A stretch of 64,000 nt of DNA from an uncultured Bacteroidales bacterium (lineage in GTDB: Bacteria; Bacteroidota; Bacteroidia; Bacteroidales; Bacteroidaceae), in NCBI GenBank assembly GCA_902763885.1, contig CACWTU010000004.1, forward strand, positions 62,001-126,000, read 5' to 3'. The stretch's first letter is position 1. Every line of letters starts with the position of its first letter. A program made the translations under genes and the position numbers. Positions 1 to 64,000 of the stretch are shown here, in pieces. The notes beneath the pieces were generated by a model. It was not told where the DNA came from, searched no databases, and worked only from the letters and a program-made list of their open reading frames with translations.

Positions 1-729
1 ATGCCCGATATGAACCTCAAAAGAACCATTACACTGTTTTTTATACTGATGATTTCTGTTGTAACCTTTGCTCAGCGTGGCGGAGGCGGCGGAGGTGGCT
101 TCGGTGGAGGCGGTGGTATGGGCGGAGGCGGCGGCTTCGGCGGCGGTATGGGCATGGGCGGCGGAGGCGGCTTTGGAGGCGGTGGAGGCCGTGGCGGTTT
201 CGGCGGTGGCGGATTCGGCTGGGGCGCATCTGTCATCAATGACAGCACAGCTCTGGAAAGGACCAGTGCCAACCTTACATTCGTAGAGGGCCGTGGTGCA
301 GGCAACGCTATCCGTGACGATGATTTGAAGCAGCTTCTGGATTCCGTTCAGTTTGAAAAATTTGATGCCGCCCGCAAAAAATTCATTAAGGCTGACAATA
401 AGGAAACCATAGGTACAATTATGATTGTTCCTACTGCAATCCTTACACTTATAGCGGCAACTCACAGGTCAGATGATGACCCTGGGCTATCTGAAAAGCT
501 ATACATCATTTCTGGAGCTTTAGCCGTACCTGCACTAACCTTCTATTGTTGGGGTCGAATAGGCAGAGGCAAAGCTAAACGAGCGATAGAAAAAATAGCG
601 GATGAATACAACCATGAGCTTGAATTAAGGCAGGCCGCCAAACTCCTGCAATTTGAGTTTGAACCCACAGTATTCCTACCTACCGATAAGTCCCCCGCTT
701 TTGGACTCACGGTAAGCTTGGACTTTTAG
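1..729 (+). CDS. Gly-rich secreted protein, possibly 5'-truncated
   Basis: I do not recognise a family. The first 25 residues look like a signal peptide (ISVVTFAQ cleavage region). Residues about 26-75 are almost only Gly with Phe and Met (GGGFGGG-type repeats), followed by a normal-composition domain. Two hydrophobic stretches near residues 137-152 and 168-184 could be a membrane hairpin, with a charged stretch after it. The open frame begins at base 1 so the gene could extend upstream; an internal Met at base 10 gives the best signal peptide. The same GGFGG repeat occurs in the protein at 28125-29105 and as an insert in the GH3 enzyme, suggesting a shared low-complexity module. The stop lies directly before a heptamer repeat array. 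Confidence 0.6.
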   Translation: MPDMNLKRTITLFFILMISVVTFAQRGGGGGGGFGGGGGMGGGGGFGGGMGMGGGGGFGGGGGRGGFGGGGFGWGASVINDSTALERTSANLTFVEGRGAGNAIRDDDLKQLLDSVQFEKFDAARKKFIKADNKETIGTIMIVPTAILTLIAATHRSDDDPGLSEKLYIISGALAVPALTFYCWGRIGRGKAKRAIEKIADEYNHELELRQAAKLLQFEFEPTVFLPTDKSPAFGLTVSLDF

Positions 730-860
730 AATTGAAAATTGAAAATTGAAAATTGAAAAATATAAGAAAGGGTTCGGAATTATCCGAACCCTTTCTTAAT
801 GTCGCGGGTATTAACGCAGGTGCTTGTTAATTTTCAATTTTCAATTTTCAATTTTCAATT
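730..860. repeat. Heptamer-flanked hairpin element, copy 1
   Basis: Arrays of the heptamer GAAAATT (730-760) and its complement TTTTCAA (829-860) flank a 15-bp perfect stem (764-778 with 783-797, AAGAAAGGGTTCGGA and complement) and a short conserved piece containing GCGGGTATTAACGCAGG. The element lies between convergent genes and looks like a bidirectional terminator. The right array supplies the TGA stop of the GH115 gene. Related copies are at 27980-28122 and 40427-40577. Confidence 0.8.
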
Positions 861-3413
861 CTCCCTGACGTACGGAGACTCCGGCATGAAGAGATAGCTC
901 TTAATATACCCGCCAGCATCAATCACCACCTTCTCAAATACAGTACCCGGTTCAATGGGACGGATAGTAAGTGTATGCTCACCCTTGGCCGCCTTGCCCA
1001 GCTGTACGCGGTCATCCTTGACACGGGTAGCAACTGTGGGATAGTAAACTGAGTAAATGTTACGCTGATCCTCATTCAGACGCTCATTGAACACAACTTC
1101 AACCTCCTGACCGCCATCCAGGCTTACCATGTAGCGGTGTCCCTCAAGACGGTAGAATGTCAATGTGGCATTAACTGCAATCACAGCTGAGAGATTCTCA
1201 ACATCATCAGTAAGATTGAACTTATAGGTCATGCTGGCGCCATCGGTAGGCTGGCTGTAAGGCATCAAAGCCACGCCTGACAGTGTTCGGCCCATGAAAG
1301 GAATTGTAGTCCACTTGGCTGAACCGGTGGTAACTGCATTTTGTGAATAGTAGTGCTCAGCCTCCATGGCAACAACGCCATCCTTCTGAGTGAAAACGTA
1401 TCCTCCATTCTTCTCTCCCACCTCAACGCGGCTCACGCGCGGCTGTGTATCGGCACGGAAATTATCGTTCCATGATGTGTAGCCTATGTGCTTCTGGATC
1501 ATCATGCCGTTCCACTTTCCGCCGGCCATCTCCTTGTTGTAATATGCGCACAGCTCGGCATCACGCTTAAAGTCACGCTCGCAACGCTCTGCCCAGTAGT
1601 TCGCAGCAGGATCATTGTTGCGTACCAGCTTCTGGTTCATAGCCTGGCTGTAATACATGTCATAGATGTTTCCCATAGCCTGTACGGGGAACAGGATTAT
1701 CTGCTGATAAGCGTCACGATATTCTGGTTTCAGTTTCAGATACTGACGCAGGGCCTCAGCCTCCAGGCGTGCATAATCGTCGCAAACCTGCTCAAACTCA
1801 CCGGTCTCAAGTGTGTAGTACTGACGTGCATCAAGCATCTCGGCGCTGATACGGCCGTTGTACTTACAGCAAAGATTCAGGATGCGTGCAGCCTCTTGGG
1901 CCTCTTCTTCACCGAAGAACTCCTTGCAGAACTCGTATGTGTGGTCCAGCAGGTTGTCAACAGTGAATGATGTGGGGTTCCAGGCCATATCCAGGAACAG
2001 TGTGATGGGATACTCCATAGGCTTGAGGTCACCAACATTAAGCACCCAGATTTTGTCAACTCCGTAATCATATGTAAGCTGCATCTGCTCCCAAAGGTGC
2101 TGTATCGGAGTGATATTCAACCACTTTGAGTTACGCGGTGCACCTACATAGTCCACATGATAGTACATACCCCAGCCGCCTTTACGCTTGCGCTCCTCGG
2201 CATTGGGCAGACGGCGGATGTCACCCCAGTTGTCATCCGACAAAAGGATGATCACATCGTCAGGCACGCGCAAACCCTTGTTATAATAGGTCTGAACCTC
2301 CTTGTAGAGTGCCCATACCTGCGGACGCTGCTCGGCAGGCTTTCCGGTTACCTCCTTGATGATCTGACGCTGATCGGCGAACAGGCCCTCCAGCATCTTC
2401 ATGTTATCCTCATCGCTGCCTCTCAGCTCGGCATCACCGTCACCGCGCATACCGATGGTAATCAGATCCTCAGTATCCTTGGCACGTTCCATGCCCTCAC
2501 GGAAGAAACGCTGCAGCTCATCCTTATTAACTGTATAATCCCACTGACCACCGTATGCCTTAGGGTTACGTGCCCATTCCTGATGGTTACGTGCCATAGG
2601 CTCATGGTGTGAAGTACCCATGATTATACCCATCTCATTGGCAGTCTTTGAGTTCTCAGGATCATCAGCATAGAATGCCCAACCCCACATGGCCGGCCAC
2701 ATAAAGTTGGCACGCAGTCTCAGCAGCAGTTCAAAGCAGCATGCATAGAACTCATGGCCACCACGCTGTGTACCGAATGTGTTCCTTACCCATGTTGTAA
2801 GACATGGATCCTCATCGTTCAGGAAAATGCCACGATAGGTCACAGCAGGCTCACCTGCGGTATAAGTACCCTTGGCCAGTGAAACGTTATCCTGATGTTC
2901 AATTGGAACGTCAGCCCAGTAGTACCAGGGAGATACGCCAATCTGCTCAGACAATTCATATATACCGTAAATGGCACCGCGCATATCGCTACCTGCAATC
3001 ACCAGAGCCTCATCAATACCCTTGATAGGATTCTCCACAACAGTCATGATATACTTTTCACGCTTGCCCTGCAGATCCTTCTTGTTGATTTTCTTAGCCT
3101 TGATGATCTGAGCAATGTACTTGCTGTCAATTGTACCTACAATCACAGGCTTACCGCTTATGCCGGCTGCATCATAAATCACCTTAGCCTCCTGCCCTGC
3201 TACAGCCTTGAAATCCTTCTGCAAAGCCTTCAGAGCAATCTGAACACCGCTCTTATCGGCCTCATCAGCCAGAATCTGAACAGGCTTGCCGTTCTCAATA
3301 AGAGTAAATCTGTCACCGGATAATTCATTAAATGAAATGCCTTTGTTATCGGCAGCAATGGCCGATGCACACGTAAGCGCAAACACGCTTAGGACTAATA
3401 GAATCTTTCTCAT
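855..3413 (-). CDS. GH115 family xylan alpha-glucuronidase
   Basis: Predicted to remove (4-O-methyl)glucuronic acid side chains from glucuronoxylan in the periplasm or at the cell surface. The 852-aa length fits family GH115. A signal peptide covers residues 1-20. Family-like motifs are YRGIFLNDE (193-201), NFMWPAMWG (236-244) and GTSHHEPM (266-273). The C-terminal third is beta-rich and probably forms the accessory domains usual in this family. The promoter-like TATATTTG is about 38 bp upstream on the minus strand. The last codons (Glu-Asn-stop) come from a heptamer repeat. The GH3 beta-glucosidase at 17.7-20 kb may work in the same plant-polysaccharide lifestyle, but there is no SusCD pair next to this gene, so this is not a classical PUL. 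Family call is strong; exact substrate is inferred. Confidence 0.9.
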   Translation of the reverse strand: MRKILLVLSVFALTCASAIAADNKGISFNELSGDRFTLIENGKPVQILADEADKSGVQIALKALQKDFKAVAGQEAKVIYDAAGISGKPVIVGTIDSKYIAQIIKAKKINKKDLQGKREKYIMTVVENPIKGIDEALVIAGSDMRGAIYGIYELSEQIGVSPWYYWADVPIEHQDNVSLAKGTYTAGEPAVTYRGIFLNDEDPCLTTWVRNTFGTQRGGHEFYACCFELLLRLRANFMWPAMWGWAFYADDPENSKTANEMGIIMGTSHHEPMARNHQEWARNPKAYGGQWDYTVNKDELQRFFREGMERAKDTEDLITIGMRGDGDAELRGSDEDNMKMLEGLFADQRQIIKEVTGKPAEQRPQVWALYKEVQTYYNKGLRVPDDVIILLSDDNWGDIRRLPNAEERKRKGGWGMYYHVDYVGAPRNSKWLNITPIQHLWEQMQLTYDYGVDKIWVLNVGDLKPMEYPITLFLDMAWNPTSFTVDNLLDHTYEFCKEFFGEEEAQEAARILNLCCKYNGRISAEMLDARQYYTLETGEFEQVCDDYARLEAEALRQYLKLKPEYRDAYQQIILFPVQAMGNIYDMYYSQAMNQKLVRNNDPAANYWAERCERDFKRDAELCAYYNKEMAGGKWNGMMIQKHIGYTSWNDNFRADTQPRVSRVEVGEKNGGYVFTQKDGVVAMEAEHYYSQNAVTTGSAKWTTIPFMGRTLSGVALMPYSQPTDGASMTYKFNLTDDVENLSAVIAVNATLTFYRLEGHRYMVSLDGGQEVEVVFNERLNEDQRNIYSVYYPTVATRVKDDRVQLGKAAKGEHTLTIRPIEPGTVFEKVVIDAGGYIKSYLFMPESPYVREN

Positions 3414-3450
3414 ATTTATATTTGGTTATAATTGTTAGCAAAATCAATTG

Positions 3451-3458
3451 CAAATATA
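3451..3458 (-). promoter_or_regulatory. -7 box of the GH115 gene
   Basis: Minus-strand TATATTTG matches the Bacteroidetes TAnnTTTG -7 consensus about 38 nt before the start codon; a clear TTTG -33 element is not obvious. Confidence 0.4.
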
Positions 3459-3496
3459 ATCAAAACTTCAATAAAACAGCCTCTTTCCAAGCGAGC

Positions 3497-3527
3497 GGAA
3501 TTGAGAAGGGTATTACCCCTCAATTCC
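3497..3527. repeat. Solo hairpin related to the ~185-bp element
   Basis: GGAATTGAG and CTCAATTCC arms enclose AAGGGTATTACCC. These arms match the terminal repeats of the element at 7612-7794, with the ~140-bp conserved interior absent. It may be a deletion remnant or an unrelated terminator; it sits at the 3' side of the UPF0280 gene. Confidence 0.45.
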
Positions 3528-4275
3528 CCTTAAAAATGCGTAATTCGTATTGCCCGCAGACAGCAAGTCGGTCATCTTTAACGGCCAAAGCGCCCAAGAT
3601 GTCAGGTGTGTTTTGGATGCGGTCTATGACAGGTTGCAGGTCGTTTATGGTTTGGATGCGGTTGGCAAAGGCGGTCGCGTAACTATCGGCTAACAGAACG
3701 TCTTTGCAGATTATCATCATGGCATCGGCGCGGCCCAGGCTAAGAGAAGGGCCTACGGTGCCGCTGGAGGTGCATATGCCTAGCGGAAAAGCCGATGCAG
3801 GGATGTGGAGCCCTACTCTTTCGGATAATGGGGACTGACCGGCAAAGACGCTTATATCCATATCAGAGGCTGCCTCAGCATAAATATCCCCACCGTTCTC
3901 AACAATTACCTCTTTAACATTAAACCTGCTCTTTATGAAATCGGCAACATTCTTGGCAACAGCACCCGCTACTGCACTCATTGGACCTATCCCTGTCTTG
4001 TGGCTTACGCGCGACATCTCTTTCAGAATAGCAGGAGCCTCTAGGCCTGCATCATAGGGCGTCAGAGCGGCCTTATACCCTGGATCCATGAGCAGATAGG
4101 CATCCATTGTGCGGCGCAACTCCACAAGCGCCCCATACACTTCCTGCTCCATAGACGCAGAATAGGAGCCGCTGTCGACTCCTATCCAAAGGTCTGATTC
4201 AAGGAACTTTACGCAGAACCAGCGTCTCTCGTCATTAGAGAAACGGCTGCGGTAGCTGCGTTCCTTGTATTCCAT
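3520..4275 (-). CDS. UPF0280 family protein (COG2122, ApbE-like fold)
   Basis: A 251-aa protein of the UPF0280 family, which is distantly related to ApbE flavin transferases. Conserved signatures are GIGPMSAVAGA (95-105) and VENGGDIY (125-132), plus a Gly-rich SSGTVGPS stretch. It is the last gene of a minus-strand cluster with the NIL-ferredoxin (6-bp gap) and the DUF39 protein. COG2122 was found together with those two families in anaerobes and methanogens that make homocysteine directly from sulfide, where its own biochemical role is not settled. Its position here supports the same pathway. No signal peptide, so likely cytoplasmic. The end of the frame overlaps the hairpin at 3497-3527. 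Confidence 0.85.
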   Translation of the reverse strand: MEYKERSYRSRFSNDERRWFCVKFLESDLWIGVDSGSYSASMEQEVYGALVELRRTMDAYLLMDPGYKAALTPYDAGLEAPAILKEMSRVSHKTGIGPMSAVAGAVAKNVADFIKSRFNVKEVIVENGGDIYAEAASDMDISVFAGQSPLSERVGLHIPASAFPLGICTSSGTVGPSLSLGRADAMMIICKDVLLADSYATAFANRIQTINDLQPVIDRIQNTPDILGALAVKDDRLAVCGQYELRIFKGN

Positions 4276-4281
4276 TACAGA

Positions 4282-4692
4282 TCAGTCTGCAAATTCAATA
4301 TGAAACAGCTTGAGCGGGCATGCTGTTATGCACATCTTGCACACCACGCACTTGTCGGGCTGGAAACGCAGCTTCCAATCGGGGGCGCCAATTGACAAGG
4401 CCCCTGACGGACAGGCCGATGTACAAGCGCCGCAACTTACGCATTTGGAATCGTCATAGCTGATTTTTTTCTCCAGCGGGCTTACATCCACCCCACTCGT
4501 CTGCATGAAATCAATGGCCCTACGTATATGATCCGAATCGGAATCCAGCTCCAGCACAAGCTTTCCGCTGCGTCCGCCGTCAATATCGGCCTTGATGATG
4601 CTCACCATGATATCGAACTTCTTGATCAGCTCATAGATAAGCGGGCGGCTGGCCTCGCCATCGGGGAATGATATAACTACTTTCTTTGTCAT
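4282..4692 (-). CDS. NIL domain / 2x[4Fe-4S] ferredoxin (homocysteine biosynthesis)
   Basis: A 136-aa protein with an N-terminal NIL domain (about 1-75) and a C-terminal dicluster ferredoxin. The cluster ligands are Cys84, 87, 90, 94 and Cys115, 118, 121, 125 in two CxxCxxCxxxC(P) motifs. The architecture matches the Methanosarcina protein MA1822, which with a DUF39 protein is needed for direct sulfide incorporation into homocysteine. It likely delivers electrons for reducing a persulfide or thioacid intermediate (inference from the family literature). It lies 11 bp after the DUF39 gene and 6 bp before UPF0280, so the three are probably one transcript. Confidence 0.9.
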   Translation of the reverse strand: MTKKVVISFPDGEASRPLIYELIKKFDIMVSIIKADIDGGRSGKLVLELDSDSDHIRRAIDFMQTSGVDVSPLEKKISYDDSKCVSCGACTSACPSGALSIGAPDWKLRFQPDKCVVCKMCITACPLKLFHIEFAD

Positions 4693-4703
4693 AACAGTCT
4701 GAT

Positions 4704-5849
4704 TTACAAGTTCAAATCTTTAAGTCCCTGAAGTGACCTTCCCGTAGGCATCGGCCTTACCGGAGCGGTCAGCTCAAACTGTCCCTTCTCAATCCAATCC
4801 TTAAGGATAGCTGCAATCTTACGGGCCTTGAAGAGACTTGAAAGAGGTGCAGTGTGGATTTTCTTGCCCATGAACTCAATCTCACCGGAGCGCAGCTGCT
4901 CATAGTTGACTTTGCCTATAAGTTCGCCACGGCCGCCGTAATCCTCGATGAAGGTATCAATCTGACAGTTACGTATGCTCACGCGGTGAGCAAGGTCCTC
5001 ATCAAGCAGCGGGATAGGCACGCCTATACCTACGTACATCGTAACGCCGTATTTCTCAAAATATGCGCCGCGCAGGAACTCGCTCGACATCTCCCTCATC
5101 TCGCCCATTACGGCCAATGTACGGGCATTGCCCATAGGCACGCCATACTCGTTAAGAGGCTTTGAGCAGTTGAACTGAGTGCCGTTCCAAACCACATAAC
5201 CCTGAGTTCCGCAAAGGAAAATGCGTGTACCCAATCCTATGGTCCTGCACTCAGGATCATTCAGCAAAGGTGAAAGCTCACCAGCCGAGCTGTACGACGC
5301 ATTCTTCATGCGCGGCAGCAGAGTGCCCATATAAGTATAGAGCGTGCGGTCTGTAGAGTTCACAGCCACATTATAGTTCTGATATGCATTACGGGGATTC
5401 ATCAGTATAGCCTCATTGATGGTCTTAAGCGATATCTGTGTCTTGATGTGCTTGCGCGGGTAACAGTCAGTACCCTTACCCCAAGCCTCAAGAGTCAGCT
5501 CCTTACCGTCAATAAGCTCCTGAATGATGTGTGCACCGCCATAAGTAGGATTCTGCGGATTGCAGTCAGTAGCACCCACAAACGTATCCACAGCAGCCAG
5601 ACCACCGCTAACAGGCACACCGTTAATCTCAATCCTCTCCATACGGATAGGCGGATTTGCGTGACCGAAGTTCAGGAACGCACCGCTTGAGCACATAGCC
5701 CCGAACGTAGCGGTAGTAACCACATCAACCTTCTCAAGAATCTCCTTAGGCGCCATGGTGCGGGCCATTTCCGATACCTCCTCGGCCGTCAGAACCACCG
5801 CCTTACCCTTGCGGATCTTCTCATTAATCTCCTCGTAACTCTTACTCAT
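4704..5849 (-). CDS. DUF39/HcyBio homocysteine biosynthesis protein (COG1900)
   Basis: A 381-aa protein of the HcyBio (DUF39, COG1900) family, thought to convert an aspartate-semialdehyde-derived precursor and sulfide into homocysteine in anaerobes. Visible signatures are TTATFGAMCSSGA near the N-terminus (a conserved Cys), GGAHIIQEL, TDCYPR, and the GTQGYVVWNGTQF stretch. The start at 5849 (MSKSYEEINEK) is chosen because upstream in-frame codons encode residues not typical of the family and run into a REP palindrome. First gene of the cluster with the NIL-ferredoxin and UPF0280 genes. The archaeal homologue carries CBS domains, which are absent here. The same window also carries MetA/MetY, a conventional route to homocysteine. 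Confidence 0.9.
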   Translation of the reverse strand: MSKSYEEINEKIRKGKAVVLTAEEVSEMARTMAPKEILEKVDVVTTATFGAMCSSGAFLNFGHANPPIRMERIEINGVPVSGGLAAVDTFVGATDCNPQNPTYGGAHIIQELIDGKELTLEAWGKGTDCYPRKHIKTQISLKTINEAILMNPRNAYQNYNVAVNSTDRTLYTYMGTLLPRMKNASYSSAGELSPLLNDPECRTIGLGTRIFLCGTQGYVVWNGTQFNCSKPLNEYGVPMGNARTLAVMGEMREMSSEFLRGAYFEKYGVTMYVGIGVPIPLLDEDLAHRVSIRNCQIDTFIEDYGGRGELIGKVNYEQLRSGEIEFMGKKIHTAPLSSLFKARKIAAILKDWIEKGQFELTAPVRPMPTGRSLQGLKDLNL

Positions 5850-5882
5850 TTCAAAGTTTTCTAAAACATCTGCAAAGATAAT

Positions 5883-5966
5883 AAAATGATACAATTGGGG
5901 TCAGACCCCTTTTGTACTATTTTCGAAAATGATACAAAAGGGGTCTGACCCCAATTGTATCATTTT
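5883..5966. repeat. REP pair, AATTG variant, inverted
   Basis: Two inverted palindromes (5883-5917 and 5931-5966) with core GGGGTCAGACCCC/GGGGTCTGACCCC and outer arms GATACAA...TTGTATC or TTGTAC. The outer arms differ from the main GTACC-armed family but still pair. The right unit supplies the TGA stop of the DUF4419 gene. Confidence 0.9.
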
Positions 5967-7453
5967 AGTCTGTCTGCCATTATTTCCACCTTTGGGAGGT
6001 CATCACGCTCAGACATGGTAATCTCAAAATGAGTGCCGGTAATAGGAGTCTTGACAGTTTTATAGCCCACGTATGATATCTCCAGATCGTGTTCCGGATT
6101 GACCAGCTTAAGAGAAAAGTTCCCCTCCATATCAGTGACGCAATGTGCAACAATTCGGTCCGATGGGTCACGCTCACATACATTCACTATCATCATCGGC
6201 CCCTCCTTATCACGGACAATACCAGTTATTATATCACCGGCCGATGGTTTACCACCCGATACCACCACTTTTGTCTCATCGGGCTTATCTGCACTGCCTG
6301 TATTAACATATGAGGGGTCACGCAGAGGTATCGGTATTCCGCTATATTGATCTTTAACCAGCCAGCCAATCTCCGGGCGAAGGGTCTTGGTCTCCACATC
6401 CTGCGTCAGCCCCACTATGCCGGCACGCACCTCCAGGTAATTGGTCTGCATGATATTTCCTAAATCATCTTCAATGTGTTGAGTAATGGGAACACTTGTC
6501 ATAACAGTGGGCAGATCGTGCCCGTACGCTATCTTTTCGGGGCGTTCACCATATAAATCAAACGGTATGAACTCCAGAAACCAGCCGTCAAACTTTGTTG
6601 CACCGTTTTCTGCCAGCGGAAGACACCCCTCATTCTTGAGATGAAAATTCTTGGGTCGTCCCTTGATTGCCATATTCCACCAGAAATCAACATTGGGCTT
6701 GCCCTCCGATGCCGCCACGAACTCTTTCAGTATCGGATCCAGCCTGTCGGTCCACTCTTTTACTCCATAATTGCCCAGCTCGCGAGTCTTTTCACGCAGC
6801 AGTTTCCAGTCATCGGGAGTACCCTCCAGGGTAACGCTGGGAATACCGCATCCTTCCATTCTCTCAACAAACTCAAAATAGGGCTTGACCGCATCCATCA
6901 GCGTAATCTGTGACACCATACGCTCCACCATACCCGTAGTTGAGAAATTGCATGTCAGCAGCTCATCCAGATCACCTTTTGTGTTCTCCCCTATCAGATC
7001 GGCAAACATTTCAACCTTCCTGGCCGTTGTGGTCTCAAGGTTGGTCCTGATTTCCAGTCTCTTCTTGCCCTCATGATTCACCAGATACCCCCTGAACCTG
7101 TCCGGATTTCGGTTTACATACTGCGAGAACCCGTTGCTTATCAGAATCCACATGATATCGGGCGAAAGCACAATAGGCCTGTGCTCAGCGTATGCCAGGC
7201 AAACCATTGTAAAGAACGGATTGTCATCCCCGTCCACCAGTGATCTGTTCTTAAAGCTGCAATCCAGATAAGGGCCGCCGGCCAGTTTGCGGCCCAAATC
7301 AAAACCATTCATTACAGGCAGAATCTTCCTTGCAATCTCCACATCCTCCACCTTAAATGTAATGGAGCCCGATGAATCACTCTTCTTCCTGGCCGATGCA
7401 AACACGCTCCCCACCAGGACAAGCACCGCAAAAGCAAAAACAATCTTTCTCAT
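5960..7453 (-). CDS. DUF4419 domain secreted protein with CarboxypepD-reg-like C-terminus
   Basis: A 497-aa protein. Start at 7453 gives a clean signal peptide (MRKIVFAFAVLVLVGSVFA); the longer open frame to 7570 runs into a repeat. The body matches the DUF4419 pattern: SPDIMWILISNGFSQYV near the N-terminal third and WWNMAIKGRP in the middle. The last ~85 residues (DIITGIVRDKEGP...YVGYKTV) resemble a carboxypeptidase-regulatory-like beta-sandwich, a common Bacteroidetes add-on. DUF4419 function is unknown. It is monocistronic by spacing. The stop codon lies inside a REP palindrome, so the C-terminal residues may have been altered by that insertion. Confidence 0.8.
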   Translation of the reverse strand: MRKIVFAFAVLVLVGSVFASARKKSDSSGSITFKVEDVEIARKILPVMNGFDLGRKLAGGPYLDCSFKNRSLVDGDDNPFFTMVCLAYAEHRPIVLSPDIMWILISNGFSQYVNRNPDRFRGYLVNHEGKKRLEIRTNLETTTARKVEMFADLIGENTKGDLDELLTCNFSTTGMVERMVSQITLMDAVKPYFEFVERMEGCGIPSVTLEGTPDDWKLLREKTRELGNYGVKEWTDRLDPILKEFVAASEGKPNVDFWWNMAIKGRPKNFHLKNEGCLPLAENGATKFDGWFLEFIPFDLYGERPEKIAYGHDLPTVMTSVPITQHIEDDLGNIMQTNYLEVRAGIVGLTQDVETKTLRPEIGWLVKDQYSGIPIPLRDPSYVNTGSADKPDETKVVVSGGKPSAGDIITGIVRDKEGPMMIVNVCERDPSDRIVAHCVTDMEGNFSLKLVNPEHDLEISYVGYKTVKTPITGTHFEITMSERDDLPKVEIMADRLK

Positions 7454-7567
7454 ATCCACAAGTTTTTGCTGCAAATATACCCCGCGTCCAAACTCTCCAC
7501 CAAGCAAAAAGCGTTGCAATCCCGTTGCAATTTGTGTTTCCCTAAAAAAGGTTGACTCGGATTTCGC

Positions 7568-7595
7568 CAAAGGGGTCTGTCCCCAATTGTATCAT
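7568..7595. repeat. Single REP palindrome, mixed arms
   Basis: CAAAGGGG, TCTGT, CCCC core with a following AATTGTATCAT arm. The left arm fits the GTACC family and the right arm fits the AATTG variant, so the outer dyad is imperfect. Confidence 0.7.
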
Positions 7596-7611
7596 ATCTC
7601 TCCCAGTGAGT

Positions 7612-7794
7612 GGAATTGAGGGGTTATACCCTCCAGAAACCGTCGTCACCCTCGGCGCGTCAGAGGGAGGGGCCCGTCACTAAGAAGATGCTCTGGAAGA
7701 TGGGAACTTGTTCACGTCTTTCAGAGCGTCTTATTAGGGATGGGAGGGATAGCGCGAAGCGCGTAGTTTCAGGAGGGTATAACCCCTCAATTCC
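7612..7794. repeat. ~185-bp element with terminal inverted repeats, copy A
   Basis: A perfect 23-bp inverted repeat (7612-7634 and 7772-7794, starting GGAATTGAGGGGTTATACCC) encloses a conserved interior that includes CGGCGCGTCAGAGGGAGGGG, CTCTGGAAGATGG, TTTCAGAGCGTCTTATT and GCGCGAAGCGCG. Related copies are at 34214-34425 (same orientation) and 37441-37622 (inverted). The stretch 7596-7871 otherwise holds no gene. Confidence 0.85.
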
Positions 7795-7871
7795 CCCACC
7801 AATTTCGCCACAAAGGGAAGCCCATTAACCACATTTATAATAAGTATACAAAAAGTACCATAGTGAATGAG

Positions 7872-7879
7872 TAATTTTG
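7872..7879 (+). promoter_or_regulatory. -7 box of the lipid operon
   Basis: TAATTTTG matches TAnnTTTG 25 nt before the acyltransferase start. No convincing -33 TTTG at the expected spacing. Confidence 0.45.
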
Positions 7880-7903
7880 CAGCCTTATTAAAAAACAAAC
7901 CTT

Positions 7904-8455
7904 ATGTGGCGTAAATTCTGCGGATGGATACTGAGAGTCTGGGGCTGGGAGACAAGCCCTTTCCTGCCCCCCGAACCCAAGTGCATACTTCTGGGCGTAC
8001 CCCATACATCAATGCTTGACTTTGTAGTGGCTTACCTGTTCTACGTATCAATAGGCGGCAAAACTTTCTGCATGGTAAAGAAAAGCCTCTTCTTCCCGCC
8101 CTTAGGCTGGATCTTGAGAGCCATCGGCGGCATACCGGTAGATAGAAAGCATCCAGGATCAGTAGTGCGCTCCGTAATCAAGGAGATGGAAAAAACCGAT
8201 CTCATGCACCTGGCCATCGCCCCCGAGGGAACCCGCAAGCCAATAGCCCGATGGAAAACCGGTTACCACTTCATTGCCAAGGCTGCAAACATCCCCGTTT
8301 ACCTCTGCTACTTTGACTGGGGCCGCAAAAGAATCGCGGTCGATCAGAAATTTGAGCTTACAGATGATGCCAATGCCGATACCCGCCGCATCCAGGAAAT
8401 ATATGAAAGCATGAACCTTAAAGGACGTCATCCCAACAAATACCTTACAAAATGA
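7904..8455 (+). CDS. PlsC-like 1-acyl-glycerol-3-phosphate acyltransferase
   Basis: A 183-aa member of the PlsC/LPLAT acyltransferase family, predicted to transfer an acyl group to a lysophospholipid or related acceptor at the inner membrane. The catalytic HX4D motif is His34-Asp39 (HTSMLD) and the substrate-binding EGTR motif is 108-111. It is short for PlsC (about 240 aa), lacking a long N-terminal membrane anchor, though residues 1-15 are amphipathic and aromatic. It overlaps the next gene, an acyl-CoA ligase, by 4 bp (ATGA), so the two are translationally coupled. The acceptor is not determined from sequence; a phospholipid-remodelling or ornithine-lipid role is possible. Confidence 0.88.
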   Translation: MWRKFCGWILRVWGWETSPFLPPEPKCILLGVPHTSMLDFVVAYLFYVSIGGKTFCMVKKSLFFPPLGWILRAIGGIPVDRKHPGSVVRSVIKEMEKTDLMHLAIAPEGTRKPIARWKTGYHFIAKAANIPVYLCYFDWGRKRIAVDQKFELTDDANADTRRIQEIYESMNLKGRHPNKYLTK

Positions 8456-10077
8456 GACACAGATTCACAACACTTGCCGATCTGCTAGAATACACAACCA
8501 CATTAAACCGCAAACGCCTTGCATCAGATTTTGTGGACGGTGGCTGCAGCTACACATACTCACAGTTCAGGGACAAGGCCGATCAGCTGTCAGGCCTGCT
8601 TGGCACATTCGGACTCAATCCGGCCGATAAGGTAGCCATCCTCTCTGAGAATATGCCCAACTGGGCAGTAGCCTTCTTCGCAATAACAGCACACGGCCGA
8701 ATTGCAGTGCCCATGTTACCTGATCTTTCACCAAATGAGGTTGAGAATATCCTAGTCCACTCTGAAGCAAAGGCCGCATTCGTAAGCCAAAAGCAACTCC
8801 TCAAGATAAGTAGAGAATCATATAATCGCCTGAATATCATAATAGATATCAGCACATTTGACCTTATCAAAGCTGAGGATGAGAGCTATACATGCGATGG
8901 ACGCAGTAAAGTACCCGATGCCACTGATATTGCCGCCATCATCTACACATCGGGCACCACAGGTAATGCCAAAGGCGTGATGCTGAGCCACCGCAATTTC
9001 TGCCACAACATACTGGAGGCGTGGTATGCGCATAAGGTTTATCGCCGCAAGGACGTATTCCTCTCCATCCTGCCGCTGGCCCATACGTATGAGATGAGCA
9101 TCGGAATGCTCTATCCGTTCTCAACCGGCTGCCCCGTCTATTACATCCAGAAGCCCCCCACTCCAACCATACTGAGCCAGGCGTTGCTCAAGATACGACC
9201 CACCACGATACTGTCAGTACCGCTTATCATCGAGAAGGTAATACGCGGCAAGATATTCCCCACTATAGCCGGCAGCAAGTATCTGCGCTACCTCAAGAAA
9301 CATTTCCCGCACGTGCTCTACTTCCTGGTGGGCAAAAAAGTCAAGCAGCAGTTTGGCGGCAGGGTACGTTTCTTTGGCATTGGCGGCTCCAAGCTGGACC
9401 GCGAGGTTGAGGAGTTCCTGCGCAACATCAAGTTCCCCTACGCAATAGGCTACGGCCTCACTGAGACCGCCCCGCTGATATGCGACGCCGGCCCCAAGCG
9501 CACACATCTGGGCACTACAGGCACCGCATCATATGAGGTGCAGGTACGTCTGGCCGATGTCAACCCGGAGACCGGTCAGGGTGAACTGCAGGTAAAAGGG
9601 CCCAACGTAATGCTGGGATACTACAAGGATTACGCCCGTACCCGTGCCGTAATGACTGATGACGGCTGGATGCGCACCGGTGATATCGCCACCATGGACA
9701 AGAAGGGCCGATACTCCATTCTGGGCCGATCCGGTAACGTAATCATCGGAGCATCGGGCGAGAACATCTACCCTGAGGAGATAGAGAGCGTCATCAACAA
9801 GATATCGGACGTAAATGAATCACTCGTGATAAGCCGCGCCGGACAGCTTGTAGCTCTTGTCCAGTTCAACGAAGGCGCTGTTGACTGGAATCTGGAGGGA
9901 CAGGAAAAGTTCCTTGAAAACATAGAGCGCCGCAAGAAAGAGGTGATGGAATTTGTCAACTCCAAGGTTAGCCATTTCCTCAAGATCAAGGACGTAGAGG
10001 TCATGAAAGAACCTTTCAACAAGACCGCCACGCACAAGATCCGCCGCTTCCTCTACCAAGACAAAAACAAAAAATAG
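8452..10077 (+). CDS. AMP-dependent long-chain acyl-CoA/acyl-ACP synthetase
   Basis: A 541-aa adenylate-forming enzyme (ANL superfamily) predicted to activate fatty acids. The P-loop-like A3 motif IIYTSGTTGNAKG is at 163-175, GYGLTETAP (A5) near 337, the GWMRTGD (A7) stretch near 404, and the C-terminal catalytic Lys lies in NKTATHKIRRF near 525. Similar to FadD15-type ligases. Start overlaps the PlsC-like gene by 4 bp. The hotdog thioesterase follows after two REP palindromes. Together the three genes look like an acyl-chain activation, transfer and release set. No membrane segment, so probably cytoplasmic or peripheral. Confidence 0.92.
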   Translation: MRHRFTTLADLLEYTTTLNRKRLASDFVDGGCSYTYSQFRDKADQLSGLLGTFGLNPADKVAILSENMPNWAVAFFAITAHGRIAVPMLPDLSPNEVENILVHSEAKAAFVSQKQLLKISRESYNRLNIIIDISTFDLIKAEDESYTCDGRSKVPDATDIAAIIYTSGTTGNAKGVMLSHRNFCHNILEAWYAHKVYRRKDVFLSILPLAHTYEMSIGMLYPFSTGCPVYYIQKPPTPTILSQALLKIRPTTILSVPLIIEKVIRGKIFPTIAGSKYLRYLKKHFPHVLYFLVGKKVKQQFGGRVRFFGIGGSKLDREVEEFLRNIKFPYAIGYGLTETAPLICDAGPKRTHLGTTGTASYEVQVRLADVNPETGQGELQVKGPNVMLGYYKDYARTRAVMTDDGWMRTGDIATMDKKGRYSILGRSGNVIIGASGENIYPEEIESVINKISDVNESLVISRAGQLVALVQFNEGAVDWNLEGQEKFLENIERRKKEVMEFVNSKVSHFLKIKDVEVMKEPFNKTATHKIRRFLYQDKNKK

Positions 10078-10148
10078 TACCAAAGGGGACAGACCCCAAT
10101 GGTATCATTTTCAAAAAGAGTACCAAAGGGGACAGACCCCAATGGTAC
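10077..10148. repeat. Two REP palindromes in direct orientation
   Basis: Units at 10077-10108 and 10120-10148, each with GTACC arm, GGGGACAGACCCC core and GGTAC/GGTATC arm. They begin at the stop codon of the acyl-CoA ligase and fill the gap to the thioesterase gene. Confidence 0.9.
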
Positions 10149-10167
10149 ATAAATACAAAATTTGAGT

Positions 10168-10644
10168 ATGAAAAAGATAATAAACCCTTGGATAGGCACA
10201 GAAGGTTACAACTGCTTTGTATGCTGCCCCACAAACCCCATCGGACTCCATCTGGAGTTCTGGGAAGACGGTGACTACATAGTTACCAAGTTCCACCCCA
10301 CACATGATTACGAAAGCTGGCAGAACACCCTGCACGGAGGTCTTCAGGCTCTCCTGATAGACGAGACCGCCGGCTGGGTGGTATGCCGCAAGCTCCAGAC
10401 CAACGGCGTCACCTCAAAGATGAACATGGAGTACCTCAAACCTGTCAGCACCTTGTTGGATGAGATTACCGTCCGCGCACACATAACAAAGATGATGCGT
10501 AACGTAGCGTTCATCGAGGCCGAATTAATGGATGCCGATAACACCGTCCTCACCCGCGCAGAGCTCATCTATTTCTGCACTCCCAAGTTCAAGCTGGACG
10601 ATAAAGCCTTCCCCGCTTCGGGCTGTAAAGTTGAAGGTGAATAA
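10168..10644 (+). CDS. PaaI-family hotdog thioesterase
   Basis: A 158-aa hotdog-fold protein likely hydrolysing an acyl-CoA or acyl-ACP. The HGG motif of PaaI-type enzymes is visible (LHGGLQALLIDETAGWV), with the Asp/Glu of the catalytic helix next to it. A CxxC pair (NCFVCCPTNPIGLHL) lies near the N-terminus, as in several PaaI relatives. ATG at 10168 is chosen over an in-frame TTG at 10162 that abuts a REP. Likely the third gene of the acyltransferase-ligase operon, though the REP pair may reduce read-through. Confidence 0.88.
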   Translation: MKKIINPWIGTEGYNCFVCCPTNPIGLHLEFWEDGDYIVTKFHPTHDYESWQNTLHGGLQALLIDETAGWVVCRKLQTNGVTSKMNMEYLKPVSTLLDEITVRAHITKMMRNVAFIEAELMDADNTVLTRAELIYFCTPKFKLDDKAFPASGCKVEGE

Positions 10645-10804
10645 ATATTAAAAAAACTACCAACGTATTACATGTTTGGAGCTTTTTTATAATTTCGCGC
10701 CAATTTATTTTTTGAAGCTGTAAACAAGTTAAGTTTGGTTAGTGTAATTGACCAGTTCAGTTACTCTAACCATTAGTCCAATTCCTATTATTGATTTAAC
10801 CATT

Positions 10805-11659
10805 ATGATGGTCAAACAATTGTTTTGTACCTATCCCGGTTATATCCGGAAAGCACTATTTTTGCTAAGCATAGTCCTTTTGACAGGCTGCGGCACTCCG
10901 GCAAATATTGTCTATTTTCAGGATGCGCCTCACAATGAGGAGCTGTCTCCTCTTAAGGTTGAATACATCCGCCTCCAACCCACAGACCAGATTTCAATCG
11001 TAGTCAACAGTCGTGATCCTCAAGTGGCGTCCATGTTTAACCTTCCGTATTACGGTAAGCGTCTGGCCGATTCGCAGTCGCTCACAGGCTCTGGCGGAAA
11101 CATGAATGCCGGTGCGCAAAGCATATCCGGTTATACGGTCGATTCCCATGGAGATATTGATTTTCCCGTCTTGGGTAAGATTCACCTTGCCGGTCTTACG
11201 CGTGAAGAGGCCGAGAACTCAATCAAATCACTTCTTATAGAAAGTCGTCAGATCAAGGATCCTGTGGTAATTGTTGAATTCATGAACCTGGGATTCTCGG
11301 TTCTGGGTGATGTCTCCAGACCTGGACGTTATAAAATTGACCGTGACCGCTTTACGCTCTTTGATGCACTTAGTCTGGCGGGTGACCTCACCATAAACGG
11401 ACAAAGGGAAGATGTGGCTCTGGTGCGTCACGAAGCTGACCATGACGTCCTGTATCGGCTTAATTTGCTTGATATCAAACAGATTTATGATTCTCCTGCA
11501 TTCTATGTACAACAGGGCGATGTCATTTATGTTACGCCCAATGAGAAACGACAGCGTGAATCCACCATTAACGGCAACAACGTCCGTTCCACTTCATTCT
11601 GGATATCCATCAGTTCTCTTGCCACCTCAATCATCACACTACTCATCAGCATAATCTGA
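10805..11659 (+). CDS. Wza-like polysaccharide export lipoprotein
   Basis: A 284-aa outer-membrane polysaccharide export protein (Poly_export plus SLBB domains). The lipobox LLTGC puts the lipidated Cys at residue 29, which supports the start at 10805 over a longer open frame from 10748. The Poly_export domain starts with LQPTDQISIVV, and an SLBB segment follows (FSVLGDVSRPGRYKI). The C-terminus has a hydrophobic helix (SISSLATSIITLLISII), typical of Bacteroidetes homologues. 16 bp upstream of the Wzc-like kinase, forming an exopolysaccharide or capsule export unit with the PHP phosphatase. The 160 bp upstream of the start is AT-rich and likely holds the promoter; I cannot fix it. Confidence 0.92.
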   Translation: MMVKQLFCTYPGYIRKALFLLSIVLLTGCGTPANIVYFQDAPHNEELSPLKVEYIRLQPTDQISIVVNSRDPQVASMFNLPYYGKRLADSQSLTGSGGNMNAGAQSISGYTVDSHGDIDFPVLGKIHLAGLTREEAENSIKSLLIESRQIKDPVVIVEFMNLGFSVLGDVSRPGRYKIDRDRFTLFDALSLAGDLTINGQREDVALVRHEADHDVLYRLNLLDIKQIYDSPAFYVQQGDVIYVTPNEKRQRESTINGNNVRSTSFWISISSLATSIITLLISII

Positions 11660-11675
11660 TAATACTATAAACAAT

Positions 11676-14120
11676 ATGGATAATAACTATTTCAACACAC
11701 AGACTGATACCCTGGAAGGCAATAGCGAACTTACGCTTCGTAATATTGTTGCCATCGTTCTGGACCATTGGAAATGGTTTGTCCTTTCCGCCGCTGTATG
11801 CCTGTTGGCTGGAACTCTATACGTCCTGCATTATACACCCGTCTATAGCCGCAGCGCATCTATCCTGATAAAGGAAGACATGAAAAGCTCATCAGCACTG
11901 GATGTCACCTCCTCATTCTCAGACCTGGGCTTTGGCGTGAGCCGCGTGAATGTGAACAATGAACTTGTCAATTTCCAGTCACCGGACCTTATGATGTCGG
12001 TTGTACGTAATCTTGACCTTGACGTAAATTACAGTTCAAAGGGCACGTTCCACAGTATTCCGCGTTATGGAAATTCCCTTCCCATCAAAGTCAGCTTCCT
12101 TTCCGTAGATTTCAATGAATCAGCTTCACTGACGGTCTCTCCTGCCGATTCTCTTCATGTTATCTTGTCTGATTTTGTCAGAGGTAAGGTAAAGAATCAG
12201 GAAACCAGTCTTTTGGTTGCTTACGGAGACACCACTGATACGCCTGCGGGCCGCATTCTGGTAGAGCGCGCATTCACTTTCGGGCGGCAGGATCTCACAG
12301 AGCCCATCTTTGTTAACCGTGTAGGCTATCGTACCGCTACTGACAGATGCATGAGAAGCCTCACGGCATCCCTCTCCGGCAAGAACACTACAGTTATTGA
12401 TCTCACCTATAAGGATGTTATTATACAAAGGGCCGATGATGTGCTGTGGATGATCATTAACGTATATAACGAGAACTGGATCAAGGATAAGAATATCATT
12501 TCAACATCGGCCAACAAGTTCATCAACGAACGTCTCAGCATCATTGAGCAGGAATTGGGCTCAGTTGACAAGACCATCGTCTCTTTCCGTAGTTCACACC
12601 GCCTTCCTGACAACAACGCCGTATCTCAGGATATGCAGCTTTCCACTGAGGCCGGCAAACTGCTTATAGACCTGAACAACCAGTTGTCAATCGCTCACAT
12701 CCTACGTTCTGATGTCATGGGTGCATCGGCCGGAGCACTTCTCCCAGCCAACGTAGGCCTGAGCGATGCCAATACCCAGTCGCTGATTGCCCAGTTCAAT
12801 ACCGATATGCTCCAACGCAACCGCCTTGCCGATAATTCCAGTGAGGATAATCTGTTGGTTAAAGATCTGGACGGACAGATGGCATCCCTTAGACAAGCCA
12901 TCCTTACATCCCTTGACAACTACATAAAGTCACTCAATATTCAGATCAGTTCAACTGAGCAGGTACAGCATGATTTTGATGCCAGAGTCATTGCCGTGCC
13001 GCGCCAGGCCGGTGAGATACTGTCAGATGAACGTCAGCAGAAGGTCAAGGAAGCGCTCTATATATTCCTGCTCCAAAAGCGTGAGGAGAATGAACTGTCT
13101 CAGGCGTTTACAGCTTACACCACCCGCCTGATCTCTTCTCCGGGCGGTTCCTACTCCCCTGTCGCCCCCAATAAAAAATCCATTCTTCTGGTCGCTCTTT
13201 TACTTGGACTAGCCATACCTTTCGGTTTCCTCTATTTGCGGGAGGTTCTGAATACAACGGTTCGCGGCAGGAAAGACATGGAAAACCTCTCCATTCCTTT
13301 CCTTGGAGAAATCCCTTCCATTTCTCCCAAGAAGCATTTCCATGAAAGGGCATTGGAATGGCTCCGATTTATTGCCGGAAAGAGCAGCCATGAGGAAAAG
13401 AAACGTGAAATAGTGGTAAAAGAACATAGCCGTGACGTCGTGAATGAGTCTTTCCGCGTGGTGCGTACCAATATGGAATTTATGCGCAACACAACAGATA
13501 ACGGCAGTCAGATAATAATGGTTACTTCATTCAATGTAAATTCCGGAAAGACATTCATCTCAACCAATCTGTCCGCAGCCATAGCACTCAAGAACCGTCG
13601 TGTGCTGGTTATAGACCTTGATTTAAGAAAGCTCACGCTGAGTCTTCTGGTAGGCAAACCCAAGAAAGGTGTTGCAGATTATCTGAGTGGAAAGACCGAT
13701 GATTTTGAATCCCTTATTGTACACGATGTTGACGGAAGCAAGATGGATATCATGCCTGTAGGTGTCATGCCGCCTAACCCGGCTGAACTTCTGGCTGAGC
13801 CTCGGCTTGGTAAGATGTTAAGTTCACTCCGTTCACAGTATGACTACATCTTTCTGGATTGCCCGCCCATTGGAATCGTGACCGATCCTGACGTAGTTGC
13901 TCCACTGGCCGATTCCTGTATCTTAGTGGTGATGGCAGGCCTTACGGAGCGTTCCATGCTGCCTCAGCTCGACCATTATTACACCTCCAAGCGATATAAT
14001 AACATCAGTGTCATCCTCAATGGTACCGAACGTATCGGCCATTACGGATACAAATACAGTTATAGCTACGGCAAGTATGGCTATGGCTATCACACTTACG
14101 GATTACCCCAAGAAGCATAG
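11676..14120 (+). CDS. Wzc-like polysaccharide copolymerase / BY-kinase
   Basis: An 814-aa inner-membrane co-polymerase fused to a bacterial tyrosine kinase. Order: N-terminal Wzz domain with TM1 near 37-55, large periplasmic coiled-coil part, GNVR-like stretch, TM2 near 507-525, then the cytoplasmic kinase. Walker A is near 615-625 (SFNVNSGKT; the usual Pro-Gly before SGKT is replaced by Val-Asn), Walker A' at VLVIDLDLRK near 643-652, Walker B at IFLDCPP near 725-731. The C-terminal tail (about 788-810) is packed with Tyr, the autophosphorylation cluster. It regulates chain length and export of a polysaccharide and should be reset by the phosphatase 3 bp downstream. Confidence 0.94.
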   Translation: MDNNYFNTQTDTLEGNSELTLRNIVAIVLDHWKWFVLSAAVCLLAGTLYVLHYTPVYSRSASILIKEDMKSSSALDVTSSFSDLGFGVSRVNVNNELVNFQSPDLMMSVVRNLDLDVNYSSKGTFHSIPRYGNSLPIKVSFLSVDFNESASLTVSPADSLHVILSDFVRGKVKNQETSLLVAYGDTTDTPAGRILVERAFTFGRQDLTEPIFVNRVGYRTATDRCMRSLTASLSGKNTTVIDLTYKDVIIQRADDVLWMIINVYNENWIKDKNIISTSANKFINERLSIIEQELGSVDKTIVSFRSSHRLPDNNAVSQDMQLSTEAGKLLIDLNNQLSIAHILRSDVMGASAGALLPANVGLSDANTQSLIAQFNTDMLQRNRLADNSSEDNLLVKDLDGQMASLRQAILTSLDNYIKSLNIQISSTEQVQHDFDARVIAVPRQAGEILSDERQQKVKEALYIFLLQKREENELSQAFTAYTTRLISSPGGSYSPVAPNKKSILLVALLLGLAIPFGFLYLREVLNTTVRGRKDMENLSIPFLGEIPSISPKKHFHERALEWLRFIAGKSSHEEKKREIVVKEHSRDVVNESFRVVRTNMEFMRNTTDNGSQIIMVTSFNVNSGKTFISTNLSAAIALKNRRVLVIDLDLRKLTLSLLVGKPKKGVADYLSGKTDDFESLIVHDVDGSKMDIMPVGVMPPNPAELLAEPRLGKMLSSLRSQYDYIFLDCPPIGIVTDPDVVAPLADSCILVVMAGLTERSMLPQLDHYYTSKRYNNISVILNGTERIGHYGYKYSYSYGKYGYGYHTYGLPQEA

Positions 14121-14123
14121 CGT

Positions 14124-14873
14124 ATGTGGCCCTTTTCCCATCATTACTCGTTAGATGAAATAGGTTTCCTTAAAGGAGCTGTAGATTATCATTGCCACAT
14201 CCTCCCGGGTGTGGATGATGGCGTACGTAACCTGGATAAATCACTGGCAGCCCTCTCCTACTATGAGGAGGCTGGTGTGAGTGAAGTATGGCTTACACCG
14301 CATATCATGGAAGACTATCCCAATTCAACCTGGCAGCTGCGTCAAGGATTCAATAAGTTGTGTGATGCCTACAATGGGCCTCTCATCATGCACCTTGCTT
14401 CAGAGAATATGCTGGACTCAACATTCGAGCAGCGTTTCCATGATGATGATTTACTCACTATGGGAGATGGAACGCATCTGATGGTAGAGACTTCATATTT
14501 TAATCCGCCCATACATCTATACCAGACTCTCAACGAGATAAGCAGTCATGGACTTTTCACCGTTCTGGCTCATCCCGAACGTTATCTTTACATGACGCCC
14601 AAGGATTATGACAGGCTCAAGGATATGGGAGTAAAGTTCCAATTGAGCATAATGTCCCTGGCTGGCGTGTACGGCGATGAAGCAGCCGTCAAAGCCCGTC
14701 ATCTGCTATTGGAAGGAAAGTATGATTTCTACGGATCCGATCTTCACCGCCTGTCTGTTTTTCGCAAAGCCCTCACTGCCAAAGTCCTGACCGGCAAAGA
14801 CGTCAACGCCCTGCAAAACCTCAAACAGAAAGCCTTCATCGAATCCTTCGAATACGCTCAAAACGTTGGCTAG
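14124..14873 (+). CDS. PHP-family tyrosine-protein phosphatase (CpsB/YwqE type)
   Basis: A 249-aa metal-dependent phosphatase predicted to dephosphorylate the Tyr-rich tail of the upstream BY-kinase. PHP-domain metal ligands are visible: DYHCHILPGVDDG (19-31), a TPHIMEDYP stretch, a Glu in LASENMLD, LAHPERY, and SDLHR near the C-terminus. Starts 3 bp after the kinase stop, so co-transcribed. Length is normal for the family. The TAG stop is directly followed by a GGGGCACA palindrome. Confidence 0.92.
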   Translation: MWPFSHHYSLDEIGFLKGAVDYHCHILPGVDDGVRNLDKSLAALSYYEEAGVSEVWLTPHIMEDYPNSTWQLRQGFNKLCDAYNGPLIMHLASENMLDSTFEQRFHDDDLLTMGDGTHLMVETSYFNPPIHLYQTLNEISSHGLFTVLAHPERYLYMTPKDYDRLKDMGVKFQLSIMSLAGVYGDEAAVKARHLLLEGKYDFYGSDLHRLSVFRKALTAKVLTGKDVNALQNLKQKAFIESFEYAQNVG

Positions 14874-14874
14874 G

Positions 14875-14994
14875 GGCACAAGCGGAGGGGCACAAAGGGG
14901 CACAAAGGGGACGGTTCTTTTTGTGCCCCTCGCTACAACACCTTCTAGCGCAATAAATAGGGGCACAAAAAGAACCGTCCCCTTTGTGCCCCTC
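14875..14994. repeat. GGGGCACA-armed REP-like inverted pair
   Basis: A different palindrome family: arms GGGGCACAAA...TTTGTGCCCC around a GGGACGGTTCTTTTT core. One unit is near 14893-14929 (preceded by partial GGGGCACAA duplications) and the inverted unit is 14958-14994. It fills the convergent junction between the PHP phosphatase and the thioesterase genes. Only this locus in the window carries this family. Confidence 0.85.
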
Positions 14995-14996
14995 AC

Positions 14997-15728
14997 TCAG
15001 CGCCAGCTGAAGCGGACGCGGGCAAGCTCACGGCCATCTGCGGCCTTTATGCTGTGCAGTGAATTGTCACCGTCCATCTGGGTGGAGACAAAAATCTTCT
15101 CACCAAACAGGCCCTCTTTCTTGAAGTTGATTGCCAGGCTGGCGGGCTCATGCTCCAGACGATACTCCGGAACCAGGCTTTCGCTGGCCCAAAGTGAGTA
15201 TATTGCGTTGTTTACGTGATCATTCCGGTCAATATCATCATAGCGCACCAGGAAACGCTCGCTGTAATCCTCACGCTCCACGGCAGGCAGCTTGGGGAAC
15301 CTGTCTTCAAGGATCACCTTCTCATGGATAGGCTCATACTCAGGCAGCCACTCCTTAAGATGCACCGGACGGCGTGATGCAAAATCAATCACTATCCATT
15401 GGCTGCATGCACGGATAATACGCTGTCCATCCGCACTCCACACCTCAAACTCACGCTCGGTATATAAGGCAGACATATCTGAAGGCCAGCTCTTAAGCGT
15501 AATCTCCTCCTGCAGGTGCGGCATACGGTCTATCTCCACGTTCATGGCTATCAGGATCCAAGCCTTACCCACAGTACGCAGATAATCATATCCGATGCCT
15601 ATCTCATTGGCGCTGTCATCAGCGATATCCTGGAACAGATTGAGCAGTGTAAGCAGGCGCAAAGTATCCTTTCTGTCACACTCAAAGCTCTTTACCACGT
15701 ATGTATGAACCTGTTTTCTGATAGCCAT
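14997..15728 (-). CDS. Acyl-ACP thioesterase (FatA/FatB-like)
   Basis: A 243-aa double-hotdog acyl-[acyl carrier protein] thioesterase. The N-terminal hotdog has DTLRLLTLLNLFQDIADDSA and the TEREFEVW strand. The second has RYDDIDRNDHVNNAIYSLW, in which the Asp/Asn/His residues correspond to the catalytic Asn-x-His region of the family. Start at 15728 (MAIRKQVHTYVV) is preferred over an upstream in-frame Met at 15791. It likely releases free fatty acids from fatty-acid synthesis. It is divergent from the methyltransferase at 15813. Confidence 0.9.
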   Translation of the reverse strand: MAIRKQVHTYVVKSFECDRKDTLRLLTLLNLFQDIADDSANEIGIGYDYLRTVGKAWILIAMNVEIDRMPHLQEEITLKSWPSDMSALYTEREFEVWSADGQRIIRACSQWIVIDFASRRPVHLKEWLPEYEPIHEKVILEDRFPKLPAVEREDYSERFLVRYDDIDRNDHVNNAIYSLWASESLVPEYRLEHEPASLAINFKKEGLFGEKIFVSTQMDGDNSLHSIKAADGRELARVRFSWR

Positions 15729-15812
15729 TATTATATATCTTTTGATTGATTCCGGCGCGAATTTAATAAAAATTACTACCTTCGCAAACAATCAAACAAG
15801 ACCACATCTGAC

Positions 15813-16592
15813 ATGCAATCCAGACATTTTGATAACCGTCAGTATTTCAACGAGTTAGTTATTACAAGCCAGAAATTTTTTCTACCCTATATAGAGAGCT
15901 TCACCAATATTTCCGATGGGTTGAAGATACTTGAGATAGGCTGTGGTGAAGGTGGCATCCTGCTTCCTTTCGCACGCAAGGGATGCAGCGTGGTTGGCGT
16001 TGATTTAGACTCCAAGAAGATAGCCGCAGCCACCAGCATTTTCGCAGAAGAAGGGGCCGATGGCCGGTTCATTGCCGAGGATGTATTCAAGGTTAAGGAA
16101 TTGGTGCATGAATTTGACCTTATAGTATGTCATGACGTCATTGAACACATTTACGATAAAAAAGAGTTCATTGCCAAATGTGAGCTGATGCTTAAGCCCG
16201 GCGGATATATGTTCATGTCATTCCCAGCATGGCAGATGCCTTTTGGAGGCCATCAGCAGATGTGCAAAAGCCGCCTCCTGTCACATCTGCCATGGATGCA
16301 CCTGCTGCCAAGATTCCTCTATCGTTTCATTCTTAAGCTCTTCAAGGAGAGCCAGAACCGCATCAATGACCTTATGGATATCAAACGCTGCAAGTGTCCT
16401 GTTGAGAAATTTGAGCGTGTAGTTAAGAACACACCATTCAGCATCCTTGACCGCCAGCTTTATCTCATCAATCCGCACTATGAGACCAAGTTCCACCTTA
16501 AGCCGCGCAAGTTGTGGCGCTGGGTGGGTGCCATACCCTATCTGAGAAACTTTTTCACAACCACCAGCTTCTACATGCTCCAACTGAAATAA
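15813..16592 (+). CDS. Class I SAM-dependent methyltransferase
   Basis: A 259-aa methyltransferase of the type-11 family. Motif I is ILEIGCGEGG (39-48), the acidic residue binding SAM ribose is Asp64/66 in VGVDLDS, and CHDVIEHI is motif IV. The C-terminal 90 residues are basic and aromatic (LYRFILKLFKESQNRI and a final FTTTSFYMLQL), suggesting membrane association. Substrate unknown; location after a polysaccharide/lipid region allows a sugar or lipid acceptor but nothing in the sequence fixes it. A hairpin terminator follows immediately. Confidence 0.85.
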   Translation: MQSRHFDNRQYFNELVITSQKFFLPYIESFTNISDGLKILEIGCGEGGILLPFARKGCSVVGVDLDSKKIAAATSIFAEEGADGRFIAEDVFKVKELVHEFDLIVCHDVIEHIYDKKEFIAKCELMLKPGGYMFMSFPAWQMPFGGHQQMCKSRLLSHLPWMHLLPRFLYRFILKLFKESQNRINDLMDIKRCKCPVEKFERVVKNTPFSILDRQLYLINPHYETKFHLKPRKLWRWVGAIPYLRNFFTTTSFYMLQLK

Positions 16593-16595
16593 CAG

Positions 16596-16632
16596 ATAAC
16601 CCGCTCCTCCTGAAAGATGAAGCGGGTTATGT
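16596..16632. terminator. Hairpin terminator after methyltransferase gene
   Basis: ATAACCCGCT pairs with AGCGGGTTAT, with a short loop; convergent genes lie on both sides, so it may act in both directions. Confidence 0.7.
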
Positions 16633-16634
16633 AT

Positions 16635-17663
16635 TTATCTTACAACTTTACTTAATATCGGGATTAAACGGATAAACTTGGTGGTGTACATACTTAGTAT
16701 GAAAACAGATATAGTAATAAGAGGCAGAGTAATCACCTGATTACACATATCACGGACATAATCCTTGTTGATGAAGATCAGCCAAAAGATATGGATAAGA
16801 TAGATGCCAAACAGATCATTCTGTACATAATTCATCAGCCTGCCCGTTTTATCATACCACCTCACAGCATTATACCTGACAAACACAAAAATTGCAATCG
16901 ACATCAAAAACACATGAGGACTCAAATACTCCAGAAACATATCGTCAACCTCACCCTTGCACATTGAAATCATCAGATTACCGGCTACCCCTATCACAGC
17001 CCCACAAAAGCCTAATAAATATATTATATGCCGATGTTTGCGGTCAAGTGATATCCTGGAAAGATAATAACCTGACAGGAAGTAACCTGCATATCCTATA
17101 ACAGGGTTCAGTTTAAAAAGATTGGTTATCTGATTAAACTCTATAACTGAAACAAAACTGCCGAATATATATATAGCCCACAATATCAGTGAATAACGCA
17201 ATATTTTTTCATCAGTTGTAATTAAACGCAACAAAGGAATCAACAGGTAAACAGTCATCATCATCGGAAGGAACCATAAGTGTGTTTGAGGTTTCAGCCA
17301 TTTATAATTGATTTCTCCTGACAGTACCCAATCTCCGGTTATACAGAAAGCCGAATAGAAGAACCACCAGAATAAATATGCCAAGGCAAGACGTGGAATA
17401 TACTTCTTTAGAATATTACTCAATGTAACATCTTTATCAGGATTAAGGAACAACGCGCCGCTTATCATAAAGAAAACCGGAACAGACCATCTTACCAGAC
17501 TGCCTCCTGTCACGTTTACATACCAATTATATGATCCTAGATTATTCCAATATCCCTCTGCACATACGTGTATGAATATGACACCTAATGTTGCAAAGAA
17601 CCTTAAAAAATCAAGGTATACAACACGCCCTGGACTTGTATTTGATATTACAGTTCCTTTCAT
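16635..17663 (-). CDS. Acyltransferase family 3 membrane protein (OafA-like)
   Basis: A 342-aa polytopic membrane acyltransferase with about ten hydrophobic segments. The N-terminal signature YLDFLRFFATLGVIFIHV carries the conserved Arg and His of acyltransferase-3 proteins. Members O-acetylate surface polysaccharides, lipids or peptidoglycan using cytoplasmic acyl-CoA. It lies 9 bp downstream of the GH3 gene on the same strand and may be co-transcribed with it, but no functional link is obvious. Base composition is more AT-rich than its neighbours, which is common for polytopic membrane proteins of exchangeable surface loci. Confidence 0.88.
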   Translation of the reverse strand: MKGTVISNTSPGRVVYLDFLRFFATLGVIFIHVCAEGYWNNLGSYNWYVNVTGGSLVRWSVPVFFMISGALFLNPDKDVTLSNILKKYIPRLALAYLFWWFFYSAFCITGDWVLSGEINYKWLKPQTHLWFLPMMMTVYLLIPLLRLITTDEKILRYSLILWAIYIFGSFVSVIEFNQITNLFKLNPVIGYAGYFLSGYYLSRISLDRKHRHIIYLLGFCGAVIGVAGNLMISMCKGEVDDMFLEYLSPHVFLMSIAIFVFVRYNAVRWYDKTGRLMNYVQNDLFGIYLIHIFWLIFINKDYVRDMCNQVITLPLITISVFILSMYTTKFIRLIPILSKVVR

Positions 17664-17672
17664 TAAAAAACA

Positions 17673-19988
17673 CTATTTCACTGAGCACTCAGCCTTAGCC
17701 ACTACATTACCGGCATCACGAGCCAGCAGCAGTTCAATCTTACCAGGCTCCAGAACCCAGTCATGCTTCTCCTCGTCCCAATACTTGAGGTAGCTTACAG
17801 GAACATCCATTATAAGTGTCACTGACATACCGGGTACAAGTTCCAGCTTTTGGAAAGCCTTAAGCTCCTTGTAAGGCCATTCAACCTTTGAATCCACACG
17901 GTGGACATAAATCTGCGGAACATCATACTGGTTATACTTACCCAGATTCTTAATTGTAAACTCCACCTGGATATCATCACCGTCACGGTACTCACTGTTA
18001 AGGACTTTGAAGCCCGAATACTCAATCTCAGAATATCCCAGACCATATCCGAACGGATACATAACCGGCTTGTTCTTGGTATCGAACCAACGGTATCCCA
18101 CCAGCAGGTCCTCGCTGTACAGTGCCGTACCGCGACCTGTTGCACCCTTCAGCATCTCCTCAGCCTTGTCATCCTTCTGAACCAATGATACAAACACATC
18201 CTGGTTGATAGGAGCATCGGTCTGCGGGAAACTGCCTGTAGCATATGCAGGGCTGTCCTCAAGTTTGATAGGATATGAGAATGGCAAGCGTCCGCTGGGT
18301 GAAATCTTACCGATAAGAATGTCGGCCAATGCATTACCGCCCTCGGTTCCGTTAAACCAAGACTGAACTATTGCGGGGCTGCAAACCTGAACGCGGTTCA
18401 AATCAACCGGAGCACCTGCCACAGCAATGAACACCACATTAGGATTAACCTTGGCGACAGCCTCCAGCACCTCCTCCTGATTATAAGGCAGATCCATGCT
18501 CCTGCGGTCACTTCCCTCAGTCTCCCACTGACGGTTATCACCACCTATGAACAGAACCAGGTCAGCATCCTTGGCAGCCTTCACAGCCTCATCCTTAAGC
18601 TTTTGTGCAGTATTGTCCGGCTGAGCAGGGGCGGCAGCAGCACCACCGCGACGCCCGAAACCGCCAAATCCACCAAAACCTCCGAATCCGCCACGGGCCT
18701 GCTGTGAAGTATAACCCTGAGCATATACAATCTTAGCCTTGTCACCAACTCTATTACGCAATCCAGCCAGCGGAGTAATCTCATAAAGAGCCTTAACACC
18801 AGCACCTACACCGCCGTTTGCCATCTTCTTATCGGCATTATCACCTATAACGGCAATAGTCTTGACCTTGTTCAAATCAACAGGCAGGATGTTACCCTCA
18901 TTCTTGAGCAGCACGACAGACTGTGCAGCAACCTCATATGTAATCTCGGCATCCTCAGGCTGAGCTGTCATCTGCTTGTTTGCCTTATCAGCAGGAACCG
19001 GATCCACCACCATACGCACGCGCAAAATCTCACGCACACGCTGGTCAATGACCTTCTCAGATACCACGCCTGCCTTAACTGAATCCAGCAGAGCCTTGCC
19101 CATGTAATCCGATGTAGGCATCTCAACGTTCAATCCGGCAGTCACTGATCCTACAGTGCTGTGGGTGCCGCCCCAGTCAGAGATAACCATACCCTTGAAC
19201 CCCCAGTCCTTACGCAGTATCTGATCCAGAAGGTTTGGATTCTCGGCACACCATGTACCGTTTATCTTGTTGTAGGCAGCCATCACACCATATGCGTTAC
19301 CGTCCACCACAGCAGCCTCAAAAGGCACCAGATAAATCTCACGCATGGCACGCGGGCTTACAATCACGTTCAAGCTGCCGCGGTTGGTCTCCTGATTGTT
19401 AAGTGCAAAATGCTTAATGCAGACAGCCACGCCGTTATCCTGCACGCCCAGTGTATAACCCACTGAAAGCTGTGCACTCAGATAAGGATCCTCACTCAGA
19501 TACTCATAAGTGCGTCCACCCGTAGGAATACGCTGAATGTTTATTGCAGGCCCCAGAATCATATCCTTACCGCGCAGACGTGCCTCACGGGCCATGCCTG
19601 TACCATACTTATAAGCCATTTTTGTACTCCAGGTGGCAGCCAAGGCCGATCCTGTGGGGAAGAAAGTTGCTGAGTCTGTTGACCAATGGAGCGGATTCCA
19701 TGACAGAGGCTCCATCTCCTCACGGATTCCAAACGGGCCGTCAGCATATGACATCTCGGCAATACCCTGTGCAGGAACGCCCTCTGACGTAAAGTAATGC
19801 TTACCGTGAAGCATCTCAATCTTCTCCTCAAGGGTCATCTTGCTGATTATTCCCGATATCTCTTTCTCATGCTGCATGAGCGGATCATCGTAATTCTTTA
19901 CATCACGAGGCAATGTAGGATCCCCCTTGCAACCAAATACAATCAGCCCCGCACCCAGCAGGACTGTAAACGTCAAAAGCTTCTTCAT
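17673..19988 (-). CDS. GH3 beta-glucosidase/beta-xylosidase lipoprotein
   Basis: A 771-aa family 3 glycoside hydrolase. The N-terminus is a lipoprotein signal (lipobox VFGC, Cys20). The (beta/alpha)8 domain contains GPAINIQRIPTGGRTYEYLSEDP and CIKHFALNNQETNR; the nucleophile Asp271 is in the ISDWGGTH motif. The second alpha/beta sandwich and the C-terminal fibronectin-III-like domain follow. An unusual Gly-Phe-rich insert (GGFGG repeats plus Ala/Pro) occupies about 424-455 in the second domain, at a place where some GH3 enzymes carry an inserted domain. Predicted to hydrolyse beta-linked gluco- or xylo-oligosaccharides at the membrane surface. Confidence 0.93.
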   Translation of the reverse strand: MKKLLTFTVLLGAGLIVFGCKGDPTLPRDVKNYDDPLMQHEKEISGIISKMTLEEKIEMLHGKHYFTSEGVPAQGIAEMSYADGPFGIREEMEPLSWNPLHWSTDSATFFPTGSALAATWSTKMAYKYGTGMAREARLRGKDMILGPAINIQRIPTGGRTYEYLSEDPYLSAQLSVGYTLGVQDNGVAVCIKHFALNNQETNRGSLNVIVSPRAMREIYLVPFEAAVVDGNAYGVMAAYNKINGTWCAENPNLLDQILRKDWGFKGMVISDWGGTHSTVGSVTAGLNVEMPTSDYMGKALLDSVKAGVVSEKVIDQRVREILRVRMVVDPVPADKANKQMTAQPEDAEITYEVAAQSVVLLKNEGNILPVDLNKVKTIAVIGDNADKKMANGGVGAGVKALYEITPLAGLRNRVGDKAKIVYAQGYTSQQARGGFGGFGGFGGFGRRGGAAAAPAQPDNTAQKLKDEAVKAAKDADLVLFIGGDNRQWETEGSDRRSMDLPYNQEEVLEAVAKVNPNVVFIAVAGAPVDLNRVQVCSPAIVQSWFNGTEGGNALADILIGKISPSGRLPFSYPIKLEDSPAYATGSFPQTDAPINQDVFVSLVQKDDKAEEMLKGATGRGTALYSEDLLVGYRWFDTKNKPVMYPFGYGLGYSEIEYSGFKVLNSEYRDGDDIQVEFTIKNLGKYNQYDVPQIYVHRVDSKVEWPYKELKAFQKLELVPGMSVTLIMDVPVSYLKYWDEEKHDWVLEPGKIELLLARDAGNVVAKAECSVK

Positions 19989-20032
19989 AAAAAGGACAAA
20001 TATTATAATCAGTTAGTAATTTATTTCAATTT

Positions 20033-20081
20033 TCAATTTTCAATTTTCAATTTTCAATTCTCAATTCTTAATTCTTAATTC
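20033..20081. repeat. Heptamer array (TTTTCAA)n with TTAATTC decay
   Basis: TTTTCAA heptamers followed by the variant heptamer TTAATTC, ending at the stop codon of the C11 peptidase gene. No hairpin here. Confidence 0.8.
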
Positions 20082-21278
20082 TTAATACTCCGTATCCCGA
20101 CACCATTCCGTATCCCGATAATCATCATTAAGTCCCGATGCCTCAAAAGCCTCCAAAGGAATATAGACGCTTAATCCGCAGAATGAAACCATCTTTATCC
20201 CATCTGGGTCATCCTCATATCGGGAACATATATATGGAGTGCAATTCTTGTATGGGATGCATTTTTCAAGCTGAAGGCGGAATTCCATAAGGTCATCCCT
20301 GTTTGTACCAAGTTTATCAACAAAATCCTCCAGATCAAACATGACATGCTTTTTAAATCTGTCAAAACGCTGTATGTCACTTACGTCCAATGTGGGTATC
20401 TCAGCCTTATGGGTTGCCACTATCTTCTTGAAACACCTTGCAAGGCTATCCAGGCCATCTGTGTTAACCAATGAAATGCTTGCTGTCTGATACCATCCGC
20501 CTTTCCTGTTATAGGCCGAATAGAACTCACTGCACATCTTTAAGAGATTACCGTTTATGAAATCACGTGTAACAGTCTCATAGGGAAAGCCCTCATCTAT
20601 AATCTCACAACTTGATGAAACTATATATTGGGCCTTGTTTCTCAGTGCATATGCCACCTCTACACTGCCCATATAACAGGCATCAAATGCAATGAAATCA
20701 AATACACCGTCCGGAATGGCATCTGCAAGCTCATCCAGTTCCATACAGGTGTAGGCGTCATTAGGCAGATTCTCTGTAGCAAAAGTCTTTGTTCTTGGTC
20801 CGTCACGCATTGAAGTCCATCCCAGGTTTCCTGCAACTGCATGCATTTGCGGTTCCGGTATCCATGACATGCCGTGTGACCACAAGAGCAAACCATAAGA
20901 TTCTGCTTTCCAGTTATTTACAACATCATCAATAACCTCTTTCAGAACCGCCGGATTCGCGCTGTTCAATGGATTATAAACCTTTATGGTATCAATCCTA
21001 TAGTCATGAATGTGCAACAGCGCCGGCTTAAGACCCTGTCTGTCAACAAAAACCAACAGGTTTGCAAATTCCAGGTCCGTACCCATGGAACTACGCATCA
21101 AATTGATATTCCTTGAGGCTTGATATGTAAGATTATTGTCTGCCGCCATATAAACCAACAAGGTTTTGGTGGTATCAGTCCTAAGGTCTTGAGTTCTTTC
21201 ACATGAAACCATAAATAGAAGAGCTGTAAGAAACATGCATCTTCCGATAGTCTTTTTTACAAATATCATTCCTGTCAT
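20082..21278 (-). CDS. Clostripain-family (C11) cysteine peptidase lipoprotein
   Basis: A 398-aa secreted peptidase of the C11/clostripain family. Lipobox FMVSC gives Cys26. After a TLLVYMAADNNL opening typical of the family, the catalytic His135 is in LLLWSHGM and the nucleophile Cys201 in FIAFDACYMGSVE. Clostripains cleave after Arg; Bacteroides homologues can activate toxins and other secreted proteins. The start overlaps the upstream PepSY-like gene by 4 bp (ATGA), which supports the start at 21278 and translational coupling. Operon: beta-helix protein, PepSY-like protein, C11 peptidase. Confidence 0.9.
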   Translation of the reverse strand: MTGMIFVKKTIGRCMFLTALLFMVSCERTQDLRTDTTKTLLVYMAADNNLTYQASRNINLMRSSMGTDLEFANLLVFVDRQGLKPALLHIHDYRIDTIKVYNPLNSANPAVLKEVIDDVVNNWKAESYGLLLWSHGMSWIPEPQMHAVAGNLGWTSMRDGPRTKTFATENLPNDAYTCMELDELADAIPDGVFDFIAFDACYMGSVEVAYALRNKAQYIVSSSCEIIDEGFPYETVTRDFINGNLLKMCSEFYSAYNRKGGWYQTASISLVNTDGLDSLARCFKKIVATHKAEIPTLDVSDIQRFDRFKKHVMFDLEDFVDKLGTNRDDLMEFRLQLEKCIPYKNCTPYICSRYEDDPDGIKMVSFCGLSVYIPLEAFEASGLNDDYRDTEWCRDTEY

Positions 21279-21718
21279 TTCTCTTTTACAAGATCTATGT
21301 CAATCAATCTGTATGAGCTGTTGAAACTAAGCTCAGTGCCGTCATCAAGGATTATCTCATACAGTTTACTGTCATGTTCAATTCTCATAATGTCATTCTC
21401 AGGAAACTCTTTTTTTATGAATGTCCTTATCTTGGACGGAATGAGGATATCGGGAACCGGTTCCTTGGTGCATTCGCACTCTGTCAGGTTCCCGTCCTTG
21501 CGGAATTGCAGTTTTTCACCACCTTCCAACTTTACCTCATACTGTATAAGGCTGGCCCGGCGCTCAATATTGGCTTTCTTTATCTTTGTATCAGGGAAAG
21601 CCTTGGATATTATATTCTGTGCTTTCTGAGGCAACTGCTCAGGACTGATTTCTATGTCCTCCGCCATCATCGGAACACATAGTATCAAAGCTAACAGAGT
21701 ATAAAGAATTCTTTTCAT
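21275..21718 (-). CDS. PepSY-like (DUF2874) periplasmic protein
   Basis: A 147-aa secreted protein with a signal peptide (MKRILYTLLALILCVPMMA) and two tandem PepSY-like repeats: KAFPDTKIKKANIE...YEVKLEGGEKLQF and KEFPENDIMRIEHD...YEIILDDGTELSF. The repeat pattern is that of the Bacteroidetes beta-lactamase-inhibitor-like PepSY family. Function unknown; the location directly before a C11 peptidase (ATGA overlap) makes a propeptide- or inhibitor-like role worth considering. Start at 21718 is 6 bp after the stop of the upstream gene. Confidence 0.82.
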   Translation of the reverse strand: MKRILYTLLALILCVPMMAEDIEISPEQLPQKAQNIISKAFPDTKIKKANIERRASLIQYEVKLEGGEKLQFRKDGNLTECECTKEPVPDILIPSKIRTFIKKEFPENDIMRIEHDSKLYEIILDDGTELSFNSSYRLIDIDLVKEK

Positions 21719-21723
21719 GACTG

Positions 21724-22995
21724 TTATTTTTTCATAGGACACAGCACTCCGCCGCCCGTCTTGTACTCCTTGCCTCCTAATTCAGTATCAACCTCAGGAT
21801 CATAGTACAATACATGCTTGCCCTTGAGTTGCTTCAATCCCTTCTCCAATGGCTGCTCAAATGATATGGAAGAGATGTAGCACTCTCCCTTCAGGTTCCA
21901 TTTGGCACCCTTTTTCAAGAATACTTTCACATTACGTCTGTCAGTAGCATCACCAGTGATACTGCCGTTCAGTTTACCTCCCTTGGCAAGAGTCAATTCC
22001 AGGCTACTTATGCTGTCCACATATATATCACCGTTAAGTGTCTGTGCCTCAAGGTTTATGGTGGCATCACCCTGATTGTTACCCTTGGGACCCCATTCAT
22101 CGGCCTTTATGGAGATTATCTCATCATTCTTGCAGATTATCTTATTGCGTGACAGAGAGATAGTACCACCTGCGTTGGTTATGAAAATCAACGGGCCTTC
22201 TGTTACCGTTATCTCATTTTTATTAAGTACAAGCGTGCCGGCAGAACGCTGTTCCCTCTGCTTGCCGTCAGCTCCATAAACCAGGAATCCGCATACGCCG
22301 CCAGCCTTAAGTTTATTGCCCGTGAGTTCCAACAAGCCCTCATCAAGACTTCCTATAGTCCATTTGGCCGATGACATCTCACATTTTTCAGCTTTAATCG
22401 TACCTCCTGATGAATAAAATGTAGATGCAGCCTGACCGGTGTTATCACCCCTGGCTTCAGTAATCTCCATCGTACCCTCCTTGCAAGCGTAAAAAGCAGG
22501 ACTCTGGTTTGAATAGGTATTTACTACAGTCTTTTGAACTATTATCTTACTTTTATTGGTGGCATTTACGGCGGCAGCCCCCACTCTTGAGGTGTTTATG
22601 CTACCATCCTGAAGGGTCAGTTTAGTGCCCTCGCCGCTTGCAGTCACGCCATCGGCCGACTGGGCATGTGAGTTAACCTCACAGAACTCCATAGTTACTT
22701 TACTGCCTCCATCGGCCAGGAGCACGGAATTCTTTCCGGTCTCCCTGCGGTCAGCATCGGGTATTGAGCCTGATGTCTTGTTCAGACGAATACGGGTAAG
22801 CACCAGACGTACTCCATTTGTAGCATACACGGCACTGCTGCCTGCTTCCAAGGATTCAAGTGAGACATGTGAACGGTACTGGTCTTTCTCCTCATTTCCA
22901 TCCACAAAATACGTGGCACGATAACCAGGTATCTGCGCAAACATAACAGCCGGCAACACGGCTGCCACAATCATTAAAAAGGATCTCTTAAACAT
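21724..22995 (-). CDS. Secreted beta-helix repeat protein
   Basis: A 423-aa protein with a signal peptide (residues 1-20) and a long series of short beta-strand repeats rich in Gly, Asn, Thr and Ser (for example GGTIKAEKCEM, GGTISLSRNKI, GKLNGSITGD), the pattern of a right-handed parallel beta-helix. No catalytic motif seen, so lyase activity cannot be claimed. It may be a surface-exposed or polysaccharide-binding protein. First gene of the operon with the PepSY-like protein and the C11 peptidase. Confidence 0.7.
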   Translation of the reverse strand: MFKRSFLMIVAAVLPAVMFAQIPGYRATYFVDGNEEKDQYRSHVSLESLEAGSSAVYATNGVRLVLTRIRLNKTSGSIPDADRRETGKNSVLLADGGSKVTMEFCEVNSHAQSADGVTASGEGTKLTLQDGSINTSRVGAAAVNATNKSKIIVQKTVVNTYSNQSPAFYACKEGTMEITEARGDNTGQAASTFYSSGGTIKAEKCEMSSAKWTIGSLDEGLLELTGNKLKAGGVCGFLVYGADGKQREQRSAGTLVLNKNEITVTEGPLIFITNAGGTISLSRNKIICKNDEIISIKADEWGPKGNNQGDATINLEAQTLNGDIYVDSISSLELTLAKGGKLNGSITGDATDRRNVKVFLKKGAKWNLKGECYISSISFEQPLEKGLKQLKGKHVLYYDPEVDTELGGKEYKTGGGVLCPMKK

Positions 22996-23071
22996 AATTG
23001 TAGAATTAGTTCCGTAAAGGTAGTATTATTTTGTAATTTCGCATTCACTATTATGCAATATCTTTTACTAA

Positions 23072-25168
23072 ATGGGTAAAATAAGAAACCATATTTTTAC
23101 AACAGTCATTTTGGCAACACTAACAGCATGTAATATGCAGAACAACCCTTTACTTACAGAATCAGCACTTCCTTTCGGTGCGCCACAGTTTGACAAGATT
23201 GAAAACAAGCACTATCTGCCGGCCTTTGAACAAGCCATCAAGGAAGGCAAGCAGGAGATTGATGCCATTGTAGCTAACCCTGATGCCCCCACGTTCAGCA
23301 ACACTATTGAGGCGCTTGAATACGCCGGAGGCGCACTGAGCCGCGTAGCTGACATCTTCTTCAATATACTTGAGGCCAATACAGATGACGAGCTCCAGGA
23401 TATAGCAGAGAAAGTATCTCCCATGCTTACGGAATATGATATGTATGTGAGCCTCAATGAAAAGCTCTTCAAACGTGTCAAAACCGTATATGAGCAGCGT
23501 GACTCACTGAATCTTGCCCCAGACCAGCAGATGTTGCTCAAGAAACAGTACAAGGGATTTGAGCGCAACGGAGCCAACCTGAGCCCTGATGACAAGAAAA
23601 CTTACAGTGAGTATGAGGAACAGCTCTCATTGCTTACGCTGCAATATGGCCGTAATCTGCTGGCATCCACCAACGCCTTCACCATGGTCCTTACCCAAGA
23701 ATCTGATCTGGCAGGTCTGCCCGGATACATACGTGACATGGCTGCTCAGGCTGCCAGGGAGAAGGATACAGAAGGCTGGCTCTTTGACCTCTCCTATCCC
23801 AGTTACAGCGGATTCATCAAGTTCAGTGACCGCCGTGACCTGCGTGAAAAGATGTACCGCGCCTATAACCGCCGTGCCTTCCAGGATGAATTTGACAACA
23901 CAGAGGTAATACGCAAGATCGTTGACCTGCGCTACAAGGAGGCCGCCCTGCTGGGTTATAAGGATTATGCCGATTACCAGACTGAGATGCGTATGGTAGG
24001 CAGCGGCAAGGCCGTCTGGGAGTTTATTGACAAGCTTAAGGATCCCGCCCTGCCGGTAGCCAAGGATGAGCTTGCACAACTAAACCGGTACGCCAAGTCT
24101 ATAGGATTTGAGGGCGATGAACTTATGCCTTGGGATTTCAGTTACTATAATGAGAAACAGCGTATAAGCCGATATAATCTTACAGATGAGGAACTTAAGC
24201 CATATTTCCGCCTTGAGGACTGCATAGATGCCATCTTCAGTCTTGCCAATCGCCTGTACGGAATCACCTTCAAGCCTGCCGATGTCCCCGTATATCATCC
24301 TGATGTAAAGGCTTATGAGGTCCGTGATGCCGATGGCTCATTCCTGGCACTGTTCTATGCTGATTTCTTCCCGCGTGCCAGCAAGCGCAACGGAGCCTGG
24401 ATGACCCAGTTCCGTGGTCTCAAGATTGAGAACGGCATTGAGGAGCGTCCCTTCATAAGCCTGGTAACAAACTTCACCAAGCCTACTGCCGATACCCCCT
24501 CACTCATAACACATGATGAATTCACCACCATGCTTCATGAGTTCGGGCACTCGCTGCACGGCATCCTGGCCAAGGGCCGATACCCCTCGCTCACCTGCAC
24601 CAACGTTGATCATGACTTTGTTGAGCTGCCCTCACAGATCATGGAGAACTGGGCATATGAGAAAGAGTATCTCACCACCTTTGCCAAGCACTATCAGACC
24701 GGTCAGCCCCTGCCTGATACTCTCATAGCCAAGATCAAGGCCTCCAAGAACTATATGTCAGCCTATTATCACATGCGCCAGATACAGTTCGGCATCCTGG
24801 ATATGTCATGGCATACACTTACCGCCTTGCCTGACCAGTCTGTCCTTGATTTTGAGAAAAGTGTCCTCAAGCCGACCGATGTCCTGCCCTCTGTACCCGA
24901 TTGCATCATATCAACCTCTATATCACACCTTTTCAGCGGTGGGTATGCAGCAGGCTACTACTCATACAAGTGGGCAGAGGTCCTTGCCGCCGATGGTTTC
25001 AGCCTCTTTGAGGAGAAAGGCATCTTTGACAAGGAGACAGCCGGCAAGTTCCGCCATCTTCTGGAATCAGGCGGCAGCATCGATGCCGCACAGTTGTATC
25101 GTGATTTCCGAGGTCACGATCCGGAACCGGCTGCTCTGCTACGTCAATTAGATATAATTGAAAATTGA
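23072..25168 (+). CDS. M3-family metallopeptidase (oligopeptidase/dipeptidyl carboxypeptidase)
   Basis: A 698-aa zinc peptidase of family M3 (Dcp/OpdA type). The zinc motif HEFGH is at 489-493 followed by SLHG; the third ligand Glu lies about 25 residues later. The N-terminus is a lipoprotein signal (LTACN), so the enzyme is periplasmic or membrane anchored, unlike the cytoplasmic E. coli OpdA. It cleaves short peptides for nutrition. The last codons (Ile-Ile-Glu-Asn-stop) come from a heptamer repeat that also encodes the start of the next gene. Confidence 0.94.
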   Translation: MGKIRNHIFTTVILATLTACNMQNNPLLTESALPFGAPQFDKIENKHYLPAFEQAIKEGKQEIDAIVANPDAPTFSNTIEALEYAGGALSRVADIFFNILEANTDDELQDIAEKVSPMLTEYDMYVSLNEKLFKRVKTVYEQRDSLNLAPDQQMLLKKQYKGFERNGANLSPDDKKTYSEYEEQLSLLTLQYGRNLLASTNAFTMVLTQESDLAGLPGYIRDMAAQAAREKDTEGWLFDLSYPSYSGFIKFSDRRDLREKMYRAYNRRAFQDEFDNTEVIRKIVDLRYKEAALLGYKDYADYQTEMRMVGSGKAVWEFIDKLKDPALPVAKDELAQLNRYAKSIGFEGDELMPWDFSYYNEKQRISRYNLTDEELKPYFRLEDCIDAIFSLANRLYGITFKPADVPVYHPDVKAYEVRDADGSFLALFYADFFPRASKRNGAWMTQFRGLKIENGIEERPFISLVTNFTKPTADTPSLITHDEFTTMLHEFGHSLHGILAKGRYPSLTCTNVDHDFVELPSQIMENWAYEKEYLTTFAKHYQTGQPLPDTLIAKIKASKNYMSAYYHMRQIQFGILDMSWHTLTALPDQSVLDFEKSVLKPTDVLPSVPDCIISTSISHLFSGGYAAGYYSYKWAEVLAADGFSLFEEKGIFDKETAGKFRHLLESGGSIDAAQLYRDFRGHDPEPAALLRQLDIIEN

Positions 25169-25174
25169 AAATTA
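25157..25174. repeat. Short heptamer array spanning a stop and a start codon
   Basis: Two and a half GAAAATT units contain both the TGA stop of the M3 peptidase (25166-25168) and the TTG start of the TonB receptor (25165). Confidence 0.75.
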
Positions 25175-27177
25175 AGAAGGCTATCTGTTGGTGGGTGTTT
25201 CTTGCAGTGCTGGCTCCGGCCTTGGCACAGCAGGAGGATACGTTGTATTATTCCATACCTGAAGTTACTCTGACCGAGCACAGGAATATATCGGCCATAA
25301 GCGGTACCATGTCAAGCGGCATCCGCATTGATTCCAAGCAGATGGAGACATTCCCCAAAATGTTCGGATATACAGACCCCATGCGCTATCTGCAGTCACT
25401 GCCCGGTGTGAGCACAAACGCCGACCAGACAGGAGGGCTGCATGTACAGGGAGGAGAGTCATACCACAACCTTCTTATGGTATCCCATGTTCCCGTATAT
25501 GGAACAGTCAATTTTACAGGTCTGTTTTCACTTTTCAACCAGGATCATCTGCCCCAAGTGGAGTTCAGCACTTCAACCAAATCATCATTTCTTGGAGCAA
25601 CCCTGTCACTTGACCATGCCGATACCATACCACAACGTGTGTCCGGTTCAGCATCACTCGGCCTGATATCAGGTCAGGTCACGCTCCATGCTCCGCTTTC
25701 AGTCAATACTGCACTCACCATTTCAGTCCGCCGCTCTTTCTTGAACACCATATACGGTTCATTGCTGGAGTATGACGGCAACCCGCTGCGTTATGGGTTC
25801 ACGGATGCCAATCTTACACTCCTTCATAAGATTGATGACCGCAACACCATTGACCTGAACATGCTATTGAGCCATGACAAAGGAAGCTGCATCTTCGGTA
25901 TCGCCAAGGTAAACATGGATTGTTCCTGGGGTAATGCATTGGGATCACTCCGATGGAGGCATAAGGGAAACCGGATAAGCGCCACATCATCCGTTTTTGC
26001 AAGCAGATATTACCTGGAAGGAAACATAGATAACGGATTAATGCAGGGGAATATGCCGGCTCACATAAACCACTTCGGAGTCAAGACAGACCTGTCACTG
26101 CCGCATGCCATCAACATTGAAGCAGAAGCCAGTCTGTACGATATTCTTCCACAAGACCCCCACGTGACTTCCAATAAACAGGGGACAGCATCACAGCCTT
26201 CACAGCAGGCTTTTCTGGGCAACATCTATCTAAGCCGCCTATTCAAGGCTGGCCACAGCCTTGGTATTACGCCCCATATTCTACTGTCACGCTACAACGA
26301 GAAAGAGCAATATAACTGCTTCAATACTGACCCTGCCCTCACTGTAGAGTATGATATGTTCCGTAAAGGAAAAATCACTTTTGAATCAGGAATAAAGCAT
26401 CAGTACCTTACACAGACAGGAATGACCGACATAGGAGTACCGATAGAGTTCTGGGTAGCGGCAGGGCGGTATTTCAAGCCACAGAAGGCTCTGTTTTCAA
26501 CATTATCGTATGATCTTGAGCTGCTGCAGTCAAGTTATGCGTTATCTGTACAGGCATACTACAAACTGCTTGAGAACCAGGTTGAATATACCGGCTTCAT
26601 ATTTGACATGCTCACCCATCCGTATCGTCTTGAGGACAACCTGCTTATCTGCTCCGGATATAACTATGGTCTGAACATAATGCTGGCCAAGCAAGCCGGT
26701 GCGTTAACCGGTTGGCTGAGCTACTCGTACGGCAAATCCATGCGCAGAGGTGACGGAGAGTTATTCCCATCGCTGTTCCATTCATCACATGAACGCCGGC
26801 ATGAACTGAATGCCGTAGTCTCATATAAGACGGGCCGTTTTGACTTGGGTGGTAATCTTATCATCGCATCAGGTTGTCCGTACACCCCGGCCAAGAACCT
26901 CTATCTGCTCGCAAACTCTCTTGTCATCTATTATGACGGGTACAACTCAGCCCAACTTCCTCCATACATGCGTCTGGACCTATCCGTAACATATAACCTG
27001 CCGCGACGTGGCCGTCTGGACCACAGCCTCAACCTGTCTGTTTTCAACGCCACGGCACATGAGAACTACACCATGGGCTATCTGTATGCCGATCAGGACG
27101 AACAGACCATAAGATACAAGTTGGCAAAACTCATCATTCCCGTCATTCCATCCATCAGCTACTCATGCAGATTCTGA
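25165..27177 (+). CDS. TonB-dependent receptor (plug and barrel)
   Basis: A 670-aa outer-membrane receptor. A signal peptide is encoded from a TTG start inside the heptamer repeat (MKIKKAICWWVFLAVLAPALAQ, overlapping the upstream stop). The plug domain includes MRYLQSLPGVSTNADQTGGLHVQGGES, and the rest is beta-barrel with alternating aromatic residues, ending in the typical aromatic C-terminus (SYSCRF). No CarboxypepD-reg or SusC N-terminal extension, so it is a short receptor type. It is paired 1 bp downstream with a DUF4249 lipoprotein, the usual partner of this receptor class. The transported substrate is unknown; co-location with an oligopeptidase suggests peptides (inference). Confidence 0.9.
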   Translation: MKIKKAICWWVFLAVLAPALAQQEDTLYYSIPEVTLTEHRNISAISGTMSSGIRIDSKQMETFPKMFGYTDPMRYLQSLPGVSTNADQTGGLHVQGGESYHNLLMVSHVPVYGTVNFTGLFSLFNQDHLPQVEFSTSTKSSFLGATLSLDHADTIPQRVSGSASLGLISGQVTLHAPLSVNTALTISVRRSFLNTIYGSLLEYDGNPLRYGFTDANLTLLHKIDDRNTIDLNMLLSHDKGSCIFGIAKVNMDCSWGNALGSLRWRHKGNRISATSSVFASRYYLEGNIDNGLMQGNMPAHINHFGVKTDLSLPHAINIEAEASLYDILPQDPHVTSNKQGTASQPSQQAFLGNIYLSRLFKAGHSLGITPHILLSRYNEKEQYNCFNTDPALTVEYDMFRKGKITFESGIKHQYLTQTGMTDIGVPIEFWVAAGRYFKPQKALFSTLSYDLELLQSSYALSVQAYYKLLENQVEYTGFIFDMLTHPYRLEDNLLICSGYNYGLNIMLAKQAGALTGWLSYSYGKSMRRGDGELFPSLFHSSHERRHELNAVVSYKTGRFDLGGNLIIASGCPYTPAKNLYLLANSLVIYYDGYNSAQLPPYMRLDLSVTYNLPRRGRLDHSLNLSVFNATAHENYTMGYLYADQDEQTIRYKLAKLIIPVIPSISYSCRF

Positions 27178-27178
27178 T

Positions 27179-28009
27179 ATGAAAAGATACGCTTATACAC
27201 TCATAGCTCTGCTTGCCGTAATATCCTGCACACCTCAACTGCAGGAAAGCCCTGAAATGCTGGTCATTGAAGGTTGGATAGAGAACGGTGCCGCACCAGT
27301 TGTGTTTGTCACATCATCGGTCTCAACGTCTTTTGATGAAAAAAACATGTCAGACCTTCTTGAACACTTGGCATTAACCGCCCAAGTCACTGTAACGCAC
27401 AATGGTAAGAAATACAATCTCATGCCCACAATAAGCATGGAGTATCTTCTCGGTTATTGTTACACCACCACCCAGCTGAAAGGAGAGATTGGAGGTACGT
27501 ACCACCTTGATGTAAGTTGGAGGGGTATGCATGCTGAAGCAGTCACCTCTATACTACCCCCGGGACACATAGATTCCATGAGGGTAGAACACCATCCCAC
27601 CATTGACTCATTGTATTTACTTAAGGCGCACATAGTACCGGCACCGGATGTACGTTATTACCGGTTTTTCAGTATGGCATCAGGCAAAGATTTAACTTAT
27701 ACCGCCTCTTACGTTGGAACCTTTGACATAGAGCTCAACAAAGATGAAATGATAGCCGTAAACCGAGGCCACAACAACCCTATTATTGAAAACGATTATT
27801 ACTACGCCATGGGTGACTGCGTCAAATTCAAGCTGGCCTCAATGGAAAATGATGCATATGAGTTCTGGAGTAAATATGAAGAGAACCTAATGTTCAGTCA
27901 TATAGCTTTGATTCCCTACTCCAACAATCTCAAAGCGAATATTGTGGGGGGACTGGGGTATTGGTTCGGGTACGGAGTAACGAAGTATGAATTGAAAATT
28001 GAAAATTGA
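27179..28009 (+). CDS. DUF4249 lipoprotein
   Basis: A 276-aa lipoprotein (lipobox AVISC) matching DUF4249, which typically follows a TonB receptor in Bacteroidetes. Recognisable parts are ESPEMLVIEGWIENGAAPVVFVT near the N-terminus and the ILPPGHIDSM stretch mid-protein; the family has an Ig-like beta-sandwich fold. It probably sits on the outer surface as the substrate-capturing partner of the receptor. The C-terminus (Leu-Lys-Ile-Glu-Asn) and the stop codon are supplied by the heptamer array of repeat copy 2, so the native C-terminus may have been replaced. Confidence 0.85.
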   Translation: MKRYAYTLIALLAVISCTPQLQESPEMLVIEGWIENGAAPVVFVTSSVSTSFDEKNMSDLLEHLALTAQVTVTHNGKKYNLMPTISMEYLLGYCYTTTQLKGEIGGTYHLDVSWRGMHAEAVTSILPPGHIDSMRVEHHPTIDSLYLLKAHIVPAPDVRYYRFFSMASGKDLTYTASYVGTFDIELNKDEMIAVNRGHNNPIIENDYYYAMGDCVKFKLASMENDAYEFWSKYEENLMFSHIALIPYSNNLKANIVGGLGYWFGYGVTKYELKIEN

Positions 28010-28122
28010 AAATTGAAAATTACAAGCACCTGCGTTAATTCCCGCGACATTAAGAAAGGGTTCGGAAATTTTCCGAACCCTTTCTTATAATTTTCAATTT
28101 TCAATTTTCAATTTTCAATTTG
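27980..28122. repeat. Heptamer-flanked hairpin element, copy 2 (inverted)
   Basis: Heptamer arrays at about 27988-28020 and 28088-28122 flank the AAGAAAGGGTTCGGA hairpin (28053-28086) and the CACCTGCGTTAATTCCCGCG segment, in the opposite orientation to copies 1 and 3. Lies between convergent genes and supplies the stop codon of the DUF4249 gene. Confidence 0.85.
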
Positions 28123-28124
28123 GA

Positions 28125-29105
28125 TTAGAAGCCGCCGCCAAAGCCGCCTCCCATGCCGCCGCCAAAGCCGCCGCCACCTCCGAAGCCGCCCATGCCGCCA
28201 CCGAAGTCACCGCCGCCCATGCCGCCGCCGAAGCCGCCTCCCATGCCGCCGCCAAAGTTACCCATCTGCATCTCCTCTACCTTATAGTCCTTGGGGAGTT
28301 CAAACAATGCGGGATCAACATCGGTCTCTTCAAGCTTCTCAACAGTCTGGCCCATTGTGCCGTAATCAGTTACGGTCTCGCTCTTCATAGTGAGGTTCTT
28401 GTATATCCAGAGGGTCATCTGTGTTGAATAACCCTGGTTGCTCTGAGTGATGGAGTACATCTTGCACATTACGCCTGCAACTTCCTCCTCACCAAGCTCC
28501 TTGATCTTATTCTTCTTGATGGTCTTGGCATCCAGGTTTTCCCAGTCGAACATAGGAGTGGTCTGAGCGCCCATGCCGCCCATCATACCCATTCCCATAC
28601 CCATGCCACGGCCGCCACCGCCGCCCTGACCGCCACGACGTCCGCCAAATGACGGCATCTTGGTAGCGCTCTTCTCAGCGTCGTTGATCTGGTAGTTATC
28701 CTCACCAATGGCGAGTGAACGGGTTGTACCGGCCTCACCACGTGTGGTAACGGTTACAGTCTTCTTGCCGTAATCATCAAAATATATCTTGGTAACCATG
28801 GTGCTGGGATCAAAGTTCATCTGACGCTGACCCTGGCCGCCCTGACCCTGAGGACGCTGGCCGCCGCCCATGCCCATACCGGCACCGCCGCCAAAGCCAC
28901 CCATAGCCATTCCTGCGCCACCGCCGAAACCGGCGCCGCCGCCCATGCCCTGGAACTGGCCCATATTGTTGGCCATAGTTATAACACCTGATTTGATACC
29001 AAGAACAGGCTCTGAAGCCTCCTTCTTATCCTTCTTAGCCGCATTGACTGACAGGCTTACTGCCGCAAGCATCATGGCGGCTACCATAAATTTTCTCATT
29101 TGCAT
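28125..29105 (-). CDS. Gly/Met-rich periplasmic protein (DUF4412-like)
   Basis: A 326-aa secreted protein with a signal peptide (MRKFMVAAMMLAAVSLSVNA). Three Gly-rich stretches (about 50-95, 150-180 and 280-326, made of GGGFGGGMGGG units with many Met) alternate with two normal parts, the second of which (KIKELGEEEVAGVMCKMYSI...LWIYKNLTMKSETV) resembles DUF4412-type domains. The Met-rich Gly repeats could bind metal or drive self-association, but this is speculation. GGFGG units are shared with the proteins at 1-729 and 17673-19988. Confidence 0.65.
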   Translation of the reverse strand: MQMRKFMVAAMMLAAVSLSVNAAKKDKKEASEPVLGIKSGVITMANNMGQFQGMGGGAGFGGGAGMAMGGFGGGAGMGMGGGQRPQGQGGQGQRQMNFDPSTMVTKIYFDDYGKKTVTVTTRGEAGTTRSLAIGEDNYQINDAEKSATKMPSFGGRRGGQGGGGGRGMGMGMGMMGGMGAQTTPMFDWENLDAKTIKKNKIKELGEEEVAGVMCKMYSITQSNQGYSTQMTLWIYKNLTMKSETVTDYGTMGQTVEKLEETDVDPALFELPKDYKVEEMQMGNFGGGMGGGFGGGMGGGDFGGGMGGFGGGGGFGGGMGGGFGGGF

Positions 29106-29176
29106 AATTGTATTTAAGGTTTATAATTTGATTCTTTCTACTTATATAAGGTTTAATCCCCAAAGTTAAAACCCCA

Positions 29177-29279
29177 AATTTTCAATTTTCAATTTTCAAT
29201 TTTCCGCTCGGCCCGAAGGGACGCTTTCACCAAGCGAAGCGCCTAATTTTCAATTTTCAATTTTCAATTTTCAATTTAT
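29177..29279. repeat. Heptamer arrays around a GC-rich spacer
   Basis: Two TTTTCAA arrays (about 29177-29203 and 29244-29277) on either side of a GC-rich spacer with CGGCCCGAAGGGACG. Same heptamer as elsewhere, without the standard hairpin. Confidence 0.75.
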
Positions 29280-30028
29280 CTAATAATCTTCGCCTTAGCC
29301 GACCCAACCTTAAACTTAATATCCATCTGTACAATAGTGCGCTCGCTGTCATCATTAACATAAATAGTCAGGATATCACGTTCCTTCTTCTTGCCCTTCT
29401 CCTCATAAGGCTCCACAAGCCTGAACACCATGCAGTTATACTTCTTGCCCGATATCTTCAGGCTCTCCTTGCCCTGATATATCAGCACCTCGTCTATGAT
29501 ATCGCAGGCATCGGCCAGCTTGAAATTGAAACGCTTCCCTTTTGAAAGGCTGCCGGCATCTATGGCACGGGCAAAACCCACTACGCTCACCATGTCATAT
29601 ACCTGAGTCTCGCTGGTCTCCAGACAATCCTTCACACGGCCGTTCTTGTAAATCTTCTGCATTGCGGCTGTGCATCGGCCATCACTCTCAGTAGTAAAGT
29701 TCACCTTCTCACGCACAATGTCATCACCCTCAAAGCAGTGCTTCTGGAAATATACCGGAGCAGAGTTTGCCGGACTTACAATCGTCGTAAGGGTATCGTT
29801 CAGGCTGAATATCTTCTCCACGGCGCTTGTGGTACGGGCTATCAGGTCCATCTGTACCATCTTCTGGCCGTTATACTCTATGTTCTTGGTTGCAAGACTG
29901 GCCTCACCCGCCTTTATCGGACCCAGATACATGGCGTATCTCAGTGTTTCATCTCTCCAAATCTCATCGGCATACATGATCCCGCTTGCCAGGAGCATCA
30001 TTGCCATAATTGAAATAAACCGTTTCAT
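29276..30028 (-). CDS. DUF3108 periplasmic protein
   Basis: A 250-aa secreted protein of the DUF3108 family. Signal peptide MKRFISIMAMMLLASGIMYA supports the start at 30028. Family-like features: an opening ETLRYAMYLGPIKAGEASL, then a beta-rich lipocalin-like body, and KYNCMVFRLVEPY near the C-terminal third. DUF3108 is widespread in Bacteroidetes, with a proposed envelope or lipid-related role, unproven. Divergent from the Xaa-Pro aminopeptidase. Confidence 0.82.
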   Translation of the reverse strand: MKRFISIMAMMLLASGIMYADEIWRDETLRYAMYLGPIKAGEASLATKNIEYNGQKMVQMDLIARTTSAVEKIFSLNDTLTTIVSPANSAPVYFQKHCFEGDDIVREKVNFTTESDGRCTAAMQKIYKNGRVKDCLETSETQVYDMVSVVGFARAIDAGSLSKGKRFNFKLADACDIIDEVLIYQGKESLKISGKKYNCMVFRLVEPYEEKGKKKERDILTIYVNDDSERTIVQMDIKFKVGSAKAKIIR

Positions 30029-30097
30029 GATCATCGTTGTTAATGGTCTTCTGTAATTAAGATTCAAGAATTGAGGCAAAGTTAAAACAAAAACGCC

Positions 30098-30105
30098 TAT
30101 CTTTA
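30098..30105 (+). promoter_or_regulatory. -7 box upstream of the aminopeptidase gene
   Basis: TATCTTTA is a 7/8 match to TAnnTTTG, 20 nt before the ATG at 30125. Confidence 0.3.
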
Positions 30106-30124
30106 CAGAAACAGAACCCTTGAT

Positions 30125-31516
30125 ATGCTATTTGAAAAGAAAGTATATTCTGAACGTCGCAGCGTTCTAAGAGAGAAAATAGGCAGTGGCCTGATAGTCT
30201 TCATAGGTAATAATGATGCACCCTGCAACTACCCCTCAAACGCCTACACCTTCCGTCAGGACAGCACATTCCTCTATTTTACAGGTCAGCAGCGTGAATC
30301 ACTTGCCGCAGTAATCGATGCAGACAGCGGTCAGGAATGGCTTCTGGGTGATGATATTGACCTTGATGATATTATCTGGACCGGATTCGTACCCTCCGTA
30401 GCAGATATGGCAGCCGAATGCGGAATACAGAACAGCGCCCCTTACAACAAGCTGTCTGAGATGGTCACATGCGCTCTTAAGCAGGGCCGAAAGGTACATT
30501 TCCTGCCCCCCTACCGTCATGACCACATGATCCTCTTGTCCGATATGCTAGGCATCCACCCGCTCCAGACCCGCGATGCAGCATCGGTAGAACTGATCAA
30601 AGCCGTCGTAAGCATGCGCTCCATAAAATCCGATGGTGAGGTGGCGGAGATTGAGCGAGCCATGGCCATAGGCTACCAGATGCACTGCGCCGCCATGAAA
30701 CACTGCCGTCCCGGCGTGACTGAGAAATCCATTGCAGGTATTATGGAGGGCATTGCCATGGGCCAGGGAGCCAAAGTATCGTTCAACAGCATAGTGACCA
30801 TGCACGGCGAGATCTTCCATGGTGGCCCCTCTATGAAGCCTCTTGAGCCTGGACGCCTCCTCCTGGTCGATGCCGGCGCCGAGACCATAAACAACTACTG
30901 CAGCGACAACACCCGCACCATGCCCGTCAGCGGTAAGTTCACCAGCAAGCAGCTGGATATCTACTCCATCGTAGAGGCGTGTCATGACCTCGTCATTGAG
31001 AAAGCCCATCCCGGCATGCGATGGCTAGACATGCACCTTGACGTCTGCCGCCTCATGACCGACCGCCTCAAAGACCTGGGCCTCATGCGCGGCAATACTG
31101 ATGACGCTGTCGCTGCCGGAGCACACGCCCTCTTCATGCAGCACGGCCTTGGCCACATGATGGGCATGGACGTACATGATATGGAAGCCCTGGGCCAGAA
31201 CTACGTAGGCTTTGATGAAGAAGTCCAGCCCTCTAATCAGTTCGGAACCAACTGCCTCCGCTACGGCAAGCGCCTCCAGCCCGGCTTCGTCCTAACCGAC
31301 GAACCCGGCATCTACTTCATCCCCGCCCTGATAGACAAATGGCGCGCTGAACATATGCACAAAGACTTCTTGAACTACAATGCAATAGAAAAGTACTTAG
31401 ATTTCGGAGGAATCCGAATAGAAGACGACATCCTAATCACCCCCACCGCCAACCGTGTCTTAGGCGAAAACATCATCCCCTACCATCCCGATGAAGTAGA
31501 ATCCTTCATGAAATGA
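30125..31516 (+). CDS. pepP: Xaa-Pro aminopeptidase (M24B)
   Basis: A 463-aa dimetal aminopeptidase that removes N-terminal residues before proline. N-terminal AMP_N domain (1-150) and C-terminal pita-bread catalytic domain. The five metal ligands are visible: Asp in LLVDAGAE, Asp in YCSDNTRT, His in HGLGHMMGMDVHD, Glu in LTDEPGIYF, Glu in IRIEDDILIT. Cytoplasmic, no signal peptide. Its 3' end is directly followed by an inverted REP pair. Confidence 0.93.
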   Translation: MLFEKKVYSERRSVLREKIGSGLIVFIGNNDAPCNYPSNAYTFRQDSTFLYFTGQQRESLAAVIDADSGQEWLLGDDIDLDDIIWTGFVPSVADMAAECGIQNSAPYNKLSEMVTCALKQGRKVHFLPPYRHDHMILLSDMLGIHPLQTRDAASVELIKAVVSMRSIKSDGEVAEIERAMAIGYQMHCAAMKHCRPGVTEKSIAGIMEGIAMGQGAKVSFNSIVTMHGEIFHGGPSMKPLEPGRLLLVDAGAETINNYCSDNTRTMPVSGKFTSKQLDIYSIVEACHDLVIEKAHPGMRWLDMHLDVCRLMTDRLKDLGLMRGNTDDAVAAGAHALFMQHGLGHMMGMDVHDMEALGQNYVGFDEEVQPSNQFGTNCLRYGKRLQPGFVLTDEPGIYFIPALIDKWRAEHMHKDFLNYNAIEKYLDFGGIRIEDDILITPTANRVLGENIIPYHPDEVESFMK

Positions 31517-31522
31517 GCAAAA

Positions 31523-31603
31523 GAGTACCAAAGGGGACAGACCCCAATGGTATCATTTTTGAAAAAGAGTACCATTGGGGTCTGTCCCCTTTGGTACTCT
31601 TTT
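31523..31603. repeat. REP inverted pair
   Basis: Units 31525-31556 and 31569-31599 in inverted orientation, GTACC/GGTATC arms and GGGGACAGACCCC or GGGGTCTGTCCCC cores, separated by an A-rich spacer. Acts as the convergent junction and encodes the C-terminus of the FeoB-associated peptide. Confidence 0.92.
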
Positions 31604-31738
31604 CAATTTGTTGCAGCAATCTTTCATAGAGCAGCCGCAGCAGGAGTTTCCCTTTTTGCGGTTGTTTATAGCGCCGATGACAGCGACTATCACGAGGCCT
31701 GTTACGGCAATGATTGCTATGATTGATGATGTGTTCAT
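31553..31738 (-). CDS. FeoB-associated Cys-rich membrane peptide
   Basis: A 61-aa peptide with one transmembrane helix (SIIAIIAVTGLVIVAVIGA, about 4-22) and a Cys cluster (CCGCSMKDCC), the pattern of FeoB-associated Cys-rich membrane proteins. It likely helps ferrous iron uptake, perhaps by binding iron on the cytoplasmic side. The ATG overlaps the FeoAB stop by 4 bp (ATGA), supporting the start at 31738. The last residues (RVPKGTDPNGTLFQK) are the translation of a REP palindrome, so the C-terminus has been rewritten or extended by repeat insertion. Confidence 0.88.
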   Translation of the reverse strand: MNTSSIIAIIAVTGLVIVAVIGAINNRKKGNSCCGCSMKDCCNKLKRVPKGTDPNGTLFQK

Positions 31739-34119
31739 AATACTGCCTGTGCTATTAAATAACCTAACCAAGCCACAACCCAGGCAACAACGCACTGGAA
31801 CAGCACAACATAGATTGCCCACCTGTCACCAAGTTCGCGGCGAACGCTGCTGATTGCAGCAACGCAAGGCGTGTAAAGCAGGCTAAATATGAGCATCGGG
31901 ACAGCGGTGATAACGGTCAGAGACTCCGTTACACCCAGCACCTCCATTGTAGCAACAACGCTCTCCTTAGCCAGGAAACCGCTCACAAATGAGGTAACTA
32001 TGCGCCAATCGCCCAGTCCCAGAGGCCTGAACAGCGGCTCCAGCACGCCGGCAACCCAAGCCATCATGCTCCCCTCGCCGTTCTCCACCATATTGAATCG
32101 GAAATCAAACGTCTGCAGCAGCCAAATCACGATCGTAGCCACGAATATCACCGTGAACGCCCTCTGAACAAAGTCCTTCGTCTTGTCCCAAAGCAGATGG
32201 CTCACGTTCTTGAGGCCCGGCATGCGGTAATTGGGCAGCTCCATCACGAACGGCGCAGCCACGTAATTCTTGCGGAAAAGCTTGGTCACAAGCGCCACAA
32301 TCACGCCTACAAGTATCGACAGCAGGTACAGACCGGCCAGAATCAGGCCGCCCTTACCCGGGAAAAACGCATTGGTAAAGAATCCGTAAATAGGAATCTT
32401 GGCGCTGCAACTCATAAACGGAGTAAGCAAAATCGTCATTTTTCTGTCACGGGCCGATGGCAACGTTCTAGTGGCCATTACCGCGGGAACCGAACAGCCA
32501 AAGCCGATGAGCAACGGCACGATAGACCGTCCCGATAACCCCAACTTACGCAGCAGTTTATCGGTCACAAACGCGATACGAGCCATATAACCGCTGTCCT
32601 CAATCAGACTAAGGAAGAAGAACAGGATTATGATGATAGGCACAAAACTCAGCACGCTTCCCACGCCGCCAAAAATGCCATCCTCAACCAATGATATGAT
32701 TGCAGGTGAAATATCGGCCTTCTCCATACCAGCCACGCAAATGCCAGCCAGGCCCTGGATCAGCTGGTCAAGCCAGTCCTGCAGCGGGGCGCCCAGAACA
32801 TCAATTGACAGCCATATTACCAGGCACATCACTATCAGGAAGATTGGAATTGCTGTCCATCGGCCGGTCAGAACGCGGTCAATGTGGCGACTCCTTATAT
32901 ACTCTTTGCTCTTCTGCGGCTTGACAACCGTCTGCGAGCAAAGACGCTCTATAAACGAGAAACGCATATCAGCAATGGCGGCCGCGCGGTCCATACCACG
33001 CTCCTCCTCCATCTGCAGGATAATGTGTTCCAGAGTCTCTTTCTCGTTCCGTGTAAGCTGCAGAGCCTCAAGCACTTGAGCATCGCCCTCAGCAAGCTTG
33101 CCGGCTGCGAATCGGCCCGGAATGCCAGCCCTTTCGGTGTGGTCCTCAACCAGATGCATTATGCTGTGCAGGCAGCGGTGAACAGCACCCCCGTGATCAT
33201 CCTTGGTGCAGAAATCGGTCCTGGCCGGAACCTCCTGATACTCAGCCACATGAATGGCGTGCTCCACAAGCTCCTTGATACCCTCGCCCTTTGCGGCCGA
33301 TATCGGAACCACCGGAATGCCCAGGATGCGCTCCATCTCGTTCACGCGGACCGATCCGCCATTACCCGTCAGCTCGTCCATCATATTGAGAGCCAGCACC
33401 ATAGGCACACCCAGCTCCATCAGCTGAACCGTCAGATAAAGGTTGCGCTCAATGTTCGTAGCATCGACGATATTGATGATGCAGTTAGGCTTCTGCTCAA
33501 TAATGAACTGGCGTGAAACCGTCTCCTCCTGCGTGTAAGGCGACAAAGAATATATACCAGGTAAGTCTGTGACAAGAGTATCCGGATGCCCCTTAATCTG
33601 CCCATCCTTTCTATCTACAGTCACACCCGGGAAATTACCCACATGCTGATTAGAACCCGTAAGCTGATTAAACAAGGTAGTCTTGCCGCAATTCTGCTGA
33701 CCGGCCAAAGCAAACCTCAACACCGTACCCTTAGGAACCGCATTCTCATGAGTAGCATCATGATACTTACCAGCCTCACCCAAACCCGGATGAGAGTTAT
33801 GCTCATGCAAAGACAAATTATACCCAAAATCAGTACCATTGGGGACAGACCCCTTTGGTACCTTTTCTCCAAAAACGGTACCATTGGGGTCTGTCCCCTT
33901 TGGTATCATTTTTATCTTTGCAGCCTCTTCAAGACGGAGAGAAAGAGTATATCCGCGCACCAGAAGCTCCATCGGATCACCCATCGGAGCAAACTTCAAA
34001 AGCTTAACCTCCACGCCCGGCAGCAACCCCATATCCAGAAAATGCTGCCTCAGTGCGCCCTCACCTCCAACCGAGGTAATCACAGCACTCTCACCTATCT
34101 TAAGTTCCCTCAGAGTCAT
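31735..34119 (-). CDS. feoB: FeoA-FeoB fusion ferrous iron transporter with REP-coded linker
   Basis: A 794-aa fusion. Residues 1-75 are FeoA (SH3-like, LRELKIGESAVI...LLVRGYTLSLR). Residues about 70-98 are translated REP palindromes (KGTDPNGTVF and VPKGSVPNGT). The FeoB G-domain follows: G1 GQQNCGKTT near 140-148, G3 DLPGIY near 183-188, G4 NMMD. The membrane domain has about ten helices with the Gate motifs (GCSVPAVMATRT and the C-terminal CVAAISSVRRELG). It imports Fe2+ across the inner membrane. FeoA-FeoB fusions are common in Bacteroidetes; the repeat insertion between the domains is the odd part. A TAATTTTG -7 box is at 34139-34146. Confidence 0.94.
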   Translation of the reverse strand: MTLRELKIGESAVITSVGGEGALRQHFLDMGLLPGVEVKLLKFAPMGDPMELLVRGYTLSLRLEEAAKIKMIPKGTDPNGTVFGEKVPKGSVPNGTDFGYNLSLHEHNSHPGLGEAGKYHDATHENAVPKGTVLRFALAGQQNCGKTTLFNQLTGSNQHVGNFPGVTVDRKDGQIKGHPDTLVTDLPGIYSLSPYTQEETVSRQFIIEQKPNCIINIVDATNIERNLYLTVQLMELGVPMVLALNMMDELTGNGGSVRVNEMERILGIPVVPISAAKGEGIKELVEHAIHVAEYQEVPARTDFCTKDDHGGAVHRCLHSIMHLVEDHTERAGIPGRFAAGKLAEGDAQVLEALQLTRNEKETLEHIILQMEEERGMDRAAAIADMRFSFIERLCSQTVVKPQKSKEYIRSRHIDRVLTGRWTAIPIFLIVMCLVIWLSIDVLGAPLQDWLDQLIQGLAGICVAGMEKADISPAIISLVEDGIFGGVGSVLSFVPIIIILFFFLSLIEDSGYMARIAFVTDKLLRKLGLSGRSIVPLLIGFGCSVPAVMATRTLPSARDRKMTILLTPFMSCSAKIPIYGFFTNAFFPGKGGLILAGLYLLSILVGVIVALVTKLFRKNYVAAPFVMELPNYRMPGLKNVSHLLWDKTKDFVQRAFTVIFVATIVIWLLQTFDFRFNMVENGEGSMMAWVAGVLEPLFRPLGLGDWRIVTSFVSGFLAKESVVATMEVLGVTESLTVITAVPMLIFSLLYTPCVAAISSVRRELGDRWAIYVVLFQCVVAWVVAWLGYLIAQAVL
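33833..33912. repeat. REP pair inside the feoAB coding sequence
   Basis: Units 33833-33862 and 33879-33910, in frame and without stop codons, encoding the linker between FeoA and FeoB. The two units are head-to-tail rather than inverted. Confidence 0.93.
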
Positions 34120-34138
34120 AATCAGCTAATTTTGCCCG

Positions 34139-34146
34139 CAAAATTA
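34139..34146 (-). promoter_or_regulatory. -7 box of feoAB
   Basis: Minus-strand TAATTTTG, 20 nt before the ATG at 34119, matches TAnnTTTG exactly. No Fur box was recognised. Confidence 0.45.
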
Positions 34147-34213
34147 CAACCAATCCCCTGCATTATCAATACTCATTTGTCAGTATTAGAATGCAAGCTC
34201 AACATTCGTGAAA

Positions 34214-34425
34214 GGAAGGAACTAGAATTTTAGGGGGTATTGGCAGGCAAAACCGTCGCCACCCTCGGCGCGTCAGAGGGAGGGGCCCGTGCCTAAGAAA
34301 ATGCTCTGGAAGGTAGGAGTTTACTCATGCCTTTCAGAGCGTTTTATTAGGGATGGGAGGGATAGCGCGAAGCGCGCGAAGCGCGTAGTTTTGACGTCAA
34401 TACCCCCTAAAATCTAGTTCCTTCC
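34214..34425. repeat. ~185-bp element with terminal inverted repeats, copy B
   Basis: Left arm 34214-34242 (GGAAGGAACTAGAATTTTAG...) pairs with right arm 34398-34425 over 28 bp with one bulged A. The interior matches copies A and C, with an extra GCGCGAA unit (GCGCGAAGCGCGCGAAGCGCG). The arm sequences are different from those of A and C apart from the innermost GGGTAT. It fills the 314-bp gap between feoAB and metA and ends 8 bp from the metA stop. Confidence 0.88.
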
Positions 34426-34433
34426 GTAGGCTT

Positions 34434-35351
34434 CTATCTAATGTCCTGCAAATTATACGGAGTCTCCTGATAAACATAATAATTAAGCCAATTCTGATAG
34501 AACAAATTAGCATGAGCCCGCCACCGGTCCAAAGGCCCCCGGCCAGGATCATCGCCCCGATAATAGTGCTTAGGTATATCTATCGGAAGCCCCTTATCCA
34601 AATCACGCCTGTATTCCTTGTCAAGAGTATCAGGAGAATACTCAAAATGACCGGTAATGAAAATCTCACGACCATTACGTGCCGATACCATGAACACCCC
34701 GGCCTCATCGGACTCAGAGAGCAGCTTTAGGTCAGGATGGCTCAGAATATCATCACGACGCAGCTCAGAGTGACGACTGTGAGGGGCATAGAACTCATCA
34801 TCAAAGCCGCGGAAAATAGGCAGCGGCTCACGGGTAGTATTATGCTTGAATATGCCGAACATCTTGTTCTTGAGCTGATACTTGGGCACTCCGTAAAAAT
34901 GATACAGCCCGGCAAGCGCGGCCCAACAAATATACAGGGTCGATGTCACATGAGTCCTGGCCCAATCCATAATCTCCGTCAACTCATTCCAGTACTCCAC
35001 ATCCGTAAACTCCATATGCTCCACCGGAGCTCCGGTAATGATAAAACCGTCAAATTTCTCATCACGTAAGCTCTCAAACGTCTGATAAAACACCCTCATA
35101 TGCTCCACGGGGGTGTTTTTCGATGTATGACTGCGCAGTTTCATCAGCTTAAGCTCAATCTGCAAAGGCGTATTTGAGAGCAGACGTATCAGGTCAGTCT
35201 CAGTAGTAATCTTTATGGGCATCAGGTTCAGGATGACAATGCGCAACGGACGTATATCCTGATGCGATGCCCTTGAGGTGTCCATCACAAAGATGTTCTC
35301 CCCCTTAAGAATCTCTATTGCAGGCAGTTTATCGGGCAGTTTGAGAGGCAT
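34434..35351 (-). CDS. metA: Homoserine O-acetyltransferase, MetA family
   Basis: A 305-aa MetA-type homoserine acyltransferase, the first step of methionine synthesis. With the start at 35351 (MPLKLPDKLPAIEIL) the numbering matches E. coli MetA: nucleophile Cys142 (YICWAALAG), His235 and Glu237 (GHFEYS). Residue 111 is Glu (GAPVEHM); in the literature Glu at 111 marks acetyl-CoA use and Gly marks succinyl-CoA, so this is probably an acetyltransferase despite the usual MetA (succinyl) name. That fits the neighbouring O-acetylhomoserine sulfhydrylase. The TAATTTTG -7 box is at 35414-35421, downstream of the longer in-frame start, which supports the shorter one. Confidence 0.93.
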   Translation of the reverse strand: MPLKLPDKLPAIEILKGENIFVMDTSRASHQDIRPLRIVILNLMPIKITTETDLIRLLSNTPLQIELKLMKLRSHTSKNTPVEHMRVFYQTFESLRDEKFDGFIITGAPVEHMEFTDVEYWNELTEIMDWARTHVTSTLYICWAALAGLYHFYGVPKYQLKNKMFGIFKHNTTREPLPIFRGFDDEFYAPHSRHSELRRDDILSHPDLKLLSESDEAGVFMVSARNGREIFITGHFEYSPDTLDKEYRRDLDKGLPIDIPKHYYRGDDPGRGPLDRWRAHANLFYQNWLNYYVYQETPYNLQDIR

Positions 35352-35413
35352 TTCAGTACTATGTTTATTAAACCAAGCATTCACCACCTTAAAATAAGGC
35401 AGTGAATACAAGG

Positions 35414-35421
35414 CAAAATTA
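35414..35421 (-). promoter_or_regulatory. -7 box of metA
   Basis: Minus-strand TAATTTTG about 63 nt before the chosen start codon. Confidence 0.4.
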
Positions 35422-35450
35422 GTTAAACTTAAAACAACTTGGACACTTTA

Positions 35451-36737
35451 TCATATTTTGGCAAAAGCCTGATTAAGATCAGCAATAATGTCATCAACAT
35501 GTTCAACACCGATTGAAAGACGTACAGTTGTAGGAGTGATATGCTGCTCGGCCAGCTCCTTTGAAGTCATCTGTGAGTGAGTGGTGGTGTAAGGATGTAT
35601 CACAAGGCTCTTTACATCAGCCACATTGGCCAGCAGAGAGAAAATCTGCAGTGAATCGATGAACTTCCAGGTATCCTCCTGTGTGCCGTTTATCTCAAAG
35701 GTGAATATTGATCCGCCGCCGTTGGGGAAATACTTCTGATACAGCTTGTAATCCTTGTGCTCCGGCAGTGAAGGATGATTAACCTTTGCCACCTTAGGAT
35801 GACCGGCCAGATACTTCACCACCTTAAGTGCATTCTCCACATGACGCTCTATGCGCAGAGGCAGTGACTCAACACCCTGCAGCAGGATCCATGCATTGAA
35901 CGGGCTGATGGCAGCACCGGTATCACGCAGGATGACGGCACGGATACGGGTAACGAATGCAGCAGCACCGGCCACATCGGCAAAAACTGCACCGTGGTAA
36001 GAGGGATCGGGCTTGGCCAGTGTAGGATACTTGTCAGGGTTGGCCTTCCAGTTGAAAGTACCGCCGTCCACTATCACACCACCCAGTGATGAACCATGAC
36101 CACCGATGAACTTGGTTGCAGAATGAACCACGATGTCAGCGCCATGCTCCAGCGGACGTATAAGAATAGGAGCAAATGTGTTATCCACGATAAATACGAT
36201 GCCGTGCTTATGAGCCACCTTTGCAACCTCCTCCAGATTGGTAACATCACTGTTAGGGTTACCGAAAGTCTCGGCGTAGATAACCTTGGTGTTAGGCTGG
36301 ATAGCCTTCTCCAGAGCCTCCAGGTCATTCACATCGACAATGGTATTAGTGATGCCCTGAGTAGAAAGCGTGTGTGTAATAAGGTTGAAAGAACCGCCGT
36401 ACAGGTTGTTTGCGGCTACGATGTGGTCACCGGCCTGTGCAATGTTCTGCAGAGCGTAAGTTACGGCTGCTGCGCCCGATGCCACTGCCAGAGCGGCAAC
36501 ACCACCCTCCAGGGCAGCGATACGCTTCTCAAGCACATCCTGAGTTGAGTTGGTCAGACGGCCATAGATATTACCTGCATCGCGCAGACCAAAACGGTCA
36601 GCTGCATGCTGTGAGTTACGGAACACATAAGATGTTGTCTGATAAATAGGCACTGCGCGTGCATCAGATGCGGGATCGGCCTGTTCCTGGCCTACATGGA
36701 GAGCTAAAGTCTCAAGATGGAATTTGTTGTTTGCCAT
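35451..36737 (-). CDS. metY: O-acetylhomoserine sulfhydrylase
   Basis: A 428-aa PLP enzyme of the Cys/Met metabolism family that makes homocysteine from O-acetylhomoserine and sulfide. The PLP lysine is in SATKFIGGHGSSLGG, and other family signatures are TSYVFRNSQHAADRF and VDNTFAPILIRPLEHGAD. Length is typical of MetY (about 430), longer than MetB/MetZ. Start at 36737 (MANNKFHLETLALH); the upstream in-frame ATG is inside an AT-rich repeat region. Partner of metA downstream on the same strand. The leader between -7 box and ATG carries a heptamer array. Divergent Lrp regulator next door. Confidence 0.94.
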   Translation of the reverse strand: MANNKFHLETLALHVGQEQADPASDARAVPIYQTTSYVFRNSQHAADRFGLRDAGNIYGRLTNSTQDVLEKRIAALEGGVAALAVASGAAAVTYALQNIAQAGDHIVAANNLYGGSFNLITHTLSTQGITNTIVDVNDLEALEKAIQPNTKVIYAETFGNPNSDVTNLEEVAKVAHKHGIVFIVDNTFAPILIRPLEHGADIVVHSATKFIGGHGSSLGGVIVDGGTFNWKANPDKYPTLAKPDPSYHGAVFADVAGAAAFVTRIRAVILRDTGAAISPFNAWILLQGVESLPLRIERHVENALKVVKYLAGHPKVAKVNHPSLPEHKDYKLYQKYFPNGGGSIFTFEINGTQEDTWKFIDSLQIFSLLANVADVKSLVIHPYTTTHSQMTSKELAEQHITPTTVRLSIGVEHVDDIIADLNQAFAKI

Positions 36738-36754
36738 AATAGTATATATTTTAA

Positions 36755-36796
36755 AATTATCAATTATCAATTCTCAATTTTCAATTTTCAATTCTC
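36755..36796. repeat. Heptamer array in the metY leader
   Basis: ATCAATT, TCTCAATTTTCAATTTTCAA units between the metY -7 box and start codon, so they would be transcribed. Confidence 0.65.
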
Positions 36797-36810
36797 TTTG
36801 ATTGACGATG

Positions 36811-36818
36811 CAAAGTTA
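36811..36818 (-). promoter_or_regulatory. -7 box of metY
   Basis: Minus-strand TAACTTTG matches TAnnTTTG, 74 nt before the ATG. Confidence 0.45.
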
Positions 36819-36870
36819 CGACCGATAGAAAATTCCACCAAACACATTACATTATTAAGGAAAAACTTCC

Positions 36871-36878
36871 TACCTTTG
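36871..36878 (+). promoter_or_regulatory. -7 box of the Lrp gene
   Basis: TACCTTTG matches TAnnTTTG, 44 nt before the ATG at 36922. Confidence 0.45.
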
Positions 36879-36921
36879 CACAAAATCACAGAAAATAAAC
36901 CAACAAATTCTACAATAAACT

Positions 36922-37422
36922 ATGGAAAAGGAGAATATTTCAACTCTAATCGAGCCAAAAGCCGGCGAACTGGACGCCACAGACATCAAAATCCTCACCT
37001 GCCTGCAGGATAATTCACGCCTCACCACCAAGGAACTTGCCGCCAAGGTTCACCTCTCCACCACCCCGGTGTTTGAGCGTCAGAAACGCCTGGAGCGCGA
37101 AGGCTATATAAAGAAGTATATAGCTGTGCTGGATCCTGAGAAGCTCAACCTCGGTTTTGTGGTGTTCTGCTGCGTCAAGCTGCGTGAGATGACCCGCGAG
37201 ACCGCATACACCTTTGAAGAAGCCGCGCGTAATATGAAAGAGGTGGCTGAGTGCTACAACATATCCGGTGAGTTTGACTACCTGCTCAAGGTCTATTGTC
37301 CCGATATGCGCTCCTACAAGGAGTTCATCATGAACGTCCTTGGCACCACCGATACTGTCGGCTCCATCCAATCCATGTTTGTAATGAGCCCGATAAAGAA
37401 AACATTTGGACTCTCGATATAA
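36922..37422 (+). CDS. Lrp/AsnC family transcriptional regulator
   Basis: A 166-aa Lrp-type regulator. N-terminal helix-turn-helix (ATDIKILTCLQDNSRLTTKELAAKVHLSTTPVFERQKRLEREG) and C-terminal RAM/AsnC ligand domain, with the EF-like GEFDYLLKVYCPDM strand. Divergent from metY with a 184-bp gap, so it may control methionine synthesis or respond to an amino acid (inference from position). It is followed by the inverted ~185-bp element and a terminator. Confidence 0.92.
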   Translation: MEKENISTLIEPKAGELDATDIKILTCLQDNSRLTTKELAAKVHLSTTPVFERQKRLEREGYIKKYIAVLDPEKLNLGFVVFCCVKLREMTRETAYTFEEAARNMKEVAECYNISGEFDYLLKVYCPDMRSYKEFIMNVLGTTDTVGSIQSMFVMSPIKKTFGLSI

Positions 37423-37440
37423 ATACTCGTGGGAGTTTCA

Positions 37441-37622
37441 AGGAAATAAAGGGTATTGACGTCAAAACTACGCGCTTCGCGCTATCCCTCCCATCCCTAA
37501 TAAGACGCTCTGAAAGGCATGAGTAAACTCCTACCTTCCAGAGCATCTTCTTAGGCACGGGCCCCTCCCTCTGACGCGCCGAGGGTGGCGACGGTTTTGC
37601 CTGCCAATACCCTTTATTTCCT
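37441..37622. repeat. ~185-bp element with terminal inverted repeats, copy C (inverted)
   Basis: Perfect 18-bp inverted repeat (37441-37458 AGGAAATAAAGGGTATTG, and 37605-37622). Interior is the reverse complement of copies A and B. Copy C and B share over 140 bp nearly identical, including GAGTAAACTCCTACCTTCCAG and CTGACGCGCCGAGGGTGGCG. Confidence 0.88.
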
Positions 37623-37625
37623 AAA

Positions 37626-37657
37626 AATAATCTCGAGCTTAAAGCCCGAGATTATTT
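37626..37657. terminator. Rho-independent terminator
   Basis: AATAATCTCG and CGAGATTATT arms with an 11-nt loop, followed by a T run. Serves the Lrp gene, with copy C between. Confidence 0.8.
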
Positions 37658-37693
37658 TTTACTCCCCCTCGAGATGCACGTAGGTTTCAGTGA

Positions 37694-37780
37694 GCCAATG
37701 GGGTCTGACCCCTTTGGCGCATGCTAAGCAAGCGATTATCACTAAATTCAACACGTGCCAAAGGGGTCTGACCCCAATGG
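37694..37780. repeat. REP inverted pair with GCCA arms
   Basis: Units 37694-37718 and 37757-37780 with GGGGTCTGACCCC cores. Outer arms are GCCAA...TTGGC instead of GTACC/GGTAC, again self-complementary. Confidence 0.85.
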
Positions 37781-37793
37781 ATCACTCAATTGC

Positions 37794-38777
37794 TCATTCC
37801 CACTCGATGGTACCGGTGGGTTTTGGAGTAAGATCGTAAAGCACACGATTCACCCCCGGAACCTCAGTAATAATCCGCTGCGTAATATGATGCAGCAGCT
37901 TATACGGAATCTCCTCAATAGTAGCCGTCATTGCATCCCGGGTGTTGACGGCACGGATGATCACCGGCCAATCCCAGCTGCGCTTATTGTCCTTAACGCC
38001 CGTTGACTTGTAATCGGGCACGATGGTAAAGTACTGCCAAACCTTGCCCTCCAAGCCATTAGCCGCAAACTCCTCACGCAGGATGGCATCGCTTTCACGC
38101 AGGGCCTCTAACCTGTCTCTAGTAATAGCGCCCGTGCAACGCACGCCCAGACCGGGGCCCGGGAACGGCTGACGGAACACCATGTTATCGGGCAGGCCAA
38201 GCTCCTTACCTACCACGCGAACCTCATCCTTGAACAGCAGCTTTATAGGCTCCACCAGCTCAAACTTAAGGTCATCGGGCAGACCACCCACGTTGTGATG
38301 GCTCTTTACGGGACCTGACTCCACAATATCGGGATAGATGGTACCCTGAGCCAGGAAACTGATACCCTCCTGCTTGCGTGCCTCCTCCTCAAACACGCGT
38401 ATGAACTCCGCGCCTATTATCTTGCGCTTCTGTTCAGGATCAGCCACGCCGGCCAGCTTGTTCAGGAAACGGTCAGTGGCATCCACATAAACCAGGTTGG
38501 CGTTCAACTCATCGCGGAACACGCGCACCACCTGCTCGGGCTCGCCCTTGCGCAGCAGTCCGTGGTTAACATGCACTGAAACCAGCTGCTTGCCCACCGC
38601 TTTAATGAGCAATGCAGCCACTACCGATGAATCCACGCCACCGGACAGTGCCAGCAGAACCTTTTTGTCACCAATCTGAGCCCTGAGCTCCTTAATCTGT
38701 TCATCAATGAATTTCTTGGCCAATGCGGGCGTAGTGATACGCTCCATCGAGGCCGGACGTACATTTCCTTGAGTCAT
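37794..38777 (-). CDS. GMP synthase ATP-pyrophosphatase subunit, stand-alone (GuaA C-terminal type)
   Basis: A 327-aa protein matching only the ATP-PPase plus dimerisation part of GuaA. PP-loop SGGVDSS is at 45-51, and the C-terminal part has RQPFPGPGLGVRCTG and the ending PTGTIEWE. No glutamine amidotransferase domain precedes it. It would convert XMP to GMP with free ammonia or with a separate glutaminase subunit, as in archaeal two-subunit enzymes. Bacteroidales usually carry a fused GuaA, so this could be a second paralogue. The 370 bp downstream holds only repeats. Confidence 0.88.
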   Translation of the reverse strand: MTQGNVRPASMERITTPALAKKFIDEQIKELRAQIGDKKVLLALSGGVDSSVVAALLIKAVGKQLVSVHVNHGLLRKGEPEQVVRVFRDELNANLVYVDATDRFLNKLAGVADPEQKRKIIGAEFIRVFEEEARKQEGISFLAQGTIYPDIVESGPVKSHHNVGGLPDDLKFELVEPIKLLFKDEVRVVGKELGLPDNMVFRQPFPGPGLGVRCTGAITRDRLEALRESDAILREEFAANGLEGKVWQYFTIVPDYKSTGVKDNKRSWDWPVIIRAVNTRDAMTATIEEIPYKLLHHITQRIITEVPGVNRVLYDLTPKPTGTIEWE

Positions 38778-38814
38778 ATAAACTTATTTGTAATCAATAA
38801 ATTAAAAATGAAAT

Positions 38815-39195
38815 CTATTTCTTTGACGCATTCTGCCTTACCAGATACTGCATAATAAGCGTACCGGCTTCAATCTTAAGCCATGCATAGCGTCCCATAC
38901 GGTTTGTATTCTCTTTCACGTAGATAAAAAGAGTATCGCCTATTATTCCGTCTGTCTTGGACAGAGAGCACCAGTTTTCGTTCTGAACCATCTCAGCGTG
39001 CCACCGGTCAGCATTGGTAAGCTCCTTGAGCACCACCATTGAAGTATCGGCCACGGATGCAAAGACGGGTATGGTTACGGAGTCGGTCATTACCGTTTTC
39101 ACATCATCCACCTTAACCTCATCATTATCGCAACTTATAACGGATAGCTCCAATAGAGCCAGAAGCCCTAAGGCAAACAACAGTCTAATTCTCAT
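38815..39195 (-). CDS. Small BACON-like lipoprotein
   Basis: A 126-aa lipoprotein with lipobox SVISC (Cys22). The rest is a single beta-rich domain (VTIPVFASVADTS...WCSLSKTDGIIGDTLFIYVKENTNRMGRYAWLKI), resembling a lone BACON-type Ig-like domain, without other partner domain. Function not recognised. Not clearly in an operon. Confidence 0.6.
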   Translation of the reverse strand: MRIRLLFALGLLALLELSVISCDNDEVKVDDVKTVMTDSVTIPVFASVADTSMVVLKELTNADRWHAEMVQNENWCSLSKTDGIIGDTLFIYVKENTNRMGRYAWLKIEAGTLIMQYLVRQNASKK

Positions 39196-39325
39196 AACGC
39201 ATCGGTTTAATTTCTACAAACATAATCATTTAATGTAAAAAACACTACAAAATGCGCGTAATTTTATCAGCCTCTCTTTTATGGATTTTTATAACAATAC
39301 CTTATATAAGAATTACATTAATGAT

Positions 39326-39333
39326 TAACTTTG
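39326..39333 (+). promoter_or_regulatory. -7 box of the adenylate kinase gene
   Basis: TAACTTTG matches TAnnTTTG, 29 nt before the ATG. Confidence 0.45.
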
Positions 39334-39361
39334 ACGTCCGATAAAAGCAAACCACTTTAAT

Positions 39362-40345
39362 ATGAAATACTACATCCTATTCGGCCCTCCGGGGGCAGGT
39401 AAAGGCACACAGGCAGGTGCCATCGCTCAGAAATACAACCTCAAGCACATAAGCACCGGTGAGATGCTCCGTGCAGAGATAGCAGCCGGTACAGAACTCG
39501 GCAAGCAGGCCAAAGCGCTTATTGACGCCGGTAACCTGGTACCAGACAGCGTCGTTGAGGGAATGATTGAGAACACATTCAACACATATAAGAATGTGGC
39601 AGGATTCCTCCTTGACGGATTCCCCCGCACACTTGGCCAGGCGTCAGACCTGGATGAGATGCTTGCCCGCCGCGGTGAGAAGGTCAATGCCGTAATCTCC
39701 ATAATGATTAAGGATGAGACCATTAAGGAACGCCTCTCGCATCGTGCCCAGATTGAAGGCCGTGCCGATGACGCCAATGAGGAGACCATCAAGAATCGCA
39801 TAGCAACCTACCACAAGCAGACCGAGCCGCTTATCACCTATTATAAGAACAACGGCAAGTATCATGAGGTAGATGGTGAATGTGGCGATATTGAAGCAGT
39901 ACGCAAGGCCATGTTCCGCGTCTTCAAGGGCATTGACCGTAAATTCCTGGAGCGTCAGGTTGTTCTTGATGACACCCTGCTCAACAAGATCCAGATGCTG
40001 GCTCAGGAGTCACCGCGTCTGCGCATGAACTATGACCTGCGCAACACTGAAGAGGATCAGTCACAGCGTCTGCTCAACGTCATGCTGCCCGGCACTAAGA
40101 CCGCCATTCACAAGCACAACCTCTCAAGTGAGACAGTAATGCTCATGCGTGGCCGCATGGATACCGTATTCTATAATGACAAGGGCATTGAGATTCAGCG
40201 CATACACATGGGTGGCGATACCGGCGTGTTCGGTGTAAACATCCCCAAAGGCCAGTGGCACACCTTTGAGGTCACGGAGCTTTCAATCATCTTCATGGCT
40301 CAGGATGGACCCTGGAGCCCCATGGCAAAAGAAAACATGCTCTGA
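39362..40345 (+). CDS. adk: Adenylate kinase fused to a WbuC-like cupin
   Basis: A 327-aa two-domain protein. Residues 1-190 are a full adenylate kinase: P-loop GPPGAGKGT (8-16), DGFPRT (85-90), a short lid without zinc-binding Cys (RAQIEGRADD). Residues 195-327 form a cupin of WbuC type: RMNYDLRNTEEDQSQRLLNVMLPGT, putative metal ligands His250, His252, Glu257 and His300. WbuC domains are usually stand-alone proteins in O-antigen or capsule gene clusters. The frame is continuous with no repeat at the junction, so the fusion looks genuine. It lies next to a polysaccharide export locus downstream (convergent). Confidence 0.9.
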   Translation: MKYYILFGPPGAGKGTQAGAIAQKYNLKHISTGEMLRAEIAAGTELGKQAKALIDAGNLVPDSVVEGMIENTFNTYKNVAGFLLDGFPRTLGQASDLDEMLARRGEKVNAVISIMIKDETIKERLSHRAQIEGRADDANEETIKNRIATYHKQTEPLITYYKNNGKYHEVDGECGDIEAVRKAMFRVFKGIDRKFLERQVVLDDTLLNKIQMLAQESPRLRMNYDLRNTEEDQSQRLLNVMLPGTKTAIHKHNLSSETVMLMRGRMDTVFYNDKGIEIQRIHMGGDTGVFGVNIPKGQWHTFEVTELSIIFMAQDGPWSPMAKENML

Positions 40346-40426
40346 ACGAATTGAAAATTTTTGGAGCAGCGAGAGTCATCAAGCTTGCTTGTTTGACCGA
40401 GTCGTGACAAAAATCATGGAACGAAG

Positions 40427-40577
40427 TTACATAATTGAAAATTGAAAATTGAAAATTATAAGAAAGGGTTCGGAAACTTCCGAACCCTTTCTTAATGTCG
40501 CGGGAATTAACGCAGGTGCTTTTTACGCAGGTGCTTGTAATTTTCAATTTTCAATTTTCAATTTTCAATTTTCAATC
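40427..40577. repeat. Heptamer-flanked hairpin element, copy 3
   Basis: Heptamer arrays 40434-40459 and 40537-40577 flank the AAGAAAGGGTTCGGA hairpin (40461-40495) and a duplicated CGCAGGTGCTT unit. Lies between convergent adk-cupin and wzz genes; supplies the stop codon of the latter. Confidence 0.85.
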
Positions 40578-41725
40578 TTTTCCTCCTCCTCGTCTTTAAA
40601 CTGAGCCAAAAGCTTAGGCAAATACTCCTTCCCCAGAACCACGCCACAGCCCAAAACAACGCCCAGGAACGTCCATATGATAAGAGTCTTTGCACGGCTG
40701 TTTGAAGCCTGATTAGGAACAGTAATAGGCTGGATTACAGTAAACACAGGAGTATCCTTCTTAACCTGCATCTTGGCCTGCTCCAACTGCTTGGCCAGTT
40801 CACTGTAGATGGAACTTGAGATAGAATACTTAGTCTGGATTCTGTCGCGCTCAATGCGGTCTCTGGTGTTTGAAATGCTTTGTGTGCGGTCAGTAACCCT
40901 TGCCAACTGCTCCTGATATGACTCAGTCTCAGCCTTAATCTCATTATATCGGGCCTGGATATATTCCAGCTCACTTTCAGACTTCTCAATACGGAAACGG
41001 GTCAGCTCCTCCTGCAGCAGTTGCTGTGCCTTTATGGCAAGTTCAGCGGTCTGGATAGGTTCTGAACCTGTTACATTCAGAGTGATATAACCCTCTTTCT
41101 TATCAACAGCAAGTGTAACATTTTCAGCAAGTGCCTTAAGAATCTTCTCCTCATCCTCACTTACAACCACAGGCTTGGGAGTATTATCGGCAACACCTTC
41201 ACCTTCAGGTAACACGATAGGCTCTTTCTCGCCTTTTATAGCTTTTAGAATCACACCGGGCAAGCCAATCGTATATTTAATCATGCCTTCAAATATGGCA
41301 CCTACCACTGATGGCTTGGCATAATCACTCTGTGCATAATCAAACATGTTGATAGCGGTATCGCACTTCTCATAATGAAGCGGAGTGTACATCAGTTCTT
41401 TCCTGAAAGTAACGCTGCTCACTATCTGCGGATAGATAAGCGGTGAGAGCTCAGTACCCGTATTGACCGTACCCAAGTCAAATCCGGCAAGTGATGCCAG
41501 GCTGCTCAATGATGAGTTTGACTTGGAATTCAGCTGAGGAACCATTACCGTACTCACGTCATAAGTACGCTTCATGGTAAGTGCAGCTATAAGGCCTAAC
41601 ACTATGAACGCACAGGTCCATATAATCACGGTCTTGCGTCCGTCCCAAAGCTGTTTTACCAGCGCCATTATATCTATGCCCTCCTCTTCATCCGTCAGAG
41701 GCGCATTGTTCATATTCTCCTGCAT
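40565..41725 (-). CDS. Wzz-type polysaccharide chain-length determinant
   Basis: A 386-aa inner-membrane protein with an N-terminal TM (VIIWTCAFIVLGLIAALTM, about 34-52), a periplasmic coiled-coil region (QARYNEIKAETESYQEQLARV), and a C-terminal TM near 348-366 with a preceding Pro-rich ITVPNQASNSRAK. It lacks a kinase domain, unlike the Wzc-like protein at 11.7 kb. It follows the SLBB export gene by 1 bp. The last codons (Lys-Ile-Glu-Asn-stop) come from a heptamer repeat. Confidence 0.9.
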   Translation of the reverse strand: MQENMNNAPLTDEEEGIDIMALVKQLWDGRKTVIIWTCAFIVLGLIAALTMKRTYDVSTVMVPQLNSKSNSSLSSLASLAGFDLGTVNTGTELSPLIYPQIVSSVTFRKELMYTPLHYEKCDTAINMFDYAQSDYAKPSVVGAIFEGMIKYTIGLPGVILKAIKGEKEPIVLPEGEGVADNTPKPVVVSEDEEKILKALAENVTLAVDKKEGYITLNVTGSEPIQTAELAIKAQQLLQEELTRFRIEKSESELEYIQARYNEIKAETESYQEQLARVTDRTQSISNTRDRIERDRIQTKYSISSSIYSELAKQLEQAKMQVKKDTPVFTVIQPITVPNQASNSRAKTLIIWTFLGVVLGCGVVLGKEYLPKLLAQFKDEEEEKIEN

Positions 41726-41726
41726 A

Positions 41727-44426
41727 TTACTTAAGTCTGTCTATGAGTAATACCAATGATACAACCGATGTGAGCGTAGTGAGAGATGAACTCAGTTCTT
41801 TGCCCCAGTCAATCTTCTCCTTAGGCTTCTCAATCTTCTCACGTTTCTCATCATCAATGCGCAGTGTAATCATACCGGTTGACTCAACTTTTGGATAACG
41901 GCGTATCCAAAGGAATCCGCGTTTGGTTGATTCTGACTGGTTGTTGGGGTATGTAACCGTTACGCTGTTCTTATCGGCAGTCTTTTGGAATCCGCCGGCA
42001 TAATGGCGTATATACCAGGCAGCATTGTGCTTACCCTGGAACAGGATTGTCTTTTGGGTTGATGAATACTCCTCAGGTACATACTGAGCCATTCTGGTTC
42101 CTGTCTCACGTATTGAAACAACGTTCTCCATACGTACTATGTTGATTACGTCACCATCCATCAGTATGGGATCTGACTTGAGTTTTCCCTTGTTGCTCTT
42201 CACCTCCCTGAGATCCAATCCTATATTACCGCGATTACGATATGTACGGAACAGACGTGAATACGGGGCAGCGTCATCAAGCAAACCGCCGGCCAACTGG
42301 ATTATCTCCCACAACTGAGTGCGGTTATCCTCAAGCACATATACGCCCGGATACTTTACACGTCCGTTAATCTCAACTGTACGTCCCTTCGTAAAGTTAG
42401 GAGTACGGCGTACAACTAAATGGTCATACGGTTGCAGCTGGAATCCTGTGTTACCCACCAGATTGTATTGTTCATCAACAGTCAGGGTAATCTGGTCAAG
42501 TTTAACCTCATCCTTAGTTGAGATATTGATACGGAACACCTCCACGCGGTCATAAGCCGCACCAACCTCAAATCCTCCAGCCATCTCAATAATGTCATGA
42601 ACCGTCAGTGACTTGTCAAACTCTACTCCTACCGGGTTCTTTACGGCACCACTTATGCGAACCTCACCAACGTTTGTATAAGTGGTATTGTCATATACGT
42701 TCAGACGGTCACCGGGCTGCAACAGAGTGTCGCCATCCCTATCCAGCAAAATACGCAGATACTCCTGCTTTGAGGGATTGGTCAGGTCACGACGGAATAT
42801 GTAAGCCACGGGGAATACACTGGGCTTAAGGCCGCCGGCATAACCTATAGCCTGCTCCACTGTCATCCTGTCATTCACACCAAACTGACGTGAGAAAGGT
42901 TCACGCACCTGACCGCTTACCGAGATTGTTGCCAGGTCACGGTATGTTGACTGCTCCTTAACAAGCACTGCATCTCTTGGCTGCAGTTCAAAATCCGGAT
43001 TGCCGTTTACGCCGGGGAACGGTATGGTGAGCACCTCAACAGTCTCGTCGGGACGTGTACGCTCCACAAACACAAAATCGGTCATAGCTGTGTAACGGGG
43101 CTGAGCCTTCTCGATAAGAGTCTGCAGGGTACCGTTATTCTCAATCGCATATCGGCCTCCGTAGAACACATCACCCTTAATTGATACGTAGTTCTCAAGC
43201 GGTTTGTTCGATGTGCGTACCCTTACCACATCACCGTTCTTGAGCTCTATCCTCTGTGATCCTGAAAGCACATTATCCAGCTCATACTCCAGGATCTTTA
43301 TCTCACCGCCCTCCTGGCGCTCTATCTGCAGGTAATCAGGATAAACATTGTATGTCACGCCACCGGCATAACGTATCAGGTCTTTTACAGTCTCACCTGC
43401 CACCATCTCATAACGCATGGGGCGGTTTACGGAACCCTCAATCGTCACGATATTGTCAGCAACCGGCACAAACAGCACATCACCGTTCTGCAGGTCATAC
43501 TGGGCATTTGGATCGGGCTTGGTCATATACTTGTAAAGGTCCAGACGGCTTGTCTTGCCACCGCGGCTCAACTGGACATTACGTACGGAACCTATTCTTG
43601 TAGGACCGCCTGCTGCAGCCAGGGCATTGAATGCAGAGTTAAGTGCTGAGAGTGTAAAACCGCCCTGAACACCTACCTCACCGTATATGTTCACCATCAC
43701 GGTACGTGCTGTAGTGATGGTAACGGCAATCTGGTCGGGGCGGAATGAGTATGACGATGCCAGTTTGCTTCTGATAGCCTGACGGGCCTGCTCCAGGGTC
43801 ATACCCTTAAGGAATATCTTGGAGCTGTTGGCAGGCTGTATTGAACCGTCGGCCGATATACGCTGATGAATCTCAGTCTGTGATGAACCGAATATCGAGA
43901 TGTGTATCTCATCGCCCTCACCCATAATGTAGGTTTCAGGAGCCTGGGCACCGTCTGTAGTGCGATACACATCCAGTGACTTGCCTGTAAACAGTGAGTG
44001 GCCGTAAATGTCATCACCGGCCGTTGGTGATACATGATTCTCTTTGAGAGCCTCCTCAAGAGCCTCCTCTGCGGCAGCCTCGCCTTGGGTTGTCTGCGGG
44101 AAATCATCAGGAGTAAGAGCTTCACTTGCAGCTGAAGCAATGGCACTCTCACCGGCCGGAGCCGAAGGAGTGGCATTTGACGATGCCTGAGCCTTCTCAG
44201 CCTGCATCTGGTTAAGAATAGCCGTAATCCTACCCTGATAGTTCTGATACTCAGTCGGTGGAATATTATCCACGTCAATACCGTTTTCAAGCAGACGTGC
44301 GCGAACCTCAGTCTCTTCAAGTCCACGTTTCTGCAGCTCATTGCGAGCCATTGAAATCATCGATGCACTCTGTGAGTAAACCACCAGCGGCAGCAAGAAT
44401 GCAATACAAGCCAGAATTTTCTTCAT
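41727..44426 (-). CDS. Large multi-SLBB polysaccharide export protein
   Basis: An 899-aa outer-membrane export protein with a signal peptide (1-18), a helical Ala/Glu-rich segment (to about 115), a Poly_export domain near 165-245 (TYIMGEGDEIHISIFGSSQ), then about five or six SLBB repeats (for example VTIEGSVNRPMRYEM, VSIKGDVFYGGRYAI, ISVSGQVREPFSRQF, VRISGAVKNPVGVEF, VEINGRVKYPGVYVL), and a C-terminal TM (SSLTTLTSVVSLVLLI). It forms the periplasmic/outer-membrane conduit for a polysaccharide. Operon with the Wzz 1 bp downstream. No glycosyltransferase is nearby. Confidence 0.92.
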   Translation of the reverse strand: MKKILACIAFLLPLVVYSQSASMISMARNELQKRGLEETEVRARLLENGIDVDNIPPTEYQNYQGRITAILNQMQAEKAQASSNATPSAPAGESAIASAASEALTPDDFPQTTQGEAAAEEALEEALKENHVSPTAGDDIYGHSLFTGKSLDVYRTTDGAQAPETYIMGEGDEIHISIFGSSQTEIHQRISADGSIQPANSSKIFLKGMTLEQARQAIRSKLASSYSFRPDQIAVTITTARTVMVNIYGEVGVQGGFTLSALNSAFNALAAAGGPTRIGSVRNVQLSRGGKTSRLDLYKYMTKPDPNAQYDLQNGDVLFVPVADNIVTIEGSVNRPMRYEMVAGETVKDLIRYAGGVTYNVYPDYLQIERQEGGEIKILEYELDNVLSGSQRIELKNGDVVRVRTSNKPLENYVSIKGDVFYGGRYAIENNGTLQTLIEKAQPRYTAMTDFVFVERTRPDETVEVLTIPFPGVNGNPDFELQPRDAVLVKEQSTYRDLATISVSGQVREPFSRQFGVNDRMTVEQAIGYAGGLKPSVFPVAYIFRRDLTNPSKQEYLRILLDRDGDTLLQPGDRLNVYDNTTYTNVGEVRISGAVKNPVGVEFDKSLTVHDIIEMAGGFEVGAAYDRVEVFRINISTKDEVKLDQITLTVDEQYNLVGNTGFQLQPYDHLVVRRTPNFTKGRTVEINGRVKYPGVYVLEDNRTQLWEIIQLAGGLLDDAAPYSRLFRTYRNRGNIGLDLREVKSNKGKLKSDPILMDGDVINIVRMENVVSIRETGTRMAQYVPEEYSSTQKTILFQGKHNAAWYIRHYAGGFQKTADKNSVTVTYPNNQSESTKRGFLWIRRYPKVESTGMITLRIDDEKREKIEKPKEKIDWGKELSSSLTTLTSVVSLVLLIDRLK

Positions 44427-44501
44427 TTATTATCCTTATTTTAAAATATTATTTCACATTCAGACCGCAAAGATAATCATAATTATTTAAAATTAAAAAA
44501 A

Positions 44502-44690
44502 GTACCATTGGGGACAGACCCCTTTGGTACTCTTTTCCCCAAAAATGATACCATTGGGGACAGACCCCTTTGGTACTCTTTTTGCATGTGCCCTTGGGGT
44601 CTGTCCCTTTTGGCACCTGAAAATGCGAGCCATTATAGCAAACTTCAGCAAGTGCAAAAGGGGTCAGACCCCAATTGCATCATTTTGCTC
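44502..44690. repeat. Cluster of four REP palindromes with varied arms
   Basis: Units at about 44502-44529, 44547-44577, 44588-44616 and 44652-44686. The third has GTGCCC...GGCAC arms and the fourth GTGCAA...TTGCAT arms, so the arms change together while the GGGG/CCCC core stays. The fourth overlaps the manC 3' end. No gene in this 250-bp gap. Confidence 0.9.
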
Positions 44691-45729
44691 CAAACTCTTT
44701 GATGCGCTGCTCCTCGCTACGCCTGCAAATCAGAATTTGTCCCCCCTTCTCCGATACGATATACCCGTCCAGTCCCTGAATCACAACCTTCTTGGCGTCT
44801 TCAACATGAACCACACAATTGCTTGATTCATAGAAATGTACATTACCCACCGATGCATTATTATCCGCATCCTTCTGCAACTTTTCATGCAGCGACTGCC
44901 AGTTGCCCAGGTCACTCCACCCAAAATCCGCCGGGCAAGTAAACACCTTCCCCTCAGCAGCAGCCGGCTCCATCACCGCATAGTCAATAGAAATCTTCTC
45001 ACAAGTCGGGAAAATCTCCAAAACAGTACCATTGGGGACAGACCCCTTTGGTACCATTTTATCCATCTGCTCCGCCAAAACAGGCTTATATGCTCTAATA
45101 GAATTGGTAATAGTCTTCACATTCCACACAAAAATCCCCGCATTCCATAGGTAATTTCCATCGGCCAAATACCTCTTAGCCGTCTCCAGATCCGGTTTCT
45201 CCTTAAACTCCTCCACCAAAATGATACCATTGGGGACAGACCCCTTTGGTACTGTTTTTACATAACCGTACCCCGTCTCCGGCCTATTAGGTTTAATTCC
45301 GATGGTCACAATGAAGTCGTGGCCCGATGTAAACTCCAATGCGCCCGATATCACGCGCCTGAACTCCTCAGGGTTCATTACAACCGCATCGCTGGGAGTA
45401 ACGACAACGTTTGCATCAGGGTCCTCCTGGATAATGCTCCAGCACGCCCAGGCAATGCACGGAGCCGTATTTCGCGCTGCTGGCTCAGCCAAAATATGCT
45501 TTAAAGGAATACCAGGAATCTGCTGCTTAACAATATCCACATAATCCTTGTTAGTCACCACCCAAAAGTTTTCCGATGGGCAAATACCCTTGAACCGGTC
45601 AACAGTCAGCTGTATCAGCGACCGTCCACAACCCAGAATATCAATAAATTGCTTAGGAAACTCCGGAGTACTCAGGGGCCAGAATCTGCTCCCGATACCC
45701 CCCGCCATAATTACAACATGATTTGCCAT
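44680..45729 (-). CDS. manC: Mannose-1-phosphate guanylyltransferase with two REP-coded inserts
   Basis: A 349-aa nucleotidyltransferase making GDP-mannose. Start at 45729 (MANHVVIMAGGIGSRFWP; nucleotide-binding loop at 8-18). Family motifs: SLIQLTVDRF, WVVTNKDY, PSDAVV, ETGYGYV, VEEFKEKPD, WNAGIFVW. Length fits the short (non-isomerase) form. Two in-frame REP insertions encode VPKGSVPNGI (about 160-169), just between GYGYVKT and VEEFKEKP, and VPKGSVPNGT (about 226-235). Both would be surface loops, so the enzyme may still fold. The last residues meet a further REP. ManA lies upstream on the same strand. Confidence 0.93.
   Translation of the reverse strand: MANHVVIMAGGIGSRFWPLSTPEFPKQFIDILGCGRSLIQLTVDRFKGICPSENFWVVTNKDYVDIVKQQIPGIPLKHILAEPAARNTAPCIAWACWSIIQEDPDANVVVTPSDAVVMNPEEFRRVISGALEFTSGHDFIVTIGIKPNRPETGYGYVKTVPKGSVPNGIILVEEFKEKPDLETAKRYLADGNYLWNAGIFVWNVKTITNSIRAYKPVLAEQMDKMVPKGSVPNGTVLEIFPTCEKISIDYAVMEPAAAEGKVFTCPADFGWSDLGNWQSLHEKLQKDADNNASVGNVHFYESSNCVVHVEDAKKVVIQGLDGYIVSEKGGQILICRRSEEQRIKEFGAK
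45026..45054. repeat. REP palindrome inside manC (second insert)
   Basis: GTACC/GGTAC arms, GGGGACAGACCCC core, in frame and stop-free within the coding sequence. Confidence 0.93.
45223..45252. repeat. REP palindrome inside manC (first insert)
   Basis: GATACC/GGTAC arms, same core; in frame, between the conserved GYGYV and VEEFKEKP motifs. Confidence 0.93.
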
Positions 45730-45748
45730 ATCTCTTTCTCTAAAAAAT

Positions 45749-45829
45749 GATACCATTGGGGTCTGTCCCCTTTGGTACTGTTTTTTTGAAAATGATACCA
45801 AAGGGGACAGACCCCAATGGTATCATTTT
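45749..45829. repeat. REP inverted pair between manC and manA
   Basis: Units 45749-45779 and 45793-45826 in inverted orientation with T-rich spacer. Confidence 0.92.
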
Positions 45830-45838
45830 GCTTAATTT

Positions 45839-46915
45839 TCAATATTTGTTCTTGTGGAAAAGCCGATGAATCCTATTCATCAAACCTCCCCGCTGATTAT
45901 CAATAAACGCATCCAAAAGCTTGCAGGAACCCCCAACAGGCCTGATATCATAGTCCGCAACCGCCGCCGGAATCAAGCAACTGAACCCCTCCTTCAAAAT
46001 CACCTCATCACCCGTCGCACGCACCTTAATCACACAATCGCCCTTGAGGCACATCGTAATGATAAAACTGTCGTATTTCAGCAGATTCCGATGAAACTCA
46101 TGATCCACCTCCGTCACGCGGGCGCTAAAGAACTTAGACTCCATAATCAGGTTCGCCCGGTCATTCCGCACCGCATAATCAGTCCTGTATTTCCGCTCTA
46201 CCTTGTAGTTAAGTGCCTGAGCAGCATAGGCAGTATGCAACTCGCGCGGCTTGCCGTCCAGCCCCGGCCTGTTATAATCGAATATCCTGTAAGTTACGTC
46301 CGATGACTGCTGAATCTCGGCCAATAATATCCCACAGCAAATGGCATGCACACGCCCCGCCGGAATGTAAAACACATCGCCCGCATGCGCCTCATGCTTA
46401 GCCAGAGCTTCAGTGATAGTCCCATCCTCCACCATCCGCTTGTACTCATCGGCCCCAAGCTTCTTCTTGAAGCCAGCATAAATACAAGCCCCCGGCTCAG
46501 CATCCAAAACATACCACATCTCGCTCTTACCCAGCTTGTTATGCTCCCGCAGAGCCATCTCATCATTGGGGTGAACCTGAATGCTCAGATCATTCCGTGC
46601 GTCGATAAACTTCACCAGCAGAGGCATCCGTCCGCCGTAACGCCTAGCCACAGCCTTGCCCAGAATCTCCTCCGGGGCCGATGCCACCACCTCCGGCAGA
46701 GTCATGCCCGCAAAAGCCCCGTTAGCAACAACTGAAGGCGAACTCTCTACAGCGCTCACCTCCCAGCTCTCGCCCACATGGTCCTGCTCCGGAAGCCCCT
46801 TCCATCGGCAAAGCCGCTCCCCGCCCCACACCACCGTGTGCAGGTTCGGCTCAAACAGCATCGGATATGTACCATTGGGGACAGACCCCTTTGGTACTCT
46901 TTTACTCAAATTCAT
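45839..46915 (-). CDS. manA: Mannose-6-phosphate isomerase, REP-extended N-terminus
   Basis: A 358-aa class I/II-like zinc phosphomannose isomerase that supplies mannose-6-phosphate for GDP-mannose. The metal-binding motifs are QVHPND (cupin) and the downstream HAGDVFYIPAGRVHAI. From the ATG at 46915 the first residues are MNLSKR, then the REP-coded VPKGSVPNGT (7-16), then the conserved YPMLFEPNLHTVVWGG. So the palindrome has been inserted between the start codon and the family's N-terminus, with the frame kept. The neighbour manC downstream makes this a GDP-mannose unit. Confidence 0.92.
   Translation of the reverse strand: MNLSKRVPKGSVPNGTYPMLFEPNLHTVVWGGERLCRWKGLPEQDHVGESWEVSAVESSPSVVANGAFAGMTLPEVVASAPEEILGKAVARRYGGRMPLLVKFIDARNDLSIQVHPNDEMALREHNKLGKSEMWYVLDAEPGACIYAGFKKKLGADEYKRMVEDGTITEALAKHEAHAGDVFYIPAGRVHAICCGILLAEIQQSSDVTYRIFDYNRPGLDGKPRELHTAYAAQALNYKVERKYRTDYAVRNDRANLIMESKFFSARVTEVDHEFHRNLLKYDSFIITMCLKGDCVIKVRATGDEVILKEGFSCLIPAAVADYDIRPVGGSCKLLDAFIDNQRGGLMNRIHRLFHKNKY
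46869..46897. repeat. REP palindrome inside manA
   Basis: GTACC...GGTAC palindrome within the first 60 nt of the gene. Confidence 0.93.
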
Positions 46916-46934
46916 CACGCAAATATACAAAAAT

Positions 46935-46964
46935 GGTACCAAAGGGGTCTGTCCCCAATGGTAC
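46935..46964. repeat. REP palindrome between manA and the RAYT gene
   Basis: GGTACC arm, GGGGTCTGTCCCC core; forms an inverted pair with the unit at 46869 and marks the 3' side of the transposase gene. Confidence 0.93.
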
Positions 46965-46971
46965 ATTTTTT

Positions 46972-47772
46972 TCATTTATCGAGCCTAATTATTACTCCGC
47001 GACATATACCGGTCACGCGCGAAACCTGCCTCACATTCCTGCAAAACTCCAGCAACTTTACAACAATCTCATTCCGTTTTTCCTTCTCAAGATGCTGAAT
47101 AGTAGGCACTTCTGTAATCCCAAACTCCGCCTTGATATACTCACGCAACCTCTCATCGGTCACCCGCCTCCCGGAATCGCTATCAAAATCCAGAATCCTC
47201 TGCGTTTTTGGCAGCGGCATATCAACCAATTCCTCCAACGCATCGAACGAAATCTTAGTGAAAACAGCTTGAGTCGCACACATCGGAACATCACAAACCA
47301 TCTCCGGATCATACTCGCGCCAACTGCTCCACCTGTAATATCTCACATTGTCCACCAGCCCTCCGGCCACCGGATTCTGATGAATGTACCGCAACAAAGT
47401 CACAAAATACTCCCAATCATTCACCACCTCACTCCTGAAACGGTCCTGAAAAAGGTGCCCAACATGCTCGTACTTAACATTAAAATAACCCGCATAAGTA
47501 CCTGATACCCACTTTATTGCGTCCGATACCAACATCCCAGGCTGTTCCCTAAGCAGCAGATGCACATGATTAGGCATCAGGCAATAAGCGTAAATGACCA
47601 GCAAAGGAGGAACCCGATGCCCAGTCTCATCCACCGGAAACGCCAAGCGCTCCATCAGACTCAAAAACTTGAGAAAATCTTTCTCGTTCTCGAAAATGTC
47701 CTGCCGGTTCACCCCGCGCAGAATCACATGGTAAATGCCAGAATCGCTGGCCAATCTTAATTTTCGTGCCAT
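46972..47772 (-). CDS. REP-associated tyrosine transposase (RAYT, Y1_Tnp family)
   Basis: A 266-aa IS200-like HUH enzyme of the RAYT class. The HUH motif is NHVHLLL (His69, His71), the catalytic Tyr129 is in RYIHQNPV, and the RYYRWSSWREY motif follows. The family N-terminus MARKLRLASDSGIYHVILRGVNRQDIF is intact and sets the start at 47772. The C-terminal 70 residues (ERLREYIKAEFGITEVPTIQHLEKEKRNEIVVKLL) are a helical DnaA-like/HTH tail seen in a subset of RAYTs. REP palindromes flank it on both sides (46935-46964 and 47813-47905), so gene plus flanks resemble a REPtron. It is the likely source of the palindromes dispersed through this window. Confidence 0.93.
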   Translation of the reverse strand: MARKLRLASDSGIYHVILRGVNRQDIFENEKDFLKFLSLMERLAFPVDETGHRVPPLLVIYAYCLMPNHVHLLLREQPGMLVSDAIKWVSGTYAGYFNVKYEHVGHLFQDRFRSEVVNDWEYFVTLLRYIHQNPVAGGLVDNVRYYRWSSWREYDPEMVCDVPMCATQAVFTKISFDALEELVDMPLPKTQRILDFDSDSGRRVTDERLREYIKAEFGITEVPTIQHLEKEKRNEIVVKLLEFCRNVRQVSRVTGICRGVIIRLDK

Positions 47773-47812
47773 GGTTTGCAAACAAATTAATTACCCCGCA
47801 AATATATAAAAA

Positions 47813-47905
47813 AGTACCAAAGGGGACAGACCCCAATGGTATCATTTTTGAAAAAAAGAGTACCATTGGGGTCTGGTACCATTGGGGTCTGACCCCTTTG
47901 GTACT
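47813..47905. repeat. REP pair with partial tandem duplication, 5' of the RAYT
   Basis: Unit 47813-47844, then an inverted unit in which GTACCATTGGGGTCTG is repeated twice (47860-47905). The stop codon of the downstream minus-strand gene abuts it. Confidence 0.9.
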
Positions 47906-47913
47906 CTTTTGCA

Positions 47914-48504
47914 TCATTTCCAGTGAACGAGCAACGGATTAAGCCGGATCTTGCGCGGGCAGCCGTTGTACCCATGAATCTGATAGTCGCCAGCGATGCC
48001 TTCCGGAAGCAACTCCTCCAGCCGGGCATTTAAGACCGATGCCTTCTCGCTGAAAGAATTGTCCTGAAGATCCACAAGACGTGCCACCCGAGCCTTAACA
48101 TCCTCCCTAAAAGTATTAGGATTAATCGTAGAATATATCTCCTCCAATTCCGACCTATAACTATCGCGTTGCTTAAGCAAAATTCCCTCCGGATGCTTTA
48201 AAAACAAGATAAACAGCGTTTTAACCAATGGCCGCAACTGGAGCATCGGCCCATCCGGTCCACCCATTCTGATACTATAATTCTTATCTATAAACAATTC
48301 AACCGGCTCAGTAAGTGACTCAACACCCATTCCAAGATCCTTTAGCCGCTCCTGCACCTTAACCATAAGCATCATCAGTTCAGCCGCCTCCATACCATCC
48401 AGCAAACCGCCGTAATCAACCGCCGGTTCCTCCAGCCTCCCTGGCTCTCCACAATAGAGCAACCGCCACATCAACTGAGCCTCAAAACTAACAAGTATCA
48501 TCAT
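47914..48504 (-). CDS. Unrecognised protein, paralogue of the gene at 48657
   Basis: A 196-aa protein without a recognised function. Residues 88-123 (LQLRPLVKTLFILFLKHPEGI...YRSELEEIYS) align with residues 25-62 of the divergently transcribed protein at 48657-49040, and the C-terminal parts also correspond. The N-terminal ~70 residues, absent from the other protein, are helical with Met/Leu-rich segments. Charged helical composition and a compact HPEGI-type motif suggest a winged-helix-like DNA-binding or adaptor domain, unproven. Stop codon is at the edge of a REP. Confidence 0.55.
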   Translation of the reverse strand: MMILVSFEAQLMWRLLYCGEPGRLEEPAVDYGGLLDGMEAAELMMLMVKVQERLKDLGMGVESLTEPVELFIDKNYSIRMGGPDGPMLQLRPLVKTLFILFLKHPEGILLKQRDSYRSELEEIYSTINPNTFREDVKARVARLVDLQDNSFSEKASVLNARLEELLPEGIAGDYQIHGYNGCPRKIRLNPLLVHWK

Positions 48505-48656
48505 ACCATAAAGGTACGCAAAAATCCTTCATCCACCAAGCCCAAACGCCGATTTTTCCATAAAAAAACAAACAACTTCTCCAAACAATTACAAGCTTGT
48601 AATCAATTTGAATTTCCGATTTCCCGCCACACCTTTGTCCATATAAAATAGTCCGT

Positions 48657-49040
48657 ATGAGCAACAAAAATCCAATCATCTCCGGCCCCCATCCAGGCGA
48701 GTACCACCTGCCCGATGACAACAGCATAGTGTACCTAAATCCGATGGAACGGACTCTATACCAATTCTTTATAAATCACCCCGAAGGCATCCAGGCCGAT
48801 GCCCTCCCCCAGCATTGGCAAGAACTGTACCTCCTGTACGCCCACGAATCAGTCTTTGATGACAAAAAACTGATGCTCAGTACAATAGAAAACCTTTGCC
48901 GCAAATCAAAAATCGTCTTCTACACCAACATATCCCGCATTAAACGCAAGTTCATCAGCACTCTTGGCACCCGAAAAGCATCACCATACATTATCAAAAG
49001 AGACAAGTCCGGATACTACAAAACGCGAGCCATACTTTAA
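48657..49040 (+). CDS. Unrecognised small basic protein with HPEGI motif
   Basis: A 127-aa protein, strongly basic in its C-terminal half. The conserved block is YLNPMERTLYQFFINHPEGI (26-45), followed by LPQHWQELYLLYA and SRIKRKFISTLGTRKASPYIIKRD. It reads like a small winged-helix-like protein. Paralogous to 47914-48504 and in a 152-bp divergent arrangement with it. The AAA ATPase gene converges 10 bp downstream. Confidence 0.55.
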   Translation: MSNKNPIISGPHPGEYHLPDDNSIVYLNPMERTLYQFFINHPEGIQADALPQHWQELYLLYAHESVFDDKKLMLSTIENLCRKSKIVFYTNISRIKRKFISTLGTRKASPYIIKRDKSGYYKTRAIL

Positions 49041-49050
49041 ATACATTATC

Positions 49051-51171
49051 TTAGGTATTAAAACCTATTCTGCCACTACCATCATGCAGTTTTTCTTCGT
49101 GGCAGAGCCTCTTAAGATCCTGAATCTCCGGCTCTTTACCACCAAGAACTTCCATGATGGTAGCCTTACGGACAATGTTATCTATTTCACCACCACTAAA
49201 ATTAAATGAAGTAGCCAATATCCCAGCGTTATCATCTGAGAGTGAAGGCATCTTGGAGAGCCATATGCTTTTCCTTGCTTCAAGTGTAGGTTTATCAAAT
49301 TTAATCTTAAACAAAAAGCGCCTTTCAAATGCTCCATCCAAGTTTTCGGCCATATTGGTAGTAGCAATCAATATACCGTCCAAACGCTCCATCTCTTCCA
49401 GAATAATGTTCTGAATCGTATTCTCAGTCTGTGCTACGTTAGAGGAATCGGTATCTTTACGTTTGGAAAAGATACCATCGGCCTCATTGAAAAGAAGAAT
49501 TGGCCGCATTTCACTATGCTCACATATATCTTCATACCTTTTAAACACCTCCTTTATGAGTTTTTCACTTTCTCCAAACCAGCATGACTTTGTTGAACTG
49601 ATATCAACATGATAGATGGCTCTACCTGTAGCCTTTGCCACCTGCATGACACTCTCCGTTTTACCTGTGCCCGGTGGTCCATATAAAAGCGCGGCTATTC
49701 CTTTCTGCATCCCCTTCTCTTCCAGTTGTTTTCGCAACTCCAAATAATTATTCTCCTCCAGACTTTTCTGTAAAAGACTCAGTTGTGCCTGAAGCCCATT
49801 GCTAAAATAAAGTTTCCTTTCTACTATCTTTTCCGGCAGGAAATAATCTTTACCCTGCATCTTCTCCATGAAATTCTTAGCATCGTCACCAAAGAAAAGC
49901 CGCTTTCCATTATCTGTTAGCGTTAAAACCGACTTATCAAAAAAGCCCTGCTTGCTACACTCCACCAGTTTTTCTTTCTGAAGCGGATGCTCCTGAGCCT
50001 TAAACATATGAGCCAGCCTCACTGACTGGGCCTTAGGATATATTTCTGATAAGTTTCCAAGTTGAAACGAATCATCTTCCATACATTCATAACAAACCAT
50101 ATAGAAAAGGAAACGATCCAGCGCATCATAATCCATTTCCAGTTTATTCACAAAATCAAGATGCTGATTGGACAACTCCAAACGGAACAACTTTTTCTTT
50201 ATTTCATCCGAGAATCCAGGCCTATCAGAATCGGCCTCCCTGTATATTTTCTTAATGGCCGATGCAAAACCATAGCAATCCAATCCTTCTATTGACTTAA
50301 TAAAAGCCTTAGCCTTATCTCTTAAAAACAACTTTATACCTTGATTAGTAAGTTTAACACTATTCTCCCCCACACCTTCTATCCATTCTTCCTTAATCAA
50401 AGGATTCTCCAACCCAATTATTGAGCTCCGATAAGTCAGACGGTCTCCAGGTGAATCAAAGACATCTTTAAGCAGTTCCGACAAATCGGTCATCTTATCT
50501 ATTCCAAATGTATAATCATCACATATTATGTAAAACAGCACCCTATTCTCACCACTTATCTCCTTATCCCGCAATGTCTTGATGATATCGAACGAAGCAA
50601 AAACCTCCTCCATCTGAATAATAGCGCCCAACAGTTCCTGAGTATCCAGATTCTCTTTCTTTCTGGAAGAGGCCAGAGCAGAAACGGCACGACAGAAATC
50701 AAATTGATCCTTCAACCTGCGTTTCTCCGGTTCACTTTTCTTATTCAGCTCTTTTCCTTGTATAATTGCCTCAAGAACCTTGATATTCACCCTGTACTTT
50801 CGTTTTAATAGAGAACAAAAAATACCGTTCTCCGAAGTCAGATAACCATTCTTTTCCAAGTCAGCCAAGTAACTATAGTACATCATGACATCCAGCACAG
50901 GGCAGTTAAAATAATCGGCAAGTTCAGTAATACCCGTTGAATTCTCAGTCAAATCACGATCGAAAACCGGAACAAACACCAGCGATTCCATCCCTTTCAT
51001 CCCTGTACACTGATTCAATCCCTTCAAAGCATCCATAGCCTTATTGATACTCTGATTAGTAAGCCCCCTGCCTTTCAGCATCTTTGACGCCGCGTGAATA
51101 CAATTAAAAGCACTGTATTTACCATCCGCTCCAATCAAACTGGCATGAGTATATGTGTATCTGTTTGTCAT
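49051..51171 (-). CDS. AAA+ ATPase with N-terminal helical region
   Basis: A 706-aa ATPase. A large N-terminal part (1-480) shows helical repeats and several winged-helix-like patches. The C-terminal AAA+ module has Walker A GPPGTGKT near 497-504, Walker B ILLFNEADG (Asn in place of the usual Asp, as in some members), a sensor-1 ATTN and an arginine finger in the ERRFLFKI stretch. A related group occurs widely in Bacteroides accessory regions, function unknown. A TAACTTTG -7 box lies at 51221-51228. Its neighbours are an unknown pair and a DUF6169-like pair, suggesting an accessory island. Confidence 0.85.
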   Translation of the reverse strand: MTNRYTYTHASLIGADGKYSAFNCIHAASKMLKGRGLTNQSINKAMDALKGLNQCTGMKGMESLVFVPVFDRDLTENSTGITELADYFNCPVLDVMMYYSYLADLEKNGYLTSENGIFCSLLKRKYRVNIKVLEAIIQGKELNKKSEPEKRRLKDQFDFCRAVSALASSRKKENLDTQELLGAIIQMEEVFASFDIIKTLRDKEISGENRVLFYIICDDYTFGIDKMTDLSELLKDVFDSPGDRLTYRSSIIGLENPLIKEEWIEGVGENSVKLTNQGIKLFLRDKAKAFIKSIEGLDCYGFASAIKKIYREADSDRPGFSDEIKKKLFRLELSNQHLDFVNKLEMDYDALDRFLFYMVCYECMEDDSFQLGNLSEIYPKAQSVRLAHMFKAQEHPLQKEKLVECSKQGFFDKSVLTLTDNGKRLFFGDDAKNFMEKMQGKDYFLPEKIVERKLYFSNGLQAQLSLLQKSLEENNYLELRKQLEEKGMQKGIAALLYGPPGTGKTESVMQVAKATGRAIYHVDISSTKSCWFGESEKLIKEVFKRYEDICEHSEMRPILLFNEADGIFSKRKDTDSSNVAQTENTIQNIILEEMERLDGILIATTNMAENLDGAFERRFLFKIKFDKPTLEARKSIWLSKMPSLSDDNAGILATSFNFSGGEIDNIVRKATIMEVLGGKEPEIQDLKRLCHEEKLHDGSGRIGFNT

Positions 51172-51220
51172 TTTTCCTTCAATAATATCTGCGGCAAGGT
51201 CGTCACAGAATTTCCACAGG

Positions 51221-51228
51221 CAAAGTTA
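51221..51228 (-). promoter_or_regulatory. -7 box of the AAA ATPase gene
   Basis: Minus-strand TAACTTTG, about 50 nt before the ATG. Confidence 0.45.
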
Positions 51229-51244
51229 TACCGCCATGAACAAC

Positions 51245-51267
51245 CCCTCCAAATCTCTGCAAGATCA
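51245..51267. repeat. Partial CCAAATCTCTGCAA palindrome
   Basis: Left half (CCCCTCCAAATCTCTGCAAG) of the palindrome also found at 52129-52163 and 55227-55270; the right half is missing. Confidence 0.6.
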
Positions 51268-51278
51268 AGCAAAAAAGA

Positions 51279-51385
51279 GTACCAAAGGGGACAGACCCCA
51301 ATGGTACCTTTTTTTCAAAAAATGATACCATTGGGGTCTGTCCCCTTTGGGATACCATTGGGGTCTGTCCCCTTTGGTATCATTT
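51279..51385. repeat. REP cluster with a tandem partial duplication
   Basis: Unit 51279-51307, then an inverted unit in which GATACCATTGGGGTCTGTCC...TTTGG is repeated twice (51326-51381). Confidence 0.9.
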
Positions 51386-51850
51386 TTATTCAGAACTCAG
51401 CAAATCATTACAATACTCATCCAATACCGCAATTAAACGCTCCTTATCAGGATTATCATCCCACACAAACAGCGACAGCACAAGATTATAGTCTTCAGTC
51501 CGACCACAACGATCAATCTTAATAAGTTCCGGCGGAGCATAAGACAAGTACCAAGACTCAAAAAGTCTCTTCCTTACCATTTCACGGCCATCCGATGAAT
51601 CGCACGTAATTAGCATTGAATCCAGATGATTCTGGAAAAACTTCACAAGAATAGCACAAATGGTATCGGACACATAAGCATCCACCATTCCATCCACCCC
51701 GGAATCGAGCCTGTCAAAATTAAAAGTGTAAAGATTGTCAGCAAAAGGGAGCTTCAAGAAATAAGCAACATAGGTAGCTCCCGAAGGTGTCTTAAAATAG
51801 TATTGGCCGTCTTCTACCCAATAATCATACGGGCGTAACGAACTCAACAT
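51386..51850 (-). CDS. DUF6169-like protein
   Basis: A 154-aa cytoplasmic protein resembling DUF6169 family members (YYFKTPSGATYVAYF near the N-terminus, ITCDSSDGREMVRKRLFESWY in the middle). I am moderately sure of the family; function is unknown. Its start overlaps by 26 bp a small ORF of 45 aa that precedes it (51825-51962), so they are likely coupled. The C-terminus ends at a REP. Confidence 0.55.
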   Translation of the reverse strand: MLSSLRPYDYWVEDGQYYFKTPSGATYVAYFLKLPFADNLYTFNFDRLDSGVDGMVDAYVSDTICAILVKFFQNHLDSMLITCDSSDGREMVRKRLFESWYLSYAPPELIKIDRCGRTEDYNLVLSLFVWDDNPDKERLIAVLDEYCNDLLSSE

Positions 51851-51962
51851 CTCTCTCCTTCTCTATAGTCTTGCTCGGAACACCTTCACGAATACTACGG
51901 ATGATAGAATGCTTATCCTCTATCATCTTAACAAAAATGTTATCACTCTCCTTCTTTTTCAT
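51825..51962 (-). CDS. Small protein (45 aa) upstream of DUF6169-like gene
   Basis: A short open frame: ATG at 51962, stop at 51825, encoding a highly charged peptide that begins MKKKESDNIFVKMIEDKH and includes REGVPSKTIEKERD. It overlaps the next gene by 26 bp. The size, charge and overlap resemble the small partner of a two-gene module such as an antitoxin, but no family is recognised. Confidence 0.5.
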   Translation of the reverse strand: MKKKESDNIFVKMIEDKHSIIRSIREGVPSKTIEKERDVEFVTPV

Positions 51963-52032
51963 GTCGTATAGTTTTATTCATTCACAAAATTATCAAACAT
52001 CATCAACATAATCAATATTTCCCATCAAAAAT

Positions 52033-52058
52033 GTGAAATTGAGGACAGTCCAATTCAC
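52033..52058. repeat. GGACAGTCC palindrome
   Basis: GTGAAATTGA, GGACAGTCC, AATTCAC: a near-perfect dyad that recalls the REP core but with different arms. One copy only. Confidence 0.5.
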
Positions 52059-52128
52059 CCTTTAAGACATCACAAGCTCATTATTACATCATAACAGTTT
52101 TTTTGCAAAAGTATAGCGCCCATCAATC

Positions 52129-52163
52129 CCCCTCCAAATCTCTGCAAGGTTTGCAAAGATTTG
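52129..52163. repeat. CCAAATCTCTGCAA palindrome
   Basis: CCCCTCCAAATCTCTGCAA and TTGCAAAGATTTGG arms around GG; the same palindrome is at 55227-55270. It is 40 nt before a start codon. Confidence 0.75.
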
Positions 52164-52201
52164 GCTTCTCCTCGCCAACTATCGAGATTTGTAAAAAAAA
52201 C

Positions 52202-52777
52202 ATGAACTACAATTTCAACCCCGAGCACACGTTCTTCACGTCCGATACGCATTTCAACCATGCCAACATAATCCGATTCTGCAACCGCCCCTTCAAGGAC
52301 GTAAACCAGATGAACGAGGCGTTGATTCAGAACTGGAACACTGTAATCAAGCCCGATGACACCGTATTCCACCTGGGCGATTTCTGTCTGGGAGGAGCCA
52401 CCGAATGGACCACGATACTTGACCGCCTGAACGGCAAAATCTACCTGATACTAGGCAATCACGACCTAAAAAACCTCCGTCAAGGCCTCACATACAGGTT
52501 TGAACACGTAACAATGCAGATGCACATAGAAATAGGCAAACAAAGAATCTGGCTAAACCACTTCCCATTCCTTTGCTTTGACGGCGGCTACAAAAGCAAC
52601 GTCTGGCAGCTGTTCGGCCACGTCCACACCAGGAAAAACAGCACCGGAATCGATGCCGACCGCCTCCAGCATCTCTACCCCACCCAATATGACGTTGGCG
52701 TGGACAACAACGACTTTACTCCCATCTCATTTGAGCAAGTTAAAAGTATTATAGGACAAATGCAAGCTACCACTTGA
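52202..52777 (+). CDS. Metallophosphoesterase
   Basis: A 191-aa calcineurin-like phosphoesterase. Motifs in order: SDTHFNH (metal ligands Asp, His), GDFCLGG (Asp), LGNHD (Asn-His), LNHFPF (His) and FGHVH (His-His). Starts at 52202; the longer frame begins in a repeat. Substrate unknown; YfcE-like phosphodiesterase activity is plausible. Convergent with the next gene with an 11-bp overlap at the 3' ends. Confidence 0.88.
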   Translation: MNYNFNPEHTFFTSDTHFNHANIIRFCNRPFKDVNQMNEALIQNWNTVIKPDDTVFHLGDFCLGGATEWTTILDRLNGKIYLILGNHDLKNLRQGLTYRFEHVTMQMHIEIGKQRIWLNHFPFLCFDGGYKSNVWQLFGHVHTRKNSTGIDADRLQHLYPTQYDVGVDNNDFTPISFEQVKSIIGQMQATT

Positions 52778-53450
52778 AATCATATGGCGGCTTATTATAA
52801 TCATAGGTAAGCTGTGATATCTCGCAATCCAGACTCTTGGCGGTCTTCTTCAAGCGCTGCAGTATTTCCTTGTAATAAAAAGTATTATATACCGATCCGA
52901 GCATATAATCCGCAAGATAGCCAAAGGCGGTTTTTTGAGAAGCCCACAGTAGCGCATGCAAATGCTGATAATTAATATCCTCCATATACTGCATCAAGTG
53001 TGGATTTGCACAGTACACCGCCCCATCTAAAAACGGCATCATCGCGTCTGCATAGCGCTTTGAATAAATTTTGATAGCATCCCGGAGTGCATCTTCGGCC
53101 ATACTGATTACCTTAACATCCTTCTTTGAGCAAGGACGCTCCCGCATATTATATCTAAGAACAGCAAAGTAGAAGATAATATGGGTCCAGGTAATCTCAA
53201 CGCCAAAGAATTCCCCGGGACTATTGTCCACCGGATGCTTCTTAGCCGTTGTACGCATACCCATGAACCCATGCCGGATATCATAACAAAAACTGGCGAG
53301 GATATTATCCCTGTCATATTCATTCACATCAGAAGCCTCTTCCTGCGGATTCCAGAACTTTTCAACGGTTTCATAAAGATCGTGAAGCTCCATCTGCGTC
53401 CCCCAGAGCCGGACACCAGCACCGTGAGGGGTTGGAATAATAGTAATCAT
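52767..53450 (-). CDS. Unrecognised protein, possibly DUF6904-like
   Basis: A 227-aa cytoplasmic protein starting MITIIPTPHGAGVRLWGTQMELHDLY. The HGAGVRLWGT opening and DNILASFCYDIRHGFMG are the most distinctive parts; I recall a similar domain in DUF6904 but am not certain. Helical C-terminal half. It overlaps the upstream 113-aa gene by 4 bp (ATGA), so they form a two-gene unit. Confidence 0.55.
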   Translation of the reverse strand: MITIIPTPHGAGVRLWGTQMELHDLYETVEKFWNPQEEASDVNEYDRDNILASFCYDIRHGFMGMRTTAKKHPVDNSPGEFFGVEITWTHIIFYFAVLRYNMRERPCSKKDVKVISMAEDALRDAIKIYSKRYADAMMPFLDGAVYCANPHLMQYMEDINYQHLHALLWASQKTAFGYLADYMLGSVYNTFYYKEILQRLKKTAKSLDCEISQLTYDYNKPPYDFKW

Positions 53451-53788
53451 AAGTCAAAAGCTTCTACATGTGAAACCTCCTCATCTGTCAGCCAACCTTC
53501 CTTATGAAGGAGACGGACGGTAGGTAGATACCGGGAACCGGACATCCTATCATAAATTTGTGCTATACGATAGTTGAAAGAGTCCGTAGCCTTGAACAGT
53601 TTGATAAACTGCTTGTGCCACGGCCCTTCAACCGGGCGCCCATCCTCCTCTTGGTATGGACCTTCCGGCTCAACCTTATTACTTGATAATCGGGCCATCT
53701 TATCTACATACGCCTTGCACTCACGCTCCAAAGCTGTATGAATCAACTCACGACATTTGCGTTTGTCTGCTTTTGATAAGTCTTCCAT
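53447..53788 (-). CDS. Unrecognised small helical protein
   Basis: A 113-aa charged protein (MEDLSKADKRKCRELIHTAL...) with a C-terminal RMSGSRYLPTVRLLHKEGWL stretch. No family recognised. The stop/start overlap (ATGA) with the 227-aa gene suggests a coupled pair; small-plus-larger gene layout is seen in immunity or toxin-antitoxin type modules, but nothing here proves that. Confidence 0.5.
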   Translation of the reverse strand: MEDLSKADKRKCRELIHTALERECKAYVDKMARLSSNKVEPEGPYQEEDGRPVEGPWHKQFIKLFKATDSFNYRIAQIYDRMSGSRYLPTVRLLHKEGWLTDEEVSHVEAFDL

Positions 53789-53929
53789 CGTTATTCCTCC
53801 CATTCATTAATAAATGTATCTACCTTATGCCAGAATAGCTTTCCTTTCTGCAAAAATATCAATCTTTCCTTTGATATTATGCAATTATCAGGTATTACAT
53901 AGATATTTTGGGTGTGTTTTTCGGTCGCT

Positions 53930-53948
53930 ATTGGATTAGAACCAACGT
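53930..53948 (-). pseudogene. tRNA T-arm remnant
   Basis: On the minus strand, TTGG-TTCTAAT-CCAA followed by TAGCGACC resembles the T arm and 3' acceptor strand of the tRNA at 54000-54070 (which has GTTGG-TTCGAAT-CCAAC). No 5' half found. Confidence 0.45.
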
Positions 53949-53993
53949 GGAAAATGTGGAATTGGAGCCAGTCCACAATTCCACATTTTCCAC
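53947..53993. repeat. 18-bp inverted repeat next to the tRNA-like gene
   Basis: GTGGAAAATGTGGAATTG (53947-53964) pairs with 53976-53993 around a short loop. Lies between the tRNA-Thr-like gene and the T-arm remnant. Confidence 0.7.
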
Positions 53994-53999
53994 ATTTTG

Positions 54000-54070
54000 T
54001 GGCCGCGGTTGGATTCGAACCAACGTATCGACATTACAAGTGTTGTCCTTTACCACTAAGGTACGCGGCC
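54000..54070 (-). tRNA. tRNA-Thr(TGT)-like, divergent
   Basis: Minus strand, 71 nt. Acceptor GGCCGCG/CGCGGCC (7 bp), D arm CCTT-AGTGGTA-AAGG, anticodon loop CTTGTAA (U33, anticodon TGT), T arm GTTGG-TTCGAAT-CCAAC. The anticodon stem CAACA/TGTCG has one A-C mismatch. No CCA is encoded. The sequence is unlike the usual bacterial tRNA-Thr, so it may be a mobile-element tRNA or a tRNA-like RNA. Confidence 0.6.
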
Positions 54071-54148
54071 GGGACCGGGATTCTTATCCTTCTTCCCGGC
54101 CCCCAGGTTGGTCGATAGGATACAGAGTATTTCAAGCTAATGCTGTCA

Positions 54149-54233
54149 GTCCATGATCTGCCAATTGATCTAACCCGCCATGTAATATATTGAACTAGAG
54201 GCGGGTGCGGGACTTGAACCCGCAGCCTTGGAC
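54149..54233 (-). tRNA. Candidate circularly permuted tRNA gene (3' half precedes 5' half)
   Basis: Read on the minus strand, the 3' half comes first: GTCCA (54233-54229), variable AGGCT, T arm GCGGG-TTCAAGT-CCCGC, acceptor ACCCGCC (54206-54200). A 20-nt spacer (54199-54180) follows, then the 5' half: acceptor GGCGGGT (54179-54173), TA, D arm GATC-AATTGGCA-GATC, A, then TGGAC (54153-54149). Acceptor 7 bp, D stem 4 bp, anticodon stem TGGAC/GTCCA 5 bp and T stem 5 bp are all perfect. The break is in the anticodon loop; the flanks also offer CTCTGT pairing with ACAGAG. No established anticodon can be read. Confidence 0.6.
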
Positions 54234-54378
54234 TCTCTGTCGAAACACTTAACCTCTGTAGAGCCTATTCTTTGAACCATAATGCAGAAGCTTTGGCACG
54301 ATGCTGATGCTTACACGCACCCCACCGGGATGCTAATAAAGCTAAGTCATAATGCTAACGCTGAACTGCCAATCAGAA
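54234..54378 (-). ncRNA. Leader of the permuted tRNA-like RNA
   Basis: A 145-nt stretch between the stop of the 268-aa gene and the tRNA 3' half, without an ORF. It contains repeated GCATTA and GCTTTATTAGCAT motifs and a CTCTACAGAG dyad. It is probably transcribed with the upstream gene. Nothing more specific is seen. Confidence 0.3.
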
Positions 54379-55185
54379 TCATTCGTTCCCGTAAAAGATA
54401 TACCCCAAAAACTTGTCAGTAGCAAGATTCGGTTCCATCGTCGGGGTATCATTCACTGTCTTGGTTGCCTCAATCACGGCACTGAGCAGCTTGCTAATGC
54501 GCTCCTGAACCAGTTGTTTCTGTCTGAGCGTCCACTCCCCCGAGAACTTCTGGGACGTATATGATCCTCTCTTAATTGTTGTCTTAACTTCCTTTGTAAT
54601 AGGCCGATAACCAGACGGCAGATGTTCCTTGTCGATATTGGGATCAAGCAGAATCTCAGTATCGGTAATGGTGGTAAAACTATCTCCTTCCAACAGTGGT
54701 GTCTCAAAAATATCGTCACGGCCCTCATAATCCTCATTGCCGCTGGCCTTCCAAATCTCGGAATCTGACCTGACAGGAATGTTAGCCACCAAATTCTTAA
54801 GGTTCTCATCCGTCAGGATATTCTTGAGCCTAAGCAATTCCGTGGCCGACAGGCTTCCCATATTAATCCCGTCCACAATAAAAGGTACCCGGGCCGAACC
54901 CGCAGAATTAGTAGCTTCAATTGAGAACTGATCCTTTAGATAAGGAGCCAAAGCCCTATCCATCAGCCGCTTGAGTTCTTCTGATACAGTAGCGGCCACC
55001 ACAGTATGCCCCATCTTAGTAGGGTCCTCCAGCTGACCTTCGGCCGCATGGAATGTCTTCTTTTCACCCTTAAATGAAGAGGTACTCCTCTTAAAAAACT
55101 CCCCCTGCTTGCGCAACGATTCCGTATAAACCGCCCGCTCATGCTCGGCCTTAGCCAGCGTAACATTCATCTTTTCCTGTGTCAT
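54379..55185 (-). CDS. Unrecognised 268-aa protein next to the tRNA-like cluster
   Basis: No family recognised. The start at 55185 (MTQEKMNVTLAKAEHERAV) is chosen because the longer frame to 55521 is translated from REP and palindrome repeats, and a TAATTTTG -7 box is at 55212-55219. The N-terminal half is helical and charged; the C-terminal part has conserved-looking blocks (YRPITKEVKTTIKRGSYTSQ, KFSGEWTLRQKQLVQERISKLL, KFLGYIFYGNE). No signal peptide or membrane segment. It is directly upstream of the permuted tRNA-like RNA on the same strand, so the RNA may be its partner or substrate (inference). Confidence 0.55.
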   Translation of the reverse strand: MTQEKMNVTLAKAEHERAVYTESLRKQGEFFKRSTSSFKGEKKTFHAAEGQLEDPTKMGHTVVAATVSEELKRLMDRALAPYLKDQFSIEATNSAGSARVPFIVDGINMGSLSATELLRLKNILTDENLKNLVANIPVRSDSEIWKASGNEDYEGRDDIFETPLLEGDSFTTITDTEILLDPNIDKEHLPSGYRPITKEVKTTIKRGSYTSQKFSGEWTLRQKQLVQERISKLLSAVIEATKTVNDTPTMEPNLATDKFLGYIFYGNE

Positions 55186-55211
55186 AGCGTTCGTTTTGAT
55201 GTTTCGTGAGG

Positions 55212-55219
55212 CAAAATTA
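55212..55219 (-). promoter_or_regulatory. -7 box of the 268-aa gene
   Basis: Minus-strand TAATTTTG, 27 nt before the ATG. Confidence 0.45.
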
Positions 55220-55226
55220 CGCCCAC

Positions 55227-55270
55227 CAAAACGCCCCTCCAAATCTCTGCAAACCTTGCAAAGATTTGGT
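55227..55270. repeat. CCAAATCTCTGCAA palindrome
   Basis: CCCCTCCAAATCTCTGCAAA and TTTGCAA-type arms; closely matches the copy at 52129-52163. Confidence 0.75.
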
Positions 55271-55370
55271 GCAGCCAAACACGCTGTACATCTTTTTTGC
55301 AGAATAAAGCATAGTATGAAGACCAAATCACTAAAAGAACAACTTGTCAAAGAGTGGGATGAGAATCCAT

Positions 55371-55472
55371 CGTACCAAATGGTACCAAAGGGGATACCAA
55401 AGGGGACAGACCCCAATGGTACCATTTTTGAAAAAAAGAGTACCATTGGGGTCTGTCCCCTTTGGTACTCTT
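55371..55472. repeat. REP cluster with partial duplications, inverted pair
   Basis: Starts with truncated direct copies (GTACCAAATGGTACCAAAGG, GGATACCAAAGG), then a full unit to about 55421 and an inverted unit 55439-55468. Confidence 0.9.
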
Positions 55473-55490
55473 TTGCTAACTTTGTGAACG

Positions 55491-56054
55491 ATGGATATAG
55501 AGACACATCCGTTTGAGCCATTTTTGCCTGAAAACGCCAGGATACTATTTCTGGGCAGTTTCCCGCCCCAGCCCCACCGCTGGAGCATGCCGTTCTATTA
55601 CCCCAACTGGATCAACGACTTCTGGCGCATCATCGGCCTGATACATTTCAATGATAAAGACCACTTCTGCATCATCAAAGAAAAACGCTTCAATGAGCAA
55701 GCCATAAAAGACTTCTGCACACAAAACGGACTGGCTTTCTACGACACCGCAACAGAAATCAGACGCCTAAAAGACAACGCCTCCGATGCCTTCCTAGACG
55801 TAGTAACGCCAACCGATATCCCCGCACTCCTCCAACAAATCCCCCTCTGCACCACCCTAGTAACCACCGGCCAAAAAGCCACAGAAGTCATCGCCAGCAC
55901 CTTCAACTGCCCCATCCCACCCATCGGCACCCACATAGAAATAAAAATCGGCACCCGCCCCATCAACTTCTGGCGAATGCCTTCAACCTCCCGCGCATAT
56001 CCGCTCCCGATAAACAAAAAAGCCGACGCCTACCGCCAGCTCTTCATAAAATGA
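55491..56054 (+). CDS. Uracil-DNA glycosylase superfamily protein
   Basis: A 187-aa DNA glycosylase-like protein. Motif 1 LFLGSFPPQPHRWSMPFYYPN includes the base-binding loop, and motif 2 is MPSTSRAYP near the C-terminus, in the position of the UDG-superfamily leucine-loop motif. It likely removes damaged or mispaired bases. Found as single genes in Bacteroidetes; not the canonical Ung. Flanked by REPs on both sides. Confidence 0.82.
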   Translation: MDIETHPFEPFLPENARILFLGSFPPQPHRWSMPFYYPNWINDFWRIIGLIHFNDKDHFCIIKEKRFNEQAIKDFCTQNGLAFYDTATEIRRLKDNASDAFLDVVTPTDIPALLQQIPLCTTLVTTGQKATEVIASTFNCPIPPIGTHIEIKIGTRPINFWRMPSTSRAYPLPINKKADAYRQLFIK

Positions 56055-56084
56055 TACCAAAGGGGTCTGTCCCCTTTGGTACCT
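56052..56084. repeat. REP palindrome, fully symmetric variant
   Basis: GATACCAAAGGGG...CCCCTTTGGTACC: both halves carry AAAGG/CCTTT, so this unit has no AATGG side. Confidence 0.9.
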
Positions 56085-56087
56085 TTT

Positions 56088-57317
56088 TTAAAGTTTGCCC
56101 TGCTCACCAAGGTAAGAATCCTTGAAGCCAAGGAAATAGAGAACGCCATCAAGGCCGATAGTGTTGATGCTTTGCTCGGCGGTTGCAACCACGCGCGGTT
56201 TTGCGTGGAAAGCAATACCCAGACCCGCCTCCGATATCATCGGCAGATCATTTGCCCCATCACCCACAGCAATAGTCTGAGCCAGATTCACCTTCTCCAC
56301 CTGAGCAATCAAATGCAGCAATTCAGCCTTCCGATGCCCATCCACAATCTCGCCCACATATCGCCCGGTCAGTTTGCCGTCCTCGCCTATCTCAAGCTCG
56401 TTAGCATACACATAATCAATGCCATACCGCCGCTGTAAATACTCGCCAAAGAACGTAAATCCGCCGCTCAAAATCGCGATCTTGTACCCGCAGGTTTTCA
56501 AAACAGACATAAGTCTATCCACGCCCTCAGTCATTGGCAAATGTTCAGCAATCTCACGCATCACGCTGACATCCAAGCCTTTAAGCAACGCCACACGACG
56601 AGTAAAACTCTCCTTGAAATCAATCTCACCGCGCATCGCGCTCTCAGTAATAGCGCGAACCTGGGCACCCACGCCATTGCGCTCGGCCAATTCGTCAATA
56701 CACTCGGTCTGAATGAGCGTAGAATCCATATCAAAGCAGATTAACCGCCTCATTCTACGGAACATATCATCCTTCTGGAACGAGAAATCCATCTCCATCT
56801 GCTGCGAAATCTTCATCAGCTCAACATGCATCTTCTGCCTGTCCACCGGCTCGCCGCGCAAAGAAAATTCAATGCAAGCACGCGTCTGCTTATCAAGTTT
56901 TTTAATACTTTTCCGACCCGTAAGACGAAGAATAGAATCAATATTAAGCCCCTGATCAGCAAGAATTTGAGTAGCTGCCTGAATCTGCCGAGCCTCAAGT
57001 TGACGCCCCAGCACAGTCAAAATATACCGGTTCTTACCCTGATGCCCTACCCAATCCTCATACTCATCGTCGCTAATCGGAGAAAAACCGATATTCACGC
57101 CCAGCTCCGTAGCCTTGAACAGCAGCTCCTTCATAGCAAGGCCGCTCTTCATCTCGTCCATGCGCATTAAAATGCCCAATGAAAGCGTGTTATGAATATC
57201 AGCCTGGCCGATGTCCAGCACCGTAGCATCGTACCGCGCCAAAATCCCCATGACCGCAGCCGTCAGTCCCGGCCGGTCCTGTCCCGTAATCCTGATTAAA
57301 ATCTGCTCCTCTTTCAT
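56088..57317 (-). CDS. serB: Phosphoserine phosphatase with N-terminal ACT domains
   Basis: A 409-aa HAD phosphatase that makes serine from phosphoserine. Two ACT-like domains (LIRITGQDRPGLTAAVMG and YILTVLGRQLEARQIQ), then the HAD core with DMDST (196-200; nucleophile Asp196), SGG in AILSGGFTFF, and GDGANDLPM. ACT domains suggest feedback control by serine. ATG 57317 chosen over a GTG at 57323. Confidence 0.94.
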   Translation of the reverse strand: MKEEQILIRITGQDRPGLTAAVMGILARYDATVLDIGQADIHNTLSLGILMRMDEMKSGLAMKELLFKATELGVNIGFSPISDDEYEDWVGHQGKNRYILTVLGRQLEARQIQAATQILADQGLNIDSILRLTGRKSIKKLDKQTRACIEFSLRGEPVDRQKMHVELMKISQQMEMDFSFQKDDMFRRMRRLICFDMDSTLIQTECIDELAERNGVGAQVRAITESAMRGEIDFKESFTRRVALLKGLDVSVMREIAEHLPMTEGVDRLMSVLKTCGYKIAILSGGFTFFGEYLQRRYGIDYVYANELEIGEDGKLTGRYVGEIVDGHRKAELLHLIAQVEKVNLAQTIAVGDGANDLPMISEAGLGIAFHAKPRVVATAEQSINTIGLDGVLYFLGFKDSYLGEQGKL

Positions 57318-57338
57318 ACCCACAAATATAGCAAAAGA

Positions 57339-57418
57339 GTACCAAAGGGGACAGACCCCAATGGTACCTTTTTTTCAAAAAATGATACCATTGGGGTCTG
57401 TCCCCTTTGGTACACTTT
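57339..57418. repeat. REP inverted pair
   Basis: Units 57339-57367 and 57384-57413 separated by a T/A-rich spacer. Located between serB and the phytase-like gene. Confidence 0.92.
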
Positions 57419-57426
57419 TGTATCAT

Positions 57427-58458
57427 TTACCTAAAAACTATTACCTTGACAAAATCCTTAACCACCCCGCCGGCCCCATGCTGAGAATCCGAAATCAGAA
57501 TCAGTGACCGCCCGCCGTCCGGTATTAAAGGCCCCAGGCACATCCCCTCATAATCAGCAAAGCGGCCCGATGCAGGCTTAGTCGTGAAACTGCACATCAG
57601 CGTCTTGCTCAAAACTTCCGATGCCCCAACGACAGGTTTCACCACATAAAGATTCACCCTACAAAATGACTTCCTTAACTTCCCCAAAACGCCCCCCTTA
57701 GGCACAAACACCTCACGCTCCAAAACGATCAGCCGCCCGTCATCGAGAGCCGTCAGCGCAGGCACCCCAAACACATATGACTCCGCCAAAGCAGCCTCAG
57801 CCTCACTCTTCATCGGCCTGTCCATCTGATACAAAAACCTGCCCGCAGGCCGCAAATCGGCCCCGAAACTCTGCAGCCGCAACAGACCGGCATCCAAAGA
57901 AGCATCCTCAAGCAGCACATCCTCTGTAGTAGTCCAAAACAACCCCGTGAACTCATTGTAAGTCAGCGCCTCAAAGCCCCTGTTGCTCTTAATCTTGCCC
58001 CGAGCCATATCATTGGGAACCGCTAAAAAACGCCCCGTAGGCACCCCGTCCAGCCCATACTCCCTGATAGACTGATCCGCCTCCGCGCTCACAAACAGCG
58101 TCCCAGCCCCAAAAGAACCGGCCCTATAAGCCACCCCCTCATTGTCCCTATCGCTAATGTCCGATGACACCGTCCCCTCAGGAACACTCACCGAAACCTC
58201 CTTAACCTTACCGCTTAAATTAACGTCCATGTCCACCAGCACGATCCCGCCGCCACGCCTCTTGTCATCCACCACCGCATACCGAGTCCCGCCCAGATAC
58301 GTGATGCCCGAATAATCACCGCTCCCCATCTGAGCCGTCACCTTCTTAACATCGGCCTCAATCACAGTCCTGAACCCATAATCACGCTCCTTCAGCTCCG
58401 CCCCCTCATCGCCGGGCGGAATGATGAAACATGACGTCAATAACAAACTCCACAACAT
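57427..58458 (-). CDS. Esterase-like activity of phytase family lipoprotein
   Basis: A 343-aa lipoprotein (LLLTSC near the N-terminus; start at 58458). The body is a beta-propeller of the phytase-like esterase family, with YSGITYLGGTRYAVVDDKRRGGG, DNEGVAYRAG, SNRGFEALTYNEFTGLF and DYEGMCLGP repeats. Substrate unknown. Its start lies 14 bp downstream of the MGMT-like gene's stop, so they may be in one operon. Confidence 0.8.
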   Translation of the reverse strand: MLWSLLLTSCFIIPPGDEGAELKERDYGFRTVIEADVKKVTAQMGSGDYSGITYLGGTRYAVVDDKRRGGGIVLVDMDVNLSGKVKEVSVSVPEGTVSSDISDRDNEGVAYRAGSFGAGTLFVSAEADQSIREYGLDGVPTGRFLAVPNDMARGKIKSNRGFEALTYNEFTGLFWTTTEDVLLEDASLDAGLLRLQSFGADLRPAGRFLYQMDRPMKSEAEAALAESYVFGVPALTALDDGRLIVLEREVFVPKGGVLGKLRKSFCRVNLYVVKPVVGASEVLSKTLMCSFTTKPASGRFADYEGMCLGPLIPDGGRSLILISDSQHGAGGVVKDFVKVIVFR

Positions 58459-58471
58459 ATGTGTCAGCTTT

Positions 58472-58810
58472 TCAAATAATCTCCGGATGCCAAAGATGCC
58501 GATGCATATCCACGTGCCCGTTGCTCTTGAACTGCACTCCCTCAGCCTCCAATAACGGCCGATGCTCACTCCACCCCGGAGCCGTCCGGCCCTCCTTATT
58601 CACCACCCGATGACATGGAAGTAACTCAGCACCAGGCGTATATCGGAGCGTCCGACCCACCATCCGTGAATGGCTCGGCCACCCCGCCAAGGCCGCGACA
58701 TTACCATATGTCGTCACCTTCCCGCGAGGAATCTGGCTAACGATGTTCAGCACCTCCGTCTGAAACACCCGAGCCTCCTCCACCGTCATCCTATCCCGAT
58801 AATCCTTCAT
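58472..58810 (-). CDS. MGMT-family methyltransferase-like DNA repair protein
   Basis: A 112-aa alkyltransferase-like protein, only the C-terminal DNA-binding domain of Ada/Ogt (helix-turn-helix with PRGKVTTYGNVAALAG, SHSRMVGRTLR arginine finger). The active-site motif is PCHRVV with Cys66 present, in contrast to ATL proteins that have Trp there, so it might repair O6-alkylguanine or signal it to nucleotide excision repair. Length is short for a full Ogt. Confidence 0.88.
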   Translation of the reverse strand: MKDYRDRMTVEEARVFQTEVLNIVSQIPRGKVTTYGNVAALAGWPSHSRMVGRTLRYTPGAELLPCHRVVNKEGRTAPGWSEHRPLLEAEGVQFKSNGHVDMHRHLWHPEII

Positions 58811-58821
58811 CTCTCAAAAGA

Positions 58822-58898
58822 GTGCCAAAGGGGACAGACCCCAATGGTACCTTTTTTTCAAAAAATGATACCATTGGGGTCTGTCCCCTTTGGTATCG
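58822..58898. repeat. REP inverted pair
   Basis: Units 58822-58851 (GTGCC arm) and 58867-58898, inverted, between the MGMT-like gene and the bcp gene. Confidence 0.9.
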
Positions 58899-58900
58899 TT

Positions 58901-59353
58901 TCAACTCAACACTTGTTCTGCCGCGTTTTTGGTGTCTACTTTTTCGATGATGCGCTCTAGGATGCCGTCCTCCGAGAATATAAAAGTCCGGCGCAGAGTG
59001 CCCAGAACAGTCTTGCCATACATCTTCTTCTCGCCCCACGCGCCAAAAGCCTGAAGCATCTCCGTACTGGTATCGGCCAACAACCTGAACGGCAGCTCAT
59101 ACTTGGCCCTGAAACCAGTGTGAGACTTGGCAGAGTCCTTGCTCACGCCCACCACATTATACCCAGCAGCCGTCAGAGCCGCATAATTATCGCGGAACGA
59201 GCATGCCTCAGCAGTGCAGCCCGACGTATTGTCCTTAGGGTAAAAATAGATGATAGTCTTACGTCCCTTACCTATAAAATCCTCAGAACGAACCACCTGA
59301 CCATCCTGGTCCACCACCTCAAACTGAGGCATCTTATCTCCAACTTTCAGCAT
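58901..59353 (-). CDS. bcp: Thioredoxin-dependent peroxiredoxin (BCP type)
   Basis: A 150-aa peroxiredoxin of the BCP/PrxQ family reducing peroxides. Peroxidatic Cys46 in TSGCTAEAC with resolving Cys51, the atypical 2-Cys layout. Other motifs: IIYFYPKDNTSG and the F-R-A-K-YELPF segment. The superoxide dismutase gene lies just upstream on the same strand, separated by a REP pair. Confidence 0.93.
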   Translation of the reverse strand: MLKVGDKMPQFEVVDQDGQVVRSEDFIGKGRKTIIYFYPKDNTSGCTAEACSFRDNYAALTAAGYNVVGVSKDSAKSHTGFRAKYELPFRLLADTSTEMLQAFGAWGEKKMYGKTVLGTLRRTFIFSEDGILERIIEKVDTKNAAEQVLS

Positions 59354-59366
59354 AAATTCTCAAAAA

Positions 59367-59443
59367 TGATACCATTGGGGTCTGTCCCCTTTGGTACTTT
59401 TTTTCAAAAATGATACCAAAGGGGACAGACCCCAATGGTACTA
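59367..59443. repeat. REP inverted pair
   Basis: Units 59367-59397 and 59410-59442 in inverted orientation. The right unit touches the sodB stop codon. Confidence 0.92.
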
Positions 59444-60043
59444 TTTATAACGTTTTTCTATAACACTCCAATCCAAAATCTGCCACAGGGCATCCAGATG
59501 GGCGGCACGGCGGTTCTGATAATCAAGATAGTAGGCGTGCTCCCAGACATCGAACGTAAGCAACGGCTTCAGCCCGCGTACGACCGGATTAGAAGCCCCA
59601 GCCTCCTGAGTAATCACAAGTGAACCATTAGCGTCACGAGACAGCCAAACCCATCCGCTGCCAAACAAGCCAACGCCCTTGGCCACAAACTCCGCCTGGA
59701 ACGCCTCCACGCCGCCCCACTGCCTAACAATCTGAGCCTTAAAAGCACCATCCTCCAGCGCCTTACCACCCTTGCAGAACTGCGTAAAATACAGATTATG
59801 GTTCAGAATCTGCCCGGCATTATTAAACACCGCCTGATTGGCCGATGCACCACCGGCCGGATTAGCCTTGCACACAATCTCCTCCAGCGACAGATCCTCA
59901 GAAAGACCGCTCCCAGGCAGCAGCTTATTAAGATTATCCACATAAGCCTGCAGATGCTTCCCATGATGGAAACTCAGCGTCTGCGCGCTAATAACCGGCT
60001 CCAGATCCTTGGCACCGTACGGCAATGATATCAGTTCAAACAT
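59441..60043 (-). CDS. sodB: Fe/Mn superoxide dismutase
   Basis: A 200-aa superoxide dismutase. Metal ligands are His in SFHHGKH, His in NHNLYFTQF, and Asp/His in DVWEHAYYLDY. Conserved QAVFNNAGQ and GSGWVWL present. The Gln in the second shell (position near ANQAVF/...) cannot settle Fe versus Mn from sequence alone; Bacteroidales enzymes are often cambialistic. Cytoplasmic. Confidence 0.95.
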   Translation of the reverse strand: MFELISLPYGAKDLEPVISAQTLSFHHGKHLQAYVDNLNKLLPGSGLSEDLSLEEIVCKANPAGGASANQAVFNNAGQILNHNLYFTQFCKGGKALEDGAFKAQIVRQWGGVEAFQAEFVAKGVGLFGSGWVWLSRDANGSLVITQEAGASNPVVRGLKPLLTFDVWEHAYYLDYQNRRAAHLDALWQILDWSVIEKRYK

Positions 60044-60352
60044 ATCTCACATGCATTAATTAGTTTTTTTGCAATAATAGCAAAAATATTAATTAAAAGA
60101 ATAATATTCCCTACTTCCTATAATACTGATGCCCGATACCACTTCATTCGGTCTCGATTTTCTACGCACTTCAGCGCTAGAGTAAATTAACAACAACTTT
60201 CATGCCCCAATTATTTATCACCCATAGTGATATCCTTTGAGCGATATATTCTGTCATAACCTGCGCGAAATAAAAAGGTAGCATTTTTGTTGCCAAGAAT
60301 TAGGATATAAGAAACAAATATGCTACTTTTGCAAAAATAATTCATTTGGAAT
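60044..60352. other. Intergenic region, promoter only
   Basis: A 309-bp AT-rich gap without ORF or repeat. It holds a TACTTTTG -7 box at 60324-60331, 21 nt before the hicA start. I see no RNA gene or operator dyad. Confidence 0.5.
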
Positions 60353-60538
60353 ATGAAAGGAAATGAACTGATAAGACTACTAAAAGAGCACGGATGCTTT
60401 GAGCAATCTCATGGAAAGGAGCATGACGTATGGTTCTCTCCTATAACGAATGCAAAGATTCGTGTTCCAAGACATACCTCTAAGGAAGTTCCGCAAGGCA
60501 CTCTAAAGAGTATTTTAAAACAAGCCGGCATTAATTAA
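60353..60538 (+). CDS. hicA: HicA toxin, mRNA interferase
   Basis: A 61-aa double-stranded-RNA-binding-fold toxin of the HicA/YcfA family, which cleaves mRNAs. The MKGNELIRLLKEHGCF opening, the HGKEHDVWFSP strand and PRHTSKEVPQGTLKSILKQAG helix fit. The family's catalytic His is probably in the SHGKEHD segment. 61 bp upstream of hicB. Toxin-first order is typical for hicAB. Confidence 0.9.
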   Translation: MKGNELIRLLKEHGCFEQSHGKEHDVWFSPITNAKIRVPRHTSKEVPQGTLKSILKQAGIN

Positions 60539-60599
60539 CAGCCACATCAAAACTAATTATAAACAACCATTCAATAACAACAATCACAATTAACGAGCA

Positions 60600-61016
60600 A
60601 TGAAAACCGTAAAAGTTAAGGCCGTTGTAGAAAAAGGATCCGATGGGCTATTTTCAGTATACTCCGAAGATCATTTCGGCAATAGCTATTTTGGCGGATT
60701 TGGGGATTCTGTCGCCAAAGCCAAAGAGGACTTTCTGGTTAGTATTAGAGAATCCATCAATGAACAAGTATCTGAGGGTAAAGATGTTCCCAACTTTGAA
60801 GACGTTTCTGTTGAATATCGTTATGATATTCCATCCTTCTTTGATTTCTTTGATTTTATCAATGTAAGCAGATTCGCCCAGTTTGCAGGCATCAATGAAA
60901 GCAAAATGCGTGCTTATAAAAGTGGGGTTTCTTTTCCTGGAGAGAAAACTACTCAAAAAATCATCGACGCTGCACATAAAATTGCAGCGGAGTTAAGTTC
61001 AACCACACTGCATTAA
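60600..61016 (+). CDS. hicB: HicB antitoxin
   Basis: A 138-aa antitoxin with an N-terminal partial RNase-H-like fold (VKAVVEKGSDGLFSVYSEDHFGNSYFGGFGDSVAKAKEDF) and a C-terminal HTH (NVSRFAQFAGINESKMRAYKSG) that probably autoregulates the pair. Follows hicA. Ends before a strong terminator. Confidence 0.88.
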   Translation: MKTVKVKAVVEKGSDGLFSVYSEDHFGNSYFGGFGDSVAKAKEDFLVSIRESINEQVSEGKDVPNFEDVSVEYRYDIPSFFDFFDFINVSRFAQFAGINESKMRAYKSGVSFPGEKTTQKIIDAAHKIAAELSSTTLH

Positions 61017-61031
61017 CAATCTATTACAAAA

Positions 61032-61064
61032 AAAATGGAGCGCAAATCTACGCTCCATTTTTTG
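61032..61064. terminator. Bidirectional terminator after hicB
   Basis: ATGGAGCG and CGCTCCAT arms with an 8-nt loop, A run upstream and T run downstream; serves hicB and the convergent protease gene. Confidence 0.85.
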
Positions 61065-61081
61065 TTATTCCACAAAAACAT

Positions 61082-62008
61082 CTACCTCTGCATTGGCACT
61101 GGCATCGGCATTGGTACTTGAGAATGTCTGACGTAACACCCGCCTATATTGTTTTCTACGATTTTACTTGCAGATGTTTTTTCAGCCAATATCATACAGC
61201 AGTGATGAATAGTTAGAACTATATCTTGCAAATCGTTATCAGCATCCATATCAATCACATCCAGTCCAGCCTCTTTACACTTGTCTCTATCAATATGTCT
61301 GCTATGAGTCTTACTATCATTATTTTTAGCAAACACATTCTTGATATTTTCCTTGACTTCGTTATTAATATCTTTATCAGCCAATATTTTCTCTGTTAAT
61401 TCATCAGCAAATTCATCAGCCTGCGAGCATAGAGTTAAGAATGTCGGAGTTAATTTAGACAATATAGCCTGCCATAAACCAAGTGAAGCGGGATTATTGG
61501 ATACATCTTCAATTGCTTTCTCAAACTCACGTAATGCAGACTGACACGGAATACCATTTAGCTGAGGATCAAAAGGACCCAACGAAGATTGTTTCCCCAT
61601 TACCACAGATTTACAAGAAACTGCAATCATTGAACCTGCAGACATTGCTATCTGTGGAATAATAGCTCTAATATCATTATTGAAGCAGGATTTAAGGTAT
61701 TTGATAATCTGTTCAGTGGCAGGGAGATCACCTCCAGGAGTGTGCAAAATTAAGTCAAGCCCTTTTCTTTTGTCAAGGCCATGAATATTCTCCATAAATG
61801 CATTGATATCCAAATCATTTATGATAGTATCATTTGATGGCTGTTTATTCAGAAAGCCAGAAAAGTATAGAATCGTGTTGCGCCCGGTCTTATTTGACAG
61901 TTTTCTAAGATAATCACTCTTTAGATGAGCCACGTAATCAATTGCGACCTGAGGATTCCCTCCAGCCCTTTTTTCAGCCTCATTTAAAATAACACTCCAT
62001 GTTGGCAT
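61082..62008 (-). CDS. SDH-type ClpP-fold serine protease
   Basis: A 308-aa protein of the SDH_sah (serine dehydrogenase proteinase, ClpP-fold) family. Signatures are LILHTPGGDLPA (87-98), the nucleophile elbow MSAGSMIA (122-129; Ser126) and SSLGPFDPQ (141-149), with Asp as a possible triad member. Members of this group have been linked to phage defence contexts and membrane-protein degradation. The C-terminus is a repeating PMPMPVPM. A 54-aa ORF is directly upstream (62028-62192). Confidence 0.88.
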   Translation of the reverse strand: MPTWSVILNEAEKRAGGNPQVAIDYVAHLKSDYLRKLSNKTGRNTILYFSGFLNKQPSNDTIINDLDINAFMENIHGLDKRKGLDLILHTPGGDLPATEQIIKYLKSCFNNDIRAIIPQIAMSAGSMIAVSCKSVVMGKQSSLGPFDPQLNGIPCQSALREFEKAIEDVSNNPASLGLWQAILSKLTPTFLTLCSQADEFADELTEKILADKDINNEVKENIKNVFAKNNDSKTHSRHIDRDKCKEAGLDVIDMDADNDLQDIVLTIHHCCMILAEKTSASKIVENNIGGCYVRHSQVPMPMPVPMQR

Positions 62009-62027
62009 AATATTAGATTAATAATAT

Positions 62028-62192
62028 TCAAAACCCCGTTCCGCTTATTGAAGTTTCAGAAGAATCAAAAACTGAATATTGTTTATAAACGCCATTCTCT
62101 AAAGGCCATTCATTAGAAATGAACTGTTGGCGTTCAAATCCATTCATCAAATCACCATATCGTTCTGTAAACTGCTTTCTTTTCTCTTTCAT
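62028..62192 (-). CDS. Small protein (54 aa) upstream of the SDH protease
   Basis: ATG at 62192, TGA at 62028-62030. The product begins MKEKRKQFTERYGDLMNGF and ends in SGTGF. A TATATTTG -7 box lies at 62215-62222 (16 bp from the ATG region). The gap to the protease start is 19 bp, so they are likely co-transcribed. No family recognised; could be a substrate, adaptor or regulator. Confidence 0.55.
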   Translation of the reverse strand: MKEKRKQFTERYGDLMNGFERQQFISNEWPLENGVYKQYSVFDSSETSISGTGF

Positions 62193-62214
62193 ATCATATC
62201 AGAACTTTCTTTTG

Positions 62215-62222
62215 CAAATATA
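62215..62222 (-). promoter_or_regulatory. -7 box of the small-ORF/SDH protease unit
   Basis: Minus-strand TATATTTG, close to the 54-aa gene start. Confidence 0.4.
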
Positions 62223-62345
62223 TAAAAAACATCATTCCCCTCAAAAAAACCAAATTCAAATACTTGGATGGATTTATACGATTTGTATCAATAACCTCCC
62301 TCACCTCCTTTTATTGTCAAAGCCAACTTTTCTCCTGTATAATAA

Positions 62346-63629
62346 CTATATGCAAAGATGCCGTCTTATTGCCTCCCCGTGTTTCTTAACAGCATCTTTA
62401 AATCCACCTATACACATCATAAAAATACCATTCCTAGAATACACCGGAGCATCATGCTCTTCTACTATAAGGGGAAACTCTTTTTGCCCAATTTCAATAT
62501 AAAGTCTATCCCTAACAAGTCTTGATATAAAAACAAATTCTTCAGGGTTGCAGTTATGAGCTAAATGTTGAAAGAACGACGTATATGTATCTATGTATGA
62601 GGGAAACTTGTCTATAATCACCACCTTGAAATTATCCCCATGTGCAGCAATACCCAATCCAAGAATCTCATTCAGATACAAATCTCCAAAAGAATAGCCA
62701 ATAATCATCAGCCGGTTGTTCTCTATCACCTTTCTTGTTAGATCTGAAAGATATACATTATTGGGAACAAATGTCATCTTCTCGTTTTTCCTTAATCCAG
62801 AGACAATGTATGGCTGCAAATAATCTTCTCTTGCCTGATTTGACGGATTCTGCTGCCCTCCCATTCTATTCTTAAAAGCAGTCTTATAGTCCCTGTTTTT
62901 TACCATATCACGTATACTATATTCAAACGGGTATTCCTTTGCCTCACTGAATAGAATCTGACCATGTAGATGAGCTATAGTTGATAACCTTCCTCTATTT
63001 TCAAGATATTTTGTTGCTGAAAACCTACAATAATCCTCACCATCTTTGAGTGGCAAGAAACCATCCTCATATTCACCGAGACTATTTTCTATAGTATTAT
63101 CATAATTCAGGCTGAAAATATTTGATCTCCCTGACAATGATTTCCAAAAATCCCGATACCATTGCTCTGTTGATGTATCCTCACAAAAAGATGTATCATA
63201 TTGATTAACAATACTCATTACCGTTTTTTGCAGTCCATATGCAGCCCGAATATATTCATACGTCTGAATTTCTTTTAAGAATCTATCTGGATGTATCAAA
63301 GCACCAAACTCAGGAGGTGAAGGCCACGACAAATATTCTTTATGCCAGCAACCACTATATGCAAGACACATTTCAACTACCTGCAACAAAATCTCAAAGT
63401 TTAATTGAGACGGGACAAAACGGTCCACACCAGGTCTACTTACATGTTTCAATTTCTCAACAATATAGTCATTGAGTTCACGCAACAAAGGCCTCTGGCC
63501 ACCTTTAACCTTTTGGATATTAAGTTTAAGAACTTCTTCGGTGATATTCTGCACAGAAGGAAAAGCGCCTTTGTATTCAAAATCCAAAACGGCGCCAGCA
63601 CCCACTATAATTGTTGTTGCGTCTTTCAT
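62346..63629 (-). CDS. SIR2-like domain protein, possible defence NADase
   Basis: A 427-aa protein with a SIR2-like Rossmann domain: TIIVGAGAVLDFEY (6-19, NAD-binding loop), FSLNYDN, AHLHGQI (His), and the C-terminal RLMIIGYSFGDLYLNEIL. This is the pattern of SIR2_2 type proteins often found in antiphage systems that deplete NAD+. No TPR or HerA partner fused to it. It lies upstream of a small-ORF/SDH protease unit and next to HicAB, within an accessory block. Confidence 0.82.
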   Translation of the reverse strand: MKDATTIIVGAGAVLDFEYKGAFPSVQNITEEVLKLNIQKVKGGQRPLLRELNDYIVEKLKHVSRPGVDRFVPSQLNFEILLQVVEMCLAYSGCWHKEYLSWPSPPEFGALIHPDRFLKEIQTYEYIRAAYGLQKTVMSIVNQYDTSFCEDTSTEQWYRDFWKSLSGRSNIFSLNYDNTIENSLGEYEDGFLPLKDGEDYCRFSATKYLENRGRLSTIAHLHGQILFSEAKEYPFEYSIRDMVKNRDYKTAFKNRMGGQQNPSNQAREDYLQPYIVSGLRKNEKMTFVPNNVYLSDLTRKVIENNRLMIIGYSFGDLYLNEILGLGIAAHGDNFKVVIIDKFPSYIDTYTSFFQHLAHNCNPEEFVFISRLVRDRLYIEIGQKEFPLIVEEHDAPVYSRNGIFMMCIGGFKDAVKKHGEAIRRHLCI

Positions 63630-63657
63630 CTCAAATAAAATAAGATGATGGAATCAA

Positions 63658-64000
63658 TTATACACCAACTAATCCCGGCCTAAACTCATAAACCACATGT
63701 TTAATACCTTCAGGATCATTCTTGCAACAATCAGAATATTTTTTCCCGGAACCACAAGGACAATTATCACTATCATGTAGGCCAGGAAACTCTTTGGGAC
63801 TTTTATGAATATGTTTTATCGTATAATGCCATGCAGCATATGGATCTTTCCATAATTCCATCAATCCATCTAACAACAGATAATTATAATGGTCTTTCTG
63901 TCCCTCCTTTCCATTGCCTAAAAATGCCACAGCGTACTTATGTTCAGGATTATAAACTAGCGAAACACCTTTCAATTCCCATTTATTAATAATATCACTG
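63658..64000 (-). CDS. SEC-C motif protein, 5' end outside the window
   Basis: Only the C-terminal part is inside the window; the frame is open to base 64000. The Cys-rich zinc-binding SEC-C motif (DNCPCGSGKKYSDCC) is visible after a PEFPGL segment. The motif is common at the C-terminus of proteins binding translation or defence partners. It is 28 bp upstream of the SIR2-like gene on the same strand, so possibly one operon. Confidence 0.75.
   Translation of the reverse strand, partial: SDIINKWELKGVSLVYNPEHKYAVAFLGNGKEGQKDHYNYLLLDGLMELWKDPYAAWHYTIKHIHKSPKEFPGLHDSDNCPCGSGKKYSDCCKNDPEGIKHVVYEFRPGLVGV

Follow-up and report, generated by a model that had tools for sequence, protein, structure and literature searches.

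A permuted tRNA-like RNA encoded beside DUF7873 genes of phages and a rumen Bacteroidales lineage

Permuted tRNA genes of algae and archaea carry the two halves of a tRNA in inverted order with a linker between them and yield decoding tRNAs, and tmRNA, which is charged with alanine, is marked by A73 and a G3-U70 pair. To our knowledge, permuted tRNA-like genes are rare and comprise the decoding tRNAs of some algae and archaea, tmRNA and Y RNA. In permuted tmRNA (RF01849-RF01851, RF04321) the gene form is likewise 3' part, linker and 5' part, and the transcript is cut by tRNA-processing enzymes into two base-paired pieces, as stated in the available excerpt of PMC11915505. YrlA (RF02553) is described in the excerpt of PMC8394870 as having a tRNA-like domain with T arm, acceptor and D arm, closed off by a stem in which the two ends of the RNA pair; the permuted order can be read from its Rfam alignment, and Rsr and PNPase are named as its partners (excerpts of PMC8394870 and PMC7790460). 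Lak megaphages, in which the RNA described here occurs as well, are a further source of unusual tRNA-related sequences: the portion of Devoto 2019 (PMC6784885) at hand deals with introns inside tRNAs and mentions no permuted tRNA-like RNA, the word "permuted" occurring 0 times in the main text of the paper. Among the matches listed from open-licence papers, no title or beginning of an abstract concerned a permuted phage or bacterial tRNA-like RNA, and no open-licence paper on DUF7873, the protein encoded next door, was found. The RNA family is apparently undescribed.

The locus lies in a window of 64,000 nucleotides, the whole stretch of DNA that was analysed, from an uncultured Bacteroidales bacterium. 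On the minus strand, at 54233-54149, a tRNA 3' half is followed by a linker of 20 nt and a tRNA 5' half, and the two halves form 21 of 21 stem pairs, all of them Watson-Crick. The elements of this core are:

54200-54233, minus strand: tRNA 3' half (anticodon-stem 3' strand, variable loop, T arm, acceptor 3' strand)
54233-54229, minus strand: anticodon-stem 3' strand GTCCA
54223-54207, minus strand: T arm GCGGG TTCAAGT CCCGC
54206-54200, minus strand: acceptor 3' strand ACCCGCC
54180-54199, minus strand: linker, 20 nt, starting with T73-C74 (TCTA)
54149-54179, minus strand: tRNA 5' half (acceptor 5' strand, D arm, anticodon-stem 5' strand)
54179-54173, minus strand: acceptor 5' strand GGCGGGT
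54170-54155, minus strand: D arm GATC AATTGGCA GATC
54153-54149, minus strand: anticodon-stem 5' strand TGGAC

The permuted gene order and the full 21-pair cloverleaf, both proposed in an earlier note on this DNA, were borne out. With a finder script for permuted tRNAs the core scored 27.5, and 60 dinucleotide shuffles of the 64-kb window gave nothing comparable, their maximum being 23.5 and none reaching 24. ARAGORN and Rfam at the gathering score left the core undetected, the sole report at this place in the window being an ordinary tRNA-Thr at 53999-54070. After rotation of the halves into normal order, for which four plus three real flanking bases were kept inside the loop and a CA end was added, ARAGORN called a tRNA in 18 of 18 RNAs (the window and 17 homologues); in the genomic, permuted order it called one in 0 of 18. 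Because the window core escapes both programs, the RNA may be overlooked elsewhere.

Homologues were segmented in 18 RNAs, i.e., the window, three bacterial, two Lak and 12 IMG/VR sequences, and covariation between the halves was analyzed in the 16 loci that remained when two near-duplicates were left out. Acceptor and anticodon stems formed 190 of 192 pairs, and the best of 20,000 re-pairings between loci reached 146. In an alignment of 14 cores, restricted to linkers of up to 26 nt, the acceptor and T helices were 99.4% paired with both-sided changes at 11 of 12 pairs, and the covariation score was 0.812 as compared to 0.182 when shuffled (0/500) and at most 0.116 when slid; in reading these values it has to be considered that the finder placed the halves by requiring complementarity, the loci themselves having mostly been found through the protein. 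The assumption of the note that the two halves belong together is supported by this covariation of their stems in homologues.

The core is embedded in a larger non-coding RNA gene just downstream of the DUF7873 gene on the same strand. Between 54110 and 54290 the RNA is 91-93% identical in two congeners, and the homologues were aligned. From 5' to 3' it consists of a domain with helix P1 and a hairpin, the first strand of helix P2, the permuted core, the second strand of P2 and a 3' hairpin:

54379-55185, minus strand: DUF7873 (PF25283) gene, 268 aa, probable start MTQEKMNV (Pfam E 1.9e-24)
54071-54372, minus strand: whole non-coding RNA gene, about 300 nt (ends inferred, from the start of P1 to the nucleotide preceding the tRNA gene)
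54368-54372, minus strand: helix P1, 5' strand TTGGC (covariation)
54317-54333, minus strand: hairpin of the 5' domain, GCATCCC-GGT-GGGGTGC (read from sequence and alignment, no statistics)
54293-54297, minus strand: helix P1, 3' strand GCCAA (covariation)
54254-54260, minus strand: helix P2, 5' strand TACAGAG (covariation)
54121-54127, minus strand: helix P2, 3' strand CTCTGTA (covariation)
54075-54099, minus strand: 3' hairpin with loop GAAGGATAAGA (read from sequence and alignment)
53999-54070, minus strand: tRNA-Thr gene, anticodon TGT, directly downstream of the RNA (ARAGORN, Rfam)

With strands chosen by eye, P1 comprised 87 of 90 possible pairs in 18 loci (L053 and L055 included, two near-duplicates dropped) and P2 107 of 112 in 16 loci (L037 and L059 further omitted); for each helix 0 of 10,000 permutations equalled these values. 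Automatic searches for P2 gave weak signals, both unanchored (own mean 17.0 vs. 15.2 for swapped strands, sd 2.6) and anchored by a regular expression (at least 6 in 10/16 own and 45/240 swapped combinations). The outer pairing of ACAGAG and CTCTGT suggested in the note (54259-54254 with 54127-54122) turned out to be part of the covarying helix P2; at one position of this pairing the three closest genomes have A-U, U-A and the mismatch A-A, the last in G033. The hairpin of the 5' domain occupies the place of a CUAG-type loop of many phage homologues. The loop of the 3' hairpin corresponds to GAAGGATATTGA in many phages, several of which have a T run after this hairpin.

Six-base repeat blocks lie between the elements of the RNA and follow the pattern AGCNTT in the Bacteroidota-type RNAs, where mean identity was 0.375 at lag 6, 0.318 at lag 12, 0.291 at lag 7 and 0.228-0.261 at the other lags. 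TCAAAC-like repeats are visible by eye in the Rhizobium and Vibrio RNAs; identity at lag 6 was 0.265 and 0.287 in two Rhizobium RNAs and 0.347 in the Vibrio RNA, for which lag 4 was higher. A six-base period stands out in the Bacteroidota-type RNAs and is weaker in the two Rhizobium ones.

The listed ORF of the DUF7873 gene extends to 55521 with an unrelated N-terminal stretch, and the bacterial homologues, which are 88-91% identical, begin at MTQEKMNV. Within seven of the ten bacterial sequences dN/dS was 0.02-0.06 in 19 of 21 pairs (dS was saturated in the other two), and judged from these ratios the gene is under strong purifying selection among the seven. An AlphaFold2 model of the window protein, based on an alignment of 23 sequences (pLDDT 86.4, pTM 0.73), predicts long helices and a long beta hairpin. 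Comparison of this model with the PDB and with viral models by Foldseek yielded no significant match (best E 0.022 and 0.027), the best match of the protein sequence in the PDB had an E value of 0.48, and a PHROG search with P0001 gave no match at E up to 1. CRISPR Cascade subunits, which appeared among chance-level fold matches, were not counted, and neither was a weak match of L061 to an RNA-binding PHROG (E 0.0029). Since no significant fold match was obtained, RNA binding by DUF7873 is a guess; gene linkage is the observation that would make the protein the partner of the RNA.

Of 37 genomes of the genus, three, including the window's own, contain the RNA region as judged by DNA similarity, and the same three carry DUF7873, the only ones to do so among 399 genomes of the family; among 395 genomes of the phylum it was found in the window's own only. 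A scan of named genomes with DUF7873 yielded nine contigs of rumen Bacteroidales, G012 and G033 among them, each of which has the RNA some 100 nt downstream, and in all 10 bacterial contigs found via DUF7873 (the window and 9/9 others) the permuted RNA lies downstream on the same strand, three of these ten (window, G012 and G033) having served to build the search model R1. The linkage of RNA and DUF7873 is partly given by construction, because homologues were reached via the protein next door, apart from the Lak and two bacterial loci, which were reached via R1 or DNA similarity. Many of the homologous loci, though not all, have a tRNA gene after the RNA. The body of this downstream tRNA is kept and its anticodons vary according to ARAGORN (TGT in the window, AGT in L028, GCA in L024 and L026).

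The note had described the permuted gene as one of a bacterium. The bacterial locus is real, and this description is too narrow, since phages hold most of the loci found. DUF7873 was present in 16 IMG/VR contigs, two of them Lak-like, and all of the other 14 carry the permuted RNA downstream on the same strand. Of 12 phage loci, model R1 by itself recovered the RNA in seven and missed it in L051, L053, L054, L055 and L037: L037, with 6 of 7 acceptor pairs, was located by the first finder, L051 and L054 by a finder with a looser T loop and a longer linker, and L053 and L055 required a still longer linker. In Lak megaphages both genes are present and unlinked; DUF7873 was found in 15 of 15 records and the RNA once in each of the 15, many of these records being near-identical. 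Here the RNA does not directly follow DUF7873, lies far away from it elsewhere in the same genomes and adjoins tRNA genes in the two records inspected.

With more divergent queries the number of phage records matching DUF7873 rose to 57 and then to 88 (E up to 0.001), with Vibrio, Rhizobium, Gordonia, Klebsiella, Serratia, Arthrobacter, Rhodococcus and cyanobacteria as hosts besides those of Lak phages. The permuted module was present in seven of seven cultured-phage loci examined, in one of them weakly: RHph_TM16, RHph_Y1_11, RHph_TM30, Vibrio K479, Gordonia Phendrix, Rhodococcus NiceHouse and Pseudanabaena PA-SR01. Downstream of the DUF7873 gene, these loci have a stretch in which annotated ORFs are absent or small, an annotated tRNA gene comes after this stretch in six of the seven (the exception is PA-SR01), and each module beats all 300 mononucleotide shuffles. 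PA-SR01 represents the weakest case, because a convincing module was obtained only from a wider stretch and not from a narrower one. The anticodon stem has four of five pairs in L056, RHph_TM16 and RHph_TM30. By eye, the permuted module is present as a tandem pair in NiceHouse, Phendrix and perhaps PA-SR01. Within Vibrio, 29 records match DUF7873 and 29 match the RNA region of K479 (two separate, uncompared lists), and blastn with the core of RHph_TM16 retrieved two Rhizobium records only. Pattern scans of IMG/VR with RNA motifs returned two, zero (with a mis-spaced pattern) and two contigs. The two contigs from the last of these scans, L064 and L065, had no DUF7873 in the available stretch, and the look-alike in L065 was rejected as, by eye, two adjacent ordinary tRNAs. 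As homologues are found in cultured Gordonia, Rhodococcus, Rhizobium and Vibrio phages, the function of the RNA is directly testable.

The 3' end of the permuted domain resembles that of an ordinary tRNA gene. Base 73 is T and base 74 is C in all 18 RNAs, and among 68 distinct ordinary tRNAs near the RNAs 58 end at C74 and nine encode CCA. In Vibrio K479, which has A73, the permuted 3' half ends with ACCA, and four of five plain ARAGORN tRNA genes encode CCA too; in two Rhizobium phages, which have G73, the half ends with GCCA and the single adjoining tRNA of each is without encoded CCA. Linker lengths are 7 nt (Phendrix), about 20 nt, 59-72 nt, 203 nt and finally 313 and 403 nt in L053 and L055. 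The linkers of these last two phages contain an ORF for a very basic protein of 56-57 aa between the tRNA halves (L053:4723-4893, L055:4754-4927), so that a protein gene lies within a split tRNA; its products gave no PHROG or Pfam match at E up to 1. Despite the long linkers, the acceptor stem is complete in both (7/7 pairs), with a compensatory change between the two. Because some linkers encode CCA or hold a small protein gene, we infer that the linker is cut out.

The reading we favour, and regard as fairly probable, is that of a phage-type non-coding RNA family with a permuted tRNA-like domain, which is cut into two pieces and works together with DUF7873 as a non-decoding tRNA mimic. Sequence comparison shows the permuted order, all four cloverleaf stems (acceptor, T, D and anticodon), the outer helices P1 and P2, and the DUF7873 neighborhood. 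Linker cutting, binding of DUF7873 to the RNA and action as a tRNA mimic are steps we propose on this basis. A single transcript would be cut in the linker by tRNA-processing enzymes, presumably RNase P for the 5' half and RNase Z or exonucleases for the 3' half, and CCA would be added where it is not encoded. What results would be an RNA of two pieces, joined by base pairing in the acceptor stem, the anticodon stem and P2, whose acceptor end is free and resembles that of a tRNA. The DUF7873 protein may bind this RNA, perhaps via the six-base repeats, and the particle would act as a decoy, a regulator or a scaffold for a tRNA-handling protein without decoding. A point against the two-piece step is that an uncut, closed acceptor loop as in YrlA would tolerate many linkers too. 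The pair of RNA and DUF7873 looks like an undescribed RNA-protein partnership. If the favoured reading is true, the RNA represents a separate class of permuted tRNA-like RNA, mainly of phages, frequently adjacent to tRNA genes and accompanied by a protein of its own that has no recognised fold.

A more specific version of this reading can be put forward tentatively. DUF7873 and one to two split modules may form a widespread phage RNA-protein machine, the 3' hairpin loop AAGGATATTG of which would pair with the phage's own unusual long-armed tRNAs (up to 14 consecutive pairs, in L059); it would process, protect or regulate phage or host tRNAs and would have been adopted by one rumen Bacteroidales lineage. 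Between the loop of the 3' hairpin and a nearby long-armed tRNA, 10-14 bases pair in L051, L052, L056 and L059 (at most 4 of 200 shuffles were equal). The pairing is weaker in L057 and L058, where 9 and 14 of 200 shuffles were equal, and there was nothing in L036, L047 and L054; with nine phages tried and the tRNA chosen by hand, these values are a lead only. Long-armed phage tRNAs with CUAG-containing loops (ATCCTAGA or TTCTAGG) were observed in L035, L038, L040, L051, L052 and L058, and these loops resemble the hairpin loop of the RNA's 5' domain.

Less likely than either version is a tRNA mimic of the Y RNA type that stays uncut, the linker remaining as the loop of the acceptor arm, the tRNA-like domain docking on another protein and the stem binding DUF7873 instead of Ro60/Rsr. 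The topology of YrlA is the same, with a permuted tRNA-like domain on a stem, and under relaxed thresholds the YrlA model provided the best sub-threshold full-model Rfam match (54246-54126, 31.6 bits, gathering score 69). Linkers near 20 nt are common. Of 14 control genomes, that of Deinobacterium chartae alone encodes DUF7873, and it alone encodes a TROVE (Ro60-type) protein. However, two adjacent ordinary tRNAs in the window's genome (G000 C1:7490-7608) reach 27.1 bits with the same model, a trap for searches of this kind, and because of this the YrlA score alone is no proof of kinship. TROVE (Ro60/Rsr) was found neither in the window's genome, which is 90.9% complete, nor in 19 phage records, some of which are fragments. 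Compared to YrlA, the RNA further differs by its conserved tRNA-like 3' end, long linkers and complete anticodon stem, and the encoded CCA, the conserved T73-C74 and the gene-holding linkers make little sense for an RNA that remains uncut. Identity with Y RNA was rejected on the basis of the score below gathering, the lack of a TROVE match in the window's genome and the 19 phage records, and the 27.1-bit control.

It is unlikely that the RNA is a relative of permuted two-piece tmRNA that acts, with or without a tag frame, on stalled ribosomes. The gene form is that of permuted tmRNA, and the cutting into two pieces described for the latter in the excerpt of PMC11915505 is what we presume here as well. 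Weak tmRNA matches were obtained in L036 (23 bits, E 1.7e-5) and L051 (17.5 bits, E 0.15), and the phage contig L061 has a tmRNA gene above the gathering score (54.8 bits, L061:2545-2945) immediately upstream of DUF7873. Yet wherever the RNA was scanned, Rfam tmRNA families stayed below their gathering scores (47 and 84), the best value in the window being 14.1 bits. The G3-U70 pair is present in 0 of 18 RNAs and T73 in all 18 Bacteroidota-type members, and both a full, normal D stem and a 5-bp anticodon stem are formed. To the eye, the repeat blocks of the flanking domains seem open over short stretches without a common frame, and no consistent tag frame was recognised. The DUF7873 neighbor and the tandem modules in two actinophages (by eye) are further differences to permuted tmRNA. 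Low scores, T73 and the missing G3-U70 pair led us to discard identity with tmRNA. A group I intron or permuted intron-exon arrangement was discarded as well, no model having matched in six phage loci (E up to 0.5) or around the window RNA (E up to 10).

It is even less probable that the gene is a true permuted tRNA gene, whose transcript is spliced or circularised into a decoding tRNA. The cloverleaf is complete, all 18 RNAs pass as tRNAs with ARAGORN once rotated, and Lak phages are reported to have tRNA introns (excerpt of PMC6784885). Position 33, however, is T in only 9 of 18 RNAs and G in the window, and for this reason a decoding tRNA is unlikely. The rotated forms carry differing anticodons, including AAT, ATG and TTA, which depend on the chosen joint, and there is no common anticodon. 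Inverted halves with a linker are shared with the permuted tRNA genes of algae and archaea; unlike in these, the anticodon loop does not resemble that of a tRNA, and conserved helices and domains of the RNA of about 300 nt surround the anticodon stem. The working tRNA implied in the note was not supported. Chance, or decayed remnants of tandem tRNAs, can practically be neglected: permuted look-alikes do arise between adjacent tRNA genes (C1:7490-7608 and L065), but no full tRNA in the window, flanking ones included, supplies either half, the arrangement is conserved and the stems covary across phages of distant hosts, and 0 of 60 shuffled windows contained a comparable structure. The RNA is real and conserved, it is not an ordinary tRNA, and by the tests made it is neither Y RNA nor tmRNA.

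Several further observations were made in the course of the analysis. Just past the tRNA-Thr gene, at 53946-53994, lies a near-perfect inverted repeat with arms of about 19 bp. A dispersed short repeat, whose translation reads like PLGSVPFGIP or KGTDPNGT, is located between genes of the window (51094-51522, 55331-55588, the N-terminal part of 54379-55521, and 57199-57507) and seems to lengthen ORFs artificially. Near DUF7873, sub-threshold matches to freshwater-1 RNA were found at L051:542-602 and L058:4929-4987 (54.3 and 49.6 bits, gathering score 72). The phage contig L053 contains a tRNA array (L053:400-1300), where short inverted arms with the constant motifs ACAGCAAA and TGATAAG flank whole tRNAs or halves of them. 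Within this array, at L053:770-907, there is another permuted-looking tRNA piece with encoded CCA.
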